In this document: piece after piece, positions 1 through 64,000 of the stretch
How positions within the stretch are numbered: position 1 is the stretch's first letter
Layout: each line of letters begins with the position of its first letter
NCBI RefSeq assembly: GCF_003367905.1
Contig: NZ_CP029462.1
Coordinates: 558,001-622,000 of the forward strand
Source: Megasphaera stantonii
Lineage (GTDB): Bacteria > Bacillota > Negativicutes > Veillonellales > Megasphaeraceae
Direction: 5' to 3'
DNA: 64,000 nt
Notes under the pieces: generated by a model
The model's input: only the letters and a program-made list of their open reading frames with translations
Database searches by the model: none
What the model was told of the DNA's origin: nothing
Position numbers and translations under genes: made by a program

Positions 1-1931
1 CCCGACCCCGATACGCCCGTCACGACGGTCAGGGTGCCGATGGGAATCGATACGTCGATGTCCTTCAAGTTGTGCTCTGCCGCGCCGATGACTTCGATAT
101 ACGTCCCGTTGCCCTGGCGCCGCTGCTCCGGAATAGGGATATATTTCGCCCCCTTTAAATACTGTCCCGTCAGGGACTGCTCGCAGGCCATAATATCCTC
201 TGCCGTCCCCTGGGCCACGATTTCACCGCCGTGCTCTCCCGCCGCCGGGCCGATGTCCAGTATATAATCGGCGGCCCGCATCGTATCCTCGTCATGCTCG
301 ACGACGATGAGCGTATTGCCCAAGTCGCGGAGGTGCTTCAAGGCTTGAAGCAGCTTGTCGTTGTCCCGCTGATGAAGGCCGATAGACGGCTCGTCGAGGA
401 TGTATAAAACTCCGACCAGACCGGAGCCGATCTGCGTCGCCAGGCGGATGCGCTGCGCTTCGCCGCCCGACAAGGTCCCGGCCGTACGGGATAAGGTCAG
501 GTATTCCAGGCCTACGGTCTGGAGAAATTCCAGACGGGCCCGGATTTCCTTAAAAATCTGCCGGCCGATCATCTGCTGCTTTTCCGTCAGCTCCAAGCCA
601 TCAAAAAATCGAATCATGTCACCGACAGTCAAATCGGTCAGCTCGGAAATATTGAGGCCGCCGATTTTAATAGCCAGCGCTTCATGGCGCAGGCGAGTGC
701 CGCCGCACGTCGTGCAGGGCTTAACCGACATAAACTGCTCGAACTGGTCGCGCATCATGTCGGACGACGCCTCCTTATAGCGGCGGCGCACCATGGGAAT
801 GACGCCTTCAAAGGCCGTGGCGTACTGCTTCACTTCGCCGCGCAGGTTTTCATACTCAAAGACGCACGTGTCGTCAGAGCCCCACATCAGCTTTTCCTGC
901 AGCTCGCCGGGCAGCTCGTCATAGCTGCTGTCCAGCGTAAAGCCATAGGGCTTGAGCAAGCCGCCGAGCTGGCGCATAAACCACGAATCGGGGTTGCTGC
1001 TCAGAGCTGCAATAGCGCCGTCGGCAAAGGATTTCGTTTTATCAGGCAGCACTAAATGAGGATCGACTTCCATGGTGCTGCCGATGCCGGAGCAGGCCGG
1101 GCAGGCGCCGAAGGGGCTGTTGAAGGAAAAAAGATGGGGCTCGATTTCCGGCAGGCTCACATGGCAGTCGGGGCAGGCGAAATGCTGGCTGAAGGTCAGC
1201 ACCTCGTCCGTACTCATGCGCAGGATATGGACGATGCCGCCGGCCAGCTTGGCCGCCGTTTCCAGCGAATCGGTCAGGCGGGTCAAAATGCTGTCCTTAA
1301 TGACCAGCCGGTCGATGACCACGTCGATGGTGTGCTTTTTATTCTTATCCAGGGGAATATCGTCGGACAGGAGATATACCTCGCCGTCGACGCGGACGCG
1401 GACATAACCGTCCCGCACCAGGCCGGCCAGCACCTTCTGATGGGTTCCCTTACGGCCGTCGACGACAGGGGCCATGACCATGACCTTTTCCCCCGCGCCG
1501 AGAGCCATGACAGAGTCGGCCATCTGCTCAATCGTCTGCTGACGGATAGGCTTTCCGCACTTCGGGCAGTAGGCGTCGCCCACGCGGGCGTAAAGCAGGC
1601 GCAGGTAATCGTAGATTTCCGTGACCGTGCCTACGGTCGAGCGGGGATTGCGGCTCGTCGTCTTCTGGTCGATGGAAATAGCCGGCGACAAGCCTTCGAT
1701 ATAATCGACGTCGGGCTTGTCCATTTGCCCTAAAAATTGACGGGCGTAAGCCGACAAGGATTCGACATAACGCCGCTGGCCTTCGGCGTAAATCGTGTCG
1801 AAGGCCAGAGACGATTTCCCCGAGCCGGACAAGCCCGTAAAGACGACGAGCTTATCGCGGGGAATTTTTACATCTATATTTTTCAAATTGTGCTGTCTCG
1901 CACCTTTGATACTGATATATGGTTCCTGCAT
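1..1931 (-). CDS. uvrA: UvrA, excinuclease ABC subunit A (N-terminal part, cut by window edge)
   Basis: ATP-dependent damage-recognition subunit of UvrABC nucleotide excision repair. About 643 of the usual ~940 residues are inside the window; the C-terminus lies beyond position 1. Reading down from the ATG at 1931 gives [20 protein letters not shown], the standard UvrA start, then Walker [21 protein letters not shown] and the conserved [20 protein letters not shown] stretch, with a CxxC zinc motif (CPKCGKP) near residue 125. It starts only 3 bp after the uvrB stop, so the two genes form a uvrB-uvrA operon. The identification is secure. Confidence 0.97.
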
Positions 1932-1934
1932 AGG

Positions 1935-4094
1935 TTACGTTTTACTCCTTTTTGCCTTAGGTTTGCCCGGCGAGTCCGGCTTTTTCCGCCGCGCGTCGGG
2001 CCGGCGCACCTTGCGCACATACCGGGACGAGGGCATATCCTCGCCCTGCAGCTCCTTGGGCAGCGTGTCGTCATGGCTCATATCAGCCAGCTGCTGCCGC
2101 AGCTGCCCCAGGCGGTCGCGCAGTTCCGCCGCCTTTTCAAATTCCAGATTTTTCGCCGCCGTCTTCATCTGCTGTGTCATGGTGTTGATGACCTTATGCA
2201 AGGCCTCCTTCGTCAGCTTTTCGCCCTTACCTCTATATTCAGCCTGGTCTTCGGCGACCTTCGTCAGCTCGATGAGGTTGACGACGTCTTTCTTGACGGA
2301 TTTCGGCGTAATATGATGCTTTTGATTGTAAGCGTCCTGCACTTCGCGGCGCCGCTTCGTTTCGTCCATAGCCCGGGCCATGGAATCGGTAATCTTGTCG
2401 GCGTACATGATGACCGTGCCGTCGACGTTTCGCGCCGCCCGCCCCATCGTCTGGATGAGGGACGTATCGGAACGAAGGAAGCCTTCCTTGTCAGCGTCGA
2501 GAATCGCTACGAGAGACACTTCCGGCATGTCCAGCCCTTCGCGCAGCAGGTTGATGCCAACGAGGACGTCGAATACGCCGGCCCGCAGGTCGCGGATGCT
2601 TTCGGCCCGCTCAATCGTCGCAATATCCGAATGGAGATAGCGGACGAGGACGCCCATTTCCTTTAAATAATCGGTCAAATCCTCGGCCATCTTCTTGGTC
2701 AGCGTCGTCACCAGCACGCGTTCGTTCTTTTCCGTCCGCTTCCGTATTTCGCCTAACAAATCGTCCATCTGTCCGGCAATAGGCCGCACTTCGACCTTCG
2801 GGTCCAGGAGCCCTGTCGGGCGGATAATCTGCTGGGCCAGATTGGTCTGGACTTCCATCTCATAGGGCCCCGGCGTCGCGCTGACGTAGATAATCTGGTT
2901 AATCCGTTCAACGAACTCTTCAAATTTCAGCGGCCTGTTGTCCAGCGCCGACGGCAGGCGGAACCCGTATTCGATGAGGTTTTCCTTCCGCGACCGGTCG
3001 CCGGCGTACATAGCCCGCAGCTGAGGCAAGGTAACGTGCGATTCGTCGATCATGATGAGGAAATCGTCGGGGAAATAATCGAGGAGCGTGTACGGCGCTT
3101 CGCCGGCCTTCCTCCCCGCCAGATGGCGGGAATAGTTTTCGATGCCCGAGCAGTAGCCCATTTCCATCATCATTTCCATATCGTACCGCGTCCGCTGCTC
3201 CAGCCGCTGCGCTTCCAGCAAATGGCCCCCTTCCTTCAGGACGGCCAGGCGCTCTTCCAGCTCAGCCTCGATCGTCTTCAGGGCCTTATCCATTTTTTCC
3301 TTTGTCGTGACATAATGGCTGGCCGGATAAATCGCCACATGCTTGCGCTCGGCGACGACCTCGCCGGTCAGCACGTTGACCTCCGTCAGCCTGTCGATTT
3401 CGTCTCCGAACATTTCAATGCGGATGACGGAATTGTCGAAGGCCGCCGGAAATACTTCTATCGTATCGCCGTGAACGCGGAAGGTACCTCGTTCGAGGTT
3501 CATGTCGTTGCGGGAATACTGGATATCGACGAGCTTATGAAGAATTTCTTCCTGCGTCTTTTCCTGTCCCAGACGCAGCGACACGACGAGATCGCTGTAA
3601 TCTTCCGGGTCGCCTAAGCCGTAAATACAGGATACGGACGCCACGATGATGACGTCGCGCCGTTCAAACAGGCTCATCGTAGCCGAATGGCGCAACTTGT
3701 CGATTTCATCATTAATCGACGCGTCCTTTTCGATATACGTATCCGTAGACGCGATGTACGCCTCCGGCTGATAATAATCGTAATAACTGACGAAATAGGC
3801 CACTTCATTGTCCGGGAAAAAGGCCTTGAATTCGCTGCACAGCTGGGCCGCCAGCGTCTTGTTATGCGCGATGACCAGCGTCGGCTTCTGCACGGCCTCG
3901 ATGACCTTGGCCATCGTAAAGGTCTTGCCTGTCCCCGTCGCGCCCAGTAGCACCTGGGCCCATTGGCCCGACCGTATCCCCTCGGCCAGCGACGCAATCG
4001 CCTCGGGCTGGTCGCCCATGGGCTCGTACGGCGCGACGACGCGAAACGGCCGCGACGTATCATAATCCTTATTCAAATACGACTGTATATCCAT
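1935..4094 (-). CDS. uvrB: UvrB, excinuclease ABC subunit B
   Basis: Helicase-like subunit that verifies damage and recruits UvrC. Walker A GATGTGKT is at residues 51-58. The beta-hairpin region rich in Tyr ([15 protein letters not shown]) and the DEAH-like IDESH motif follow, and the UvrC-binding UVR motif lies near the C-terminus. The ATG at 4094 was chosen over an in-frame start at 4115 because AGGAGAG lies 6 nt upstream. At 719 residues it is longer than the usual ~660, owing to a basic Lys/Arg/Pro tail. It is first in an operon with uvrA. Confidence 0.97.
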
Positions 4095-4144
4095 AACCCT
4101 CTCCTGCCACGGCATAGTAAAAAATAATTATTATTGATTACCTT

Positions 4145-4173
4145 AGTATAGCACGGCTGCAAACGTATGTACA
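4145..4173 (-). promoter_or_regulatory. putative sigma-70-type promoter of uvrB-uvrA
   Basis: On the minus strand, TGTACA (4168-4173) and TATACT (4145-4150) are separated by 17 bp, about 50 bp upstream of the uvrB start. The -35 matches consensus at only four of six positions. No LexA-type box was recognised. Confidence 0.45.
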
Positions 4174-4180
4174 GATGATT

Positions 4181-4570
4181 CTACAACCAATTCGTCTCCA
4201 CTTCGTCTTTTAGCCGGCAGAACATGTCATAGTACGACGCCTTCGTCTGTCTCACGATGGATAAGGCAATAAGCTCGTTATACGAATGACTCACGTTATT
4301 TCGGGCCTGCAACGCCTGAAGCCACATCGTTTCATTGCGTATCATATTCGCTTTATAGGCCGTCTTTAAAATCTGCCTGGGCGAGCCTGTCGCGCTTTCG
4401 GCATAGCCGCTGTCTTCCAGCAGTTCTTTCATCATCTTCCATGCTTGTTCAAAGCAATTTTCATACAGCCCGACTAATCCCGTCAAAACAACGGTATTAT
4501 ACGGTTCTTCATAGGAAAATAGCTCCTTCAGATTTTTCAAGGCCGCACAAAAATTATCGTACTTTTTCAT
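4181..4570 (-). CDS. HepT-like HEPN protein (HI0074 family)
   Basis: Small (130 aa) helical HEPN-family protein of the nucleotidyltransferase substrate-binding type. It carries RNNVSHSY near residue 90, which fits the RX4HXY motif of HepT toxins, where Arg/His form the RNase site and Tyr is the AMPylation target. It overlaps the upstream MNT gene by 17 bp, so the two are translationally coupled. ATG 4570 was preferred over TTG 4579 because a GAGAGGG element sits about 10 nt upstream. Family membership is clear; toxin activity is inferred only from the motif and pairing. Confidence 0.8.
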   Translation of the reverse strand: MKKYDNFCAALKNLKELFSYEEPYNTVVLTGLVGLYENCFEQAWKMMKELLEDSGYAESATGSPRQILKTAYKANMIRNETMWLQALQARNNVSHSYNELIALSIVRQTKASYYDMFCRLKDEVETNWL

Positions 4571-4847
4571 AAATGACAACGCCCTCTCTTTCGATAGATT
4601 GCCGCAATTCGTCCTGCACCGGTCCGTCTAAATCGACGATATCGTACATGAGCAGCGTCGATGTTTCTTCATCTACTGCCAAGGCAAATCGGACGACGTC
4701 GCCGCCGCTGACTGCCAGATCGATATCGCTTGTCCGCTTGTAGTCGCCCCGCGCTCTGGAGCCAAATAAAATGACTTTTTCTATATGATATGTTACTGCC
4801 AACTGCCGTATCTCATCCAGTACGCCCGGACGAATTCCAAACTCCAT
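4554..4847 (-). CDS. MntA-like minimal nucleotidyltransferase
   Basis: A 97-residue nucleotidyltransferase of the MNT/HI0073 family. The signature GSRARGDYKRTSDID fits GSX10DXD, the metal- and nucleotide-binding motif used by MntA antitoxins to AMPylate HepT. ATG 4847 was chosen over an in-frame GTG at 4856 because AGGTGA precedes it at normal spacing. It is followed by the overlapping HEPN gene, the standard two-gene arrangement. The pair lies between uvrB and htpG and is probably a small toxin-antitoxin cassette. Confidence 0.82.
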   Translation of the reverse strand: MEFGIRPGVLDEIRQLAVTYHIEKVILFGSRARGDYKRTSDIDLAVSGGDVVRFALAVDEETSTLLMYDIVDLDGPVQDELRQSIEREGVVIYEKVR

Positions 4848-4942
4848 GCCCTTCACCTCATTCCAATATCTATCCTTATTATATCATCCCCGGTATAAAA
4901 ACTATACGCCGTACATTCACGACGATCACTTTCTGCATATAC

Positions 4943-4971
4943 AAAAACGAGAGCCCTGATAAGGACTCTCG
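4943..4971 (-). terminator. rho-independent terminator of htpG
   Basis: Ten-base arms CGAGAGTCCT and AGGGCTCTCG (one G-T pair) with a 4-nt loop, followed on the minus strand by TTTTTG. It lies just downstream of the htpG stop. Confidence 0.85.
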
Positions 4972-4987
4972 TCGTAACGCTATGGTA

Positions 4988-6937
4988 TTATTTTGCCATC
5001 ATTTCGGCTACCTTATTGGCGAAGGCTGCCGGGTCGTCAGGCATGATGCCTTCGAGGAGCAAGGCCTGATCGTAGAGCATCTTGCAGTAGTCTTTGAATT
5101 CAGGCGTATCCTTGCCGGCTTCGTGAATCCCCTGAAGCTTGGCGAAGAGCTGATGCTGCGGGTTGATTTCCAAAATGCGGCGCGCCTTGAGCATCGGGTT
5201 GTCGGCAGCGGCAAAGGCTTGTTCCATGGCCAGGGACGGGCCGGCCGCATCGGCAACGAGGCAGACGGCGCCGCTCTTCAGGCGGTTGGACAGGCGGACG
5301 TCGACGACCTTGCCATCGAGGAGCTCCTTCATATCCTTCAGAAGGCCTTCGTTGCTCTTAGCCAGGTCTTCGTTTTTCTTCTTTTCTTCCTTAAATTCTT
5401 CGTCTTCCAAATCCAAATCGCCGCGGCTGATGGAATGGAATTTCTTGCCGTCGTATTCGCGGATGGCTTCTACGGCGAATTCGTCGACAGGGTCGGTCAT
5501 GCACAAGACTTCGATGTCTCTGTCGCGGAGCATTTCCATCTGCGGCAGGGCGTCGATAGCGGCCTTATCCTTGCCCGTAGCGTAGTAGATTTTTTCCTGA
5601 CCATCCTTCATGCGGCCGACATATTCTTTCAGCGTGCAGAGCTTGCCGTCCTTGGACGACATGAACAGGAGCAGGTCTTTCAGCTTATCTACGTTGTTTT
5701 CGCCGGTCATCATGCCGCTGTACACGCCGATTTTCAGGGACTTGCCGTATTCGGCCCAGAATTTTTCATAGGCTTCGCGTTCTTTGTCGAGCTTGCGGGC
5801 CAGCGTCTTGAGGATATTCTTTTCCAGATTGCGGCCGATGAGCTTTAATTCACGGCTCTGCTGGAGCAGTTCGCGGGAAATGTTGAGAGACAAATCAGGA
5901 GAATCGACAAGGCCTTTGACAAAGCGCAGGTAATCAGGCAGCAAATCCTTGCATTTATCCATGATGAATACGTGGCGCGAATAGAGCTGCACGCCCGGTT
6001 CATAGTCGGCGTAGTACAGGTTGAAAGGCGCGCTGCCCGGAATGAACAGCAGCGACGTGTATTCGACATTGCCTTCGACGCGGCTGTGGAAAATTTCCAT
6101 CGGTTCGTCCCATTCGTAGAACTGATGCTGAAAAAATTCACGGTATTCTTCGGGCTTAATGTCCGATTTATTGCGGGTCCACAAGGGCTGCATGGAGTTG
6201 AGGGTCCGCGTTTCCGTATGTTCTTCTTCCGGTGCGTCTTCAATAACCTTACCATCGGCGTCCTTCGGCTTTTCCTTCGTCGTGAAGTCCATCGTAATGG
6301 GATAGCGGATATAGTCGGAATATTTCTTGACCAAGCTTTCCAGCAAATATTTGTCCGTGTAGTTTTCTTCCGTTTCGCCGCCGTAAAATTCCTTGCCCAG
6401 GGTCAGGATAATCGTCGTGCCGTGCTTCGGCTTTTCGCAGGTTTCCAGCGTATACTGGCCGTCGCCTGCCGATTCCCATTTATAGGCTTCCCTTTCGCCG
6501 GCTTTGCGGGTGACGACCGTCACCGTATCGGCGATCATAAAGGCAGAATAAAAGCCGACGCCGAACTGACCGATCAGGTCTTTGTCGACACTGCCGCCTT
6601 CCTGAGCTTCCTTCAGCTTTTCCAAAAAGGCCTTCGTGCCCGATTTTGCAATGGTGCCCAAATTCTGCATGAGCTCGTCTTTATTCATGCCGATGCCGTT
6701 ATCGGAAATCGTCAGGGTATGCTTGTCTTCGTCCGGCGTCAAATGGATTTCAAAGGCCGTATCACCTTCGAGAAGGTCGTTATTCGTCAACGATTCGTAA
6801 TGCAGCTTATCGATCGCGTCGGATGCGTTGGAAATCAATTCCCGTAAAAATATTTCGTGATTCGTATAAATGGAATGAACCATCAAGTCCAGCAGCTGTT
6901 TCGTTTCCGCTTGGAATTCAAAGGTTTCTTTCGCCAT
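4988..6937 (-). CDS. htpG: HtpG, Hsp90-family molecular chaperone
   Basis: ATP-dependent cytosolic chaperone. The N-terminal GHKL ATPase contains LRELISNASDAIDKL, DNGIGM and GQFGVGFYSAFM, followed by middle and C-terminal domains. Its 649 residues match the usual bacterial length. The ATG at 6937 (MAKETFEFQ) was chosen because AAGGAGA lies at good spacing; the TTG at 6946 lies inside that spacing. It is monocistronic, with its own promoter, CIRCE operator and terminator, so heat-shock control by HrcA is likely. Confidence 0.97.
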   Translation of the reverse strand: MAKETFEFQAETKQLLDLMVHSIYTNHEIFLRELISNASDAIDKLHYESLTNNDLLEGDTAFEIHLTPDEDKHTLTISDNGIGMNKDELMQNLGTIAKSGTKAFLEKLKEAQEGGSVDKDLIGQFGVGFYSAFMIADTVTVVTRKAGEREAYKWESAGDGQYTLETCEKPKHGTTIILTLGKEFYGGETEENYTDKYLLESLVKKYSDYIRYPITMDFTTKEKPKDADGKVIEDAPEEEHTETRTLNSMQPLWTRNKSDIKPEEYREFFQHQFYEWDEPMEIFHSRVEGNVEYTSLLFIPGSAPFNLYYADYEPGVQLYSRHVFIMDKCKDLLPDYLRFVKGLVDSPDLSLNISRELLQQSRELKLIGRNLEKNILKTLARKLDKEREAYEKFWAEYGKSLKIGVYSGMMTGENNVDKLKDLLLFMSSKDGKLCTLKEYVGRMKDGQEKIYYATGKDKAAIDALPQMEMLRDRDIEVLCMTDPVDEFAVEAIREYDGKKFHSISRGDLDLEDEEFKEEKKKNEDLAKSNEGLLKDMKELLDGKVVDVRLSNRLKSGAVCLVADAAGPSLAMEQAFAAADNPMLKARRILEINPQHQLFAKLQGIHEAGKDTPEFKDYCKMLYDQALLLEGIMPDDPAAFANKVAEMMAK

Positions 6938-6966
6938 GTTCAACAATCTCCTTTATTCAGAATATG

Positions 6967-6993
6967 TTGGCACTCTTAGCGTCAGAGTGCCAA
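6967..6993 (-). promoter_or_regulatory. CIRCE operator (HrcA binding site) of htpG
   Basis: Perfect inverted repeat TTGGCACTC-N9-GAGTGCCAA. It differs from the CIRCE consensus (TTAGCACTC-N9-GAGTGCTAA) by one symmetric A-to-G change per arm. It sits between the promoter and the htpG start codon, the normal CIRCE position. HrcA itself is not in the window. Confidence 0.9.
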
Positions 6994-7004
6994 CTCCCTT
7001 TTAT

Positions 7005-7032
7005 ATAATACAATAAAAAGTCAAATAGTCAA
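7005..7032 (-). promoter_or_regulatory. promoter of htpG
   Basis: On the minus strand, TTGACT (7027-7032) and TATTAT (7005-7010) are 16 bp apart. The predicted start point falls a few bases before the CIRCE dyad, as expected for HrcA repression. Confidence 0.75.
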
Positions 7033-7138
7033 TAGCAAACTTGCAAATCTGCGGCAATTCCAGCCCTGTATTCAGCAACATGTTTCCCTGCGTCATTTAG
7101 GGTAAATTATTTATTGTATAATGTATTATATATATGCG

Positions 7139-7167
7139 TTGAATCCTGCCGTCATCAGGTCTATAAT
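7139..7167 (+). promoter_or_regulatory. promoter of pckA
   Basis: TTGAAT (7139-7144), a 17-bp spacer and TATAAT (7162-7167). This leaves a leader of about 75 nt before the pckA start, with no obvious riboswitch. Confidence 0.7.
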
Positions 7168-7248
7168 AAGCGATATACAATATATACATGATTTTTTATC
7201 ATATATACGCGCCAGCGTATCCATTATACAGCAGGGGGGTATTACATC

Positions 7249-8847
7249 ATGATACATACGTATGGATTAGAACGAATCGGAATTTTTTACCCGGCAAACG
7301 TGTACCGCAACATGTCTCCGGCCTGGCTGACCGAGCAGGCCCTGATTCGCGGCGAAGGCATGCTGAGCGACACGGGAGCCTTAGTCGTCCAGACAGGGAA
7401 ATATACGGGCCGTTCGCCGAAGGACAAATTCATCGTCGACACGCCGGCCATCCACGAATACATCGCCTGGAACAACGTAAACCGCCCGATTTCGCGGGAA
7501 AAATTCGACGCCCTGAAGGCTAAGATGACGGCTTATTTGCAGAACCGCGATATTTTCCTTTTCGACGGCTTTGCCGGCGCCGATTTAGTATGCCGCAAAA
7601 AATTCCGCATCATCAACGAATTAGCCAGCGAAAACCTGTTTATCCGCAACCTGCTCATCCGCCCGACAGCCGACGAATTGAGCCAGTTCGGCGACCCGGA
7701 CTTTACGGTCATCGTCACGCCGGGCTATCGCTGCGACCCGAAGACGGACGGCGTCCGTTCCGAAGCGGCTATCATCATCGACTATGAAACGCGGGTCGTC
7801 CTCATCGCCGGAACCCAGTACGCCGGCGAAATCAAAAAGAGCGTTTTCTCCGTCATGAACTACTTCCTGCCCGACGAAGGCGTCCTGCCCATGCACTGCT
7901 CGGCCAACATGGACCCGGTCACAAAGGAAACAGCCATCTTCTTCGGCTTGTCCGGCACGGGCAAAACGACTTTGTCGGCAGATCCGAACCGCAAGCTCAT
8001 CGGCGACGACGAACACGGTTGGTCGCCGCGGGGCATCTTCAACTTCGAAGGCGGCTGTTACGCCAAATGCATCAACTTAAACGCCGAAAAGGAACCGGAT
8101 ATTTACAACGCCATCCGTTCGGGAAGCCTCGTGGAAAACGTCGTCCTCGACCCGGCAACGCGGCGGCCGAACTATTTCGATAGCAAGTATACGGAAAACA
8201 CCCGCGTCGGCTATCCTATTGAATACATTCCCAATGCGGCCATTCCTGGCATCGGCGGCATCCCAAAGGTCATCATCTTTCTGACGGCCGACAGCTTCGG
8301 CGTCCTGCCGCCCATTTCCCGCCTCAGCAAGGAAGCTGCCATGTACCACTTCATTACCGGCTTTACGTCGAAAGTAGCCGGCACGGAACAGGGCATTACT
8401 GAGCCTGTGCCGACCTTCTCCACCTTGTTCGGCGAACCCTTCATGCCCCTGGCTCCGGAAATCTACGCCGGCATGCTGGGCGAACGAATCGAAACGTATC
8501 ATACAAAGGTCTTCCTGGTCAACACCGGCTGGACCGGCGGCCCCTACGGCATCGGCAGCCGCATGGACCTCAAGTACACCCGCGCCATGATTACGGCAGC
8601 CCTGAACGGCCGCCTCGATTCGGTCCCCTACAAGCACGACAGCCGCTTCAACGTCGACGTGCCCCAGTCCTGCCCGGGCGTCCCCAACCAGATCCTCAAC
8701 CCGCGCGATACGTGGGCCAATAAAAAATCTTACGACATCATGGCCGACAAGGTAGCCGCCATGTTCCATGAAAACTTCACGGAAAAATATCCCGACGTCC
8801 CGGAAGAAGTCAGCGACGCCGGCCCGAAACCAAAAGCCAGGCTATAA
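7249..8847 (+). CDS. pckA: phosphoenolpyruvate carboxykinase (ATP)
   Basis: Interconverts oxaloacetate + ATP and PEP + CO2 + ADP. In a fermenting anaerobe it may run toward either gluconeogenesis or CO2 fixation. The phosphate-binding loop GLSGTGKT is at residues 233-240, followed by the metal-binding GDDEHGW stretch, and the N-terminal TGRSPKDKF substrate motif is present. Its 532 residues are typical of the ATP-dependent enzyme. The start follows a G-rich Shine-Dalgarno. The gene stands alone, with a promoter at 7139 and a shared terminator at 8874. Confidence 0.97.
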   Translation: MIHTYGLERIGIFYPANVYRNMSPAWLTEQALIRGEGMLSDTGALVVQTGKYTGRSPKDKFIVDTPAIHEYIAWNNVNRPISREKFDALKAKMTAYLQNRDIFLFDGFAGADLVCRKKFRIINELASENLFIRNLLIRPTADELSQFGDPDFTVIVTPGYRCDPKTDGVRSEAAIIIDYETRVVLIAGTQYAGEIKKSVFSVMNYFLPDEGVLPMHCSANMDPVTKETAIFFGLSGTGKTTLSADPNRKLIGDDEHGWSPRGIFNFEGGCYAKCINLNAEKEPDIYNAIRSGSLVENVVLDPATRRPNYFDSKYTENTRVGYPIEYIPNAAIPGIGGIPKVIIFLTADSFGVLPPISRLSKEAAMYHFITGFTSKVAGTEQGITEPVPTFSTLFGEPFMPLAPEIYAGMLGERIETYHTKVFLVNTGWTGGPYGIGSRMDLKYTRAMITAALNGRLDSVPYKHDSRFNVDVPQSCPGVPNQILNPRDTWANKKSYDIMADKVAAMFHENFTEKYPDVPEEVSDAGPKPKARL

Positions 8848-8873
8848 GGTCTGATACTGCTTCTTTCATGCAG

Positions 8874-8915
8874 AAAACCGTAAGGAAAGGCGTTTCGCCG
8901 TCTCCTTACGGTTTT
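8874..8915. terminator. bidirectional terminator between pckA and the phosphohexomutase gene
   Basis: Thirteen-base perfect arms, AAAACCGTAAGGA (8874-8886) and TCCTTACGGTTTT (8903-8915), so T-runs follow the stem on both strands. It serves two convergent genes. Confidence 0.9.
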
Positions 8916-8939
8916 CTTATATCATGTACTAATATTTAT

Positions 8940-10451
8940 TTAGGCGTCAAATATAGTCATGTCCAGGCAGTTGAACCCATCCAGGAAGGATTTGACCTGG
9001 GCGATGATATCCTGGCAGCCGCCTTCTTCCTTGCTTTCGACGTTCAGCGGCATGTTCGGGTCGTGGAGGGACATGCGCAGGAGCGCCCAGCCTTCGGGGA
9101 ATACGAGGCGCACGCCTTCGTACGACGGCTTGGCGACGACGACGCCGGCGGCGACGGCCCGTTCTTCAAAGGCTTGCAGGACCGTTTCACCGTAAGCCTT
9201 TACGTCGTCCGTGCCCTGAATTTTGAGGCGGTATTCCTTGCTTTCGGCGGGATGCTTCAAGTTTGCAACCAAATCGCCGACAGCTTTCCCCGCTTTATTG
9301 GCCTGAGCCGCTGCAATGAGCAGCTTGACCGCCAAATAGGCTCCGTCGTCGAGGTAGTAGTTTTCGCTCAGCGCGCCGTGGCCTGACGTTTCAATCGCTA
9401 AGGGCGATACGACGCCGCTCTGGTTGAGGCGGATGCATTCGTTGATGACGTTTTTATAGCCCCGCATGTAGCGGTGATGGATGAGATGAAGCTCATCTTG
9501 CAGGAAGGCCGTCAGCTCGTCCGACGTGACCGAGTCCGTGACGATGGTGCTGCCCGGATAGTCGGGAGCCAAGATGGCCGCCATCATGGCGATGAGGGCA
9601 TTGCGGTTGATGGCTTCACCATCGGGCAGGACGGCGCTCATGCGGTCTACGTCCGTATCGAAAATGAGGCCCAAATCGGCATGGTTGTCGAGAACAGCTT
9701 TGCTGATCGCCGCCATGGCCTCTTTATTTTCCGGATTCGGAATATGATTGGGGAACATGCCGTCCGGTTCGAGGAACTGGCTGCCCGTCGTATCGGCGCC
9801 GAGGACGTCGAGGACCTTCGAGGCAAAGAAGCCGCCTGCGCCGTTGCCGGCATCGACGACGATGCGCATGCCTTCCAAGGGCTTGCTGTCCGGGCCTGCG
9901 CCTACGCCGCTGCGGATTTTGGAGCACAGGTGCTCGGCATATATATCGATAATCGGCAGCGTCTGCACGCCGGACACATCGCCGTGTGTTTCTTCCAGCG
10001 ACGCCGCCCGGGTCAGGACGTCTTTAATATCAGCCTTTTCCAGACCGCCGTCTTTCGTAAAGAATTTCAAGCCGTTGCGGTTGTACGGCAAATGGCTGGC
10101 CGTAATCATGATGGCCCCGTCCATATGAGTCGATTCGAAGATAATCGACATGAACATAGCCGGCGTCGAAGCCAAGCCGCAGTCAAATCCGGCTACGCCG
10201 CAGGCGCAGAGGCCTTCCAGCACGGCCTGCTTCATCGTGCCGGCAGAAATACGCGAATCATGGCCGACGGCGACGCGCAGGCTGTCGACAGGTTTGCCCG
10301 TCTTTTCCGCTAAAAAGGAGGCAAAGCCGGCGGCAATGCGGTTCGCCGCTTCGGGAAACAGCGTCACGGGCTCGCCGGGAACGCCTTCTACGGCGACGCC
10401 GCGGACGTCGCTGCCGTTCTGCAACTTCATCATATCTGATTCTGTAATCAT
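8940..10451 (-). CDS. phosphomannomutase / phosphoglucomutase family protein
   Basis: Alpha-D-phosphohexomutase moving phosphate between C1 and C6 of hexose phosphates. The phosphoserine motif TASHLPYNRNG places Ser at residue 119, and the metal loop DTDVDR is at 265-270. The sugar-binding stretch appears as IETSGHGALSENYYLDDGAY. Its 503 residues fit the ManB/Pgm group. The ATG at 10451 is preceded by GGGAGTG. Mannose versus glucose specificity cannot be told from the sequence. It is divergent from the EamA permease gene. Confidence 0.9.
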   Translation of the reverse strand: MITESDMMKLQNGSDVRGVAVEGVPGEPVTLFPEAANRIAAGFASFLAEKTGKPVDSLRVAVGHDSRISAGTMKQAVLEGLCACGVAGFDCGLASTPAMFMSIIFESTHMDGAIMITASHLPYNRNGLKFFTKDGGLEKADIKDVLTRAASLEETHGDVSGVQTLPIIDIYAEHLCSKIRSGVGAGPDSKPLEGMRIVVDAGNGAGGFFASKVLDVLGADTTGSQFLEPDGMFPNHIPNPENKEAMAAISKAVLDNHADLGLIFDTDVDRMSAVLPDGEAINRNALIAMMAAILAPDYPGSTIVTDSVTSDELTAFLQDELHLIHHRYMRGYKNVINECIRLNQSGVVSPLAIETSGHGALSENYYLDDGAYLAVKLLIAAAQANKAGKAVGDLVANLKHPAESKEYRLKIQGTDDVKAYGETVLQAFEERAVAAGVVVAKPSYEGVRLVFPEGWALLRMSLHDPNMPLNVESKEEGGCQDIIAQVKSFLDGFNCLDMTIFDA

Positions 10452-10560
10452 AATCGTTCACTCCCAATATTAGTAATTCTATATTATAATAGTAATGGAA
10501 AGCGCCGCAAAAAACAAGGCGCGTCTTCACAAATAACTCTATGCTGTAAAGGAGATTTTC

Positions 10561-11436
10561 ATGAACCAACCGGATACGCTCGAAAACAAAGCAAAATCCA
10601 TGATGATTTTAGCTATGCTCATCTTCGGTACCATCGGCATTTTCGTCCGCTACATCCCCCTGCCGTCCAGCGTCATCGCCGTCGGCCGCGGCATCATCGG
10701 CACGGCCTTTTTATTTCTGTTCATCAAAGGCAAGGGCATCCCCATATCCTGGCCGGATATCCGGCAAAACCTGCTTCTCCTCTGCCTGTCCGGCGCGGCC
10801 CTGTGCGGCAACTGGACCTTCCTCTTCGAAGCCTACCGCTACACGTCCATCGCAACGGCGACGCTATGTTATTACATGGCCCCGATCATCGTCATCCTGG
10901 TCTCGCCGATTTTCCTGAAAGAAAAGCTGACGGCCCGCAAATTTCTCTGCGTCCTGACGGCGCTGGCCGGCATGGTCCTCGTATCGGGCATTGGCCAGGA
11001 AGGCGGCAGCGCCAACATGACCGGCGTGTTCTTCGGCCTGTGCGCCGCCTGCTGCTACGCCTGCATCGTCATCTTCAATAAAAAAATCAAGCCTATGGCC
11101 GCCTACGATAAAACCATCGTCCAGCTTGGTCTGGGAGCCCTGCTGCTGATGCCCTATGTCCTCTTAACAGAAAACGTCACTGCTCTGGACGCCTCTCCCT
11201 TCAGCCTGGCCATGTTCCTCGTCGTCGGCGTCGTCCATACAGGCTTTGCCTACGTCTTTTACTTCGGCTCCATGCAGTCCTTAAAAGCCCAGACCATCGC
11301 CCTGTTCAGCTACCTGGACCCGATTTTCGCCATCCTGCTGTCGGCCGTCGTCCTCGGCGAGCCACTCGGCATGACCAGCATCATCGGCGCAGTCCTCGTC
11401 TTAGGCTCGACGCTGGTCAGCGAATTAAAGGCCTGA
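10561..11436 (+). CDS. EamA/DMT-family permease
   Basis: Integral membrane protein of the drug/metabolite transporter superfamily, 291 aa with about ten hydrophobic segments in two EamA repeats. Both repeats end in the typical pattern of a hydrophobic helix, a short basic loop and a final helix (for example FLKEKLTARKFL, then a Val/Leu-rich helix). It starts at ATG 10561 after AAAGGAGA. The substrate cannot be predicted; such carriers export or import amino acids or other small metabolites. The HAD gene downstream follows 70 bp later with its own Shine-Dalgarno. Confidence 0.88.
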   Translation: MNQPDTLENKAKSMMILAMLIFGTIGIFVRYIPLPSSVIAVGRGIIGTAFLFLFIKGKGIPISWPDIRQNLLLLCLSGAALCGNWTFLFEAYRYTSIATATLCYYMAPIIVILVSPIFLKEKLTARKFLCVLTALAGMVLVSGIGQEGGSANMTGVFFGLCAACCYACIVIFNKKIKPMAAYDKTIVQLGLGALLLMPYVLLTENVTALDASPFSLAMFLVVGVVHTGFAYVFYFGSMQSLKAQTIALFSYLDPIFAILLSAVVLGEPLGMTSIIGAVLVLGSTLVSELKA

Positions 11437-11506
11437 CCATTTGCAGAAGGAATCATTCCATGCTAGACTATGTGTATACTGCATAGAAAAAAAGGAGAGT
11501 ACTTAC

Positions 11507-12328
11507 ATGCTAACCTATAAAATCATCGCCTGCGACATGGACGAAACCCTGCTCAGCAGCGACGCTTCCATCTGCCGCCGCAATATCGAAGCCATCGCCC
11601 AAGCAAAGGCCCAGGGCGTCAAATTCGTTCCCTGCACGGGGCGGGGATTCCGTTCCGTCGAAGGCGTCCTGAAAACGCTGAACCTGTTCGACGAAGCCGG
11701 ACAATACGTCATCGGCTTCAACGGAGCCAGCATCACGGAAAACAAAGGGCACCGTTCCCTATTCTGGGACCCGATTCCCTTCGACCTAGCCGATAGGATT
11801 TACCGCAAAAGCGCATCCTACGGCCTTTGCATGCACATTTACACACGCGATACCGTATACATCAGCGGCGTCACGCCTGACGAAGAGGATTTTCTCCGCG
11901 GCCGCATGGCCTATGTGCCGACGGCGGAAAAGACCCTCGACTTCCTGCGCGGCAAGGAAGAAGTCTGCAAGCTCATCATCATGCACACCGACTACAGCCG
12001 CCTGCAGGAAATCCACGCCGAAATGAAGCCCCTTCTCGACGACATCACGGTCAGCTTTTCCAGCAACCGCTACATCGAATTCATGCACAAGGGCGTCACG
12101 AAAGGCGTTGCCCTCCTCAAATTAGCCGCCATGCTCGGCGTACAGCCTGAAGAAACGATGGCTATCGGCGACAATATCAACGACATTGAAATGCTCCAGG
12201 CCGCCGGCCTCAGCGTAGGCGTCCATAATTTAAATCCCCTAATCCGCCAATACTGCAGCGTCGTCACCGACGCGACGAACAACGACGGAGCCGTCGGCGA
12301 AGCCATTGAAACCTTCGTATTGAAATAA
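11507..12328 (+). CDS. Cof-type HAD-superfamily phosphatase
   Basis: Cytosolic phosphatase of the HAD IIB (Cof) subfamily, 273 aa. The catalytic motif DMDETLLSS lies within the first 20 residues (nucleophile and acid/base Asp), motif II Thr is in PCTGRG, and motif IV is GDNINDIEML. The ATG at 11507 follows AAAGGAGAG; an upstream in-frame ATG at 11441 lacks a ribosome-binding site. Substrates of this family are sugar phosphates or nucleotides, and the specific one is unknown. Confidence 0.9.
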   Translation: MLTYKIIACDMDETLLSSDASICRRNIEAIAQAKAQGVKFVPCTGRGFRSVEGVLKTLNLFDEAGQYVIGFNGASITENKGHRSLFWDPIPFDLADRIYRKSASYGLCMHIYTRDTVYISGVTPDEEDFLRGRMAYVPTAEKTLDFLRGKEEVCKLIIMHTDYSRLQEIHAEMKPLLDDITVSFSSNRYIEFMHKGVTKGVALLKLAAMLGVQPEETMAIGDNINDIEMLQAAGLSVGVHNLNPLIRQYCSVVTDATNNDGAVGEAIETFVLK

Positions 12329-12365
12329 CCCGTTCAATAAAGCAAACGATATATTACATCACGCC

Positions 12366-12412
12366 AACAAGGCATGCCCTGCGAGTCTCAGACCCGTTAG
12401 GCATGCCTTGTT
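12366..12412. terminator. inverted repeat, possible terminator after the HAD gene
   Basis: Perfect 13-base arms AACAAGGCATGCC and GGCATGCCTTGTT around a 21-nt loop. No strong T-run follows on either strand, so termination is only likely. GGCATGCC in each arm is itself palindromic. Confidence 0.5.
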
Positions 12413-12499
12413 AGTTCATCATATATTTTATGGATTATGAGGGTTAACAAATTATACTATTGAAATAACACACTCTCTGCAAACAAATTCATTTAGGAC

Positions 12500-14470
12500 T
12501 TATAAGCCTAATACTTTTTTGCCTGCATTCAATACTTTTATAATTTGATCTACATCGTAAACAGTGCCTTTCCAGGCGCCTCCGCTTACATCCTGCAACG
12601 CAGCCCATAACCGCGTATCATCCGGCAAATCTTCATCTGGACGGACATCCGGATTCGTTTCACGTTTAGCTAATTCAGCAGCACCTTCCTCATAGGTCAT
12701 AGGCTGATCTTCTGTGCCGATAAAGTTCAAACTGCCTTCAAGTTTAACCGTGTCGACAATAATTTCTACAATATCGCCGTCTCTCAATTTACCAATGGGG
12801 CCCCCTGCCAACGCTTCAGGTCCAACATGTCCAAAGCAAGCGCCAGTAGAAACACCGGAGAACCGAGCATCTGTAATCAAAGACACATGTTTACCAAAAG
12901 GTAAATTCTTCAAAGCAGACGTCAGCTGATATGTTTCTTCCATCCCTGTTCCCAACGGACCGCCGCCCATGACAACCATGATATCGCCAGCAACAATTCG
13001 GCCCGGTTCTTTCAAAGCAGTAATAGCAGCTTTTTCAGAAGTAAATACCTTAACTTTAGCAGTATGTCTGAATACATGGTCATCGTCAATTACACTCGGG
13101 TCAATGGCTGTAGATTTGACAACTGCGCCTTCCGGAGCAATATTGCCAACAGGGAACGTAACTGTCGAACCAATACCCTTTTCTTTAGCTTTTTCAGGAG
13201 AGAAAATAACTTCATTAGGATCAAGATTATCCACTTCCTGCAAACGTTTGCGGCATGCTTGACGCCGTTCCGAATTTTCCCACCAATCAAGATTTTCACC
13301 AAGAGTACTGCCGGTAACTGTCATTACATCTTCATGCAGCAAGCCTAATTTGCGCAAATGCAGCATAACTTCCGGAACACCGCCAGCCAAGAATGCTGCC
13401 GCTGTCGGATAATTGACCGGTCCAATTGGTAATACACTGACCAAGCGAGGAACTTCCTTATTAATACGTGCCCAATCTTCAACAGTTGGTCTTCTGCAGC
13501 CAGCAGCATATGCAATAGCTGGCAAATGAAGCAATAAATTCGTCGAACCGCCAAAGGCTGCATGAAGAATCATAGCATTTTCAATAGCGTGATCAGTCAA
13601 GACATCTTTAGTCGTAATACCATTCTTTTCCATTTCAACAGCTGCAATAGCCGATTTTCTGGCAATATCTTTCCAAATTACAGATCCGGACGGAGCCAAG
13701 GCAGAATGAGTTAACGCCAAGCCTAAAGATTCTCCAATTACCTGTGAGGTTCCAGCTGTACCAAAGAACTGACAGCCGCCGCCAGAACTTGCACAAGAAC
13801 TGCAGCCAAGGCGAATAGCATCTTCATAAGATAATTCCCCATTAGCAAAGCGCACGCTGATTGTCTGTACTGTACCAAGGTCTTCCCCTTTATTCGGCAT
13901 CAGAGTAGAACCACCCGGAACTAAAACTGTAGCAATATCATGCATGCTGGCCAAAGCCATCATCGTTGCCGGTAACCCCTTATCACAGGAGGCAATGCCA
14001 ATAACAGCTTTACGAGTCGGAAGAGAACGAATCAGTCTTTTCATAACAATAGCAGCATCATTGCGGTACGGTAAAGAATCAAACATGCCAATCGTCCCTT
14101 GAGTTCGGCCATCGCAAGGATCAGAAACAAAGGCTGCGTAAGGAACTAATCCCATATTTTTAATTTCATCTGCCGCTTCTGCAACCTGAATATCCAATTC
14201 ATAATGACCTTGATGAAGCCCAACAGCAATCGGACTGCCATCCGGATTACGGAGTCCGCCTTTTGTGCTTATAATCATTACATCGCCATTGGCTAAGGTA
14301 TCGGTATTCCAACCCTCACCAGCATTCATAGTCATGCCAAAAATGTTTCCGCTAGGTAATGTTTTCAACATATCCGGCGTCAAGGGCAATGTCCCCTTCG
14401 GTCCGTCTGCATGCGTTACGGCATCATAGATACCTTGCGGTTCATTTGTATACAAATTTTTAATAGACAT
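12500..14470 (-). CDS. yjhG: YjhG/YagF-type sugar-acid dehydratase (D-xylonate dehydratase family)
   Basis: Fe-S dehydratase of the IlvD/Edd superfamily that removes water from a sugar acid (D-xylonate in E. coli YjhG/YagF) to give a 2-keto-3-deoxy acid. It matches YjhG along its whole length as I remember that sequence, including the start (MSIKNLY then PSGNIFGMTMNAG) and VSDPCDGRTQGTIGMFDSLP. The cluster-region Cys lie in SCDKGLPATM and CSSCASSGGGCQF, and LGTGMEETYQ occurs near the C-terminus. Its 656 residues match the family. ATG 14470 follows GGAGAA. A DapA-type aldolase upstream reproduces the E. coli dehydratase-aldolase pairing. Substrate beyond xylonate-like acids is unproven. Confidence 0.92.
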   Translation of the reverse strand: MSIKNLYTNEPQGIYDAVTHADGPKGTLPLTPDMLKTLPSGNIFGMTMNAGEGWNTDTLANGDVMIISTKGGLRNPDGSPIAVGLHQGHYELDIQVAEAADEIKNMGLVPYAAFVSDPCDGRTQGTIGMFDSLPYRNDAAIVMKRLIRSLPTRKAVIGIASCDKGLPATMMALASMHDIATVLVPGGSTLMPNKGEDLGTVQTISVRFANGELSYEDAIRLGCSSCASSGGGCQFFGTAGTSQVIGESLGLALTHSALAPSGSVIWKDIARKSAIAAVEMEKNGITTKDVLTDHAIENAMILHAAFGGSTNLLLHLPAIAYAAGCRRPTVEDWARINKEVPRLVSVLPIGPVNYPTAAAFLAGGVPEVMLHLRKLGLLHEDVMTVTGSTLGENLDWWENSERRQACRKRLQEVDNLDPNEVIFSPEKAKEKGIGSTVTFPVGNIAPEGAVVKSTAIDPSVIDDDHVFRHTAKVKVFTSEKAAITALKEPGRIVAGDIMVVMGGGPLGTGMEETYQLTSALKNLPFGKHVSLITDARFSGVSTGACFGHVGPEALAGGPIGKLRDGDIVEIIVDTVKLEGSLNFIGTEDQPMTYEEGAAELAKRETNPDVRPDEDLPDDTRLWAALQDVSGGAWKGTVYDVDQIIKVLNAGKKVLGL

Positions 14471-14518
14471 ATATTTCTCCTTCCTAATACCGATTAAAAA
14501 TACCACATCAAAGAGTAT

Positions 14519-14565
14519 AAAAAGAGAGGATGCCGCCGTTTATTAACGAGACATCCTCTCTTTTT
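14519..14565 (-). terminator. terminator after the disrupted MFS gene
   Basis: Perfect 14-base arms, AAAAAGAGAGGATG (14519-14532) and CATCCTCTCTTTTT (14552-14565). On the minus strand the stem ends in a T-run. It separates the transporter remnant from yjhG, which therefore needs its own promoter in the roughly 50 bp between. Confidence 0.85.
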
Positions 14566-14601
14566 CACATAAACGACATATGGTATCGTTTTATATATTT
14601 A

Positions 14602-15083
14602 TTATTTTCCTTCTGTCTTCTTAGGCAATGTCAGCGTGAGCAGGAAGCCAGCAAATAAGCAGGCTGCCAAGAAATAAACACCAGCAAAAATGGACATAAA
14701 CTGCGTCGTAAGATAACCTACGATAAAGGGTCCGACGAAGCCGCCCAAATTCCCCAATGCGTTGATAATGCCCATGGAGCCACCGGCAACATTAGCCGGG
14801 AAAAGCAACGTAGGAATCGTCCAGAAAATACCGGAAGCGCACTGTAAGAAAAGCCCGCAACCACAAAGGAAAGCAAAGGATACCCAAGGCTGTGCTTGGA
14901 ACAATACCGATGCCAAGAAGCAGAGAGCAAAACCTAACAGAGGAAGAGCAACGTATTTCTTACGGTTACCGCTTCTGTCAGAAAGATGTCCGAAGATGTA
15001 CAAACCAGCCATGCAAGCAAAATACGGAATGGTCGAAAGGAAACCGATCATTGTCATGCTGGAAGATGTAAGATCGCGAATAA
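14602..15083 (-). pseudogene. MFS transporter, C-terminal fragment (gene split by IS256-family element)
   Basis: This is the 3' part of the ACS-type MFS gene whose 5' part lies at 16565-17359. Removing the 1481-bp element and one 8-bp target copy restores a single 423-codon frame, with the junction reading TIIRDLTSSS. The fragment holds the last five or so membrane helices (GNLGGFVGPFIVGYLTT and others). An ORF from 15111 continues into the element and would add about a dozen foreign residues. It is not expected to give a functional carrier. Confidence 0.9.
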
Positions 15084-16564
15084 GAGCCTGTGAAAAAATC
15101 TCTGTAAACATAGATCTTCTATGATACTCGGTAAGCTGAAAGCGAATTTGAGAACTTTCAGCTCATGGTTTATATATAACAACACATGCTGAACATGTCA
15201 AGTACAGACAGGATTTTCGCCTGCTTTTGCCAGCTATGCGTTACTCTGGGAGTCGGCCTTCGTACATTATGCTCAGTTCCCCATACACCTGTCCCCAGTT
15301 TCGGATTGGCATGGTCCATTTTTTGGTGGCTTCAAACGTCGCCAGATACAGGGCTTTTAAAAGCGCTGTATCGCTTGGAAATACGCTTCTCTGACGGTTC
15401 AGCTTCCGGTAGGTGGAATTCAGGGATTCGATGGCATTGGTCGTGTAAATCACTTTTCTTACGTTCATGGAAAACTTGAAAATTGGGCAGATGGCATCCC
15501 AGTTTTGCTTCCAACTTTTCATGGAATTCGGATATTTTACAGACCATGTTTTGGTTACCCTTTCCAGAGATTCCAAAGCCTGTTCTTCAGACGGAGCCTG
15601 ATAAATAGTCTTTAAATCATTGGCAAAAGGCTTACGATCCTTGTCTGCTACATATTTCAGCGTGTTTCGTACCTGATGTACGATGCAGCGCTGGTATTCC
15701 GTGTTAGGATAGGCTGCGGCGATGGCTTCTTTGATCCCGCTCAGGCCATCGGCACAGAGAATCAGGATATCTTTTACCCCGCGATTTTTCAATTCATTCA
15801 GCACGGAAAGCCAATATTTTGCGCTCTCATTGTCTCCGACCTGAATCGTCAGAACTTCTTTTTGTCCGTCTATGTTGATTCCCAGAATGACGTAGGCTGC
15901 CAGCTTCCGGATCACTCCGTTATCCCGGACAGAATAATGAATGGCATCAATATAGAGGACAGGATACACTTCCGACAGCGGGCGTTTCTGCCAGTCTTCA
16001 ATTTGAGGCAGGATTTTATCGGTTACATCGGAAATGAAGCCTTCGGAAGCCTCAAATCCATAGATATCCTCTAACGTTTCTGAAATTTGCCGGGTCGTCA
16101 TTCCCTTGGCATACATGGAGATAATTTTCTGGTCGATAGAAGAGATATCTTTTTGCCGTTTACGGACCACCTGCGGTTCGAACGTGGAGTTGCGGTCCTG
16201 CGGTACCTGGATATCTACGGTACCATACCGGCTGTTGACCCGCTTTCTCTTATACCCATTGCGGTAATCCTCGCTGTCAGACCGCTGGGATTTCTGATAG
16301 CCAAGGTGTTCGTCCATCTCGGTTTCCATCATTTCTTTGATGGTACCGCCCAGCAGGTCTTTCAGTGCTTCCTGAATATCTTCTGCGGATTGAATGTCAT
16401 ATTCTTGAAACAGTTGTTGAATAATGCTGCGTTTTCCTTCGGTCATAATGACCTTATGTACCGGTTTCTTTTCTCTTGCCATGATACTAAGCCTCCTATG
16501 ATTTAGATTGTATCATAGAAGACCTATACCTGGCAGTTATTTACAGAAAAAGCTTCACATAGTC
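15084..16564 (-). mobile_element. IS256-family insertion sequence, 1481 bp
   Basis: The ends begin GAGCCTGTGAAAAAA (from 15084) and, read inward from 16564, GACTATGTGAAGC. They are imperfect inverted repeats that share TGTGAA and CTGTAAA, and TCTTCTATGATAC lies further in on both sides. An 8-bp target duplication flanks it: GCGAATAA at 15076-15083 and 16565-16572. It carries one transposase and interrupts an MFS gene in its seventh or eighth helix region. The intact duplication indicates a recent or at least undisturbed insertion. Confidence 0.93.
15241..16482 (-). CDS. IS256-family transposase (mutator type)
   Basis: DDE transposase of 413 aa. The catalytic residues appear as the first Asp in LYIDAIHYSV, the second in LILCADGLSGIKEAI, and Glu in TTNAIESLNSTYRK, with the family motif RCIVHQVRNTLKYV between them. 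The start ATG 16482 follows AGGAGG at 9 nt. The frame is intact, so the element may still be active. It is transcribed in the same direction as the gene it disrupts. Confidence 0.95.
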   Translation of the reverse strand: MAREKKPVHKVIMTEGKRSIIQQLFQEYDIQSAEDIQEALKDLLGGTIKEMMETEMDEHLGYQKSQRSDSEDYRNGYKRKRVNSRYGTVDIQVPQDRNSTFEPQVVRKRQKDISSIDQKIISMYAKGMTTRQISETLEDIYGFEASEGFISDVTDKILPQIEDWQKRPLSEVYPVLYIDAIHYSVRDNGVIRKLAAYVILGINIDGQKEVLTIQVGDNESAKYWLSVLNELKNRGVKDILILCADGLSGIKEAIAAAYPNTEYQRCIVHQVRNTLKYVADKDRKPFANDLKTIYQAPSEEQALESLERVTKTWSVKYPNSMKSWKQNWDAICPIFKFSMNVRKVIYTTNAIESLNSTYRKLNRQRSVFPSDTALLKALYLATFEATKKWTMPIRNWGQVYGELSIMYEGRLPE

Positions 16565-17359
16565 GCGAATAATGGTAGGCAGCCACATAGCAAAACCATA
16601 AATCCCCGTCTGGTATGCAAAGTAAATCAAAATCAATTTCCACATGTTAAGACTGCCAAAAATCTGTCCTAAAGAAACCTTCCCGGTTTCACCGCTAATA
16701 GCAGCTTGTTCAGCTTCACGTGCACTGACGATATAATTACGTTCTTCTTCTGAGAGCCATTTAGCCGTTTTAGGATCTTCACTAATCATCGGCCACCATA
16801 CGAAGATCAAAAGCAAGGATACGAGACCTTCGACGATGAATACGGAACGCCAGCCATAGCTCGTTACAAGCCAACCAGAAACAGGACCTGTGATGATAGA
16901 AGCGATAGCAATGTTCATAATGAAGTACGAATTCGCTCTGCCGCGTTCCGATGCAGGGAACCAGTGGCTGAGGATAACGAGAACTGCCGGCCAAACACCG
17001 CCTTCAGCAACGCCGATAAGGAATCGGAGAATCAGCATATGCGCCGCCGTATCAACAAAACCTAACAGCACACACATGATACTCCATGCCAAGATAGCTC
17101 CAGCAATAAACTTCTTAGCATGTCCTTTTTCAGCCAATGCACCGCCAGGAACCTGAAGAACCATATACCCAACGAAGAAAATACCAGCTGCCAAACCAGA
17201 GAGCGTTGCAGTCATCTGCAGTTCTTCACTCATGCCTCCAGCCATAGCAAAACCAATATTTGTTCTATCCATAAAACCAAAAATGTAAACTAAAATACAG
17301 GGCGGAATAATCCGAGTCCATCGTTTTCCCGGAATATTTTTAGCAATTGCTTCAGCCAT
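16565..17359 (-). pseudogene. MFS transporter (ACS family), N-terminal fragment
   Basis: The first 265 or so codons of an anion:cation-symporter-type MFS carrier of the kind that imports hexuronates, glucarate or galactonate. FMDRTNIGFA in helix 1 and WFPASERGRANSY near helix 5 are typical of that family. After codon 265 the frame runs into the IS256-family element and ends at 16541 with foreign residues YVKLFL. It starts at ATG 17359 after GGAGTG. It lies 23 bp downstream of the LarA-like gene, so it was probably the importer of that operon. Confidence 0.9.
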
Positions 17360-17382
17360 CTTATTTCACTCCATTCAAGCGT

Positions 17383-18696
17383 TTAGAATAAATTGCCATT
17401 TTCATCAAACTGCATAGGAGCTACTTCCCCTATGATTTCCATATTAGGATTAGCTTCTACTTCCGGAATCAAGACTTCAGAAACTTCAATTTCCTCAATT
17501 TCCATTGTATTCTTAATACGAATAATGCGAGGTTGAAGTTTATCAGCACCTGCACAGGTTTTAACAGCAGCTTGTACAGCCAATCTGTCATTAGGAGTCC
17601 AGAACGGAATTTTAACCATTTCAAGAAGAGTAGAGGTAATAGCATTAGGATAAGCCATTTCATTTATGATCTTATCTACACACCGCTGTGTCGTGACATC
17701 TGCTAAACCTAAACCATTCGCATTACCATGAGTTTCTTCCGTTAAATCAAGAACTACAACACGTTTTGCTTTGAAATTACCAATACGCGGTTCAGAGCCA
17801 TCAGCACCGCGAGGAACACCCGTTTCACGAGGCAAAGTACCGGAAACATTCGGGTCCATGCCATCACCGCTGATATTTTTGCCAATTTCATCAACAATGA
17901 GAACATCAGCATTGTCAATAAGAATATGTCCCATTATTTTCTTGGCTTCCAAAAGAAGACTCGGCTCTTGTTCAATAATTTCATCAGGTGTAAGTGCTGT
18001 TAATTTATAGGTCTGATCAAATGCGTTTTCAATGGTGCCGATGCCACAAATAATAGGCGCATTCTTTAAAATAACTTTACCGTATCGCTGCAGATTTTCA
18101 GCCATTTTAGGGAAGCCCTGTTCATGAACGCCTTCTGCACCATGCTGCTTACCCATGCCGATAACAGCCATTTTCATGAGGCCGCTTTCATACGGACCTA
18201 CAAACTGCGTATGAGCTTTAATGCGGCCAACCATAATAATGCCGTCGGCTTCCGAAGCATATTTATCGATAAATACAGGCCGTCCATCATCAGTAACGCC
18301 AATCTGCTTCGTTTCCATCGATGCTTTGATAGGACATCCCATGGCTTCTTCCGTAATACCATACCCATTAACGATTTCAAGCTGACCTTCCGGAGTTGCA
18401 CCGCCATGACTGCCCATAGCAGGAAATACAAAGGGGCTTCCGCCTTTTTGTTTTACATAGTCAACAACAGCTTTAATGATGATATCAATGTTCGCAACAC
18501 CGCGGCTGCCGCAGGTAATGGCAATCGACATTCCCGATTTGATCTGAGATGCTATGATATCCCGATCTAATTCCTTCCAAATAACTTGCGGAATGTCTTC
18601 AGGCGCAATATACGAAGGATCAAAATGCTGTTTTACCTTTACCATTTTGGGAATCGCAATATCCTGGCACAAATTTGCAATAATGTTAGCATCCAT
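17383..18696 (-). CDS. LarA-like (DUF2088) protein, putative hydroxyacid/sugar-acid epimerase
   Basis: A 437-residue protein with a DUF2088/LarA-type fold signature. It has AITCGSRGVANID, then FVFPAMGSHGGATPEGQ (His at 97), then GRIKAHTQFVGPYESGLMK and GMGKQHGAEGVHEQGF, which provide further candidate His/Lys ligands. LarA of lactobacilli is a lactate racemase using a nickel-pincer nucleotide, and relatives racemise or epimerise other 2-hydroxy acids. The start ATG 18696 follows GGAGAG. It lies between the DapA-type aldolase and the MFS carrier, so a C2 epimerisation of a sugar acid is a plausible role. No larB, larC or larE is visible here, so cofactor supply is unknown. Confidence 0.75.
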   Translation of the reverse strand: MDANIIANLCQDIAIPKMVKVKQHFDPSYIAPEDIPQVIWKELDRDIIASQIKSGMSIAITCGSRGVANIDIIIKAVVDYVKQKGGSPFVFPAMGSHGGATPEGQLEIVNGYGITEEAMGCPIKASMETKQIGVTDDGRPVFIDKYASEADGIIMVGRIKAHTQFVGPYESGLMKMAVIGMGKQHGAEGVHEQGFPKMAENLQRYGKVILKNAPIICGIGTIENAFDQTYKLTALTPDEIIEQEPSLLLEAKKIMGHILIDNADVLIVDEIGKNISGDGMDPNVSGTLPRETGVPRGADGSEPRIGNFKAKRVVVLDLTEETHGNANGLGLADVTTQRCVDKIINEMAYPNAITSTLLEMVKIPFWTPNDRLAVQAAVKTCAGADKLQPRIIRIKNTMEIEEIEVSEVLIPEVEANPNMEIIGEVAPMQFDENGNLF

Positions 18697-18719
18697 TTTG
18701 CTCTCTCCTTTCAAAATAA

Positions 18720-19613
18720 TTATTTTAAGCCATTATCTTGTAAAATTTTCTCTACTTGCTGAACTTGCTCCGCCGTAATCGGATTAAATTCAAGACAATG
18801 CGTAGAAATATTCAATCCTCGCAGAGACATTGCCGTCTTTACTGCAGGAAGGAATGGCTCGTTAATCGTATAGAAATTCATCAATGAATTAATAATTTTT
18901 TGGTATTTTTCTATGTCTGCTACATTTCCATCATTAATAGCTTTTACCCAAGCCGAACATACTTCGGGAGCAATATTTGACAACCCGCCAATGCATCCAT
19001 TTCCTCCGCTCAGCATTGTATGCATCAAGCTTTCATCAAATCCAGACATTACGATAAAGTCAGGGAACTCGCCTTTTGTCGCATTAATCAATGCTCTTGT
19101 ATGTCCAAAGTTGTCAACCGTATCCTTATACCCTACAAGGTTCTTATGCTTGCGCAAAAGACGCAATGTAATTTCCGGAGTCAAATCATATCCAGAACCG
19201 CCGGGATAGTTATAGAGGAAAACATTGCCCTGAATCTGAGGAAGAATCTGGTCATAATACCATTCAATGTTTTGTGCTCCCAAGGTAAAGTAATAGGGCC
19301 CAATAATCATAACAGCATCGGCACCAGCTTGAAGAGCATAGTTAGATAATTCAACGGTTTCCTTCGGAGTCATGCAGCCTGTTCCTACTAAAAACTTTAC
19401 TCTGTGATTGATACAAGAAACTGCCACATCAATCAGCTGCTTTCGTTGCTCCATAGACATAGCGAAAAATTCACCCGAACTGCCCATAACAACAATCCCA
19501 TCTACGCCGCCTTTAATTAAATGTTCATACACGAGTTTATTACCACTGGCATCAACATTTCCATCTTGATCAAAAATAGTTACAACTGGCGAAAAATATT
19601 CGGCTTTTTTCAT
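18720..19613 (-). CDS. DapA/YagE-family 2-keto-3-deoxy sugar-acid aldolase
   Basis: Class I Schiff-base aldolase of the DHDPS/NAL family, 297 aa. The Schiff-base lysine is Lys163 in VGYKDT and the catalytic Tyr is about 134 in FLYNYPG; the family GSSGEF motif is near residue 44. In E. coli, YagE and YjhH are paired with YagF and YjhG and cleave 2-keto-3-deoxy pentonate to pyruvate and glycolaldehyde. The same pairing here favours that role over lysine biosynthesis. ATG 19613 was chosen because GAGGAG precedes it; the TTG at 19631 lies inside that Shine-Dalgarno. Confidence 0.87.
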   Translation of the reverse strand: MKKAEYFSPVVTIFDQDGNVDASGNKLVYEHLIKGGVDGIVVMGSSGEFFAMSMEQRKQLIDVAVSCINHRVKFLVGTGCMTPKETVELSNYALQAGADAVMIIGPYYFTLGAQNIEWYYDQILPQIQGNVFLYNYPGGSGYDLTPEITLRLLRKHKNLVGYKDTVDNFGHTRALINATKGEFPDFIVMSGFDESLMHTMLSGGNGCIGGLSNIAPEVCSAWVKAINDGNVADIEKYQKIINSLMNFYTINEPFLPAVKTAMSLRGLNISTHCLEFNPITAEQVQQVEKILQDNGLK

Positions 19614-19641
19614 ACAAGTTACGCTCCTCAACTTTCAGTTT

Positions 19642-20817
19642 TTAAACATAATTACATACACGAGCAATTGCTATTTCCATAAAACCTAGTGCTTCTGATT
19701 TTGTCTGCTTGCCATTAGCTACCTCAATCGTCAAATCAAGCAATTCTTTACCCAATTCTTCAATTGTTTTTTGTCCGTAAATTACAGGACTAGCATTGAA
19801 ATCCATGTTATCTTCCATCTTCTCATACGTGAGCTTATTGCCAGTAAGTTTGATAACAGGACAAATAGGATTGCCCATGACATTTCCTCGTCCCGTTGTA
19901 AAGACAACAACTTGGCAGCCGCCTGCAACCATCCCCGCTACAGACGAAAAGTCATTTCCCGGCGTATCCATGATAACCAGGCCTTTTTCATCAATTTGTT
20001 TAGCATAATCATATACGGCATTGATTTCTCGGTGACCACCTTTATGAATACATCCTAAAGATTTTTCTTCCAATGTAGTCAAGCCGCCGGCTTTGTTACC
20101 TGGAGACGGATTGCCTTCCCGAACTTCTTCACCAACGAGCTGAAGCGCTTTTTCATAGCGATGAACAATTTCGAAAATACGATTACGAACCTCTTCATTC
20201 TTAGCACGTCGAGCCAAAATGTGTTCAGCCCCAATAAATTCTGTTGTTTCACTCAAAATAGAAGTAGAACCTAAATCAACCAAACGGTCGCTCAGATCAC
20301 CAACTACCGGATTGGAAGCCAATCCCGACGTAGGGTCAGAGCCACCGCAGTTCGTACCTACAATTAAATGGGAAATATCAAATTCTTCCCGCTGAACCAT
20401 GCTGGCTTCAATTACCATCTCTCTGGCATATCGTACAGCCTTTTCTACAGCCTTGATCGTTCCGCCAGATTCTTGAATGATAACCTGCTTAATAGGCTTA
20501 TTTGTCCGTTCTTGAATGGCTTTGACAACCAAATCCATCTGACAGTTTTCACAACCTAACGATATAACAACAGTACCATAAATATTAGGATTAGCAGCGA
20601 AACCTGCCATTATATCCATTGTAAGCTGTTGGTCAGACGGAACTTGGGAACAGCCATTTTGATTATGAAAAGTGACTGTACCCTGAACCTGCTGAGAAAC
20701 AATACGGGCTGTATCAGTTGCACAAACACTTGCCGGTAATACTAACACGTAATTGCGTACGCCAACGCGGCCATCCGGTCTTTTATATCCGGCGAATTTA
20801 CAATACAAGTGCAACAC
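19642..20817 (-). CDS. UxaA/GarD-family dehydratase large subunit, 5' end displaced by IS30-type element
   Basis: Catalytic large domain of the altronate/galactarate dehydratase family. Motifs seen are GYKRPDGRVGVRNYV, VISLGCENCQ, GTNCGGSDPTSG and VAGGCQVVVFTTGRG, with Cys residues that would hold iron or a cluster. The IS30-type element sits after codon 5. The original start is the ATG at 21902, behind AAAGGAGGAG, reading MNFLG, and deleting the element plus one GG restores 387 codons. What remains can begin only at a weak in-element GTG (20817), giving MLHLYCKFAGY. Activity depends on reinitiation. It would pair with the small subunit at 21917. Confidence 0.85.
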   Translation of the reverse strand: MLHLYCKFAGYKRPDGRVGVRNYVLVLPASVCATDTARIVSQQVQGTVTFHNQNGCSQVPSDQQLTMDIMAGFAANPNIYGTVVISLGCENCQMDLVVKAIQERTNKPIKQVIIQESGGTIKAVEKAVRYAREMVIEASMVQREEFDISHLIVGTNCGGSDPTSGLASNPVVGDLSDRLVDLGSTSILSETTEFIGAEHILARRAKNEEVRNRIFEIVHRYEKALQLVGEEVREGNPSPGNKAGGLTTLEEKSLGCIHKGGHREINAVYDYAKQIDEKGLVIMDTPGNDFSSVAGMVAGGCQVVVFTTGRGNVMGNPICPVIKLTGNKLTYEKMEDNMDFNASPVIYGQKTIEELGKELLDLTIEVANGKQTKSEALGFMEIAIARVCNYV

Positions 20818-21888
20818 CTATAAAAAATGACACATAGGTTTCTGATATAATAATGCTACCAAACAAAATCTATATCTCGGAGGAAACCTATGTGCCACTA
20901 TCATCATCTTACTCTATCTGAACGAGAAAATCTACTCTTTTTTCGCGCGCAGTCCTATTCTATCTCTCGAATTGCGGCGGCCCTCGGCCGAGATAAATCC
21001 ACGATCTCACGGGAACTACGCAGAAATACAGTGAACGGCAAGTATCTGCCCATCACCGCACAACAACAGTATGCCCGCCGCCGTAAGGCATGCAAGCCTC
21101 ACAAGCGGTTAGAGAATGCCGAGCTATTCGCATTGGTTAAAAATCTCTTCCTGGTGCATCATTGGTCCCCAGAAGAAATTGCCGGACGCTTGCAGCTGGA
21201 ACATCAGAAGGCACTCCTTAGCTATGCAACGATTTACCGCGCCATATATGCCGGTATGTTTGATGAAACGTCGTCCTCCCATGGGTCCCGCGGTGCGGTC
21301 CGCCGCTTGCGGCATCATGGAAAATCCCGGCATACCCGGCAATATCAGGAACGACGGGGTTCTATTCCCATCTCTCACGATATTTCGGAACGGCCAGCAG
21401 GAGCCGCTAACCGCTCCCGGCGAGGACATTGGGAATGTGATACCATAGCAGGAAAGACAGGAAAAGCCTGTCTGGTTACGTTGGTAGATAGAAAGAGCCG
21501 GTATCTGGTAGGAGGCAAAGCAGCCAAAAAGACAGCACAAGCCGTCAATACGGTATTGCTTCAGGTACTGCAAGGGCAACCTGTAAAAAGCCTTACGCCG
21601 GACAGAGGAAAAGAGTTCGCCCATCATGCCGCTGTCACGGAGGCCTTGAACGGCGTGCCGTTTTATTTCCCGCCGCCGCATCAGCCCTGGCAGCGGGGAA
21701 GCAACGAAAATACCAATGGCCTAGTCCGAGAGTATTTCCCGAAAGGGACGGACATCACACTCGTTCCAGAAGCCTATGTGCAAGCTGTTTTTGCAGAACT
21801 AAATCGCCGTCCCCGAAAATGTTTAGGATACAAAACGCCATACGAAGTACATTACTCTAAAAAGTTGCACTTAGCTTGACAATTCGCC
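20791..21888 (+). mobile_element. IS30-family insertion sequence, 1098 bp
   Basis: The termini are GGCGAATTTACAATACAAGT from 20791 and, read inward from 21888, GGCGAATTGTCAAGCTAAGT. They are about 25-bp imperfect inverted repeats, both ending in GTGCAAC. The flanks carry a 2-bp duplication (CC at 20789-20790 and 21889-21890). The element lies within codon 5 of the UxaA large-subunit gene, in the opposite orientation to it. Length and short duplication fit the IS30 family. Confidence 0.92.
20890..21879 (+). CDS. IS30-family transposase
   Basis: A 329-residue DDE transposase. The N-terminal helix-turn-helix is HLTLSERENLLFF with ISRIAAALGRDKSTISREL. The catalytic triad is Asp in GHWECDTIAG, Asp in SLTPDRGKEF and Glu in RGSNENTNGLVREYFPKGTD, the IS30 signature. 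The ORF is intact and follows GGAGGAAACCT. The stop lies 9 bp from the element end. Confidence 0.95.
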   Translation: MCHYHHLTLSERENLLFFRAQSYSISRIAAALGRDKSTISRELRRNTVNGKYLPITAQQQYARRRKACKPHKRLENAELFALVKNLFLVHHWSPEEIAGRLQLEHQKALLSYATIYRAIYAGMFDETSSSHGSRGAVRRLRHHGKSRHTRQYQERRGSIPISHDISERPAGAANRSRRGHWECDTIAGKTGKACLVTLVDRKSRYLVGGKAAKKTAQAVNTVLLQVLQGQPVKSLTPDRGKEFAHHAAVTEALNGVPFYFPPPHQPWQRGSNENTNGLVREYFPKGTDITLVPEAYVQAVFAELNRRPRKCLGYKTPYEVHYSKKLHLA

Positions 21889-21916
21889 CCTAAAAAGTTC
21901 ATGTCATCTCCTCCTT

Positions 21917-22201
21917 TTAACCCAGATCTTCTCGAACATTTTTAACATTATGGACGTGAACATGTTCACCTTTTTTTACCAATCCGGCAGCATGTCCAAT
22001 ATGTTCTCCATATTTTACAATCGGTTCATCATCAGCAATATCCCGAATAGCAAATTTGTGGTAAATTTGAATGTCTTCAGCTGCAGTTAACTCGACAGCT
22101 TCCTTTTCAAAATTCAAATATGTAATGAGATCGCCTTTCTTGATCTGTTCAATTGCTACAGCAACATTGTCCTTTGGATCAATAATCATACCGTTAATCA
22201 T
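21917..22201 (-). CDS. UxaA-family dehydratase small subunit (SAF domain)
   Basis: A 94-residue SAF-domain protein equal to the N-terminal part of altronate/galactarate dehydratases, here encoded separately from the large domain. Recognisable stretches are DNVAVAIEQIKKGD and the C-terminal GEHIGHAAGLVKKGEHVHVHN, which has the His residues conserved in this domain. ATG 22201 follows AGGAGGCG. The stop precedes the original large-subunit ATG (21902) by 14 bp, so the two were one operon until the IS30-type insertion. The split two-subunit form is common in sugar-acid gene clusters. Confidence 0.88.
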   Translation of the reverse strand: MINGMIIDPKDNVAVAIEQIKKGDLITYLNFEKEAVELTAAEDIQIYHKFAIRDIADDEPIVKYGEHIGHAAGLVKKGEHVHVHNVKNVREDLG

Positions 22202-22251
22202 GTCTTATTTCGCCTCCTATTTTATATCCATATACACATACAACAATTAGT

Positions 22252-22290
22252 ATTCTATCCAAGACATCTGAAAAACGTCTTGGATAGAAT
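22252..22290. terminator. inverted repeat between MFS and UxaA small-subunit genes
   Basis: Perfect 14-base arms, ATTCTATCCAAGAC (22252-22265) and GTCTTGGATAGAAT (22277-22290), just downstream of the MFS stop. The minus-strand flank is only moderately T-rich (ACTAATTGTTG), so this may be a partial terminator or an RNA-stabilising stem within an operon. Confidence 0.55.
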
Positions 22291-22297
22291 ATATTTT

Positions 22298-23584
22298 TTA
22301 CGATTCCTGCTTTTTAAATGCTGCAAACAGTATCAAAGACAAAACACAACCTACTAAAACAGTGATCCCCATAAAGTAGAATCCACCGACAAAACTGCCT
22401 GTATAATCTTTTATCCAACCAATCGCAATAGGCGCAATAAATCCGCCCAAATTACCAATAGCATTGATAAAAGCAATACCAGTAGCCGCAGCACCACCTA
22501 CAAGAAACATTGGCGGAATTGTCCAAAAAATAGGCATGCAACCATAGAAGCCAATAGCACTGATAGAGATGAGAGCAATAGAAACACCTAATCCACTATT
22601 CAGAGCACCGCAAATAACCAAACAACCACCAGCTAATATCATGGCTCCAATCATATGCCACTTACGTTCCATATGCTTGTCAGAACTCCAGCCAATTGCC
22701 AGCATACCAACAGCTGCAACCACAAAAGGAACAGCACTAATCAAGCCAATCGTTGTAGTAGCCAGATCTCCACCAAAAGACTTAACAATCTGTGGAAGCC
22801 ACATATTTACACCAAATACACCAATAACCTGAGATACATAAATAATGGCCAAAATCCAAACCTTAGGATTCAGCATAGCTTGGAAAGTAGAAACCTTTTC
22901 TTTTGCTACAACTTGTTGCTTTTCTTTTTCCAATTCGTCAATCAAAAAATTTCTTTCTTCGGCAGTTAGCCAGTTAGCCTTTGAAGGATTATCAGTTAAA
23001 TACGACAATGCAATCAAACCAACAATAACCGTTGGGGCACCTTCTAAAATGAACATCCATTGCCACCCTGCTACCCCCATCATTCCGTCTAACGTAAGCA
23101 GCCAACCAGATACTGTCGAACCAATCATCAAAGCTAATGGTTGAGCAAACATGAAACGAGACGTAATTGATCCTCTATATTCTGCTGGAAACCATTGTGT
23201 CAAATAAAAAATAACGCCTGGAAAAAAGCCAGCTTCTACCGCTCCAAGTAGAAAACGCACCACTAAAAATTGTGTTGTAGTTGTAATAAATGCCATGCTA
23301 GCAGAAATACAGCCCCATACAGCTAACAACAACCCCAACCAGATTCTTGCCCCATATTTATTTAACCCTAAATTACTAGGAACGCCAAAAATTAAATACC
23401 CAATAAATAATATACCAGCGCCATAACCAAAAGTAGTGGCAGTCAATCCAAGATCTCTATTCATCTCCAAAGCAGCAAACCCTAAGTTAACGCGGTCAAT
23501 ATAGTTAAGCAAATAACAAAGTACTAAAAAGGGAATTAAACGCCAGGTTACTTTTGTAAATACCCTCTGTTTCATTTCTTCCAT
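22298..23584 (-). CDS. MFS transporter, ACS (sugar-acid symporter) family
   Basis: Twelve-helix carrier of 428 aa. Helix 1 has NYIDRVNLGFAALEM, the classic ACS start; the helix 4-5 region has EAGFFPGVIFYLTQWFPAEY; and the C-half has AFINAIGNLGGFIAPIAIG. Family members import glucarate, galactonate, hexuronates, phthalate or similar organic anions with protons. The gene lies 22 bp after the IlvD-type dehydratase, in the same operon, so the substrate is probably the acid that enzyme dehydrates. Confidence 0.92.
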   Translation of the reverse strand: MEEMKQRVFTKVTWRLIPFLVLCYLLNYIDRVNLGFAALEMNRDLGLTATTFGYGAGILFIGYLIFGVPSNLGLNKYGARIWLGLLLAVWGCISASMAFITTTTQFLVVRFLLGAVEAGFFPGVIFYLTQWFPAEYRGSITSRFMFAQPLALMIGSTVSGWLLTLDGMMGVAGWQWMFILEGAPTVIVGLIALSYLTDNPSKANWLTAEERNFLIDELEKEKQQVVAKEKVSTFQAMLNPKVWILAIIYVSQVIGVFGVNMWLPQIVKSFGGDLATTTIGLISAVPFVVAAVGMLAIGWSSDKHMERKWHMIGAMILAGGCLVICGALNSGLGVSIALISISAIGFYGCMPIFWTIPPMFLVGGAAATGIAFINAIGNLGGFIAPIAIGWIKDYTGSFVGGFYFMGITVLVGCVLSLILFAAFKKQES

Positions 23585-23606
23585 TGGACTATGCCTCCAT
23601 CAACAT

Positions 23607-25295
23607 TTATAAATTTTTTAGCTTATCGTATTGAACAACTGCACCTTGTGCACCAGAACCAGCAATTTTGCAATATAAACCTAACCAACCTTTTTTGAAC
23701 TTAGGTTCCGGCCTTTTCCACTCAGCCAACCGTTTCGTTATTTCTTCATCATTTACAAGAAGATTCAATGAGCGGTTTTCAACATCAATTTCAATACGAT
23801 CACCATTTTTTACAATAGCAATAGGACCGCCTTCAGCAGCTTCTGGAGAAATATGTCCTACAAAACATCCATTATTTGTACCGCTAAAACGTCCATCTGT
23901 AATCAAAGCAGTTGTTTTAGCCAAACCTCTACCATATAAATACTTCATGGCCTTGAACATTTCGCGCATGCCTGGGCCGCCTTTAGGCCCTTCATAACGG
24001 ATAACTACAACATGACCATCTCGAACCTTACCAGCTAAAATTGCTTCTTCAGCCGCTTCTTCAGAATCAAAACATATTGCTTCTCCTTCAAAATGCTGCA
24101 GGCTCTTATCAAACGCTCCTGGTTTTGTAATACCTGTATCCGGAGCCAAATTACCGCGAAGAACAGCCACTCCACCTTCATACCCAAAAGGTTCATCCAT
24201 CGTTTTAATAATATTATTATTTTTAGGATACTGATATACGTGACTCTCTGTATTTTCCGCTACGGTATGAGCCGTAACTGTCATCGCATTCGTATAAATG
24301 ATGGAACTCATTTCTTCAAGCAGTTTGCTGACCCCACCAGCTTGATAAAAATCAATCATGTTATATTCTGAAGCAGGATTAATCTTAGCTAACTGCGGCG
24401 TATGTCTAGATAATTCATCAAATTCCGACAAAACATCAATATCTAGCTCTGCTTCACGAGCAATAGCAGTTAAATGCATAACTGCATTGGTACTTCCACT
24501 CATGGCCAAACAAATTTTAATCGCATTGCGAATACTTTCATTTGTAATAACTTGCCGAGCAGTAATTCCTTTTTCAACAAGTTCCATGATTTTTATGCCG
24601 GTAGCTTCTGCAATAGATAATCTGGCAGCTGAATAAGCTGGAATAATACCTCCATCAGGCAAGGTCATACCTAACGCTTCGGAAAGTGCACACATCGTGT
24701 TTGCGGTTCCTAAATACGAACAAGAACCACATGTTGGACAGGATAAATTTTCTAATGTTCTATATTCTTTCTCTGTAATTCTATTAGCAGACAACATGCC
24801 ATATGCTTCTGTACTTGAAGTCTGGTCAGATTTTCTGCCATCAAACACTATTCCACCTTCCATTGGTCCGCCAGGCAATAAAATGCAGGGAATATCTAAA
24901 CGAGCTGCTGCCATCAACATGCCTGGAACAATCTTATCGCAGGAACCTAATAATACGAGTCCGTCGAATAAATTAATCTGAGCCATCGATTCAACAGAAT
25001 TAGCTATCAGTTCTCGAGACGGCAAAATATAATGCATACCATCATGACCTTGCGCAAAACCGTCACAACCACCAATAACACCAAATTCAACAGGAGTACC
25101 TCCAGCTCGATAGATTCCATCTTTTACTCGTTGCGCCACCTGTCTCAAATTAAAATGTCCTGGAACACATTCACTCCATGCATTAGCTATACCAATAATT
25201 GGACGTTTTAAATCATCTGTAGAAAATCCCATTGATTTATACGTAGCACGATAATATTGGTTGTGCAATCCTTCGAGAATTTTTTCACTTCTCAT
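23607..25295 (-). CDS. IlvD/Edd-family sugar-acid dehydratase
   Basis: A 562-residue Fe-S dehydratase of the dihydroxyacid-dehydratase/6-phosphogluconate-dehydratase family. Cluster Cys are in GGCDG, LGSCDKIVPGML and LSCPTCGSCSYLGTANTM; the C-terminal part has TDGRFSGTNNGCFVGHISPEAAEGG. Context (MFS carrier, UxaA subunits, YjhG, aldolases) argues for a sugar-acid substrate such as an aldonate rather than valine/isoleucine synthesis; no other ilv gene is nearby. ATG 25295 follows AGGAGGAG. It is first in its operon, behind the operator-bearing promoter at 25323-25388. Confidence 0.9.
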   Translation of the reverse strand: MRSEKILEGLHNQYYRATYKSMGFSTDDLKRPIIGIANAWSECVPGHFNLRQVAQRVKDGIYRAGGTPVEFGVIGGCDGFAQGHDGMHYILPSRELIANSVESMAQINLFDGLVLLGSCDKIVPGMLMAAARLDIPCILLPGGPMEGGIVFDGRKSDQTSSTEAYGMLSANRITEKEYRTLENLSCPTCGSCSYLGTANTMCALSEALGMTLPDGGIIPAYSAARLSIAEATGIKIMELVEKGITARQVITNESIRNAIKICLAMSGSTNAVMHLTAIAREAELDIDVLSEFDELSRHTPQLAKINPASEYNMIDFYQAGGVSKLLEEMSSIIYTNAMTVTAHTVAENTESHVYQYPKNNNIIKTMDEPFGYEGGVAVLRGNLAPDTGITKPGAFDKSLQHFEGEAICFDSEEAAEEAILAGKVRDGHVVVIRYEGPKGGPGMREMFKAMKYLYGRGLAKTTALITDGRFSGTNNGCFVGHISPEAAEGGPIAIVKNGDRIEIDVENRSLNLLVNDEEITKRLAEWKRPEPKFKKGWLGLYCKIAGSGAQGAVVQYDKLKNL

Positions 25296-25322
25296 CGTTT
25301 CAGACTCCTCCTTTTTTCTTAA

Positions 25323-25388
25323 ATACGTATTATTTCGTATATTCGTCTTTATGCCACTAGTATATCACTTGAAGCACATTAATATCAA
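25323..25388 (-). promoter_or_regulatory. promoter and operator of the IlvD-type dehydratase operon
   Basis: On the minus strand, TTGATA (25383-25388), an 18-bp spacer and TATACT (25359-25364). About 12 bp into the transcript lies the shared dyad, ATACGTATTATTTCGTAT on the plus strand (25323-25340), with a third ACG half-site at 25344-25346. Its position downstream of the start point suits a repressor or roadblock. Confidence 0.7.
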
Positions 25389-25520
25389 TACATGGCTTCC
25401 AATATATTTTTTTAATATCGCATTTTAATTTTTAATACAAATAAATCATTAGTATACCAAACAATTACGATATTTAGTAATTTTAAAATCTAATTGTGTT
25501 AAAAATTATCACTAAAAAAG

Positions 25521-25552
25521 AAAAAACGAGCCCAATTATATATTTGAACTCG
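25521..25552 (-). terminator. terminator of the MaoC gene
   Basis: On the minus strand, CGAGTTCAA pairs with TTGGGCTCG (two G-T pairs) and is followed by TTTTTTC. It ends the acyl-CoA dehydrogenase-MaoC transcript. Confidence 0.75.
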
Positions 25553-25601
25553 ATTTTCCCCTTTCGGATACAGTATCAGCAACCCATTAATTCAGACATT
25601 G

Positions 25602-26018
25602 TTATTTTTTTAACATAACAGCCTTTCCGTCAGTTACAACAACGCCATCTTGATTTGTTACGACAGTACTCAAAATAAGACGGTGTTTTTCAGGAATCTT
25701 TTCGATGATAGTCGCCGTGCAGGTAATCGTGTCGCCGATGCGTACGGGAGCTTTGAATTTCAATTCTTGGGAGCAATAAATCGGCGTACCGCCGTGCATG
25801 GCTTTCGTCATCGTCGTCGAAATGATGCCAGCAGAAATCATGCCGTGGGCAATACGGCCCTTAAACATCGATTCTTTAGCGATTTGTTCGTTGACGTGCA
25901 TGGGGTTGAAATCACCTGTAATACCAGCAAAGGCATATACGTCCGATTCACTGATTGTCTTGCCGAAGGTAGTCGTGTCGCCTACCTGCATTTCATCATA
26001 CGTTAATTCTTCCTTCAT
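25602..26018 (-). CDS. MaoC-family (R)-specific enoyl-CoA hydratase
   Basis: A 138-residue hot-dog-fold hydratase. The hydratase-2 motif is intact: Asp36 and His41 in GDFNPMHVNEQIA, followed by FKGRIAHGMISAG. It hydrates trans-2-enoyl-CoA to (R)-3-hydroxyacyl-CoA or runs the reverse. It follows the acyl-CoA dehydrogenase by 54 bp and ends in its own terminator, so the two are probably co-transcribed and act on the same chain-elongation or butyrate intermediates. GC content is higher than in the sugar-acid genes on either side. Confidence 0.92.
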   Translation of the reverse strand: MKEELTYDEMQVGDTTTFGKTISESDVYAFAGITGDFNPMHVNEQIAKESMFKGRIAHGMISAGIISTTMTKAMHGGTPIYCSQELKFKAPVRIGDTITCTATIIEKIPEKHRLILSTVVTNQDGVVVTDGKAVMLKK

Positions 26019-26072
26019 GATGCATCACCTTTCTATCATACCATACAATGGCAACCATAAGCGCGGAATGGC

Positions 26073-27212
26073 TCACCGCAGCAAGCTGCCGGAAATGACC
26101 ATGCGTTGTACCTGGTTCGTTCCTTCGTAAATCTGCGTAATCTTCGCGTTGCGCAGCAGCCGTTCTACCGGGTATTCGCGCGTGTAACCGTAGCCGCCGA
26201 AGATCTGTACGGCATCCGTAGCGATAGCCATGGCCGCATCGGAAGCGTACATCTTAGCCATAGCGGCTTCTTTAGAATAGGGAAGGCCTGCGCCTTTCAA
26301 ATATGCAGCGCGGTACGTCAGCAGACGAGCGGCGTCGAGACGGGTCGCCATGTCAGCCAGCATAAAAGAAACGCCCTGGAACTTACTGATCGGTTTGCCG
26401 AACTGCGTCCGTTCTTTTGAGTATTGAACGGCCGCTTCCAGTGCCGCCTGAGCAATACCTAGAGCTTGAGCAGCTACGCCGATACGACCGCCATCTAAAG
26501 ATGTCATGGCAATTTTAAAGCCCTTGCCTTCTTCGCCGAGAAGATTTTCTTTTGGTACAACGACGTCCTGGAATACTAATTCCATCGTCTGAGAACCATG
26601 AATACCCAATTTATGTTCCTTTTTGCCAAAAGTAAAGCCCGGCATGCCTTTTTCCAAAATGAAAGCGGAAATGCCTTTTGTACCCTGAGACTTATCGGTC
26701 ATGGCAAATACGACGTAAATATCAGCGGCTCCGCCATTGGTAATAAATATTTTGCTGCCGTTCAGCACGTAGTGGTCACCGACTTTTTCAGCATGAGACT
26801 GCTGTTGTGCCGAATCGGTGCCGGCATTGGGTTCTGTCAAGCCGAAAGCGCCTAATTTCGTGCCTTCTGCCAAGGGAACCAAGTATTTTTGTTTTTGTTC
26901 TTCCGTGCCGTATGTAAAAATAGGCCATGCGCAAAGGGACACAGACGCAGCGTAGCTGCAGGCAATGGAATCATCTACGCGAGCCAATTCTTCATTTGCG
27001 AGAATATAGCTCATGTAGTCTCCGCCGCCTCCGCCGTATTCTTCCGGAAAGAAAATCCCCATTAAGCCCAATTCGCCGAGTTTATCGACGATGCTGCGGT
27101 CAAATACTTCTTCTTCGTCACGCTGGTGGACTGTCGGCGCAATTTCCTTTTCGGCAAAATCGCGGACCATTTTGGTTATCATTTTTTGTTCATCTGAAAG
27201 CTGGAACTCCAT
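26073..27212 (-). CDS. bcd: acyl-CoA dehydrogenase, butyryl-CoA dehydrogenase type
   Basis: FAD enzyme interconverting butyryl-CoA (or another short acyl-CoA) and crotonyl-CoA. Its 379 residues are typical. Recognisable parts are FGLTEPNAGTDSAQQQ, KIFITNGGAADIYVVFAMTD, LDGGRIGVAAQALGIAQAAL and IFGGYGYTREYPVERLLRNA; the catalytic base is Glu363 in IYEGTNQVQ. The sequence strongly resembles the Megasphaera elsdenii enzyme as I remember it. In such bacteria it usually works with EtfAB, which is not in this window. It could accept other acyl-CoAs. Confidence 0.93.
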   Translation of the reverse strand: MEFQLSDEQKMITKMVRDFAEKEIAPTVHQRDEEEVFDRSIVDKLGELGLMGIFFPEEYGGGGGDYMSYILANEELARVDDSIACSYAASVSLCAWPIFTYGTEEQKQKYLVPLAEGTKLGAFGLTEPNAGTDSAQQQSHAEKVGDHYVLNGSKIFITNGGAADIYVVFAMTDKSQGTKGISAFILEKGMPGFTFGKKEHKLGIHGSQTMELVFQDVVVPKENLLGEEGKGFKIAMTSLDGGRIGVAAQALGIAQAALEAAVQYSKERTQFGKPISKFQGVSFMLADMATRLDAARLLTYRAAYLKGAGLPYSKEAAMAKMYASDAAMAIATDAVQIFGGYGYTREYPVERLLRNAKITQIYEGTNQVQRMVISGSLLR

Positions 27213-27267
27213 TATTCTGTTATCCCCTTTCTCCCTTAATGAATTTTGTTTATATAATCAAGTAATT

Positions 27268-27323
27268 AGAAGCTCTGCCGGTGCGAAAGATGGAGCGTTT
27301 ATCATTGCGTGGACAGAGCTTCT
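27268..27323. terminator. inverted repeat between the pyruvate:ferredoxin oxidoreductase and acyl-CoA dehydrogenase genes
   Basis: Ten-base perfect arms, AGAAGCTCTG (27268-27277) and CAGAGCTTCT (27314-27323), around a long loop. The T-run is clear only in plus orientation; on the minus strand the stem is followed by AATTACTTG. It is a probable but weak terminator. Confidence 0.45.
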
Positions 27324-27339
27324 TTTTACTTAATTACCC

Positions 27340-30300
27340 TTATTTGCCTGCCATTTTAGCGTATTTGGCATAGCGTTCCTTCGCTTCGCGGATCGTCTTT
27401 TCATACAATGCTTCTGCACGTTCCGGGAAGTTAATCTGCAAGCGGTTGTAACGGTTTTCACCGCGCAGGTATTCGACCATTTTGTCGGAATCCGGTTCCG
27501 GAGAATCAAGCTGGAACGGATTCTTGCCTTCTGCCGCCAAACGCGGATCGTAGCGATAGAGGTGCCAGTAGCCGCATTCTACGGCTTTCTTCATTTCAAG
27601 CTGCGTAGCGCCCATACCGGCCTTGATGCCGTGTTCGAGGCACGGGCAGTATGCGATGACGATGGACGGACCCGGATATGCTTCGGCTTCGCGGAGAGCG
27701 CGGAGCGTCTGCGCCTGGTTGTAGCCCATAGCGACCTGAGCAACGTATACGTAGCCGTAGGTCATGGCGATAGCGCCGAGGTCTTTCTTCTTGACCTGCT
27801 TGCCGCCGGCAGCGAATTTCGCTACGGCTGCCGTCGGAGTAGCCTTGGAAGACTGGCCGCCTGTATTGGAGTATACTTCCGTATCCATGACCAGGATGTT
27901 GACGTCGCGGTTCTGGGCAATGACGTGGTCAATACCGCCGAAGCCGATATCGTATGCCCAGCCGTCGCCGCCGAAGGCCCATACGGATTTCTTAGCCAGG
28001 TATTCTTTATTCTGAAGGACGAAGGCTACGTCTTCGTTCGCCGGAACCTGTTCCAATGCGGCGATGAGGGCGTCCGTCACTTCGCGGGACTTGTCGCCTT
28101 CGCGGTAGTGAGCCAGGTATTCGTCGATAGCTTCTACGGCGACATTCTGTTCCTTCAAGGCATTCAAATGGATGCGCAGTTCCTGCTGGATAACGTCCTG
28201 AGCGTGGAAGAAGCCGTAAGCAAATTCGGCGTTGTCTTCGAACAAGGACTGTTCCCAGCACGGGCCGAAGCCGCGGTTGTCCGTGCAGTACGGCGTCGTC
28301 GGCAAGGAGCCGCCGTATGCAGAGGAGCAGCCAGACGCATTGGCAACGTACATGCGGCTGCCGAAGAGCTGCGTAACCGTCTTGATGTACGTCGTTTCGG
28401 CGCAGCCTGCGCAGGCCGGCGAGAACTGGAAGTACGGTTTAGCAAACTGCAGTTCTTTGACGGTCTTGTCGCTGACAGCTTCCTTCTTGAGGTACTGTTC
28501 GTCCATGACGAAACGGTTGAAGTTATCCTGCTGGGCAGCTTCTTCTTCCATGGGAACCATCGTAAGAGCGCCCTTGTCTTTCAGCGGGCAGACGCTTACG
28601 CAGACGCCGCAGCCGAGGCAATCGTACGGCGAAACCTGGAGGCGGAAGTTGTAATCGGACAGCTTAGCGCCTTTCGCCTTAACCGTTACGAAGCTTTCCG
28701 GAGCGCCGGCCAATTCTTCATCCGTAAGGAGAACCGGGCGGATAGCTGCGTGGGGGCAGGCCATGGAGCAGCTGTTGCACTGCGCGCAGACTTCAGCATT
28801 CCAGTGGGGAACCTTGATGGCTACGCCGCGCTTGCTGTATTCCGTCGTGCCGAGAGGCCATGTGCCATCGAAGCAATCATGCTTCTTGAATACCGATACC
28901 GGAATAAAGTCGCCCTGCTGACGATTCATCGGTTCCACGATATCCTGAATGAATTCAGGCAAGTGGGACAGATCCTTCGGCGTATCGACAGCATTGGCCC
29001 AAGAAGCAGGAACTTCTACTTTTACGAGGCCTTCGATACCAGCGTCAACTGCTTTGTTGTTCTTGTCGACGATTTCCTGACCGCCTTTTTTGAAGTAGCT
29101 GTCATAGTTGCCTTGCTTCATCGCTTCCACAGCCATGTCGATAGGAATAACCTTGGTCAGTTCGAAGAACGCAGCCTGGAGAATCGTGTTGACACGTTCG
29201 CCCAAGCCGATTTCACCAGCTAATTTTGTAGCATCGATCGTGTAGAACTGAGCATGTTTATTGTACAAATCGCGTTTCATCTTGGCCGGCAGCTGCGTTT
29301 CCAACTCTTCCGCCGTCCAGGGACAGTTCAGGAGGTATACGCCGCCGTCTTTTAATTCAGCCGTCGTATCGTATTTATGAACGTATGTCGGAGCGTGGCA
29401 GCCTACGAAATCAGCCGAATCGACGAGGTACGTCGCATGGATGGGCTGATCGCCGAAGCGGAGGTGCGACTGGGTCAGGCCGCCGGTCTTCATGGAGTCG
29501 TAGGAGAAGTATGCCTGGGCATATTTGTCTGCCGTCAAGCCGATGATGGTAATGGCGTTTTTGTTTGCGCCAACCGTGCCGTCGCCGCCGAGGCCCCAGA
29601 TCTTAGCAGCTGTCTGGCCTTCGTAGGACAATTTGATCGGTTCGTCTGTCAGGGACGTATTCGTTACGTCGTCTACGATGCCGATGGTGAAGTTGTTTTT
29701 CGGCTGAGCCTGTTCCAAGTTCGTGTATACAGCGGCGATCTGAGCCGGCGTCGTATCCTTGGAAGCCAAGCCGTAGCGGCCGCCGACAACGACGATATCG
29801 CCGCGGCCAGCCTGAATCAGGGCGCTCTGTACATCTAAGTACAGCGGTTCGCCGATGGAGCCCGATTCCTTCGTGCGGTCCAGTACGGCAACCTTTTTGC
29901 ACGTAGCCGGAATAGCTTCGGTGAAGTGCTGTACGGAGAACGGACGATACAAGTGAACCTGTACCATGCCGACCTTCTTGCCCTGAGCGTTGAGGTAATC
30001 AACAGTGTCGCGGACCGTTTCCGCCGCCGAACACATGACGACTACAACTTCTTCCGCATCGGGAGCGCCGTAGTAGTTAAAGAGTTTATAATCGCGGCCT
30101 GTCAATTTATTGATTTCATCCATGTAATGCTGTACGACGCCGGGAATGGAAGCGATTTTTTCGTTCGCCCCTTCTTTGCACTGGAAGAAGATATCCGGAT
30201 TGACCGTCGTGCCGCGTTCATAGGGATGTTCAGGATTCAAGGCGTTTTTGCGGAAGGCGTTCAGCTGATCGTAGTCGACGAGTTTTTTCAATTCGTCGTA

Positions 30301-30861
30301 GTCCAGCGCTTCGATGCGCTGCATTTCGTGAGATGTACGGAAGCCGTCGAACACGTGCATGAAGGCATAGCGTCCGCCGATTGCCGCTAAGTGCGACACG
30401 GCGCCCAAATCCATGACTTCCTGCGGCGACGAAGACATGATCATGCCGAAGCCGGTGGAACGGCAGGCCATGACGTCGGAGTGATCGCCGAAAATAGAAA
30501 GAGCGTGAGCGCTGACCGTACGGGCGGCAATGTGGAATACGCCCGGCAGGAATTCGCCGCCGATTTTGAACATCGGCGGAATCATGAGCAGCAAGCCCTG
30601 AGAAGCCGTGTAGGTTGTCGTCAGAGCGCCGGCCTGCAGCGAGCCGTGGCATGTGCCGGCCGCGCCTGCTTCAGACTGCATTTGAATAACATCAACCGTA
30701 TTGCCAAAGATATTTTTCTTTCCCTTAGCAGCCCATTCGTCAACCTTTTCAGCCATAACTGACGACGGCGTAATGGGGAAAATGGCAGCTACTTCCGTAA
30801 AGGCATACGATGCATATGCGGCAGCAGTGTTGCCATCCATTACAACATAGTTTTTCTTCAT
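27340..30861 (-). CDS. nifJ: pyruvate:ferredoxin (flavodoxin) oxidoreductase
   Basis: A single-chain enzyme of 1173 aa that oxidises pyruvate with CoA to acetyl-CoA and CO2, reducing ferredoxin. All domains are in order: the N-terminal pyrimidine-binding part (FPITPSSVMAEKVDEWA), the gamma-like domain, two [4Fe-4S] motifs (CAQCNSCSMACPHAAI; CLGCGVCVSVCP), CAGCAETTYIKTVTQLFG, and the ThDP-binding GGDGWAYDIGFGGIDH with SNTGGQSSKATPTA. ATG 30861 follows GGAGGAA; an in-frame start at 30894 lacks such a signal. Its promoter carries a variant of the operator seen at sugar-acid promoters. Base composition is more GC-rich than in the genes on either side. Confidence 0.97.
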   Translation of the reverse strand: MKKNYVVMDGNTAAAYASYAFTEVAAIFPITPSSVMAEKVDEWAAKGKKNIFGNTVDVIQMQSEAGAAGTCHGSLQAGALTTTYTASQGLLLMIPPMFKIGGEFLPGVFHIAARTVSAHALSIFGDHSDVMACRSTGFGMIMSSSPQEVMDLGAVSHLAAIGGRYAFMHVFDGFRTSHEMQRIEALDYDELKKLVDYDQLNAFRKNALNPEHPYERGTTVNPDIFFQCKEGANEKIASIPGVVQHYMDEINKLTGRDYKLFNYYGAPDAEEVVVVMCSAAETVRDTVDYLNAQGKKVGMVQVHLYRPFSVQHFTEAIPATCKKVAVLDRTKESGSIGEPLYLDVQSALIQAGRGDIVVVGGRYGLASKDTTPAQIAAVYTNLEQAQPKNNFTIGIVDDVTNTSLTDEPIKLSYEGQTAAKIWGLGGDGTVGANKNAITIIGLTADKYAQAYFSYDSMKTGGLTQSHLRFGDQPIHATYLVDSADFVGCHAPTYVHKYDTTAELKDGGVYLLNCPWTAEELETQLPAKMKRDLYNKHAQFYTIDATKLAGEIGLGERVNTILQAAFFELTKVIPIDMAVEAMKQGNYDSYFKKGGQEIVDKNNKAVDAGIEGLVKVEVPASWANAVDTPKDLSHLPEFIQDIVEPMNRQQGDFIPVSVFKKHDCFDGTWPLGTTEYSKRGVAIKVPHWNAEVCAQCNSCSMACPHAAIRPVLLTDEELAGAPESFVTVKAKGAKLSDYNFRLQVSPYDCLGCGVCVSVCPLKDKGALTMVPMEEEAAQQDNFNRFVMDEQYLKKEAVSDKTVKELQFAKPYFQFSPACAGCAETTYIKTVTQLFGSRMYVANASGCSSAYGGSLPTTPYCTDNRGFGPCWEQSLFEDNAEFAYGFFHAQDVIQQELRIHLNALKEQNVAVEAIDEYLAHYREGDKSREVTDALIAALEQVPANEDVAFVLQNKEYLAKKSVWAFGGDGWAYDIGFGGIDHVIAQNRDVNILVMDTEVYSNTGGQSSKATPTAAVAKFAAGGKQVKKKDLGAIAMTYGYVYVAQVAMGYNQAQTLRALREAEAYPGPSIVIAYCPCLEHGIKAGMGATQLEMKKAVECGYWHLYRYDPRLAAEGKNPFQLDSPEPDSDKMVEYLRGENRYNRLQINFPERAEALYEKTIREAKERYAKYAKMAGK

Positions 30862-31002
30862 GATGTAATAGTTCCTCCTTTTTCTAAATGACATGTAAAA
30901 ACAAGTTCCGCATACAAAAACTTTAGTGAATTACTTTTCATTCAAGGCAATCATTTTTTCATTAGTAAGCATGTCGATTTTGCCCGTTTTTATTGTTCTT
31001 AT

Positions 31003-31056
31003 ATACGTCTTTATTCTTATATTCGTTATTCTATCATTTTATAAGAAAAAATTCAA
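31003..31056 (-). promoter_or_regulatory. promoter and operator-like site of the pyruvate:ferredoxin oxidoreductase gene
   Basis: On the minus strand, TTGAAT (31051-31056), a 17-bp spacer and TAGAAT (31028-31033). Directly after the predicted start point is ATACGTCTTTATTCTTAT (plus strand, 31003-31020), 12 of 18 matches to the FAH-site dyad, with ACG of the third half-site at 31024-31026. The remaining 140 or so bp of leader show no recognised riboswitch. Confidence 0.6.
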
Positions 31057-31174
31057 TGCTTATAAATAATAAAACCATATATAATGCATAAAAAACATGG
31101 AACAACTTATAATCATATAATATAAGCAAAGATAATGTATATCCGAATAAAAAAATTTTTAAGGCATATCAAAA

Positions 31175-31223
31175 CAAAAAAATCTCACTAAATCATAGAA
31201 AATTTCCTATAGTTCAGTGAGAT
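31175..31223 (-). terminator. terminator of the short IclR gene
   Basis: Minus-strand ATCTCACT and AGTGAGAT arms, extended inward by CTATAG/CTATG pairing, are followed by TTTTTTT. It lies only 12 bp after the stop, which argues that the short gene ends naturally here. Confidence 0.85.
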
Positions 31224-31235
31224 AAAAATATATTT

Positions 31236-31535
31236 TCAAATTGTAAATTTCTTTTGGATACTAAAAAGATGATTGATATCTTTTTTATTAATAATAGTAG
31301 CGGAAAGAACAATAAGTGTTCGACCTGCACGATACCCTTTATGAACAGAATCATACTCAATATATTCTCTATAAACTAATTCTTTCAATAAATTAGACAA
31401 TGAGCTTTTAGGTATTCCCGTCTCCTTTTGTATCGCTGTAAATGAGGGAGCCTGATCTGCATTAGCAATAAAATAAACAATATCTAATGCACGAGCCACT
31501 GAACGAACAATCGTTTTTGTTCCTTCTCCATTCAT
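31236..31535 (-). CDS. stand-alone IclR-type winged-helix DNA-binding protein (99 aa)
   Basis: It corresponds to only the N-terminal wHTH domain of IclR regulators: VARALDIVYFIANAD, FTAIQKETGIPKSSLSNLLKEL (recognition helix) and the wing Y-x-YDSVHKGYRAGRTL. The effector-binding GAF-like domain (usually another ~170 residues) is missing, and the gene's own terminator follows 12 bp after the stop. ATG 31535 follows GGAAGGGAGGG. It has a good promoter carrying an operator variant, which suggests autoregulation. It is divergent from the full-length IclR gene. It may compete for the same operators; it could also be a truncated relic. Confidence 0.8.
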   Translation of the reverse strand: MNGEGTKTIVRSVARALDIVYFIANADQAPSFTAIQKETGIPKSSLSNLLKELVYREYIEYDSVHKGYRAGRTLIVLSATIINKKDINHLFSIQKKFTI

Positions 31536-31556
31536 AGCGTTCCCTCCCTTCCTTAA

Positions 31557-31618
31557 TTACGTCCAAGTTCTTATATTAGTACTAATTATATGATAACATT
31601 GCTATTTTTGAATGTCAA
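31557..31618 (-). promoter_or_regulatory. promoter and operator-like site of the short IclR gene
   Basis: On the minus strand, TTGACA (31613-31618), a 17-bp spacer and TATCAT (31590-31595). Downstream lies TTACGTCCAAGTTCTTAT (plus strand, 31557-31574), which shares TTACG and TTCnTAT with the dyad at the FAH promoter. Confidence 0.6.
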
Positions 31619-31730
31619 TTTGTAAATAATCTACGATACCTTGTATACTAATATTTAATTCTAGATACATATGATAAAGTTTTCATTAAAATAATTGTTC
31701 CAATATATGGACGAAAAATTCATAATACTA

Positions 31731-31736
31731 TATAAT
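31731..31736 (+). promoter_or_regulatory. putative -10 box of the full-length IclR gene
   Basis: TATAAT, with TGGACG 17 bp upstream (31708-31713) as a poor -35. It lies about 90 bp before the start codon. The -35 mismatch suggests weak or activator-dependent expression. Confidence 0.4.
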
Positions 31737-31824
31737 GTATATGTATAAAGTATTGTTTGCATTGAATAAATAAGGAAGAGGATTATATACTCTTCAACAT
31801 ATATGAGGAAAGAAGTGATACGTT

Positions 31825-32646
31825 ATGGCATATTCTCAGCACAAGCCAACATTGCGAGTTTTAGATATCATGCAGTCGCTTGCATCTGCAAACGACGAAG
31901 GCCTGACATTAACAGAAATAGCTACCAAAATTCAAGTTCCCAAAAGTACTATTGTACCAATCATTCACACATTACGCGACAGAGACTTTATTGAGCAAAA
32001 AAGCAACGGCAGATATGTCATAGGTATCAGTATGTTCCTCATCGGCTCCGCATCTCTTCAAAACATCGGTTTATTAGACGTGTTTAAGAAAGAAATGAAA
32101 GAAATTGTTTATAAAACATCTGAAACTTGCCAATTAGGCATTTTAGTAAATGGCGATGTCTTATATCTTGCAAAAGAAGATTCGGCTGAACCAATTCGCC
32201 TCGTTTCATTCGTCGGAAAACGCCTGCCAGCATATAGCACCTCTTTAGGCAAAGCGTTGCTTAGTTGCTATTCCCTTCAAGAGTTGGAATCAATTTATAA
32301 AGGCCCGTTAAAACCAGTAACAGAAAAAACATGCCAAACGATAGAACAATTATATGATGAATGTCTCCGGTCTAAATCCGAAGGCTATTTTCAAGAATCA
32401 GGAGAAATTTCTCCTGATTTAAGTTGCTTTGCAGTACCAATCCATCATAATGGCAAAATCATTGCAGCTGTCAGTGTAAGTATGCCTACGTTCAGATTGA
32501 CAAAAGAAAAAAAAGAAACTGTAGTCAAGGCATTATTAACTGGGCAAAATGTACTAGAACGCAATCTGCAGCGGCTTGGAATTTCTGACAGCAACTTATT
32601 TCTAGATTCCTTTGTTTCTCAAATACCAAGCATCTCAAATTATTAA
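31825..32646 (+). CDS. IclR-family transcriptional regulator
   Basis: Full-length regulator of 273 aa. The winged helix-turn-helix occupies residues 7-70 (LTLTEIATKIQVPKSTIVPIIHTL), and the effector domain contains the conserved SLGKALLS segment and FAVPIHHNGKIIAAVSVS. Family members bind palindromes and respond to small organic acids, often as repressors of catabolic operons. It sits inside the sugar-acid cluster, divergent from a second IclR-type gene. It is the best candidate for the protein binding the shared dyad at 25323, 39675 and 41925. The ligand is unknown; a sugar acid or keto-deoxy acid is likely. Confidence 0.92.
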   Translation: MAYSQHKPTLRVLDIMQSLASANDEGLTLTEIATKIQVPKSTIVPIIHTLRDRDFIEQKSNGRYVIGISMFLIGSASLQNIGLLDVFKKEMKEIVYKTSETCQLGILVNGDVLYLAKEDSAEPIRLVSFVGKRLPAYSTSLGKALLSCYSLQELESIYKGPLKPVTEKTCQTIEQLYDECLRSKSEGYFQESGEISPDLSCFAVPIHHNGKIIAAVSVSMPTFRLTKEKKETVVKALLTGQNVLERNLQRLGISDSNLFLDSFVSQIPSISNY

Positions 32647-32655
32647 AACCAAATG

Positions 32656-32700
32656 GGAGTAGCTGCAGGATCAATACACTGGTAGCCACTCCTATTTTAT
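32656..32700 (+). terminator. terminator of the IclR gene
   Basis: GGAGTAGCT (32656-32664) pairs with AGCCACTCC (32684-32692) with one mismatch, and TATTTTAT follows. Confidence 0.65.
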
Positions 32701-32758
32701 TTATAAGTCATTTTACGCTAGTCTTTCTTCGGCATAAAATCATATAAAATAACAAAAA

Positions 32759-32813
32759 GCTCTTTCTTAAATATGCAAGTTTTGTAATTTAACCTGCGTT
32801 CTGAAGAAAGAGC
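32759..32813 (-). terminator. terminator of the iron alcohol dehydrogenase gene
   Basis: Perfect ten-base arms GCTCTTTCTT and AAGAAAGAGC. On the minus strand TTTTTG follows the stem. Confidence 0.8.
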
Positions 32814-32863
32814 CCTTTATTTTTATATAGAAGCTATCTTAATCTAACTTGAATAACCTCATC

Positions 32864-34033
32864 TTATTGGTATGCAGCATTTAAAATATTGACGCAGTCC
32901 TCTTCCTTCAGTTCCATGCGGTCTCCTTCAAAGAGAAAAGCCATTGCCGATTTCGCATTAGCAGCCATTTTAGGAAATTCATCCGGAACAATGCCATAAT
33001 CAGACATTTTAAGGTCAGATACATCACATTTTTCCTTTAGTTCTTCTAGCGCTATAATAAATTCCTCCGGCTTTTCCGCATCAGTTCTCCCCATTTTTTT
33101 TGCCAAAGCAACAAAACGTTCATCACACACATGGTGCTCAATCATATATGTGAAGTATGCCTTACTCAGCATAATTAAGCCCGCACCATGCGGCAATTCC
33201 TGATGATACGCCGTTAAGGCATGTTCCAAAGAATGCTCACTCATATTAGAACTTGTGCACATTTCCAAGCCTCCCAAATAATTGCCAAAGGCAACTCGTT
33301 CTCGCGCCTCTATATTAGAGCCATCTTGAACAGCCACAGGAAGCCAGGTACTAATTTGGTCAACGGCTTCAAGAGCAATCATTTCGCTCATGAGATTTGC
33401 TTTACATGACAAATATCCTTCAATATTGTGAAATAATGCATCAAATCCTTGGTAAGCAGTATATTTCGGAGGAACTGTCAACATCAATTCCGGGTCGATA
33501 ATAGCCAATTTCGGAAATAGAAGCGGGCTTTTTATCGGAGTTTTTTCATTCGTTTCCGTATTCGTAATAACACCTCCAGCATCCGTTTCCGAACCCGTTC
33601 CAGCAGTCGTCGTAATCGCAATAATCGGCAAAGGGTTGACGGCAATAGGCTGCCGTTTTCCAGTACCATTCTGAATATAATCCCATAAATCACCTTTGTT
33701 TGTAGCCATAACGGCAATTGCTTTGGAAGCATCAATACAGCTGCCTCCACCTAAAGCAACAAGAAAATCACATTTTTCCTGCCGAGCAACAGCTGCCCCC
33801 ATCATAACTGTTGTTTTAGTAGGATTAGGTTCGATTTGATCAAAAAGAACGGTCTCAACGCCAGCCAAGTGTAATTCTTTTTCCGTACGATTTAAATACC
33901 CATATTTCTTTGCCGAAATTCCATTAGAAAGAATCAGCAACGCCTTTTTACCTGGCATCATTTGCTCATGCAAATGATTGAGTTGGCCAACACCAAATAA
34001 TGTTTTTGTAGGAATTCCAAATTGAAAAATCAT
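32864..34033 (-). CDS. iron-containing alcohol dehydrogenase (group III)
   Basis: NAD(P)-dependent alcohol/aldehyde oxidoreductase of 389 aa. The dinucleotide motif is ALGGGSCIDASKAIAVM; metal ligands are expected in GFDALFHNIEGY (Asp, His) and in EHSLEHALTAYHQELPHGAG (His). Relatives include FucO-type lactaldehyde reductases. In this cluster it could reduce glycolaldehyde or lactaldehyde released by aldol cleavage, regenerating NAD+. ATG 34033 follows GGAGG. It lies downstream of the SDR gene but is separated from it by a terminator (34080-34125). Confidence 0.92.
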   Translation of the reverse strand: MIFQFGIPTKTLFGVGQLNHLHEQMMPGKKALLILSNGISAKKYGYLNRTEKELHLAGVETVLFDQIEPNPTKTTVMMGAAVARQEKCDFLVALGGGSCIDASKAIAVMATNKGDLWDYIQNGTGKRQPIAVNPLPIIAITTTAGTGSETDAGGVITNTETNEKTPIKSPLLFPKLAIIDPELMLTVPPKYTAYQGFDALFHNIEGYLSCKANLMSEMIALEAVDQISTWLPVAVQDGSNIEARERVAFGNYLGGLEMCTSSNMSEHSLEHALTAYHQELPHGAGLIMLSKAYFTYMIEHHVCDERFVALAKKMGRTDAEKPEEFIIALEELKEKCDVSDLKMSDYGIVPDEFPKMAANAKSAMAFLFEGDRMELKEEDCVNILNAAYQ

Positions 34034-34079
34034 AAAACATCCTCCATTTCACTAAGGGGAATATATAATAGAATATAAA

Positions 34080-34125
34080 AAAACTAAAGGTTTGCCACGC
34101 ATGGTAAATATATACGTGACAAACC
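34080..34125 (-). terminator. terminator of the SDR gene
   Basis: Eleven-base arms, GGTTTGTCACG and CGTGGCAAACC on the minus strand (one G-T pair), followed by TTTAGTTTTTTT. Confidence 0.85.
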
Positions 34126-34148
34126 CTTCGTATTATGGCCTCAATTCA

Positions 34149-34907
34149 TTAACTAGCCGTCCATCCGCCGTCAATTGCAATATCTGCTCCAGTAATATAA
34201 CTTGCCTTATCCGATGCTAAAAAAAGAATAACGTTTGCAACTTCATCAGGAGTGCCGACACGCTTCATAGGCGTACGCGAATCTATAATCGTAGTATAAG
34301 AAGGATCTTGCAGTACCTTCTCTACTAACGGAGTAGCTATAAATGCAGGCGACACACAATTTACACGAACACCTTTTGTAGCCCATTCATTTGCCAAACC
34401 CTTAGTAAAATTGCGTATCCCAGCTTTACTTGCTCCATAGATCGATAATCTTTGCATGTTGATGTGACTTTGCAAGGATGACAAGCTAATAATAGCCCCC
34501 TTCTGTTGTTTTAACATTTCCTTACCCACTTCAACCGTGCAGAAATACGCCCCTTTCAGATTGATATTCATAATATAATCCCAATCTTCTTCTACGTAAT
34601 CTACTGCATATTTTCTATTATTAACTCCAGCAGAATTAACTAACACATCAATTTTGCCAAATTGATCTATAACATCGCCGACCATTTGCTTGATCTCAGC
34701 TACTTTACTTACATCCACCGCCAAGGCGCTTGCAGAAAATCCCGCTTGCTGCAATTCATCAGCAAAAGACTGACACTCTTCCAGATGGCGGCTGGCAATA
34801 ATACAATGTGCGCCTTCTTCACAAAAACGCCTTACCGTAGCAGCGCCAATTCCTTTGCTGCCCCCTGTAACTAGTACGATTTTCCCGGAAAATTCACCCA
34901 TTATCAT
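34149..34907 (-). CDS. short-chain dehydrogenase/reductase (SDR)
   Basis: Classical SDR of about 252 aa. The cofactor motif TGGSKGIG is near residue 14, the NSAG motif near 88, and the catalytic Ser and YGASK (Tyr, Lys) near 139-158. In sugar-acid pathways SDRs oxidise 2-keto-3-deoxy acids at C4 or reduce keto-uronates. The FAH-family gene in the same cluster fits a C4-dehydrogenase/hydrolase route, but this is inference. The start is uncertain between ATG 34907, ATG 34901 and GTG 34913; 34907 sits 5 nt after AGGGG. The HpcH/HpaI aldolase gene lies 40 bp upstream. Confidence 0.9.
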   Translation of the reverse strand: MIMGEFSGKIVLVTGGSKGIGAATVRRFCEEGAHCIIASRHLEECQSFADELQQAGFSASALAVDVSKVAEIKQMVGDVIDQFGKIDVLVNSAGVNNRKYAVDYVEEDWDYIMNINLKGAYFCTVEVGKEMLKQQKGAIISLSSLQSHINMQRLSIYGASKAGIRNFTKGLANEWATKGVRVNCVSPAFIATPLVEKVLQDPSYTTIIDSRTPMKRVGTPDEVANVILFLASDKASYITGADIAIDGGWTAS

Positions 34908-34946
34908 CCACACCCCTTCTCAAAAGGATACGCGCATACAGTTTCA

Positions 34947-35708
34947 TCAATGTTCTTTAAAGTAGTCAGCGTTTTCCTTAAAACGAGTAAACAATTCACC
35001 TACGTCGCTCGAGAAGGAAACGTACTGTACGCCTCGTTTTTTCCATTCTACGGCTTTCTTCACGTCGTCGACGAAGAAGCCTACGGCTACGCCGACTTCT
35101 TTCGCCTGAGCCATGATTTCATTCATCTGTTCGATGACCTTCGGATGATCTACCTGGCCGGGGATGCCCAAGGAGGCCGAGAGATCGTAGGGGCCGACGA
35201 ACAAGACGTCTACGCCTTTGACCTTCAAGATTTCCGGCAGGGCGTTGACGCCGTCCTGGCCTTCTACCTGAAGGATAACGGCCGTTTCTTCATTGGCCTT
35301 GCCGAAGAAATCGGCTTTATCGATGCTGCCGTAGCGGCCGGCGCGAACGAAGCGGTTGCAGCCGCGGCTGCCTTCCGGCGCGAATTTAGCGGCCTGTACG
35401 GCAATTTCAGCAGCTTCCTTAGAGCCGATATTCGGAATCTGAACGCCGTCGGCGCCCAAGTCCAGGGCTTTGTCGATCAATTCGGGATTGCCTTCGTATA
35501 CGCGGACGATAGCCGGAATATCCGTCAATTTCGCAGCGCGGATCAAGTCGACGGTGCTTTCCAAGGGAATTTCGCCGTGCTCGTTGTCGATGATGACAAA
35601 GTCAAAGCCTGCCAAGCCAGCGATTTCTACGACGGCCGGGTAATTCATGTTGAGGAACGGCCCAAATAACCGTTCGCCATTTTTCAATCTTTCTTTAAAC
35701 TTACTCAT
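34947..35708 (-). CDS. HpcH/HpaI-family aldolase
   Basis: Class II, metal-dependent aldolase of 253 aa that cleaves 4-hydroxy-2-oxo acids to pyruvate plus an aldehyde. Motifs include FVIIDNEHGEIPLES (base region), AIVRVYEGNPELIDKALDLG, a Gly-rich GADGVQIPNI with the metal-binding Glu in ILQVEGQDG, and FVGPYDLSASLG. Close relatives are GarL (5-keto-4-deoxyglucarate) and RhmA (2-keto-3-deoxyrhamnonate). ATG 35708 follows AGGAG. Its codons are clearly more GC-rich than those of the flanking SDR and GlcD genes, so it may have a different origin. Confidence 0.92.
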   Translation of the reverse strand: MSKFKERLKNGERLFGPFLNMNYPAVVEIAGLAGFDFVIIDNEHGEIPLESTVDLIRAAKLTDIPAIVRVYEGNPELIDKALDLGADGVQIPNIGSKEAAEIAVQAAKFAPEGSRGCNRFVRAGRYGSIDKADFFGKANEETAVILQVEGQDGVNALPEILKVKGVDVLFVGPYDLSASLGIPGQVDHPKVIEQMNEIMAQAKEVGVAVGFFVDDVKKAVEWKKRGVQYVSFSSDVGELFTRFKENADYFKEH

Positions 35709-35749
35709 AACAACTCCTATATAATATGTAATATATGTATGTAATAAAT

Positions 35750-37153
35750 TTATTCAACCTCAATAACTTTAGATGGGTTCATAATATTATTAGGATCCCA
35801 AGCTTTCTTCAATAAACGCATAAGTTTTAATTCACCTTCAGGAGTAAATTTTTCAAATTCCTCTTTTTTCTTATAGCCAATGCCGTGTTCGCCAGACATC
35901 TTTCCGCCCAGGCTATATACCAATGCAAAAATATCATCATCATATGCATGCAAGGTATTCGCCCATTCTTCTGGACCTTGATTATGTGTATTCAAAATAT
36001 TCACATGAATATTGCCATCACCAATATGAGCTACAATACCGCCATCAATATCGTGTTTCTTCATGATATTCGGAAGTTCTGTTGTGACATTGATAATTTT
36101 ATCAAGAGGAACGACATAGTCCGAACTAGCCCAAGTCAAGCAAATTTCGCGGCAAGCATCGGCAAATTGTTTTCTGGCTTCCCAAATTCGGTCATCAGCC
36201 ATCAGTACCTCGACGGCACCAGCCTCATCGCATAAATCGCCTAATTTTTCCATTTTTTTATCGAGCTCATCTTGATCGTATGATTCAACAGTAATAATAT
36301 CATACACGCCATTTTTCTTAGCGTACGGCAAATCGCATTTAATAAAATCGCCGCTAATAACAATAGCCCGGTTATCCATATATTCAATGCTTGTCGGCTC
36401 AATACCTGCCTTCAAAATCTTTCTCGGCAAAGCTAACGCTTTTGCAGGATCATCAAAAATAGCAACGATATCGAAGGAATACGGCGGCAGCATCCTCAAT
36501 TTTAACGTCGCTTCTGTAATAATTCCCAGTGTACCTTCAGATCCACAGATCAATTGCTCTAAACAGTATCCCGTGCTGCATTTTTCTAACCGGGCACCAA
36601 CTTTTACAATGTCGCCAAGCGGTGTTACAACAGTAAGGTCATAGATTTGATGACGAGTCGTACCATAACGAACAGCTTTGTTTCCCCCAGCGTTGGTTGC
36701 TAAATTTCCGCCTATCTGACAACTTTCAGCACTGCACGGATCGCCGGCATACAATAATCCTTTTGCTTTCGCAGCTTGCTGCAAATCAACAGTACGAACG
36801 CCTGGCTGAACCACGCAGTACAAGTTTTCGGCATCCATTTCAAGAATCTGATTCATTCGTTCTAATTCTATAACAATTCCATGATGCACAGGAATCGCCC
36901 CGCAAGATAGCCCTGTTCCAGCCGAACGCGGCGTAATTGGAACTAAGTATTTATTAGCTAACTTAACAACTTCGGCAACTTCTTCAGTAGAAGCCGGAAA
37001 TACAACAACTTCAGGATAACTGAAATAAATAGAATTCCCTTCTTCGTCAGTCTTATAAATCTCTAATTTATCCGGATCCGTCGTAGCATATTTATCTCCG
37101 ACAATTTTCTTTAATTCATTGACAACTTCATCTGTCACAGGATTGTATTTCAT
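35750..37153 (-). CDS. GlcD-like FAD-linked 2-hydroxyacid dehydrogenase
   Basis: Flavoprotein of 467 aa in the glycolate oxidase GlcD / D-lactate dehydrogenase family. The FAD-binding PCMH domain shows PEVVVFPASTEEVAEVVKLA, TPRSAGTGLSCGA and GGNLATNAGGNKAVRYG; the C-terminal domain has VAHIGDGNIHVNI and SGEHGIGYKKK. It oxidises glycolate or D-lactate to the 2-oxo acid. In anaerobes these enzymes pass electrons to EtfAB, which is absent here. It would process the hydroxy acid released from sugar-acid breakdown. The HpcH/HpaI gene follows after 41 bp. Confidence 0.9.
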   Translation of the reverse strand: MKYNPVTDEVVNELKKIVGDKYATTDPDKLEIYKTDEEGNSIYFSYPEVVVFPASTEEVAEVVKLANKYLVPITPRSAGTGLSCGAIPVHHGIVIELERMNQILEMDAENLYCVVQPGVRTVDLQQAAKAKGLLYAGDPCSAESCQIGGNLATNAGGNKAVRYGTTRHQIYDLTVVTPLGDIVKVGARLEKCSTGYCLEQLICGSEGTLGIITEATLKLRMLPPYSFDIVAIFDDPAKALALPRKILKAGIEPTSIEYMDNRAIVISGDFIKCDLPYAKKNGVYDIITVESYDQDELDKKMEKLGDLCDEAGAVEVLMADDRIWEARKQFADACREICLTWASSDYVVPLDKIINVTTELPNIMKKHDIDGGIVAHIGDGNIHVNILNTHNQGPEEWANTLHAYDDDIFALVYSLGGKMSGEHGIGYKKKEEFEKFTPEGELKLMRLLKKAWDPNNIMNPSKVIEVE

Positions 37154-37190
37154 AAGTATTCCACCCTTTCTATAGCTCTACATGTTTGAT

Positions 37191-37240
37191 AAAAAGACCT
37201 TTTTTTGCAGACCGATAGGTGACCTCAAAAAAGGTCTTTT
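37191..37240 (-). terminator. terminator of the third MFS gene
   Basis: AAAAGACCTTTTTT and AAAAAAGGTCTTTT arms around a 20-nt loop that can also pair (GACC/GGTC). A T-run follows on the minus strand. Confidence 0.8.
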
Positions 37241-37271
37241 CATTATTTCGCCAAATTCAATAAAAGTTAAA

Positions 37272-38579
37272 TTACTCCATCCCAATTTTCTTATCAAAAT
37301 TGATTAAAACAGGGAATAAACCCGTTCCAAGGGCTAAAGCAATAAATAACATCAAAGCCCAATAATACGAACCAGTAGCTCCAACAATCAACCCGACAAC
37401 GATAGGAACAACTGCACCACCGACATTGCCAAACATATTCATAATGCCACTGAGAGTGCCACTATATTGCCGATCCGCAACAATCGACGGTAAAGACCAG
37501 TACATTGTTCCACACCATTTTTCAAAAAACATCGAGATACTAAGCATCGCAATAGCAAAGTAGATATCTGTTGCTACTGAAAGCAAATACATCGGAACAG
37601 CAATGCATACACCTAACAGAGGAAATAACCGTCTGAATACGGCATTAGTATCTTTTGCACTTTGACGAATTTTATCAGTAACGACACCGCCTAATAATTG
37701 TCCAACAGTTCCTACTGCATAAATTAAGAAAATAGACCAACCTAAATCTTTAATATTCAGATGATGTACTGCCGCCAAATATAAGGCGCCCCAGGTCATT
37801 AAACCATACCAAAATGCATCATAAGCGCCAAATCCCAGACATACTCCCCAGAAACTCCGTGAACCTAAATATGTCGTAGCCGTTGAACCAGATTTTGCAT
37901 CATCCATGTTTTGGCCGCTTAAAGAACTAGCATCCTCTTCTTCAAAAGCTTTGCGTAAATATTCACGTTCCGCTTCATTAATGCTCTTATTCGTTTCCGG
38001 TGTAGATCCAATAATGGGTTTACAAGCTAGCACTACAATAATTGTTAATACGCCTGCTGCAATTAAAGCGCCACGCCAACCGTCAAGAAAAGCTACAAAT
38101 AGCGCACATAACGGTGCTCCTAACGCATTCCCCAAAGCCGAACCGGAATCCATTAATGCAGCACCTTTACCACGTTCATTTTTAGTCAGCCAGACAGACT
38201 GTAATTTCCCTCCAGAGGGATAAATCGGAGCTTCTGAAATACCCAATAATGCACGAATAGCAATAAACATTGTGCTATTATGGATAAATCCAGTAAAAAT
38301 CTGAAATATCCCCCACAAGATCCCTGTACCGACAATAACTTTACCGGGTGCAAATTTATCGCATAACCATCCAGAAGGTATCTGCATTACTACATAGCCC
38401 CAAAAAAATGCACTCAGAATGACACCTACAAGTTCAGGGCTAAATTGCAAATCTTCCTGAATCATAGGCATTAATACAGAAATAACAGCACGGTCTACGT
38501 AGTTGATAGTAACGAGAATCAGCAATGCTAAAAACACTCGCCATCGAACGTTTGTAGGTTTTTGAGTTAATTGAGTCAT
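37272..38579 (-). CDS. MFS transporter, ACS family (paralogue A)
   Basis: Twelve-helix sugar-acid/proton symporter type, 435 aa. NYVDRAVISVLMPMI is the ACS helix-1 motif; FFWGYVVMQIPSGWLCDKF and LGISEAPIYPSGGKLQSVWL follow. It is a paralogue of the gene at 40595 (matching NYxDRAVISVxMP, SAFFWGY, EAPIYP and QSVWLTKNER). D-galactonate carrier DgoT is a related family member. It lies 144 bp after the FAH gene and is followed by a terminator. Confidence 0.92.
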   Translation of the reverse strand: MTQLTQKPTNVRWRVFLALLILVTINYVDRAVISVLMPMIQEDLQFSPELVGVILSAFFWGYVVMQIPSGWLCDKFAPGKVIVGTGILWGIFQIFTGFIHNSTMFIAIRALLGISEAPIYPSGGKLQSVWLTKNERGKGAALMDSGSALGNALGAPLCALFVAFLDGWRGALIAAGVLTIIVVLACKPIIGSTPETNKSINEAEREYLRKAFEEEDASSLSGQNMDDAKSGSTATTYLGSRSFWGVCLGFGAYDAFWYGLMTWGALYLAAVHHLNIKDLGWSIFLIYAVGTVGQLLGGVVTDKIRQSAKDTNAVFRRLFPLLGVCIAVPMYLLSVATDIYFAIAMLSISMFFEKWCGTMYWSLPSIVADRQYSGTLSGIMNMFGNVGGAVVPIVVGLIVGATGSYYWALMLFIALALGTGLFPVLINFDKKIGME

Positions 38580-38723
38580 AAAAATTTCACCATCTTTCTA
38601 AAAATATCGCTAAACCTTAAAACTTGCAATATGTGCCTCATAAAAGCCTCCGGAGCAAATATCCGCACACACTATATATATAACCCTGCGCAGGTTACAA
38701 GCCCTTCGATAAAAATCCATCAG

Positions 38724-39446
38724 TTATTTAACTGAATTCGATAAAGTCCCAATGTCAGATATAGTTATTTCTACTAAATCTCCAGAACGAAGATATTTAG
38801 GCGGCGTAAAACCTACCCCTACGCCAGAAGGAGTACCAGTTGCAATAACATCACCTGCATAAAGAGTAGTCCCTTCCGATAAAGTTTGAATTATTTTAGA
38901 AATGGAAAAAATAAATTCCTTAGTGGTAGCATGTTGCCGTATTTCTCCATTAACCTTAGTCATAATTTCAAAAAAACTTGGGGCTTCATCTTTTAGTAAA
39001 ATACACGGTCCCATAGGAGCAAATGTATTAAGGCTCTTCCCATGAAACCATTGCCCATATTTACTTTGTAAATCTCTCGCAGAAACATCGTTTAGAATAG
39101 TATATCCATACACATACTCCATTGCATTTTCTGCCGATATATTCATACCTGTTTTACCAATAACAACAGCTAGCTCCCCCTCATAATCTAATGCCTTCGT
39201 TATCATTGGATGGGAATCAATCAATTCTTCAGGTCCAATAATTGCCGAAGCAGCTTTTGTAAAAATAACTGGACATGACGGTAATTTTTTTTGTATTTCC
39301 ATATTAAAATTTTTTTCAAATTCACCTACATGTTCTACATAATTTTCGCCAATACAAAATATATTTCTTCTCAAATTCATAATAGGTGCAGTAATAGTGA
39401 TAGCATCAATATTTAATGATTTAATAACGCAATGTTCTTTTTTTTT
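38724..39446 (-). pseudogene. FAH-family hydrolase, C-terminal catalytic part (after frameshift)
   Basis: Catalytic fumarylacetoacetate-hydrolase fold: FCIGENYVEHVGEF, the metal-binding Glu/Asp set in KALDYEGELAVVIGK and LNDVSARDLQ, FAPMGPC and GDVIATGTPSGVG. The frame is open back to 39446 through KKKEHCVIK and ITITAPI, so translation normally enters from the N-terminal half via a one-base backward shift in nine A residues. An ATG at 39380 exists but has no ribosome-binding site. Joined, the two parts give about 301 aa, the usual family length. Relatives hydrolyse 2,4-diketo-3-deoxy acids to pyruvate plus a hydroxy acid, which would suit this cluster. Confidence 0.82.
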
Positions 39447-39628
39447 AACTTAGCTTTCAGCCTATTTAATCCATTAGGTCCTAAAGAAATAAAATCTAAA
39501 AGGTTTTCAGGAAGGTGTACCGATATTGCGTGAGATAAATTTTCTGCACTATACACTTCATCCCCATCCAGTATCCCCCATTGGAGTTTGTTATTGCACT
39601 TAAAAGATACTAATTTTCTTATATTCAT
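39413..39628 (-). pseudogene. FAH-family hydrolase, N-terminal part (before frameshift)
   Basis: The small N-terminal domain that precedes the catalytic domain in FAH-family proteins (LVSFKCNNKLQWGILDG, then LLDFISLGPNGLNRLKAK). The frame stops at 39413 after a run of nine A (39438-39446). The ATG at 39628 follows AAGGTGA; the GTG at 39637 lies inside that signal. It is led by the operator-bearing promoter at 39675-39737. A sequencing error, a real mutation or slippage at the A-run would all explain the split. Confidence 0.8.
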
Positions 39629-39674
39629 GACTATCACCTTTTACCACATTTATAAACGCCCTCGACATTCTTAA

Positions 39675-39737
39675 TTACGAATTATTTCGTATTTACGTTT
39701 GTATTTATATTTTTGCACGTTATACAATTAAAGTCAA
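39675..39737 (-). promoter_or_regulatory. promoter and operator of the FAH-MFS genes
   Basis: On the minus strand, TTGACT (39732-39737), then a poor -10 (AAAAAT, 39709-39714, 17-bp spacer) with TATAAAT just beyond. The dyad TTACGAATTATTTCGTAT (plus strand) is at 39675-39692, with ACG at 39695-39697. It is similar along its length to the promoter at 41925-41990, including CGTGCAA and the upstream CATGAT. Confidence 0.65.
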
Positions 39738-40333
39738 TACTTTATCATGAGTATATCTCATTTGCATTATTTAATACAAAGAATCTCTTTTATACATATT
39801 TAAATAAAATAATTTGTTAAAAAACATAATAACTACAACCAAATTATTATAAAATGCTAATAAGAACGCTTTCTAACACCTTCTTATAATTTTTATTAAA
39901 TTATTTACTTAGCTTTATTGCAAAAAATTTCTCAAGGCATACTAAAAATCTCAATTAAAAAGAATGGTTTCAATGAAACTCTTAATCTACTCATATTTTA
40001 TACTGTTATCTCCATTATAAAAATCCATATCTTATTCACAGTTACACTAAGATTCAATATAATCTTTTACAAATTCATCTTCACCATCATATATCATTAG
40101 TACAAGTTATCTACCAAAGAGATATTTCATCAATTCATACCCTTTTTTGTATACATTGATATAAATAAACATACAAAAGCTTGATCTTGCCATCTTCTAA
40201 AAAGATGACACCTCAAATACATTCACATAAAAATATTTATCTGACCAGCTTCAATAGTATTGCCATAAAAGCTCCGAATGAGCATAAAACGATCTTCATC
40301 CTACTAAATTATTAGAATATCATAAATACAGAT

Positions 40334-40378
40334 AAAGGCTTGCCGCACATGCAAGTATGCATGTGCGATAAGCTTTTT
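40334..40378. terminator. stem-loop downstream of the fourth MFS gene
   Basis: GCCGCACATGCA pairs with TGCATGTGCG and the outer AAAGGCTT with AAGCTTTTT, with small mismatches. T-runs occur on both sides, stronger in plus orientation. It lies 220 bp beyond the MFS stop and may terminate that transcript. Confidence 0.5.
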
Positions 40379-40594
40379 CCTTATGTCCAAAATTATTGAC
40401 TAACCGGTTTGGAGTACTTGTAAATATAGTTGATACGATACACAGTTCACATGAATCACTTTATAATCACTCGTCTTTCAAATCATTAAAAAATGCGCAT
40501 TCCAATATTACGCCTTTCATATCTTTACATGATTTACATATTTGCAAATCATTCCCCTTACTTCTCGGTCAGAAAGAAAAATGTATTTTATCTC

Positions 40595-41896
40595 TTATGC
40601 TTTTAAAATATCAGCACCTACTTTTTTATTCAAATTCATAATTAATGGGAAGAAACTAATTCCTAATGCAAAAGCTAAGAATAGAATGATTGCCCAATAA
40701 TAGTTCCCCGTCGCCATAACAATGATACCGACTAAAACAGGAACAATTGCGCCACCAACATTTCCTAACATATTCATAAATCCTGCAACGATACCAACAT
40801 CGTCTCGTTGCGATATTGTTGCGGGTAAGCTCCAGAATGTACAACCCACCCAACGTTCACAAAACATCGCAAAGGATAAATAAATGATCGCCATGGTAAT
40901 GCTAGTTGCATTGCTCAAGAAATACATAGCTATAGCCATCAAAACACCTAAAATTCCAAAAGACCATTTGACAATCTTATTAGGGTCAATTCCCTTTTCT
41001 TTTAGATGATCAATAAAAAATCCTCCAAATAATTCACCAATAACGCCAACGCCAAAAACGATAAATATGGACGTGCCTATTGTCATAATGTTGACATTAA
41101 AAACTTGTGATAAGTACATGGGTCCCCATGTCATCAATCCGTACCAAAAGCAATCATAACAAATAAATCCCAAAGTCATTCCCCAAAATGTAAAACTTTT
41201 TAAATATCTTGTTAATCCAACAGATAATTTTTGATTTGCATCTCCAGATATTTTATATTCATCTTTTAACGCATTATCTATATATTCACGTTCTGCAGCA
41301 TTAATTCTTGGACTTGTATCTGGCGTAGCTTTACAAAACGGATAACATAATAAAACTACCAAGATGGTCAAAATACCCGCTCCCATTAAAGCACCTCGCC
41401 ATCCCCCAAACCAAGCAAGGAAAGCTACAATCAATGGACCTCCAATAGCAGTGCCCAAAGGCGAGCCAGCATCAACAATAGCAGCTCCACGAGTCCGTTC
41501 ATTCTTTGTTAGCCATACAGATTGTAATTTACTACTAGCGGGATAAATAGGGGCTTCAGAAGCTCCCAATAGTGCTCGAACAATCATAAAAGCAGTACTG
41601 CTGTGAAGACAACCTGTAATCATTTGAAAAACGCCCCACAAAATACCTGAGCCTAAAATAGTCTTTCCCGGACCAAACCTATCTGCAAACCATCCTGCTG
41701 GAATTTGCATTACAGTATATCCCCAAAAAAATGCACTTAAAATAACGCCAACCAATTCTGGACCAAACTGAAGTTCTTCTTCAATTGCAGGCATACATAC
41801 AGAAATAACAGCACGGTCAATGTAGTTGACTGTACATAATGCAAATAAAGAAGCAAATACCATCCATCTCACTTTCGTAGGTTTTTCGTTGTTCAT
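40595..41896 (-). CDS. MFS transporter, ACS family (paralogue B)
   Basis: A 433-aa twelve-helix carrier paralogous to the protein at 37272. NYIDRAVISVCMPAI, FFWGYTVMQIPAGWFADRF and LGASEAPIYPASSKLQSVWL are almost position-for-position the same motifs. It has its own promoter bearing the perfect 18-bp operator palindrome. The start ATG 41896 follows GGAGAGGG. Possibly it carries a related but different sugar acid. It ends far from the next gene, with a 957-bp region downstream. Confidence 0.92.
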   Translation of the reverse strand: MNNEKPTKVRWMVFASLFALCTVNYIDRAVISVCMPAIEEELQFGPELVGVILSAFFWGYTVMQIPAGWFADRFGPGKTILGSGILWGVFQMITGCLHSSTAFMIVRALLGASEAPIYPASSKLQSVWLTKNERTRGAAIVDAGSPLGTAIGGPLIVAFLAWFGGWRGALMGAGILTILVVLLCYPFCKATPDTSPRINAAEREYIDNALKDEYKISGDANQKLSVGLTRYLKSFTFWGMTLGFICYDCFWYGLMTWGPMYLSQVFNVNIMTIGTSIFIVFGVGVIGELFGGFFIDHLKEKGIDPNKIVKWSFGILGVLMAIAMYFLSNATSITMAIIYLSFAMFCERWVGCTFWSLPATISQRDDVGIVAGFMNMLGNVGGAIVPVLVGIIVMATGNYYWAIILFLAFALGISFFPLIMNLNKKVGADILKA

Positions 41897-41924
41897 TCTA
41901 CCCTCTCCTTTTTTTTGTTTCTTA

Positions 41925-41990
41925 ATACGAATTAATTCGTATTTACGTTTTTTATGTTTATATTATTGCACGCTACACATAAAACGTCAA
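41925..41990 (-). promoter_or_regulatory. promoter and perfect palindromic operator of MFS paralogue B
   Basis: On the minus strand, TTGACG (41985-41990), a 17-bp spacer and AATAAT (41962-41967). The operator ATACGAATTAATTCGTAT (41925-41942) is a perfect 18-bp palindrome, with a further ACG half-site at 41945-41947. It is the best-formed copy of the shared site. Confidence 0.75.
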
Positions 41991-42112
41991 TATTTAATCA
42001 TGAATATATTTTATTAGTATCATTCAACAAATGAAATGCATTTTATTCATAATTTTATTCATAAAAACCATTTACATTCCATCATTTATAGCACATAAAT
42101 CACCTGCTTAAA

Positions 42113-42166
42113 TCACAAAAAATAAACCAGTACCAATGTAAGAACTCCTTACATTGGTACTGGTTT
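42113..42166 (-). terminator. terminator of the secD-secF transcript
   Basis: Perfect 19-base arms beginning AAACCAGTACC (42124-42142 and 42148-42166) around a 5-nt loop. On the minus strand TTTATTTTTTG follows. It cleanly separates the housekeeping run from the sugar-acid region. Confidence 0.93.
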
Positions 42167-42217
42167 ATACCTAACCTATAATGCTTTAATGGATTACCAT
42201 TGGTTATCCGTGTATAT

Positions 42218-43153
42218 TTAATTTTCTTCTATTTCCTCTTTTTCTTCATGAACAACACGCTTCGAACCGTGCTTCTTTGCCGTATAATTTTTCCATACGA
42301 CCCACAGGGACGTATCTACGCAGATGGACGAGTAGGCGCCGCTGATGAAGCCGATGAGCATGACCAGGGAGAAGTTCTTCGTCGATTCGCCGCCGAAGAA
42401 ATGGAGGGCCCCGCAGGCAAAGAGTACCGTCGTCAGCGTGTAGATGCTGCGGTGGATACTCTGGGAAATGCTGTCGTGAGCCAGTTTTTCATACGTATCC
42501 GTGCGGCGGTGGGTCCTCGTGTTTTCGCGGACGCGGTCGAAAATGACGACGGCTTCGTTCATGGAATAGCCGACGACCGTCAGGATAGCCGCCAGGAAGG
42601 AGGCGTCGATTTCCAGCTGGAAGAAGGAGAAAAAGCCCAATACCATGATCAAGTCATGGAGGATGGATACGATAGCCGAAATGGCGATCTTATACTCAAA
42701 GCGGAAGGAAATATAGGCCGCCAGGGCGATAAAGGCCACGGCCAGGCTGGTCACGGCATTCTTCGTGACTTCCGAGCCGATGACGGCGCCGACCGATTCG
42801 ATACGCTTCACTTCCGCGCCGCCCAACTTTTCGTTGAGCTGATCGGAAATGGCCTTGCTTTCGTCGCTTTCCAGGTTGCGCATGCGGATCATCACTTCCT
42901 GAGACGATTCCTGATCCGTTACGCCCGACAGCTGGATAACGCTGTTTTCCAAATTCATATTGGAGTCGTCGATGACTTCGCGCACTTGGGCTACCGTAAC
43001 GGGCTGCTTGAACTGCAAGTCCAAAATCGTGCCGCCCGTATAGTCGATGCCGAAGTTAAAGCCGTTGATAAAGATGGAGATGACGCTCAGGACGACCAGG
43101 ACGGACGACAGGGTAAACCACCATTTCTTATGGGCTACAATATCAAAACTCAT
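42218..43153 (-). CDS. secF: SecF, protein translocase accessory subunit
   Basis: Inner-membrane partner of SecD that uses the proton gradient to help SecYEG release exported proteins. It has 311 aa with six membrane helices; FNFGIDYTGGTILDLQF, VGYSMNEAVVIFDRVREN and SIHRSIYTLTTVL are family signatures. ATG 43153 overlaps the secD stop as ATGA, so the two are translationally coupled. A Glu-rich C-terminal tail (HEEKEEIEEN) closes the protein. Confidence 0.97.
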   Translation of the reverse strand: MSFDIVAHKKWWFTLSSVLVVLSVISIFINGFNFGIDYTGGTILDLQFKQPVTVAQVREVIDDSNMNLENSVIQLSGVTDQESSQEVMIRMRNLESDESKAISDQLNEKLGGAEVKRIESVGAVIGSEVTKNAVTSLAVAFIALAAYISFRFEYKIAISAIVSILHDLIMVLGFFSFFQLEIDASFLAAILTVVGYSMNEAVVIFDRVRENTRTHRRTDTYEKLAHDSISQSIHRSIYTLTTVLFACGALHFFGGESTKNFSLVMLIGFISGAYSSICVDTSLWVVWKNYTAKKHGSKRVVHEEKEEIEEN

Positions 43154-44400
43154 TTCCGTCCCCCCTTTTTGAGCATGTGTTCCGGCACCTTGCGGTTCAA
43201 TCCATAGAACCACGGATTGGTGAGGAGATTCGTATTAATGAACCAGGTCAGCAGGGAACGGCTGACGATAATAGCCGTAAACATGCTGACGATGAGGCCT
43301 AAGGCCAGGTTGACGGCAAAGCCTTTGACCGTACCGGCCCCCATGACGATGAGGACGATGGCGGCGATCATAACCGATACGTTGGCGTCGAGAATCGTAT
43401 GGAAGGCCCGCTTAAACCCGGCCTCCATCGATGTCCGCAAGGTCTTCCCCACGAGCACTTCTTCCTTAAATCGCTCGAAGATCAGTATATTGGCGTCGAC
43501 GGCAAAGCCCATGGACAGGATAATCCCCGCAATGCCGGGCAGGGTCAGCGTCGCGTCGAGGTATTTCAAAATAGACAGCAGGATCAGGACGTATACCAGC
43601 AGGGCTACGTTGGCGACGATGCCGGACATGCGGTATACGACGACCAGGAAGATCATGATCAGGACGATGCCGATGGCAAAGGCCTTTTCACTCTTAATCT
43701 TCGAGTCCTGGCCCAGGCTTGGCCCGATAGTCCGCACTTCCATGACCTTCAGCTTGACAGGCAATGCACCGGAACGGAGCAGGATGGCCAGATTTTTAGC
43801 TTCTTCCAGCGTCCGGCTGCCGGTGATGACGGCCTTGCCGCCGGTAATCGGTTCGTTGACGACAGGAGCCGTCAATACTTCGCCGTCCAGCAGGATGGCG
43901 ATTTTATGGCCTACATTAGCCGCCGTCAAATCGGCGAACTTGTCGGCACCTTCATCGGTAAATTCAATGGCGACAACGTTCTGGTTGCCGTTTTCGATTT
44001 GTTCTTTCGCCGTCTTCAAATCCTTACCGGTCAGGCGCGTCGCGCCGCTTTCGTCTTTAAACTCCATGACGGCCGTCTTGCCGATCGTTTCGATGGCTTT
44101 TTCCGGATTCTTTTCGCCGGGCAGCTCAACGATGATGCGGCGGGCGCCTTCCTTCTGCACCAGCGGTTCCGTCAGGCCCATTTCATTGATACGCCGTTCG
44201 ACGATAGAGACGGCGCGGTTCAGCGAGTCTTCCGTGACTGGCGCATCGGGCGTATCTTCCGCTTCCAGGACGATATGCGTGCCGCCCTGCAAATCCAGGC
44301 CCTGTTTAATCGAGTTGGCCAGCGGATAAATGAAGGTCAGGAACACGCCCAATATAATGGCGACCGCCCCAAAAAACTTTATCATATTACGGGTCCGCAA
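43150..44400 (-). CDS. secD: SecD, protein translocase accessory subunit
   Basis: Partner of SecF in the proton-driven step of protein export. It has 416 aa: one N-terminal helix, the P1 domain (SIKQGLDLQGGTHIVLEAED, RRINEMGLTEPLVQ, RIIVELPG), then five helices with SMGFAVDANILIFERFKEE. It is a short SecD, typical of Firmicutes. It begins with TTG at 44400, preceded by GAGGAGGG at 7 nt; the next ATG (44385) is too far from that signal. Confidence 0.95.
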   Translation of the reverse strand: MRTRNMIKFFGAVAIILGVFLTFIYPLANSIKQGLDLQGGTHIVLEAEDTPDAPVTEDSLNRAVSIVERRINEMGLTEPLVQKEGARRIIVELPGEKNPEKAIETIGKTAVMEFKDESGATRLTGKDLKTAKEQIENGNQNVVAIEFTDEGADKFADLTAANVGHKIAILLDGEVLTAPVVNEPITGGKAVITGSRTLEEAKNLAILLRSGALPVKLKVMEVRTIGPSLGQDSKIKSEKAFAIGIVLIMIFLVVVYRMSGIVANVALLVYVLILLSILKYLDATLTLPGIAGIILSMGFAVDANILIFERFKEEVLVGKTLRTSMEAGFKRAFHTILDANVSVMIAAIVLIVMGAGTVKGFAVNLALGLIVSMFTAIIVSRSLLTWFINTNLLTNPWFYGLNRKVPEHMLKKGGRK

Positions 44401-44506
44401 CAGGTTTCCCTCCTCTTATAAATACAGTAGTCTATACTATAAACGGCGGCGTTCCGCCGTCTGCTTCGTCATGCTTCCCCAAGGCCCGGCCTTCGCCGGC
44501 CCATGC

Positions 44507-44561
44507 AAAAAGGCCATGAACCGGCCCGCCCAGAAATGGCGCGGAGCCGGTCATTCATGGC
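44507..44561 (-). terminator. terminator after yajC
   Basis: On the minus strand, GCCATGAATGACCGGC pairs with GCCGGTTCATGGC (small bulge) and TTTTTGC follows. It lies inside the queA-tgt-yajC-secDF order, so secDF may be expressed partly from a separate start. Confidence 0.75.
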
Positions 44562-44573
44562 TTTTCAAAGGTG

Positions 44574-45032
44574 TTACTTCGCGTCCTGCGATTCTTCAGT
44601 TTTCTTTTCTTCAGCCGGAGCTGCTGTTTCAGCCTGTGCTGGTTCGGCAGCCTTCGGTTCTGCCGGCGTTGCGTCGGCCTGTTTTGCTTCCGCCCCTTTT
44701 TCTACAGGCTTCGGATCAGCTTTCTTTTCCGCCTTTTTGGATTTCTTCCCTTCCGACCGATCCTGCTTTCCCAAGACCTGGTTGACGGCGTTGCGCGTAA
44801 TCTTGATTTCTACCTTATCGGCTACGCGGATGACGAGATATTCGTCGTGAAGAGATACGATCGTGCCGTAAATACCTCCGGCAGTGATAATCTTAACTCC
44901 TGCTTTCAGGCTGTTCAGCATTTCCTGGCGCTGTTTCTGCTGCTTTTTCTGCGGACGCCAAAGCATGAAATAGAAAATGACTACCATGAGGATAATCGGC
45001 CAAAAGGCGTTTAACTGTTCCATCATGTCCAC
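44574..45032 (-). CDS. yajC: YajC, preprotein translocase auxiliary subunit
   Basis: Single-span membrane protein associated with SecDF. The helix IILMVVIFYFMLWRPQKKQQ and the domain SLKAGVKIITAGGIYGTIVS are diagnostic. A long, low-complexity Lys/Ala/Glu/Pro tail (about 60 residues) makes it 152 aa, well above the usual ~100. GTG 45032 was chosen because GGAGGTG lies 8 nt upstream; ATG 45026 would be unusually far from that signal. Confidence 0.92.
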   Translation of the reverse strand: MDMMEQLNAFWPIILMVVIFYFMLWRPQKKQQKQRQEMLNSLKAGVKIITAGGIYGTIVSLHDEYLVIRVADKVEIKITRNAVNQVLGKQDRSEGKKSKKAEKKADPKPVEKGAEAKQADATPAEPKAAEPAQAETAAPAEEKKTEESQDAK

Positions 45033-45084
45033 TGTATTCACCTCCAACATTTAGTGATATGGTATATATGCAAGATACGAAATA

Positions 45085-46203
<1,119 letters not shown>

Positions 46204-47223
46204 CTATCGTATAAACATGGCGTCGCCGAAGCTGAAGAAACGGTATTTTTCCTGTACGGCAATTTCATACGCCTTTAAGATTTTTTCTCTTGTAGACATA
46301 GCGCTGATGAGCATGAGGAGCGTCGACTCGGGCAGGTGGAAATTCGTGACCAGCGCGTCGACGATGTGGAAGGTGTAGCCGGGATAGATGAAAATATTCG
46401 TCCAGCCCGACCCGGCCTGCAGCACGCCCGTCGTACCGGCGCTTTCCAGCGTCCGTATAGACGTCGTGCCGACGGCTACGATGCGGCGGCCTTCAGCCTT
46501 CGCCCGGTTAATCGTCTGGGCCGCTTCCTCCGTAATGCTGTAAAATTCGCTGTGCATTTCGTGGTCTTCGATGTTTTCCTCTTCTACGGGCCGGAACGTC
46601 CCCAGACCGACATGCAGCGTAACGAAAACCAACTCCACGCCTTTGGCCTTGATGCGTTCCAGCAGCTCGTCCGTAAAGTGGAGCCCTGCCGTCGGCGCCG
46701 CCGCCGAGCCCCGTTCGCGGGCGTATACGGTCTGGTATTCGTCGGGATCTTCCAGCTTTTCGTGAATGTACGGCGGCAGGGGCATTTCGCCGATCTTGTC
46801 GATAATATCGTCGAATACGCCGTCGTATTCAAATTTGACGATGCGGCCGCCGAAGTCGGTGCGGTCCAGTATCTGGCAGGTCAGGCCTTCGGGAAACTCG
46901 ATAACCGCCCCGGGCAGGGCCCGTTTCCCCGGCTTGACCAGCACTTCCCACGTATCCTCGCCGACGGGCGTCAGCAGCAGCACTTCGACCTTGCCGCCTG
47001 TCGGCGACTTTTTCCCGTACAGGCGGGCCGGGATGACCCGGGAATCGTTAAATACCAGGACGTCGCCCTGATGGAGCTCGTCGATCAAATCGTAAAAATG
47101 CTTGTGTTCCACAGCCCCGCTCTGCCGGTCGTACAGCATGAGGCGGGCGTGATCCCGCTGCTCTGCCGGGTGCTGGGCAATCAATTCTTTTGGCAAATCA
47201 TAATAAAAGTCACTGAGTTTCAA
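46204..47223 (-). CDS. queA: QueA, S-adenosylmethionine:tRNA ribosyltransferase-isomerase
   Basis: Transfers and isomerises the ribosyl part of SAM onto preQ1-tRNA to give epoxyqueuosine. It has 339 aa: [50 protein letters not shown] and [17 protein letters not shown] [16 protein letters not shown]. The first codon is TTG at 47223, preceded by AAGGAG at 8 nt. It lies upstream of tgt, in the usual pairing of the queuosine pathway. Confidence 0.96.
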
Positions 47224-47235
47224 CGTACTGTCTCC

Positions 47236-48486
47236 TTAATCTATCTTGTCAAGCTTTACGCCCGTATAGTAATGCTGCAGTATCTTGCGGTACGTATTCT
47301 TGGCGTTTTTCTGTTCCTGGGCCATCTGGTATGCGCCGTACTGGCTCATCCCCAGGCCGTGGCCCCATCCGAAGCCGTAAATCGTAATGGGCTTCTTGTC
47401 TTTAATTTTAAAGGTCGTCTTGCGGGACGATTTTTTCTTATTCTCTTTCTTACTGTCTTTCTGCTTCTTTTCCGTCCCCTGATAGATGTCAAACAAGGTG
47501 CTCTTCAGTCCCATGATGGACTGGAAGGCGTTGCCCGTCAGCCTGACGCTTCCCGACGAGCCCTGAATCGTCATGGACAGGACGCGGCCGGATACGCCGC
47601 GGTCGGACACGTCCATGGGCCGCTTGCCCAAGGGCGACAAGGTAATGGACTTTATCTTGCCGACATTTTTACCGGCTGCTTTCAGGTTCGCCGCCAGCTT
47701 TTCCGGCGTCGTCGTCACGGTCCAGCTGTAGGACGGCATCTTTTCGCTTCTATCGACGACGCCCCGCAGGTAAGGCACGTAATTGCCCCACACGTTTTCG
47801 CTGTGTTCCGTCCAGCCGCCGGCAGTGGCGCAGAAAATCGCCTCGATGGGCTTGCCCTTATACGTCAGGATTTCGCCCTTCGTCGCGTCGACGGCGCTGA
47901 TAATGGACGGCGATTCGCCGTTGATGCCGGCGTAAACCTGGCTGCGCGTGTCGTCGGTCATATCGAAGCCCTTGTTTCGGAAGGAGTTCTTATGATACAC
48001 GGCGTAGGTCCGGGCCGCGACGGCCTGGGCTTTCAGCGCTTCGGAGCTCCACGACGGCGACATTTCCTTGCCGACGACGCCGTATAAATACTGCTCCAGG
48101 GGCACGACGTTGACTACGGTGATCCCCGAAGCCTTCGACGGCTGCATGCACTCGATGGAGCCGCGGTACGAATAGCCGTCGGTCAGCTTGACGACGCCCT
48201 TTTTCAAGGGCCGTACCGACACGGCGCCCTTGCTCTTCGAGCCGTTGACGACGAGGTCTTTTCCCTTGAGTTCCACCTTAACCGGTTTGTTCGCCCCTAC
48301 CTTTTTCCACAAGGAACCGTTTTTATAAACGGCCGCCCCCTGGGTTCCGATGATGGATACAGATTTGCTCCCTTCACGGATGCCGATGCGCAGCGTCTGG
48401 TCCGAGCCGGCGCAGAAAGCCGTCGCCGTCAGGCAGACAAATAATGCCGCCGCGGCGAGGACGCGAAGTAGTCGCGTTTTAATCAT
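47236..48486 (-). CDS. SpoIID/LytB-domain protein
   Basis: Exported protein of 416 aa. It has a signal peptide (MIKTRLLRVLAAAALFVCLT, cleaved after AFCA) and a SpoIID domain from about residue 120 (YRGSIECM, VVPLEQYLYGVVGKEMSPSW, LKAQAVAARTYAVYHKNS). The closing motif is YGFGWGHGLGMSQYGAYQMA. SpoIID of Bacillus is a peptidoglycan lytic transglycosylase of sporulation, and relatives exist in non-sporulating bacteria for wall remodelling. A Lys/Ser-rich insert (near residue 345) interrupts the domain. The operon position next to queA is typical of Firmicutes. Confidence 0.92.
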   Translation of the reverse strand: MIKTRLLRVLAAAALFVCLTATAFCAGSDQTLRIGIREGSKSVSIIGTQGAAVYKNGSLWKKVGANKPVKVELKGKDLVVNGSKSKGAVSVRPLKKGVVKLTDGYSYRGSIECMQPSKASGITVVNVVPLEQYLYGVVGKEMSPSWSSEALKAQAVAARTYAVYHKNSFRNKGFDMTDDTRSQVYAGINGESPSIISAVDATKGEILTYKGKPIEAIFCATAGGWTEHSENVWGNYVPYLRGVVDRSEKMPSYSWTVTTTPEKLAANLKAAGKNVGKIKSITLSPLGKRPMDVSDRGVSGRVLSMTIQGSSGSVRLTGNAFQSIMGLKSTLFDIYQGTEKKQKDSKKENKKKSSRKTTFKIKDKKPITIYGFGWGHGLGMSQYGAYQMAQEQKNAKNTYRKILQHYYTGVKLDKID

Positions 48487-48501
48487 AGGTCTTCCCTCCT
48501 G

Positions 48502-48717
48502 TTAATGACGGAAAAATATATTCAGAATGAGGGTCAGCACGACGCTGATGATGAGGCAGGTTACGATGGGGAAATGAAAGGATACGTTTCCCTTCGTAAA
48601 ATTCAAATCGCCGGGCAGGTTGCCTAAAAAACGGCTTACGCCGATGTGCTCCAGCGCCAGCCAGACAAAGCCTGCCGCAATAAACAACGCGCCGATTAAA
48701 ATTAAGGTTTTCGCCAT
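48502..48717 (-). CDS. DUF2905 small membrane protein
   Basis: A 71-residue protein with two membrane helices separated by the family motif FLGNLPGDLNFTKGNVSFHFP. The family is conserved next to ruvB in many Firmicutes; its function is unknown. It starts 9 bp after ruvB, behind AGGAGG. Confidence 0.9.
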   Translation of the reverse strand: MAKTLILIGALFIAAGFVWLALEHIGVSRFLGNLPGDLNFTKGNVSFHFPIVTCLIISVVLTLILNIFFRH

Positions 48718-48726
48718 ATATACCTC

Positions 48727-49749
48727 CTAAAATAACGAAGAGCCTTTGCCTTCCGACGGCGACGGCAATCCCAGATGGGCGTAAGCCGCCTCCGTTACAA
48801 CCCGCCCCCGCGGCGTGCGGTTCAAAAATCCGAGCTGCATGAGGAAGGGTTCGTACACGTCTTCGACGGCGTCGACGGACTCGCTGATCGCCGCGGCAAT
48901 CGTATCGAGGCCGACAGGGCCGCCGCCGAATTTTTCAATGATGACCTGCAAGACCCGCCGATCCGTCCGGTCCAGGCCGCAGGCGTCGACCTCCAGCCGG
49001 TCCAAGGCTTTTCCGGCCAAAGCCGATGAAATCGTCTGCTCGCCGGCTACCTGAGCGAAATCGCGGACCCGCTTCAGCAGGCGGTTGGCAATTCGCGGCG
49101 TGCCCCGCGAGCGGCGCGCCACTTCCAACGCGCCGGCATCGTCGATTTCTACGTTCAAAATATCGGCAGTCCGCTTGATAATCAGCACCAGCTCTTCGGG
49201 CCGGTAAAATTCCAGCCGGCAGATGACGCCGAAGCGGTCGCGCAGCGGCGGCGCCAGGCGTCCGACCTGGGTCGTCGCGCCGACGAGGGTAAAGGGCGGC
49301 AGGTCGATGCGCACCGACCGGGCGCTTGGCCCCTTGCCGATGACGATGTCCAGAGCATAGTCTTCCATCGCCGCGTACAGCACTTCTTCCACGCTGTGGG
49401 ACAAGCGGTGTATTTCGTCGATAAACAGCAAGTCCCGCTCCTGCAAGTTCGTCAGCAGAGCCGCCAAATCGCCGGGCCGCTCGATAGCCGGCCCCGACGT
49501 AATGCGCAGGTTGACGCCCAGCTCATTGGCGATGATGCCGGCCATCGTCGTCTTGCCCAGCCCAGGCGGGCCGTACAGCAGCACGTGATCCAGCGCTTCC
49601 TGCCGCAGCTTTGCCGCCTGGATAAAGACTTCCAAGTTCTGTTTAACCTTCTGTTGTCCTATATATTCTTTTAAATAGTGGGGACGCAGGCTGTACTGCC
49701 AGGAATCTCCCGCAATCGGGCCTGTCTCCACAATGCGATGTTCTTCCAC
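48727..49749 (-). CDS. ruvB: RuvB, Holliday junction branch-migration ATPase
   Basis: AAA+ motor of the RuvAB complex, 340 aa. Walker A is GPPGLGKTT, Walker [12 protein letters not shown], then [21 protein letters not shown] and [12 protein letters not shown] (sensor and arginine-finger regions). The C-terminal winged helix has [22 protein letters not shown] 49749 is preceded by AGGAGG. It follows ruvA by 3 bp in the ruvCAB operon. Confidence 0.97.
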
Positions 49750-49752
49750 GTC

Positions 49753-50355
49753 TTACCTCCTGCTTCCCAATGCCTGCAATACGGCTTTCAGCAGTTCCTC
49801 TACGGTCCGGCACTGGCCAGCCTTGGCTTCAATAGCAGGAAGTACTTCCTGGGAGGAATAGCCCAGGCTGGTCAGCGCCGCCAAGGCGTCCGAGGCAATG
49901 CCCTGAGGCATGCTTTCCAGGCCGCCGTCTTCAGCGGCCGCCGCGCCGTCTCCAACTGGGCCGATTTTATCGTGCAGCTCCAGCACGATGCGCTCCGCCG
50001 TTTTCTTGCCGATGCCAGGCATCTTCGTCAGTACCTTCATATTCTTCTGATGCACGGCCAGGCGGAACCCGTCGGGACTGGCGGCGCTCAGAATGCCTAA
50101 GGCCACCTTCGGCCCTACGCCGTTTACGCTAATCAGCAGCATGAACAAGTCGTATTCATCCTGCGTGGCAAATCCATATAATACGATGGCGTCTTCGCGG
50201 ACGCTCATATACGTAAACAAGGTGATTTCCCGATTCAGCACCAGTTTGTCCATCGTCGACGCCGGAATGGACACGCGGTAGCCGACGCCGTGGACGTCGA
50301 CAAAACAGGAATCGCGGAATATATGCGTCACAATCCCCTTGACATACCCAATCAT
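49753..50355 (-). CDS. ruvA: RuvA, Holliday junction-binding protein
   Basis: Tetrameric junction-binding subunit, 200 aa. The N-terminal OB fold is MIGYVKGIVTHIFRDSCFVD; the helix-hairpin-helix motifs are LLISVNGVGPKVALGILSA and KMPGIGKKTAERIVLELHDK; the C-terminal RuvB-binding domain is ALTSLGYSSQEVLPAI. Its ATG overlaps the ruvC stop by four bases (ATGA). Confidence 0.97.
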   Translation of the reverse strand: MIGYVKGIVTHIFRDSCFVDVHGVGYRVSIPASTMDKLVLNREITLFTYMSVREDAIVLYGFATQDEYDLFMLLISVNGVGPKVALGILSAASPDGFRLAVHQKNMKVLTKMPGIGKKTAERIVLELHDKIGPVGDGAAAAEDGGLESMPQGIASDALAALTSLGYSSQEVLPAIEAKAGQCRTVEELLKAVLQALGSRR

Positions 50356-50852
50356 AACTGCACCGTCCTTTTCAAACGCTGCGAATGGCTGGAATAGATG
50401 GCGTAAATGGCCATCGCCAGCCCGTCGGCCGCATCGTCCGGCTTGATTTTCTCGCGAATGCCCAGCAGGCGCATGGTCATATCGATGACCTGCTCCTTCG
50501 TCGCCCGGCCGTAGCCCGTCACGCCCTGCTTTACCTGCAGCGGCGTAAATTCCAGCAAGGGAATGCCGGCCTGCTGCGCCGTCAGGAGAATGATGCCGCG
50601 GGCCTGGCCGACGGTAATGGCCGTCGTGACGTTGCGATTGAAAAACAGCTGTTCTACGCCGATAATATCGGGCTTATACTTAGCGTACAGCTCGTTCAGC
50701 CCTTCAAAGATAGTCACGAGGCGTTCGCCGTCACTGTGGTCCGGCGTCGTTTGAATTGTTCCGTATGTAACCGGTGTAAGACGGCTTCCCTGGGCGTCGA
50801 CGATGCCGAAGCCGCAGATGGCCGTTCCCGGGTCTATTCCCATAGCCCGCAT
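50352..50852 (-). CDS. ruvC: RuvC, Holliday junction resolvase
   Basis: Endonuclease of 166 aa that cuts Holliday junctions. The catalytic acidic residues are in MGIDPGTAICGFG, IIGVEQLFFNRN and the closing DDAADGLAMAIYA. The start at ATG 50852 (MRAMGIDPG) is preceded by GGAAGG; the longer in-frame ORF to 50918 lacks such a signal. It is first of ruvCAB. Confidence 0.95.
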   Translation of the reverse strand: MRAMGIDPGTAICGFGIVDAQGSRLTPVTYGTIQTTPDHSDGERLVTIFEGLNELYAKYKPDIIGVEQLFFNRNVTTAITVGQARGIILLTAQQAGIPLLEFTPLQVKQGVTGYGRATKEQVIDMTMRLLGIREKIKPDDAADGLAMAIYAIYSSHSQRLKRTVQL

Positions 50853-50950
50853 GAATATCCTTCCTTTCACTACGCAAGCTGTACCGTTTATTATACCATG
50901 AATCGGCCTGCCCGTCATAGAGCTGCCGCCGTATTTTCCATGGCATTGCC

Positions 50951-50980
50951 AAAAAGAGCGCCCTTACGGACGCTCTTTTT
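50951..50980. terminator. terminator between rpmF and ruvC
   Basis: Perfect arms AAAAAGAGCG and CGCTCTTTTT, with further pairing inside. It can act on both strands, ending the yceD-rpmF transcript upstream of ruvCAB. Confidence 0.88.
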
Positions 50981-50991
50981 ATTTCATACTC

Positions 50992-51177
50992 TTATTCAGC
51001 TGTTGTGTTGTTAACAACCTGTTTGCCCTTATAGAAGCCACAAGTGGGGCATACATGATGGGGCATTACTGCTTCGTGGCACTGCGGGCATTCAACGAAA
51101 CCCGGCGCTGTCAGCTTCCAGTTTGCACGACGCATTTTCTGACGAGTCTGGGACAATCTGTTCTTTGGTACTGCCAT
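50992..51177 (-). CDS. rpmF: ribosomal protein L32
   Basis: A 61-residue 50S protein. MAVPKNRLSQTRQKMRRANW is the family start, and the zinc-ribbon Cys are in CPQCHEAV and VCPTCGFYKGK. The ATG at 51177 follows AAGGAGGTG. It comes directly after the YceD-like gene, the common bacterial order. Confidence 0.97.
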   Translation of the reverse strand: MAVPKNRLSQTRQKMRRANWKLTAPGFVECPQCHEAVMPHHVCPTCGFYKGKQVVNNTTAE

Positions 51178-51209
51178 GTTCTGCACCTCCTTAAACCATG
51201 GTACGTATT

Positions 51210-51710
51210 TTAGTGCTTTGATTTTAATAAATCCCCCAAGACGGCGAGTCTCGGGTCGATCCTGTCGGTAGGACAACTACAGGGTCCTTCATTCAAGTTT
51301 GCGCCACACTGCGGGCACAGGCCCTTACAGTCAGGCTGGCACAACACCTTCATGGGCTCGCTGAGGATCAACGTTTCTCTAATTGTCTCCGTCAAATCGA
51401 TGTATTCCCCGTTATAAGGCAATACGTCATCAGGAAGCTCTGCTTCCGTACCATAGACTTCAGACAGTGTTGCATTCCGATCCACCGATACCGGCATCAG
51501 ACAGCGGCTGCATGCATACATGCCGGATGTACGAACTGTTCCTTTGACGACGATGTGCGTGCCATCGGACCAGAACGCGCCTTCCACAGCCACAACATGG
51601 TTTTTCCAAGGAAAAGCGTCTACATCACCTAAATCGGCAGCCGGCTTTTGAAAGGAAAAAGGAACTTTCCTTCCTTCCTCCTTTAGTGCTTCTTCGACTT
51701 GTAGTTTCAT
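51210..51710 (-). CDS. YceD/DUF177-family protein
   Basis: A 166-residue protein of the YceD family, nearly always upstream of rpmF and linked to ribosomal RNA accumulation. It shows CSRCLMPVSV in the middle, the conserved EYIDLTETIRETLILSEPMK segment, and a C-terminal Cys set (CQPDCKGLCPQCG, then PCSC). ATG 51710 follows GAGG. Confidence 0.92.
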   Translation of the reverse strand: MKLQVEEALKEEGRKVPFSFQKPAADLGDVDAFPWKNHVVAVEGAFWSDGTHIVVKGTVRTSGMYACSRCLMPVSVDRNATLSEVYGTEAELPDDVLPYNGEYIDLTETIRETLILSEPMKVLCQPDCKGLCPQCGANLNEGPCSCPTDRIDPRLAVLGDLLKSKH

Positions 51711-51814
51711 ATTTCTACCTCGACTTTACTATTATATCTATCTGTAAATGCTTTGTCAATATATTTTTAGGGAATCGCCGGAAGGCCGGAAAAAGCCGGA
51801 ATCCCGCCGTTCTG

Positions 51815-53470
51815 TCAGGGCTGTTTCCGTTCAGGGCCGATAAATTCCCGCAGGAGAGAATTGCTGGGAACGACGGACGCATCCAGTCCCTTGAAGGGGT
51901 TCAGGAATTTCAGCAGCCGCTGCGCTTCGGCATAATGGGAGCTTTCCTTGTCAATGGAGCGCAGCAGGGGCTCGGCGTAGGGCTTCAGCACGGACAGCTC
52001 GTACGGCAGGGCCGTGTTGAAAATCGTATCAGCGTCTTCCTGATAGGGGTAAATATTCACTTCTTCGCCGCGGCGCACGTCAGCCCATATGTCCATCGTA
52101 TCCAGAGGGCCGCGGTTGCGGAACTGCTGATCCCGTACCATGCGGCGGATAATCCGCGTGTCGGCCGTCGAAATGCGGTTGTGGTCGTTGATGCGGATCT
52201 GCGTCAGTACGCCCAGGGTAATCTTATATTTTTCGTACCGCGGCAGCATGTATGTCAGCGAATCGTTTAGGGCATGGAGCCCTTCGACGACGATGGGCTG
52301 CTCCAGCTCCAGATGGACGGGCTTTTCGTCAAAGTAACGCTTGCCGCTTACGAAATCAAAGCGGGACAGGCAGACGTCGCGGCCCTGCTGCAGTTCGTCG
52401 ATCTGCTGGTTAAACAAGGGGATGTCGATTGCCCGCAGGGATTCGAAATCGTAGCTGCCGTCGGGATTTTTCGGCGTGTCCTCGCGGTTGTAAAAGTAAT
52501 CGTCCAGCGATATCTTGACGGGCCGCAGCCCTACGACGCGGAGCTGCGTCGTCAATCGCTTGCAGAACGTCGTCTTTCCCGCCGACGACGGGCCGGCGAT
52601 GAGGATGACCTTGATCTTCGGCCGCTGGCGGACGATGTAATCGGCAATTTCAGCCATCTTTTTTTCCTGCAGCGCTTCGGCCATATCGACGATATCCTGA
52701 ATCGTTTCGTCGGCAATATAGCGGTTTAAATCAGAAACATACTGACAGCGGACGATACGCCCCCATTCTTCTGCGTCTAAAAACAGACGGGCCATCTTGG
52801 GAATTTCCTTGTACGGCGGCAGCTCATTGGGATTATCTACCTTCGGCGTTTCCAAGATGACGCCCGGCGCGTAAGAACGCAGATTGAAGCAGGTCAAGTA
52901 GCCCATGCTCGGCAGCATAGGCCCCATGTAGTAATCGAAGACCTGGCCGCACTGATAGGTCATGACGTTCTTGAGGCCGACGTGACGCAGCAGCTCCGCT
53001 TCCCGTTCCATATGGCGGTTGCGGCACATGTCCATAGCCGTTTCCGCGCTGAGGACGACTTGCGTAATAGGCTCGTCCTGGGCGACGATTTCCTGCATGC
53101 GCCGCTTAATCGATTCGACGTCCCGATAGGTCACAGTATGGCCGATATCCAGCTCGCAGTACAGCGACTTGCGCAGGGCGTGCTTTACAAACACTTTTCC
53201 CTGCGGGTATAAATCGCTGACAGCCCGCACGAGCAGCATGATGGCCGTGCGGACGAGGCATTGATTGCCTTCCAGCGTCGCCATGGAAAACCAGGAAATA
53301 TCCCCGTCTTCCCGCACCTTCGTCTGCAAGCCTACAAATTCATTATTATATAGCGCCGCCGCAATGCGGGGCTCCGCGTCGCCATAATGCTCGGAGCAAA
53401 GCTGCAGCAGCGTCGTTCCTTCTTTGAGAGTATATGTCTTGCCGTTTGTCTTGTCATGCAGCGTAATCAC
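51815..53470 (-). CDS. nucleoside kinase (TGS domain plus uridine-kinase domain)
   Basis: A 551-residue protein. The N-terminal TGS-like domain (TYTLKEGTTLLQLCSEHYGD) and a threonyl-tRNA-synthetase-like second domain are followed by a P-loop kinase. Walker A is GPSSAGKTT near residue 305, then KISLDDYFYNRE and VVEGLHALND. Such proteins are annotated as nucleoside or uridine kinases in Firmicutes; the substrate is not proven. The likely start is GTG 53470 behind GGAAGGA. It is divergent from the gene at 53594. Confidence 0.88.
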   Translation of the reverse strand: MITLHDKTNGKTYTLKEGTTLLQLCSEHYGDAEPRIAAALYNNEFVGLQTKVREDGDISWFSMATLEGNQCLVRTAIMLLVRAVSDLYPQGKVFVKHALRKSLYCELDIGHTVTYRDVESIKRRMQEIVAQDEPITQVVLSAETAMDMCRNRHMEREAELLRHVGLKNVMTYQCGQVFDYYMGPMLPSMGYLTCFNLRSYAPGVILETPKVDNPNELPPYKEIPKMARLFLDAEEWGRIVRCQYVSDLNRYIADETIQDIVDMAEALQEKKMAEIADYIVRQRPKIKVILIAGPSSAGKTTFCKRLTTQLRVVGLRPVKISLDDYFYNREDTPKNPDGSYDFESLRAIDIPLFNQQIDELQQGRDVCLSRFDFVSGKRYFDEKPVHLELEQPIVVEGLHALNDSLTYMLPRYEKYKITLGVLTQIRINDHNRISTADTRIIRRMVRDQQFRNRGPLDTMDIWADVRRGEEVNIYPYQEDADTIFNTALPYELSVLKPYAEPLLRSIDKESSHYAEAQRLLKFLNPFKGLDASVVPSNSLLREFIGPERKQP

Positions 53471-53593
53471 AACTGGTCACATCCTTCCGTATAACGCTTG
53501 TTCTCTTAACTATATTCGAGAAAACCGACGTTTTTTCCTTTTTTATGCTATAATGAGAGCCGTACCGCATTCTATGCAAAGAAGGAAATGGCT

Positions 53594-54613
53594 ATGAAAT
53601 TATCGTCTATTCCCAAACCGGATATAAAAATACTGGCAGCCGCCGCTGCGGCCGTCGCCTGCATTGGCACAGCCTGCCTGTCCTATGAAACGATATACAA
53701 GGCTACGCCGGAGTATTCCTTTTCCCGTATCGTCGCCGCCGCCCAGGACGGTGACAGCGAAGCCTTGTCCCTCTCAGCAGACGAGGACGCGCTGGCCGGC
53801 CAGCTGTTCGACAGCCTGATTCGCCGGCAGCAAGGCCAAACAGCGGCGTCCCGCGCCCTGCTTCTGCCCGTGAAAGGCGAGTTCATCCACGCCTGCCAGA
53901 CCCTCCTCGCCGGCGATTCAGACGAAGCCCGGCTGGAAAACGCGCGAAAGGTCCTTGCCGACATGGGAAACCAGGCGGGCCTGCTCCTTCCCGCCTCGGA
54001 CTGGCGCTATGAATCATCGTCGTGGAGCCGCCAGGACGGCTCGGGCTACGCCCAGCTTACGGCCTCCTTTTATAACGATTCGCTGCAAGCGTCGATTCCC
54101 ATTACCTTTCAGCTGGAAAAGGTATCGGCCCGCCAGTGGCGCGTCGTCGCCTTTGCCGACCCGGACGCCGTCGTACAGGAATTGCAGCAGGCCTCTGAAG
54201 CAGCCTTGGCAGCGGCCAACCGGCCCGTTTCCCAGCGCATCGATTCCCTCGTCCAGATTACAAGCCTCTCCGCTTCCGTCGTTCGCGGCAGCACGGAGCA
54301 GGATACATACCTGCGCATCCAATACACGCCGAAGCTGTCCGCACAGGGCAAGGAAACCCTCCGGGAAGCCAAAGGCCTGTACGAGCTGCGCCGCGCCGAC
54401 TCGTCGGTCCTCTTCTCCGCGCCCATACGCATAGCCATCTACGCCGACGGCAAAGCTCATACCAGCCAGTTCCGGCTGAACGCCGCCGTTCCGGCCCAGG
54501 CCGAGCTGCTCCGCACGGCGACGCTGGAAGGATTGCAGAGCCGCATTTCCATTACCTCAGTCCAGCTGCAAGACGGCACGCAGCTCGAGCTGAAAGATTC
54601 GCTGACAAACTGA
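53594..54613 (+). CDS. membrane-anchored protein of unknown function (DUF2939-like)
   Basis: A 339-residue protein with one N-terminal hydrophobic helix (ILAAAAAAVACIGTACLSY), then an extracytoplasmic region. The part after the helix (TPEYSFSRIVAAAQDGDSEAL) resembles the start of DUF2939 proteins, which I recall as SPYxxxxxLxxAxxxxD patterns. No catalytic motif was found. ATG 53594 follows AAGGAA at normal spacing; ATG 53588 abuts it. An extended -10 element TGCTATAAT lies at 53547-53555 (approximate). It may help wall or envelope maintenance, but this is a guess. Confidence 0.7.
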   Translation: MKLSSIPKPDIKILAAAAAAVACIGTACLSYETIYKATPEYSFSRIVAAAQDGDSEALSLSADEDALAGQLFDSLIRRQQGQTAASRALLLPVKGEFIHACQTLLAGDSDEARLENARKVLADMGNQAGLLLPASDWRYESSSWSRQDGSGYAQLTASFYNDSLQASIPITFQLEKVSARQWRVVAFADPDAVVQELQQASEAALAAANRPVSQRIDSLVQITSLSASVVRGSTEQDTYLRIQYTPKLSAQGKETLREAKGLYELRRADSSVLFSAPIRIAIYADGKAHTSQFRLNAAVPAQAELLRTATLEGLQSRISITSVQLQDGTQLELKDSLTN

Positions 54614-54620
54614 TACAAAA

Positions 54621-54658
54621 AAAATCCGTATGGAACACGTCGTCCCATACGGATTTTT
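54621..54658. terminator. bidirectional terminator between convergent genes
   Basis: AAAATCCGTATGG (54621-54633) and CCATACGGATTTTT (54645-54658) form a stem with T-runs on both strands. Confidence 0.9.
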
Positions 54659-54677
54659 ACGCAGTATGATGAAATAG

Positions 54678-55094
54678 TTAGCGGCAGACTTCGATGATCT
54701 TCGGCTTGGCGTTGATATCGTTCGTCAAGGACCGGTCAAACAGCTTGACGCCGACAACGCCGATAAGAAACCCGACGATACCGCCGACAATCGCAGCCTG
54801 CATGGCATCCATGCCTTGGGAAAGGCCAATCCAGTGACCGGCGACGGCTCCGAGGCCGGCGACGATAAGGGGCATGATAAAGCAGACAAAGGCTCCAATG
54901 ACGATGTTGACTTCTCGCACTTCAAATTTGACGTGCTGCCCCACTTCCGCGCCGATAGGATTCAGCGCCTTGACGACGATGTGTTCCGCGCCGGGACAAG
55001 CGCCACAGGCCATGCAGTCCGAATGGCGGCCGACCTTTACTTCGGCAAGGCCGTCTTCTTCAATCGATAAGATCGTACCTTCTTCTATTTTCAT
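54678..55094 (-). CDS. RseC/MucC-family (SoxR-reducing system) protein
   Basis: A 138-residue membrane protein. The N-terminal part has the Cys motif SDCMACGACPG typical of RseC/RsxC-associated proteins; two membrane helices follow (IVIGAFVCFIMPLIVAGLGA and AAIVGGIVGFLIGVVGV). In proteobacteria such proteins modulate sigma-E or the SoxR reducing system. Here a redox role near an Rnf-like complex is possible, but no rnf gene is in the window. ATG 55094 follows AAGGAG. Confidence 0.85.
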   Translation of the reverse strand: MKIEEGTILSIEEDGLAEVKVGRHSDCMACGACPGAEHIVVKALNPIGAEVGQHVKFEVREVNIVIGAFVCFIMPLIVAGLGAVAGHWIGLSQGMDAMQAAIVGGIVGFLIGVVGVKLFDRSLTNDINAKPKIIEVCR

Positions 55095-55285
55095 GATCAT
55101 TCACTCCTTCTCATATGTCACGCCTGCATCAGGCAGGCAGTACCATCAACGTATAGTAATTATCGTTTATATTATTATAGCACGGCTTGTCAACTCAATC
55201 AATACCATTATGGTGTAGTTTTATATTTTGAATGCATGTCCCGTATATCCAGAAGATATGCGCTACCGCAAAGCTGCCTAAACAG

Positions 55286-55326
55286 AAAAGTATACTCCCC
55301 CAGTCATGCGAGGAGTATACTTTTTT
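55286..55326 (-). terminator. terminator of the 4-hydroxybutyryl-CoA dehydratase-like gene
   Basis: Perfect arms AAAAGTATACTCC (55286-55298) and GGAGTATACTTTT (55312-55324), with a T-run on both strands. Confidence 0.85.
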
Positions 55327-55385
55327 ACTATGTGCTGCTTAGGTTACACTACGGTGTCTTATTCTCCTGATCTGCTGCGAAAACC

Positions 55386-56930
55386 TTAGCTTTCAACCTT
55401 CGGCAAATCGAGAGTCGTACAGATACGGCCTTGGCGCTTGCCGATGGTGTCGATAAATTCTTCGGCCTTCTGCGCGTCCGTTTCAATGCCTGTGGCAACT
55501 TTTACGAGGCCTTTCAGGTATTCCCAGTCCGTATACATTCTGGCCATGACGGTCGACGCTTCCTGGTTGCCGCCGCCGTGGAGGGCCATAGCCGTCCAGT
55601 TGGAGCCGCGTACCATGTGTTCGATGAAGCGGCTGGCCCGCAGACGGTCGAAGGCGTTGTATTTCGGGTTGCCCGGGTTGAAGGCTCTCTGGCACAGTTC
55701 GCCGACTTCGGGATTTCTCATATCCAGTTCGGACGGAGCCGTTTCGCCGAAGCCTGCCAGGATATCGCGGGCGTACCGAACGGCGTCGAAGGGAATCTTC
55801 GTGCAGGTGTATTTGCACGTATGGGACATGAGCGGGTTGGGAATCCAGAAGCCGCTGGGATGCTGGAATCCTTCTACGCCCGAAGCAATGGACAGGCCGT
55901 AAACCGTTTCAGCAGTCATTGCCATTTCCGTGAGCTTCGTCCGGATATGACCGGCTTTCTGCACGCCGACCATATCGGCCAACAGACTTGCCGCGCCGCA
56001 AAGAGCCGAGCATCCGCCGGCCTTACAGCCGCCGGCCGTCAATCTGTGGACTGCCGTGAAGTAGCTCAGGAGCCGTCCTACATACTGCGTTTCGCCGCAG
56101 AGGAATACTCTTTCATTCGGTACGAATACGTGATCGAAGTATACGAGCGCCTGATGGTCGGCATACTGTTTGCCCAAGTCGATGCCTTCGATATCGCCTT
56201 CGACTTCAAAGAAGCGTTTATCCTGAGGCGTACGACCTAAAACAAAGGTCAGTCCCGGCGTATCGGCAGGAACAGCGCAGGCAACGGCAAAGTCCTTGTC
56301 TTCCGGCTTCATGTTCGTCGTCGGGACGATGACGATTTCATGAGCGAAGAGGATACCCGTCTGGTTGCACTTGAACCCGCTGATGACGATGCCGTCTTCG
56401 CGGACTTCGTCGACATGGACGTAGGAATCGCGGTCAGCCTGCGCATGAGGCGGCGCCGTCCGCAGCCCTTTGACGTCCGTTACCGTAACGGTACAGGTCA
56501 AGTCGTTCTGCTGTACGTATTTCAGGAAATTCATGAAGCGTTCAAAATAGTTGGTACCCAAGTCGTGGTCCATGTCGTAGCACGCAGGGCCTAATCCGGC
56601 AAATGCTTCCGAGCCGGTGCAGCGGTGCGTACAGCAACCGATAACTTCAGCCAGCGCTCTGGCAGCTCTGGTCTTGCGGTTCGCGTCTTCTGCCGAACGG
56701 AGGGGAGCGTTGTAAATACTGACCCGTTCGTCGAGCATATGGGACGGAACAGTAATCAGATCCTGCCAGTCCGGGCGATGCTGCAGTTCGTAAATCTTGG
56801 AGATAGCGTTGAAGCTGGCCGCCAAGGGCGGATAGGTCGTAACGTCTTCAATTTTCTCTCCCAGGAACCATACGTTCATCGGTTTTCTGGCGCGAATGCT
56901 GTCTTGGAATTGTTGTTTAGTCATTAACAT
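55386..56930 (-). CDS. 4-hydroxybutyryl-CoA dehydratase / vinylacetyl-CoA isomerase-like enzyme
   Basis: FAD and [4Fe-4S] radical enzyme of 514 aa that dehydrates 4-hydroxybutyryl-CoA to crotonyl-CoA in GABA/succinate fermentation. The four cluster ligands of the Clostridium aminobutyricum enzyme (Cys99, Cys103, His292, Cys299) correspond to Cys100, Cys104 (GCCTHRCTG), His294 and Cys301 (VHRLTAGGCK), with the same spacings. This distinguishes it from the related flavin hydroxylases. ATG 56930 follows AAGGAGGGG. Upstream lie a sigma-54-type promoter, a large inverted repeat and a sigma-54 activator gene. A paralogue acting on another 4-hydroxyacyl-CoA cannot be excluded. Confidence 0.88.
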   Translation of the reverse strand: MLMTKQQFQDSIRARKPMNVWFLGEKIEDVTTYPPLAASFNAISKIYELQHRPDWQDLITVPSHMLDERVSIYNAPLRSAEDANRKTRAARALAEVIGCCTHRCTGSEAFAGLGPACYDMDHDLGTNYFERFMNFLKYVQQNDLTCTVTVTDVKGLRTAPPHAQADRDSYVHVDEVREDGIVISGFKCNQTGILFAHEIVIVPTTNMKPEDKDFAVACAVPADTPGLTFVLGRTPQDKRFFEVEGDIEGIDLGKQYADHQALVYFDHVFVPNERVFLCGETQYVGRLLSYFTAVHRLTAGGCKAGGCSALCGAASLLADMVGVQKAGHIRTKLTEMAMTAETVYGLSIASGVEGFQHPSGFWIPNPLMSHTCKYTCTKIPFDAVRYARDILAGFGETAPSELDMRNPEVGELCQRAFNPGNPKYNAFDRLRASRFIEHMVRGSNWTAMALHGGGNQEASTVMARMYTDWEYLKGLVKVATGIETDAQKAEEFIDTIGKRQGRICTTLDLPKVES

Positions 56931-57002
56931 ACCAAACCCCTCCTTCGCTGGACTCATATTTCATACACTATCCTATACCTGATGGATCTTTCACAAATAT
57001 AT

Positions 57003-57020
57003 ATGAAATAAATATGCCAA
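57003..57020 (-). promoter_or_regulatory. candidate sigma-54 (-24/-12) promoter
   Basis: On the minus strand, TTGGCAT (57014-57020) and TTTCAT (57003-57008). It fits the TTGGCA-N6-TTGC spacing but has one mismatch in the conserved -12 GC. It lies about 75 bp upstream of the dehydratase start, with a sigma-54 activator gene next to it. Confidence 0.6.
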
Positions 57021-57066
57021 ATACAAAAAAGCTGCAAATGGCGTAAATACGGGCCTTTAAAAACAT

Positions 57067-57111
57067 ATCGGCATCCAGTGCGATGTATATTTACATCGCC
57101 TGTATGCCGAT
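57067..57111. promoter_or_regulatory. bipartite inverted repeat, candidate activator-binding site
   Basis: Outer arms ATCGGCAT/ATGCCGAT and inner arms GCGATGTA/TACATCGC with a 4-nt loop; the spacers between the arms differ by one base. It lies upstream of the sigma-54-type promoter and downstream of the activator gene, where an enhancer site is expected. Confidence 0.6.
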
Positions 57112-57186
57112 ATCCTTACTGCTTATTGCCGATGCCATGATGGTACCGCTTTCGTCCAACCGATGCGCGTTGACATCACTTCTATG

Positions 57187-58920
57187 CTATATTGCATCGT
57201 TTTTATCCTTTTCATGGGAGCCGACGCCCCATTTTTTCATTTTCCGCACGACCGTTGACTGGTCTATCTCCAGCGCCTTCGCCATGGCCCGCGTCGAGCG
57301 GTATTCCCGGTACGCCTGCATCAGCAGCTCTTTTTCCATTTCTTCTACGGCCCGCTTCCACGGCACGAGACGCTGCACCTTGACGGCCGCCCCGGAATCC
57401 TCGCCCGTTCCCTTGCCGACAAAATGGCTGGGCGTCAGCTTGTTTTCCGACGGCAGGACGATCATCGTCTCGACGGCGTTTTCCAGCTCGCGGATATTGC
57501 CCGGCCAGTCCTGACGCATGAGGAAGCGGTACAGTTCCGGAGAAATCTCCTTTTCCTTGCCGTACTTTTCATTGAAATATTTCAGGAAATAGTTGACCAG
57601 GGGGATGATGTCCTCGCGCCGCTCCCGCAGCGGCGGAATATGGATGTGAATGACGTTGAGGCGATAATACAAGTCCTGCCGGAACGTCCCCTGACAGACC
57701 ATACTCCACAAGTCCTTGTTCGTCGCCGCGATCAGGCGGACGTCTACCTTGACCGGCTTGGCCGCGCCGATGCGCTGCACTTCTTTTTCCTGTATGACAC
57801 GGAGCAGCTTGACCTGCGCTGCCAGGCTGAGCTCGCCCACCTCGTCCAGGAGCAGGGTTCCCTTGTTGGCCAGCTCGAAAAAGCCGACCTTGCCCTGCCG
57901 CCGCGCACCTGTAAAGGCGCCGCTTTCATAGCCGAACAGCTCCGACTCGAACAAGGTGTCGGGGATGGCGCCGCAGTTTATCTTGATAAAAGGCTTGTCC
58001 TTTCGCCGGCTCGTGTGATAAATTTCGTTGACGACGACTTCCTTCCCCGTTCCCGACTCGCCCGTAATCAATACGACGGACTCGACGTCGGCGACGACGT
58101 GCACCAGATGAAGTATCTTCTTCATGGCCGGGCTGTGGGCCACGATGGGGCCGCCGCTGCCGTTGAACAAGGATATTTCCCGCATATAGCTCTTCGTGTA
58201 CAGCCGCTGCTCTTCCAGCTTTTTGCGCAGCGTATTGAGAGCCGACATGTCCTGTATGCTGATGACGATGGTCTTGAGGCGGTGCTGCCGGTCGAATATG
58301 GGCGCGCCGGTGCACAAGAGCTCCTTTTGCTTGTACGTTCCCGACACGACGATGCGCTTCGGGTCTTCGTTCATCTTGCGGACCAGTTCGCCGCAGACGG
58401 AATGCTCCCGGTCAAGTATTTCCATAGACCGCCCCAAGACGTCGCGCCGCTTGATGCCGAAGGTCGTTTCCAAGGCCTTGTTGACCCGGATGATGACGCC
58501 GTTTTTATCGGCCACGACGATGCCGTCGGCGACGACCTCCAAAATAGCGTCGATTTCTTCCAGTACGTCTATGACGTTGTCCAATTCCTGGGCGGAGCAC
58601 CGCTCTTTCCCCGATATATGGGCGACGATAATGCTGCCCTGCCGCTGACCGGCCTGGGTCCAGGGCAGGAGATGGCAGATAATCATGCCCCCCTCTACTG
58701 CGACGGCAAAGCGCCCCTGCCCATGTACGACGTCGATTTGCGCCTCCAGCGCGCCGATAAGCTCATCCTCCGTCACGCCTAATTCCGCCTTGAGCTCGTC
58801 AGCCGCTCCATTGCGGTATACGGCGCGGCCGTCTGTATGGACGATAAAAATCGCGCAGTAAATAGAATTCAGTATTGCGTCAAAGTCTGCATATCGGCGA
58901 AACGCCGCCTCTCCGTTCAT
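57187..58920 (-). CDS. sigma-54-dependent transcriptional activator (PAS-AAA-HTH)
   Basis: A 577-residue enhancer-binding protein. One or two PAS-like sensor domains (residues ~10-105 and ~115-230, with [20 protein letters not shown]) are followed by a sigma-54 AAA+ domain. That domain has Walker A GESGTGKE at 287-294 and GAFTGA at 334-339. A Fis-type helix-turn-helix ends the protein ([20 protein letters not shown]). ATG 58920 follows AAGGAGGGGG. It probably senses a metabolite and activates the dehydratase-like gene 230 bp downstream, which has a -24/-12 promoter. Confidence 0.93.
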
Positions 58921-58990
58921 GCCGTCCCCCTCCTTTTTCTCCTTATTGTACACTATTTTCCCGCCCTTTGCCTACTCTTTCCGCCTATGC

Positions 58991-59027
58991 AAAAACCAGC
59001 CTCCCCCTAATGGGGAAAGACTGGTTT
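58991..59027 (-). terminator. terminator of sufC-sufB
   Basis: On the minus strand AAACCAG pairs with CTGGTTT around a CCCC/GGGG inner stem, followed by TTTTTGC. Confidence 0.8.
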
Positions 59028-59039
59028 CTCTTGCGCCTA

Positions 59040-59957
59040 TTATTTTAAGAAGCCCTGGATGATCATTTCTTCCGCTTCTTCTGCCGTAAGGCCTAACGTC
59101 ATGAGCTTGGTCAGCTGTTCGCCGGCAATCTTGCCGATAGCCGCTTCGTGAATCAGGGCCGCGTCCGTATCGTTGGCCGTCAGCTCAGGAATCGCCGAAA
59201 TCTTGGCGTCGTCCATGATGATGGAGTCGCAGGCTGAATGGCCGTGGCACTGGGCATTGCCGATGACCTTGGCCCGGAAAATCTGATGGGACGTGCCGCG
59301 GGCGACGGCGCGGGATACGACATCCGTGCTGGAATCCTTGCCGTTCAGTTCAACTTCAAACTCCGTTTCGGCAAACTGCACGCCGTCGGTCATGAGCTTT
59401 TCCTTGACGATAAACGTCGCGCTGGCTGCCAAATCAGCCTTCGTGACGCGCTTCGTCGAGTCGACGCCCTTAATCTGCGTCGTTTCCATTTCCATATAGC
59501 TGCCTTCTTCCATATGGACGATGGTTTCCGGGTTCATGATCTTCTGGCCCTTGCCGTCCCCGTCGCCGTAGTGCTTTTCTACATAGCGGACGCGGGCATT
59601 CTTGCCGATATGGAAGGTATGAATTCCGTCGTGCTGCGAGCCGTCGTCGCTGCCGCAGTGGATGCCGCAGCCGGCGACGATAACCACATCGGCCCCTTCT
59701 CCGACATAAAAATCATTGTATACGACATCCTTGAGACCGGCCTGGCTCAGGACGACGGGAATGTGCACGGCTTCGTGCTGCGTTTCCGGCTTAATATACA
59801 CGTTGATGCCCGGACGGTCCTTCTGCGGTTCGATTTCGATATGAGCCGTCGAAGCGCGGCCGACGCTCTGGCCGTTCGAGCGGATATTATATGCGCCTTC
59901 AGGAATGCCATGCAAATCGGCGATGACTTCCAGCAAATGTTCTTGATACTTATCCAT
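59040..59957 (-). CDS. sufB: SufB/SufD-family Fe-S scaffold protein (short form)
   Basis: Beta-helical scaffold of Fe-S cluster assembly, 305 aa, much shorter than E. coli SufB (495). The family core is visible: VVIVAGCGIHCGSDDGSQHDGIHTF, EGSYMEMETTQIKGVDST and GNAQCHGHSACDSIIMDDAKISAIPEL, with several Cys and His. Its start codon overlaps the sufC stop (TGATG), giving a coupled pair. No sufS, sufU or sufE is next to it, so this is a two-gene SufB-SufC system as known from archaea and strict anaerobes. Confidence 0.9.
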   Translation of the reverse strand: MDKYQEHLLEVIADLHGIPEGAYNIRSNGQSVGRASTAHIEIEPQKDRPGINVYIKPETQHEAVHIPVVLSQAGLKDVVYNDFYVGEGADVVIVAGCGIHCGSDDGSQHDGIHTFHIGKNARVRYVEKHYGDGDGKGQKIMNPETIVHMEEGSYMEMETTQIKGVDSTKRVTKADLAASATFIVKEKLMTDGVQFAETEFEVELNGKDSSTDVVSRAVARGTSHQIFRAKVIGNAQCHGHSACDSIIMDDAKISAIPELTANDTDAALIHEAAIGKIAGEQLTKLMTLGLTAEEAEEMIIQGFLK

Positions 59958-60694
59958 CAGACTTCCTCCTTATAAAACTTGCAGTTTCCTACGACGTCCA
60001 TCAATTCAGGAAGGACTTCTTCCTTCGTGCCGACTTTGCGGACCGTGCCGTCGGCAATGAGGACAATTTCATCGGCAATGTTGAGAATGCGTTCCTGATG
60101 GGAAATGATGAGAATCGACTGCTTCTGGTCGTGCATTCTTTCAAATACCTTGATGAGCTTATGGAAGCTCCATAAGTCGATACCGGCTTCTGGTTCGTCA
60201 AACAACGCCAGCTCCGTGTTCTTGCGGGCTACGATCGTGGCGATTTCAATGCGCTTCAATTCGCCGCCCGACAAGGACGCGTCCACTTCGCGGTTGATGT
60301 AATTTTCTGCGCACAGGCCGACTTCGGACAGGTATTGACAGACGACGCATTTGTCGAGCTTCTTATTGCCCGCCGCCAGACAGAGCAGGTCCATGACGGT
60401 GATGCCCTTGAAGCGCACAGGCTGCTGAAAGGCGTAGCCGATGCCGTTCTGGGCCCGCTTCGTAATGTCCCAGTCCGTAATGTCCTGGCCGTTGAAGAAA
60501 ATCTGGCCGCTCGTCGGCTTTTCAATGCCGGCGATTAATTTAGCCAGCGTCGATTTGCCGCCGCCGTTCGGGCCGGTAATGACGACGAATTTCTGTTCGT
60601 CGATGACCAGATTGATATCTTTTAAAATTTCCTTTGTATTTTTCGTACCATTTTCGTCGGGAACGGAAAACGATACATGGCGTAATTCTAACAT
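59957..60694 (-). CDS. sufC: SufC, Fe-S assembly ATPase
   Basis: ABC-type ATPase partner of SufB, 245 aa. Walker A GPNGGGKST is near residue 41, the signature DASLSGGELKRIEIA, and Walker B with D-loop ALFDEPEAGIDLWSF. The Glu after LFDEPE and the AGIDLW segment are typical of SufC rather than of transport ATPases. ATG 60694 follows AAGGAG; GTG 60706 lies inside that signal. Confidence 0.95.
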   Translation of the reverse strand: MLELRHVSFSVPDENGTKNTKEILKDINLVIDEQKFVVITGPNGGGKSTLAKLIAGIEKPTSGQIFFNGQDITDWDITKRAQNGIGYAFQQPVRFKGITVMDLLCLAAGNKKLDKCVVCQYLSEVGLCAENYINREVDASLSGGELKRIEIATIVARKNTELALFDEPEAGIDLWSFHKLIKVFERMHDQKQSILIISHQERILNIADEIVLIADGTVRKVGTKEEVLPELMDVVGNCKFYKEEV

Positions 60695-60825
60695 GTATTC
60701 TTTCACTCCTTTAATGGTTAGGACTGACTTTCGTCATTCATACAGTAGTATATCATACTAATATGGTGATGTATACATAAAAAAATATAAAATTCCGGAT
60801 AAAATTGTTTCTCCACCCCGGCAGA

Positions 60826-60874
60826 TAAAAAATAATTCCCTGCAGCTGATTCACTGTACCAACTGCAGGGAATT
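60826..60874 (-). terminator. terminator of the P-type ATPase gene
   Basis: Perfect arms AATTCCCTGCAG (60834-60845) and CTGCAGGGAATT (60863-60874); on the minus strand ATTTTTTATC follows. Confidence 0.88.
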
Positions 60875-60908
60875 CCCAGAACAAAGGAGCTTATATGTCA
60901 GGATAAAA

Positions 60909-62996
60909 TTACGCTTTCACCATGCGGCGAGACACGCCGAGAATGCGCACGCTGTTCAATACGACGGCCAGCGTCGCTGTATTGTGGATGACTGCGGCCC
61001 ATAAGGGGCTGATGCGCCCCAGCGCGCCGAGAAGCATAGCTGCTGAATTGACGACAATCGTCGCCGTAAAATTCTGATTGATGACCTTCATGGTCTGCCG
61101 GCCAATCTTCAATGCATCATACAATTTTCCCGGATCTTCGGAGCGAATCGTAATAGCTGCCGATTCAGCCGCTATATCCGTCTTGTTGCCGCCCAGGCTG
61201 ACGCCGATATCGGCAAAGGCCAGTGCCGGCGCGTCGTTGATGCCGTCGCCGACCATCATGACGCTGCCCCGCTTCTGCAGCTTCATGACGTAATTAGCCT
61301 TATCTTCTGGCAGTATTTCAGCATGATAGGAATCAATGTCCATTTCGCGGGCCACTTCTGCCGCCACTTCCTTGGAATCGCCAGTCAGCATGATGACTTC
61401 GTCTACACCGATGCGGCGCATTTGATTGAGGGTTTTCTTCATAGCCGGGCGAACCGGGTCTTCAATCGTCAGGCAGCCGATATACTGCTTGTCCCGCGCG
61501 ACAAACAGCAGATTTTTTCCCCATGACTTGTCGCTTTTTTCCGGCATGCCCTGCACGCCTTCTTCCTGCATGAAGCGGCGGCTTCCGACGAGGACGTCGC
61601 CGCCGGCAAAGTCTTCAAAGGGAGGCACGGAGGCCCTCATGCCGCGGGCTACAACCGTTTCGGACATATCGTGATGCGGTACGTCCCAGCCGTGAGCCTT
61701 GACGTATTTCTGCACCGCTACGGCCAGCGGATGAACGGAGTGCATTTCCGCCGACGCAGCCAGTAAAATCATTTCCTTTTCGCCTACGCCGGGAACCGTA
61801 GAAATATGGGCAATCTGCGGTACGCCCATGGTAATCGTGCCGGTCTTATCGAGGACAACCGTATCGATATCGGCCAGATTTTCGATGTAGTTGCCGCCTT
61901 TAATGAGAATCCCCTTGCGGGCCGCCATGCCGATGGCCGCAGAAATGGCCGTCGCCGTCGACAGCTTCAGGCCGCAGGAGAAGTCGATGAACAGCAGGTT
62001 CAGCACGCGCTGCCAGTCCTTCGTCGCACCATAGACAATAGCCGCGCCGATAAAGGAAATAGGAACGAGCATATTGGCCATCTTATCGGCAAAATTCTGC
62101 ACTGGCGCGCGGCGGGTCTGCGCCTCTTCGACCAAGTGGATAATCTGGGCCAGCGACGTATCGGCGCCGACCTTTTCGACCTTGACGACGAGGTCTCCGG
62201 CCTCGATGACGCTGCCGGCATATACAAAGGTCCCGGGCTGCTTGATAGCCGGATTCGATTCGCCCGTAATGGAGGCCTGATTGACTGCCGCATTCCCGCC
62301 GACGACTTTCCCGTCCACACAGATCTTTTCGCCCAGATGGACGGCAATCGTATCGCCTACCTTCAGTGAGTCGACAGGGACCTTTCGTTCCCGGCCATTT
62401 TCCACGAGCCATACGTCCCGCTGATCCAGCTTCAAGAGGCCCGAAATCTGGCGGCGCGCCCGTTCGGCAGCATATTCCGTCAGCATTTCCGCTCCATTGG
62501 AAAGGGCCAGCAAGGTCAGGCTCGATTCGGGCTTGCCAGCCAGGACGGACGCGGCCACAGCCGTAGCGGTCAGCGTATCGGCATTAGCCTGCTTGTCCCG
62601 GATAACGCCCATGACGCCGTTCTGGATAAACCGCCGGGCGATAAATAAGGTAAACAAGCGCCGGAACAGGAGAATGCCGTCGTAAAATTCCGGATTCGTT
62701 TTGCGTAAAATATTCATGGCGATAAAGCCGCCGACAGAAATAATGGCTTCGCGCCGGTATGCCGCTACGTCCCATTCTTTTTTATCTTCCTTAGCTTTTC
62801 CGTATTTCTGCTCAAAGGAGCGGACCAACATGCGGATAATCCGCAGATCCACCTTCCCCTGGTAGTATATGGTCAGCTTTTGCTCGTCAGACGAGGCGGC
62901 AGCCACGCCGGGAATCTGGCGCAGCTTGACGCTCAGGATAGAGCGCATGCGCAGGGGCAGCACGCTGTGAAGCGGCAGGGTACAACACGTATACAT
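60909..62996 (-). CDS. heavy-metal P1B-type ATPase (HMA_2-associated)
   Basis: Metal-transporting P-type ATPase of 695 aa. The actuator motif is TGESNPAIKQPG; phosphorylation site DKTGTITMGVPQ; HP motif SAEMHSVHPLA; and the hinge MVGDGINDAPALAFADIG. Helix 6 has FSCGLKLSTATA rather than the CPx motif of Cu/Zn pumps, a form known in Firmicutes relatives of CtpC. The substrate metal is not predictable. ATG 62996 follows GGAG and overlaps the end of the preceding gene closely. It is third in a row with two HMA_2-like genes. Confidence 0.9.
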   Translation of the reverse strand: MYTCCTLPLHSVLPLRMRSILSVKLRQIPGVAAASSDEQKLTIYYQGKVDLRIIRMLVRSFEQKYGKAKEDKKEWDVAAYRREAIISVGGFIAMNILRKTNPEFYDGILLFRRLFTLFIARRFIQNGVMGVIRDKQANADTLTATAVAASVLAGKPESSLTLLALSNGAEMLTEYAAERARRQISGLLKLDQRDVWLVENGRERKVPVDSLKVGDTIAVHLGEKICVDGKVVGGNAAVNQASITGESNPAIKQPGTFVYAGSVIEAGDLVVKVEKVGADTSLAQIIHLVEEAQTRRAPVQNFADKMANMLVPISFIGAAIVYGATKDWQRVLNLLFIDFSCGLKLSTATAISAAIGMAARKGILIKGGNYIENLADIDTVVLDKTGTITMGVPQIAHISTVPGVGEKEMILLAASAEMHSVHPLAVAVQKYVKAHGWDVPHHDMSETVVARGMRASVPPFEDFAGGDVLVGSRRFMQEEGVQGMPEKSDKSWGKNLLFVARDKQYIGCLTIEDPVRPAMKKTLNQMRRIGVDEVIMLTGDSKEVAAEVAREMDIDSYHAEILPEDKANYVMKLQKRGSVMMVGDGINDAPALAFADIGVSLGGNKTDIAAESAAITIRSEDPGKLYDALKIGRQTMKVINQNFTATIVVNSAAMLLGALGRISPLWAAVIHNTATLAVVLNSVRILGVSRRMVKA

Positions 62997-62997
62997 C

Positions 62998-63660
62998 TTA
63001 TCTCCGCCCCCTCATCAACGACGTAGCCCACCACAGCATCTGCGGTCCCGACGGGCGCTGATTCTGGCCGATCATCTTGCGCATGCCCCGCACGGCCAAA
63101 AAGAGAGACAAGAGGGAACGCAAATCAAAGACGTTGGCCGTCTTCTGCGATACGGCAGAATTCAAGAAATTCAGCGTCTCATACAGCACATCCGTATAAG
63201 CCGACGCAGCCGTTTTCGTCTGCACAGGCGCCGGCACATACGGCGGAGCCGGAACAGCGGGAAAAATACGTTCCCCTAAATAACGTTCCAACGCATCCAG
63301 AGCCCCTTCATTATCCGAGCATACCAGAATACTCCCTGTCGCCGCATTGACTTCCACGCGCCGCGCCGCCGGCAAACTGCCGAGAGCCTGCTGCAGAAGC
63401 TCGGCCAGGGGCTGATTCTGCACTAATGCGGCAGCCCGATATCGGCGTCGGCCCCGTGTAGAAGATACACAGGCAAAAGCCGGTATATTCGGTCTGACAG
63501 GCGCGGCAGGCATAGCCGGAGCCGCATAGGGAGGATTGGCAGCCTGTTTTCCCATTCCCTTGCCCCTTCCTCCGGCTGGAGAAAATCCGCCGCCGGACAC
63601 CATGTTATGAATCGCCTTTCCGATAGAAGCTCCCAACATAAATCCGGAAGCATAAGACAT
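62998..63660 (-). CDS. HMA_2-like protein with Gly/Pro-rich linker
   Basis: A 220-residue protein. The N-terminus (SYASGFMLGASIGKAIHNMV) contains a short GxxxG helix; then a Gly/Pro/Ala-rich linker (GGRGKGMGKQAANPPYAAP), an HMA_2-like domain (VEVNAATGSILVCSDNEGAL), and a hydrophobic C-terminal end (LRSLLSLFLAVRGMRKMIG). ATG 63660 follows AAAGGAGAG. It lies 1 bp before the ATPase start, so the two act together. Probably a membrane-associated metal-delivery partner; function not established. Confidence 0.65.
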   Translation of the reverse strand: MSYASGFMLGASIGKAIHNMVSGGGFSPAGGRGKGMGKQAANPPYAAPAMPAAPVRPNIPAFACVSSTRGRRRYRAAALVQNQPLAELLQQALGSLPAARRVEVNAATGSILVCSDNEGALDALERYLGERIFPAVPAPPYVPAPVQTKTAASAYTDVLYETLNFLNSAVSQKTANVFDLRSLLSLFLAVRGMRKMIGQNQRPSGPQMLWWATSLMRGRR

Positions 63661-63662
63661 AA

Positions 63663-64000
63663 TCAACCTCTCCTTTCCGCATGGTTCATGATATACTGTT
63701 CCACCCGGGCCAATTCGGCATTGCTCCGCAGCGCCTGCGGCCTGTACAAAATCAGCACGGAACCGGTAACAATATTGATTTCTACCTTATCAATTTCCCT
63801 ATAGCTGGCCACATAGGCATATATCTTTCCGGCCAGCTCCGCATTGCCGACCAGCTTGCGGCTGTACAAGCGGATGCGCCCCGGAAGATACGATGAAATG
63901 CGCACAGCGCGGATGATAAAATCCCATTTCGATACAGGAAGCACGTGAGTAAGCCGTCCCTTCTTATCAATGATTACCAGTGTAAAAAAGACCGTCACCG
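63663..64000 (-). CDS. HMA_2-domain protein (start cut by window edge)
   Basis: At least 110 residues of the HMA_2 heavy-metal-associated-like domain: VRISSYLPGRIRLYSRKLVG, then KVEINIVTGSVLILYRP. It resembles the small proteins that precede this class of P-type ATPases in Firmicutes. The frame is open to 64000 with only a GTG near the edge (63998), so the true start is probably outside. The stop lies 2 bp before the ATG of the next gene. Confidence 0.75.
   Translation of the reverse strand, partial: VTVFFTLVIIDKKGRLTHVLPVSKWDFIIRAVRISSYLPGRIRLYSRKLVGNAELAGKIYAYVASYREIDKVEINIVTGSVLILYRPQALRSNAELARVEQYIMNHAERRG

Follow-up and report, generated by a model that had tools for sequence, protein, structure and literature searches.

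A group 22 LarA homologue in a sugar-acid gene cluster of Megasphaera stantonii, a candidate nickel-pincer-dependent aldonate C2 epimerase

Introduction

Among the described proteins closest to the one reported here are the lactate racemase LarA (5HUQ and 6C1W) and the malate racemase Mar2 (6D6Z); for the mechanism of LarA, which serves below as an analogy, we draw on the excerpted text of PMC12611868. Nearer in proposed role are the D-gluconate 2-epimerases GntE (LarAH19 and LarAH20), sugar-acid C2 epimerases of uronate and aldonate catabolism that, according to the excerpted text of PMC11770544, usually carry E, V, A, and H at the positions of F175, F176, W358, and T359 of LarA. In gene content, the closest system is the D-xylonate pathway of Escherichia coli (YagEF/YjhGH), which combines a YjhG/YagF-type dehydratase with a DapA-family aldolase and whose operons appear as yagEFG and yjhIHG in the excerpted text of PMC13279387.

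One family of LarA homologues, NF052515, is already named in NCBIfam as "nickel pincer cofactor-dependent isomerase, group 22," a name without a substrate. In the papers that we read, we found no assay of any group 22 protein. The 13 proteins tested in PMC7583248, as far as its excerpted text goes, do not include group 22, if the numbering of NCBIfam follows that paper, as we assume. The string "group 22" is absent from the main texts of PMC7583248 and PMC11770544, and Table S1 of PMC7583248 may already list group 22 neighbors. On lar genes together with gluconokinase or mannonate, we found nothing beyond these two papers. Here we describe a group 22 gene within 64,000 nucleotides (the window, positions 558001 to 622000) of the M. 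stantonii genome, a single contig of 2,652,760 bases.

Results

An earlier note on this DNA had proposed a LarA-like protein encoded at 17383 to 18696, next to a DapA/YagE-type aldolase and a carrier and near a YjhG-type dehydratase, and had given no strand. The coordinates proved exact for an ATG start, and the gene lies on the minus strand, in the following surroundings.

12500 to 14506, minus strand: YjhG/YagF-type D-xylonate dehydratase of the ILVD/EDD family (1091 bits, cut-off 808)
14602 to 15111, minus strand: MFS carrier, C-terminal part, separated from the N-terminal part by an IS256-family element
15110 to 16527, minus strand: IS256-family element (transposase 15241 to 16482; inverted repeats 15110 to 15128 and 16509 to 16527), which splits the MFS carrier
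16541 to 17359, minus strand: MFS sugar-acid-type carrier, N-terminal part, broken by the IS256-family element
17383 to 18696, minus strand: group 22 LarA homologue of 437 aa (NF052515), with R65, H97 and H162 (putative acid/base pair), K175 (proposed lysine for the nickel-pincer nucleotide [NPN]), and H191 (proposed Ni ligand)
18720 to 19631, minus strand: DapA/YagE-type (DHDPS family) candidate 2-keto-3-deoxy acid aldolase (DHDPS, 228 bits, cut-off 22.1)
19642 to 20817, minus strand: large subunit of a GD_AH-type (altronate/galactarate) dehydratase, whose native start is displaced; what is left of the frame opens at a GTG near the end of an IS30-family element
20890 to 21879, plus strand: IS30-family transposase; the element (about 20800 to 21900) lies within the first few codons of the dehydratase large-subunit gene
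21917 to 22201, minus strand: SAF-like small subunit of the split dehydratase, 94 aa, assigned by position and length (70% identity to the small subunit beside the large subunit in the related locus L144)
22298 to 23584, minus strand: second MFS carrier, resembling D-galactonate transporters (337.6 bits, below the cut-off of 395), which in Megasphaera relatives belongs to the same cluster but in a downstream position
23607 to 25295, minus strand: ILVD/EDD dehydratase, dihydroxy-acid dehydratase-like, likewise a downstream member of the same cluster in Megasphaera relatives

The frame of the group 22 gene runs from the ATG at 18696 down to 17383, is complete and intact, and is preceded just 5' of the ATG by the Shine-Dalgarno-like sequence AAAGGAGAG. 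By profile match, the protein is a member of NF052515 (530.7 bits over the whole protein against a curated cut-off of 400); the match is full length and far above chance, with no sequence difference that sets this member apart from the family. Pfam Lar_N scored 34.5 bits (cut-off 23.3), and DUF362 matched weakly (25.8 bits, cut-off 24). The lactate racemase family NF033504 was absent from the five NCBIfam families matched at an E value of 0.001. The closest named relative among the matches listed was from Megasphaera sp. MJR8396C (80% identity), and the copy in another genome of the genus (G407) was 83% identical.

Single-sequence and profile searches of the PDB gave no significant match to LarA, returning weak myo-inositol-phosphatase-type matches and later 9q3j (E value of 0.34) and Mar2 (E value of 0.63), so that a fold search was needed. 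An AlphaFold2 model of the protein (pLDDT of 91.5) was compared by Foldseek, and 18 of 18 matches at an E value of ≤0.001 were LarA-family chains. Among the 1,000 best chains from Foldseek, 12 LarA-family entries stood at the top (Z of 19.2 to 21.0, rmsd of 3.3 to 5.4, 304 to 329 residues aligned), and the next structure had a Z of 6.7. The model thus predicts the LarA two-domain fold. LarA (5HUQ and 6C1W) and Mar2 (6D6Z) aligned with Z of 19.5 to 20.6 and rmsd of 3.9 to 5.4 over 318 to 327 residues, at an identity of only 12 to 15%. The entry 4NAR, which we take to be the GntE of Thermotoga maritima, aligned with a Z of 19.8 and an rmsd of 3.8 over 304 residues.

In profile-profile alignments, H108, H174, and R75 of LarA corresponded to H97, H162, and R65, with LarA numbering derived from an alignment between a paralogue and 5HUQ. 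One of these, a local alignment, did not pair K175 with K184 of LarA. A HMMER alignment to Mar2, not significant overall (E value of 0.63), paired K175 and H191 with the lysine of the SGGHK motif and the histidine that follows it; the LarA spacing of 16 between the two is kept, and the pattern S-G-x2-K-x4-G-x10-H is identical. From spacing, invariance, and this nonsignificant alignment, we propose that K184 and H200 of LarA correspond to K175 and H191. The earlier note had asked whether the nickel ligands might be missing. As judged from the alignments, the acid-base residues and the proposed NPN and nickel residues appear to be in place, and R65, H97, H162, K175, and H191 were invariant in 116 of 116 group 22 rows (a few of them near duplicates), including rows from genomes without lar genes.

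Differences from LarA and Mar2 were also apparent: the protein has three more residues between H162 and K175, D72 of LarA lies opposite a gap in the group 22 profile, and the gene sits in a sugar-acid context. The C-terminal, substrate-binding half gave no trustworthy profile alignment with canonical LarA, leaving Q295 and K298 of LarA without mapped partners; the invariant K273, S276, and D281 are candidates for substrate residues of that kind. H162 is followed directly by T163, and 109 of 116 group 22 rows have T at this position. Applied to this protein, the GntE rule thus finds T where those epimerases, which belong to other LarAH groups, usually have E (PMC11770544, excerpted text), with the second position opposite a gap and the last two having no mapped position.

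The cluster is transcribed in the order ILVD/EDD dehydratase, MFS carrier, SAF-like small subunit, GD_AH-type large subunit, aldolase, group 22, MFS carrier, and YjhG/YagF dehydratase. The aldolase and the YjhG/YagF dehydratase that the earlier note had named as neighbors were both found. Its adjacent carrier is there as an MFS frame, though only as the N-terminal part, split off by the IS256-family element, and the reading had overlooked the GD_AH-type large subunit and the SAF-like small subunit of the same unit. Compared with the E. coli pathway, the window adds the LarA homologue and the split altronate-type dehydratase; the E. coli genome, one of 14 controls, had no Lar_N match at an E value of 0.001. 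None of the ten operon genes scanned was gluconokinase-like. A 19-pair hairpin at 22251 to 22291, in the gap that separates the gene for the second MFS carrier from that for the small subunit, is possibly a terminator or an operator. A promoter scan was uninformative (38 sites versus 33.3 expected).

In the relative L144 (genome G407, same genus), small and large subunits, aldolase, group 22, an intact 423-aa carrier, and YjhG follow one another without a break, and the IlvD-type and second carrier genes follow downstream, versus upstream in the window. The order of large subunit, aldolase, group 22, carrier, and YjhG is common to L144 and L143/L063 (L063 being the same contig as G071:C5, of equal length and with identical gene coordinates). 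L143 (genome G071) has two group 22 copies (8158 to 9468 and 12556 to 13866) that bracket the dehydratase and aldolase genes, the second copy lying upstream of the small and large dehydratase subunits, versus one copy in the window.

Two insertion elements interrupt the window cluster. The carrier split by the IS256-family element is intact in L143 and L144 (423 to 428 aa); the ends of this element showed no perfect target duplication. The IS30-family element separates the GD_AH-type large subunit from the SAF-like small subunit: the original ATG of the large subunit is at about 21902, immediately beyond the small subunit, and from about 20790 on the sequence is again similar to L144. The ranges scanned for this element contained no exact terminal repeats of at least 8 bases. 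A translated transposase elsewhere in the genome (L005, 2286 to 3134) is by eye similar to the window copy, so the IS30-family element is probably multicopy in this genome. The sugar-acid pathway is probably impaired in this strain by the two elements, with the epimerase gene left intact.

The genome carries a cofactor pathway, the lack of which the earlier note would have taken as a refutation. We found larB and larC2 adjacent to each other (L012), larC1 (L006), and larE (L007), all above cut-off. LarC is split, larC1 lying at 1474 to 2316 of L006 and larC2 at 2141 to 2605 of L012, after larB and about 640 kb away. All matches above cut-off to larB, larC, and larE lie outside 558001 to 622000, in agreement with the earlier statement that the window has none. 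Three further LarA homologues are encoded in this genome, one above the lactate racemase cut-off and two above the LarAH10 cut-off, and the cofactor genes alone are therefore no proof of use by group 22. A DUF362/ferredoxin-like protein (assigned by eye; L005, 1090 to 2214) gave a weak Lar_N match of 22.6 bits, below cut-off. The uronate isomerase UxaC is encoded at 1747009, far from the window, which makes uronate-derived acids possible substrates of the group 22 protein in this genome.

We collected relatives with an alignment made from 44 group 22 open reading frames (ORFs), with the window locus copy L041 and the overlong L030 left out. The scan gave at least 590 relatives, of which the best 80, a nonrandom set, were taken as loci; 75 had a core ORF, the filter removing L064, L066, L067, L077, and L132. 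Within 8 kb of group 22, LarE was found at 21 of these 75 loci (from the best 80 of at least 590), LarB at 21, and UxaC at 9. LarE, LarB, and LarC1 (the last anywhere in the locus) occurred together at 17 of the 75.

In a Paenibacillus locus (L088), group 22 is followed in turn by a short-chain dehydrogenase similar to mannonate oxidoreductase (292.2 bits, cut-off 281), by LarE, by an FGGY kinase similar to gluconokinase (482.5 bits, below the cut-off of 648.55), and by LarB, LarC1, and LarC2. The set of short-chain dehydrogenase, LarE, kinase, and LarB recurred in 12 of the 75 loci (from the best 80 of at least 590), in Bacillaceae and Paenibacillaceae, a generous count, since the dehydrogenase query also matches other short-chain dehydrogenases. 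At L100, glucuronate isomerase lies just upstream of group 22. These clusters tie group 22 to NPN and to C2 epimerization of the D-mannonate/D-gluconate type, a connection that is new here and that strengthens the earlier idea of a C2 epimerase.

In a second recurring context, group 22 is accompanied by a TRAP carrier, by subunits of an altronate-type dehydratase, and by a large protein of the ILVD/EDD type. A homologue of that large protein was found near group 22 in 14 loci (from the best 80 of at least 590), not all with the TRAP carrier, and 5 of the 14 also had larE or larB. A canonical-type LarA gene is directly adjacent to the group 22 gene at L187 (6235 to 7494) and L188 (5508 to 6761) and two genes away at L161 (6444 to 7721). 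Because group 22 contexts vary so widely, the Bacillaceae operons do not reveal the substrate of the window member.

Sugar-acid genes lay within 6 kb at 12 of 20 group 22 loci versus 0 of 15 canonical LarA loci (P = 0.0002), neither set being random, the G loci having been picked by score, and the panel (dehydratases, DapA, gluconokinase-like, UxaC, and UxaB, with the short-chain dehydrogenase left out) favoring group 22, as it was drawn from the window operon and group 22 neighbors. One neighbor protein taken for DapA-type proved to be AraD1/FAA-hydrolase-like. The neighbor tally was usable in its Pfam version, the NCBIfam version being swamped by short-chain dehydrogenase models.

Group 22 was present in 85 of 398 sampled genomes of the phylum of the window. 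Of these, 61 had larB or larC and 24 had neither, absence meaning no match at an E value of 1e-20 (larC) or 1e-30 (larB) and some genomes being drafts. Searches for larE at 1e-20 and for PF01969 at 0.001 likewise found nothing in the 24, which include G007, G012, G019, G021, G049, G062, and 18 more; G021 and G190 are single contigs, with completeness of 100% and 99%. In G007, UxaC, group 22, a dehydrogenase, and a kinase lie in one stretch (L149). Neither larB nor larC was found in 61 of 198 canonical LarA genomes, a similar share, which rules out a lack peculiar to group 22 and makes the puzzle wider than this family. Genomes with group 22 and no canonical LarA had larB or larC in 17 of 31 cases versus 69 of 169 with neither LarA (P = 0.17), and genome co-occurrence, being weak, was replaced by gene-cluster evidence as an argument for NPN use. 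In a quick tree with SH-aLRT support only and a warning of long branches meeting (L063 and L115 left out), rows from lar-less genomes (families f57 and f10), with the residues intact, fell inside a 28-row set (SH-aLRT of 97) with lar-bearing Bacillaceae operons, and the window protein fell in a separate 40-row set.

Discussion

What the computations show is the family and fold of the protein, its invariant residues, the presence of cofactor genes in the genome, and the co-occurrence with sugar-acid genes; NPN binding, C2 epimerization, and the range of substrates are inferred. The protein is probably an NPN-dependent C2 epimerase of aldonic acids that feeds the dehydratase and aldolase of its cluster. 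By analogy with LarA, a thioamide linkage would attach NPN to K175, and H191 would serve as the remaining ligand of nickel. H97 and H162 would alternate as acid and base, removing and returning the proton of the C2 hydroxyl, while NPN would take the C2 hydride and return it on the other face, with a 2-keto acid as the intermediate. A dehydratase, of the YjhG/IlvD type or the split altronate-type pair, would then take up the epimer, and the resulting 2-keto-3-deoxy acid would be cleaved to pyruvate and an aldehyde by the DapA/YagE-type aldolase. Sugar-acid dehydratases of the ILVD/EDD family act on 2R,3S substrates, and a 2S-to-2R epimerase may therefore widen the diet. The substrate may be a hexonate (D-mannonate/D-gluconate or D-altronate/D-allonate) or a pentonate (lyxonate/xylonate), and no single one of them can be called likely.

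In the Bacillaceae-type arrangement, the route would run from glucuronate through fructuronate and D-mannonate to D-gluconate and 6-phosphogluconate; group 22 would serve as the mannonate/gluconate 2-epimerase, with its cofactor genes close by. Glucuronate isomerase, the mannonate-oxidoreductase-like dehydrogenase, and the gluconokinase-like kinase around group 22 genes, together with UxaC in the genome itself, speak for carrying this specificity over to Megasphaera, where the operon dehydratases would then act on gluconate or its epimers. We consider that transfer unlikely as a specific claim, given that the window protein groups with the 40 rows and not with the 28 rows that include those operons, that its operon has no gluconokinase-like gene among the ten scanned and UxaC is far off, and that T163 is not the usual GntE residue. 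A pentonate substrate (lyxonate/xylonate or ribonate/arabinonate) epimerized for dehydration by YjhG, in keeping with the earlier note's epimerase that feeds the dehydratase, is an equally doubtful choice: the YjhG/YagF-type dehydratase and YagE-like aldolase are in the cluster and their order is kept in L143/L063 and L144, but the carrier stands between YjhG and group 22, to which the aldolase and the altronate-type dehydratase lie closest, and at L022, L031, and L036 group 22 adjoins an altronate-type dehydratase with no YjhG-like match in the short flanks.

More remote is an enzyme of LarA fold that has given up NPN or employs it in another hydride-transfer isomerization. The 24 of 85 genomes with group 22 and no larB, larC, or detectable larE fit such a reading, as do the C-terminal half, unrecognizable by sequence next to LarA, and the weak DUF362 similarity. 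We hold it to be improbable, however, in view of the acid-base and proposed NPN residues that are invariant in all 116 rows, lar-less genomes included, of larE, larB, and larC beside group 22 in Bacillaceae and Paenibacillaceae, of the lar-less f57 and f10 rows within the set of lar-bearing operons, and of canonical LarA genomes that lack larB and larC about as often. A further possibility, that this strain keeps the gene as a relic with its operon inactivated and its protein out of use, deserves somewhat more weight but is still rather unlikely. The IS256-family element does split the carrier and the IS30-family element does displace the start of the large subunit, yet the group 22 frame, start, and Shine-Dalgarno-like sequence are intact, the protein is 83% identical to the G407 copy, and the insertions may be recent. 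Insertion elements can, moreover, carry outward promoters.

Most simply, the lar-less carriers would have lost the ability to make the cofactor and would receive it from elsewhere, although they may instead have stopped using it. The excerpted text of PMC11796402 describes the converse case, genomes with larB, larE, and larC but without larA. Our partial literature searches, which are no proof of absence, found nothing on point about supply or exchange of NPN. We put forward tentatively that the members of group 22, a large family, are aldonate C2 epimerases that depend on NPN and couple uronate and aldonate pools in many Bacillota and spirochetes, and that many of the genomes that carry it (24 of 85 sampled) are unable to produce NPN and need an external source.

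Two results deserve the attention of specialists, namely the lar-less carriers and the link of group 22 to lar genes and gluconokinase-like genes. The gene clusters narrow the substrates to a short list and point to an assay that is direct. One subclade with and without cofactor genes makes exchange of NPN between bacteria a testable question, and if an outside supply of NPN is true, the nickel-pincer nucleotide would be a shared vitamin of microbial communities.
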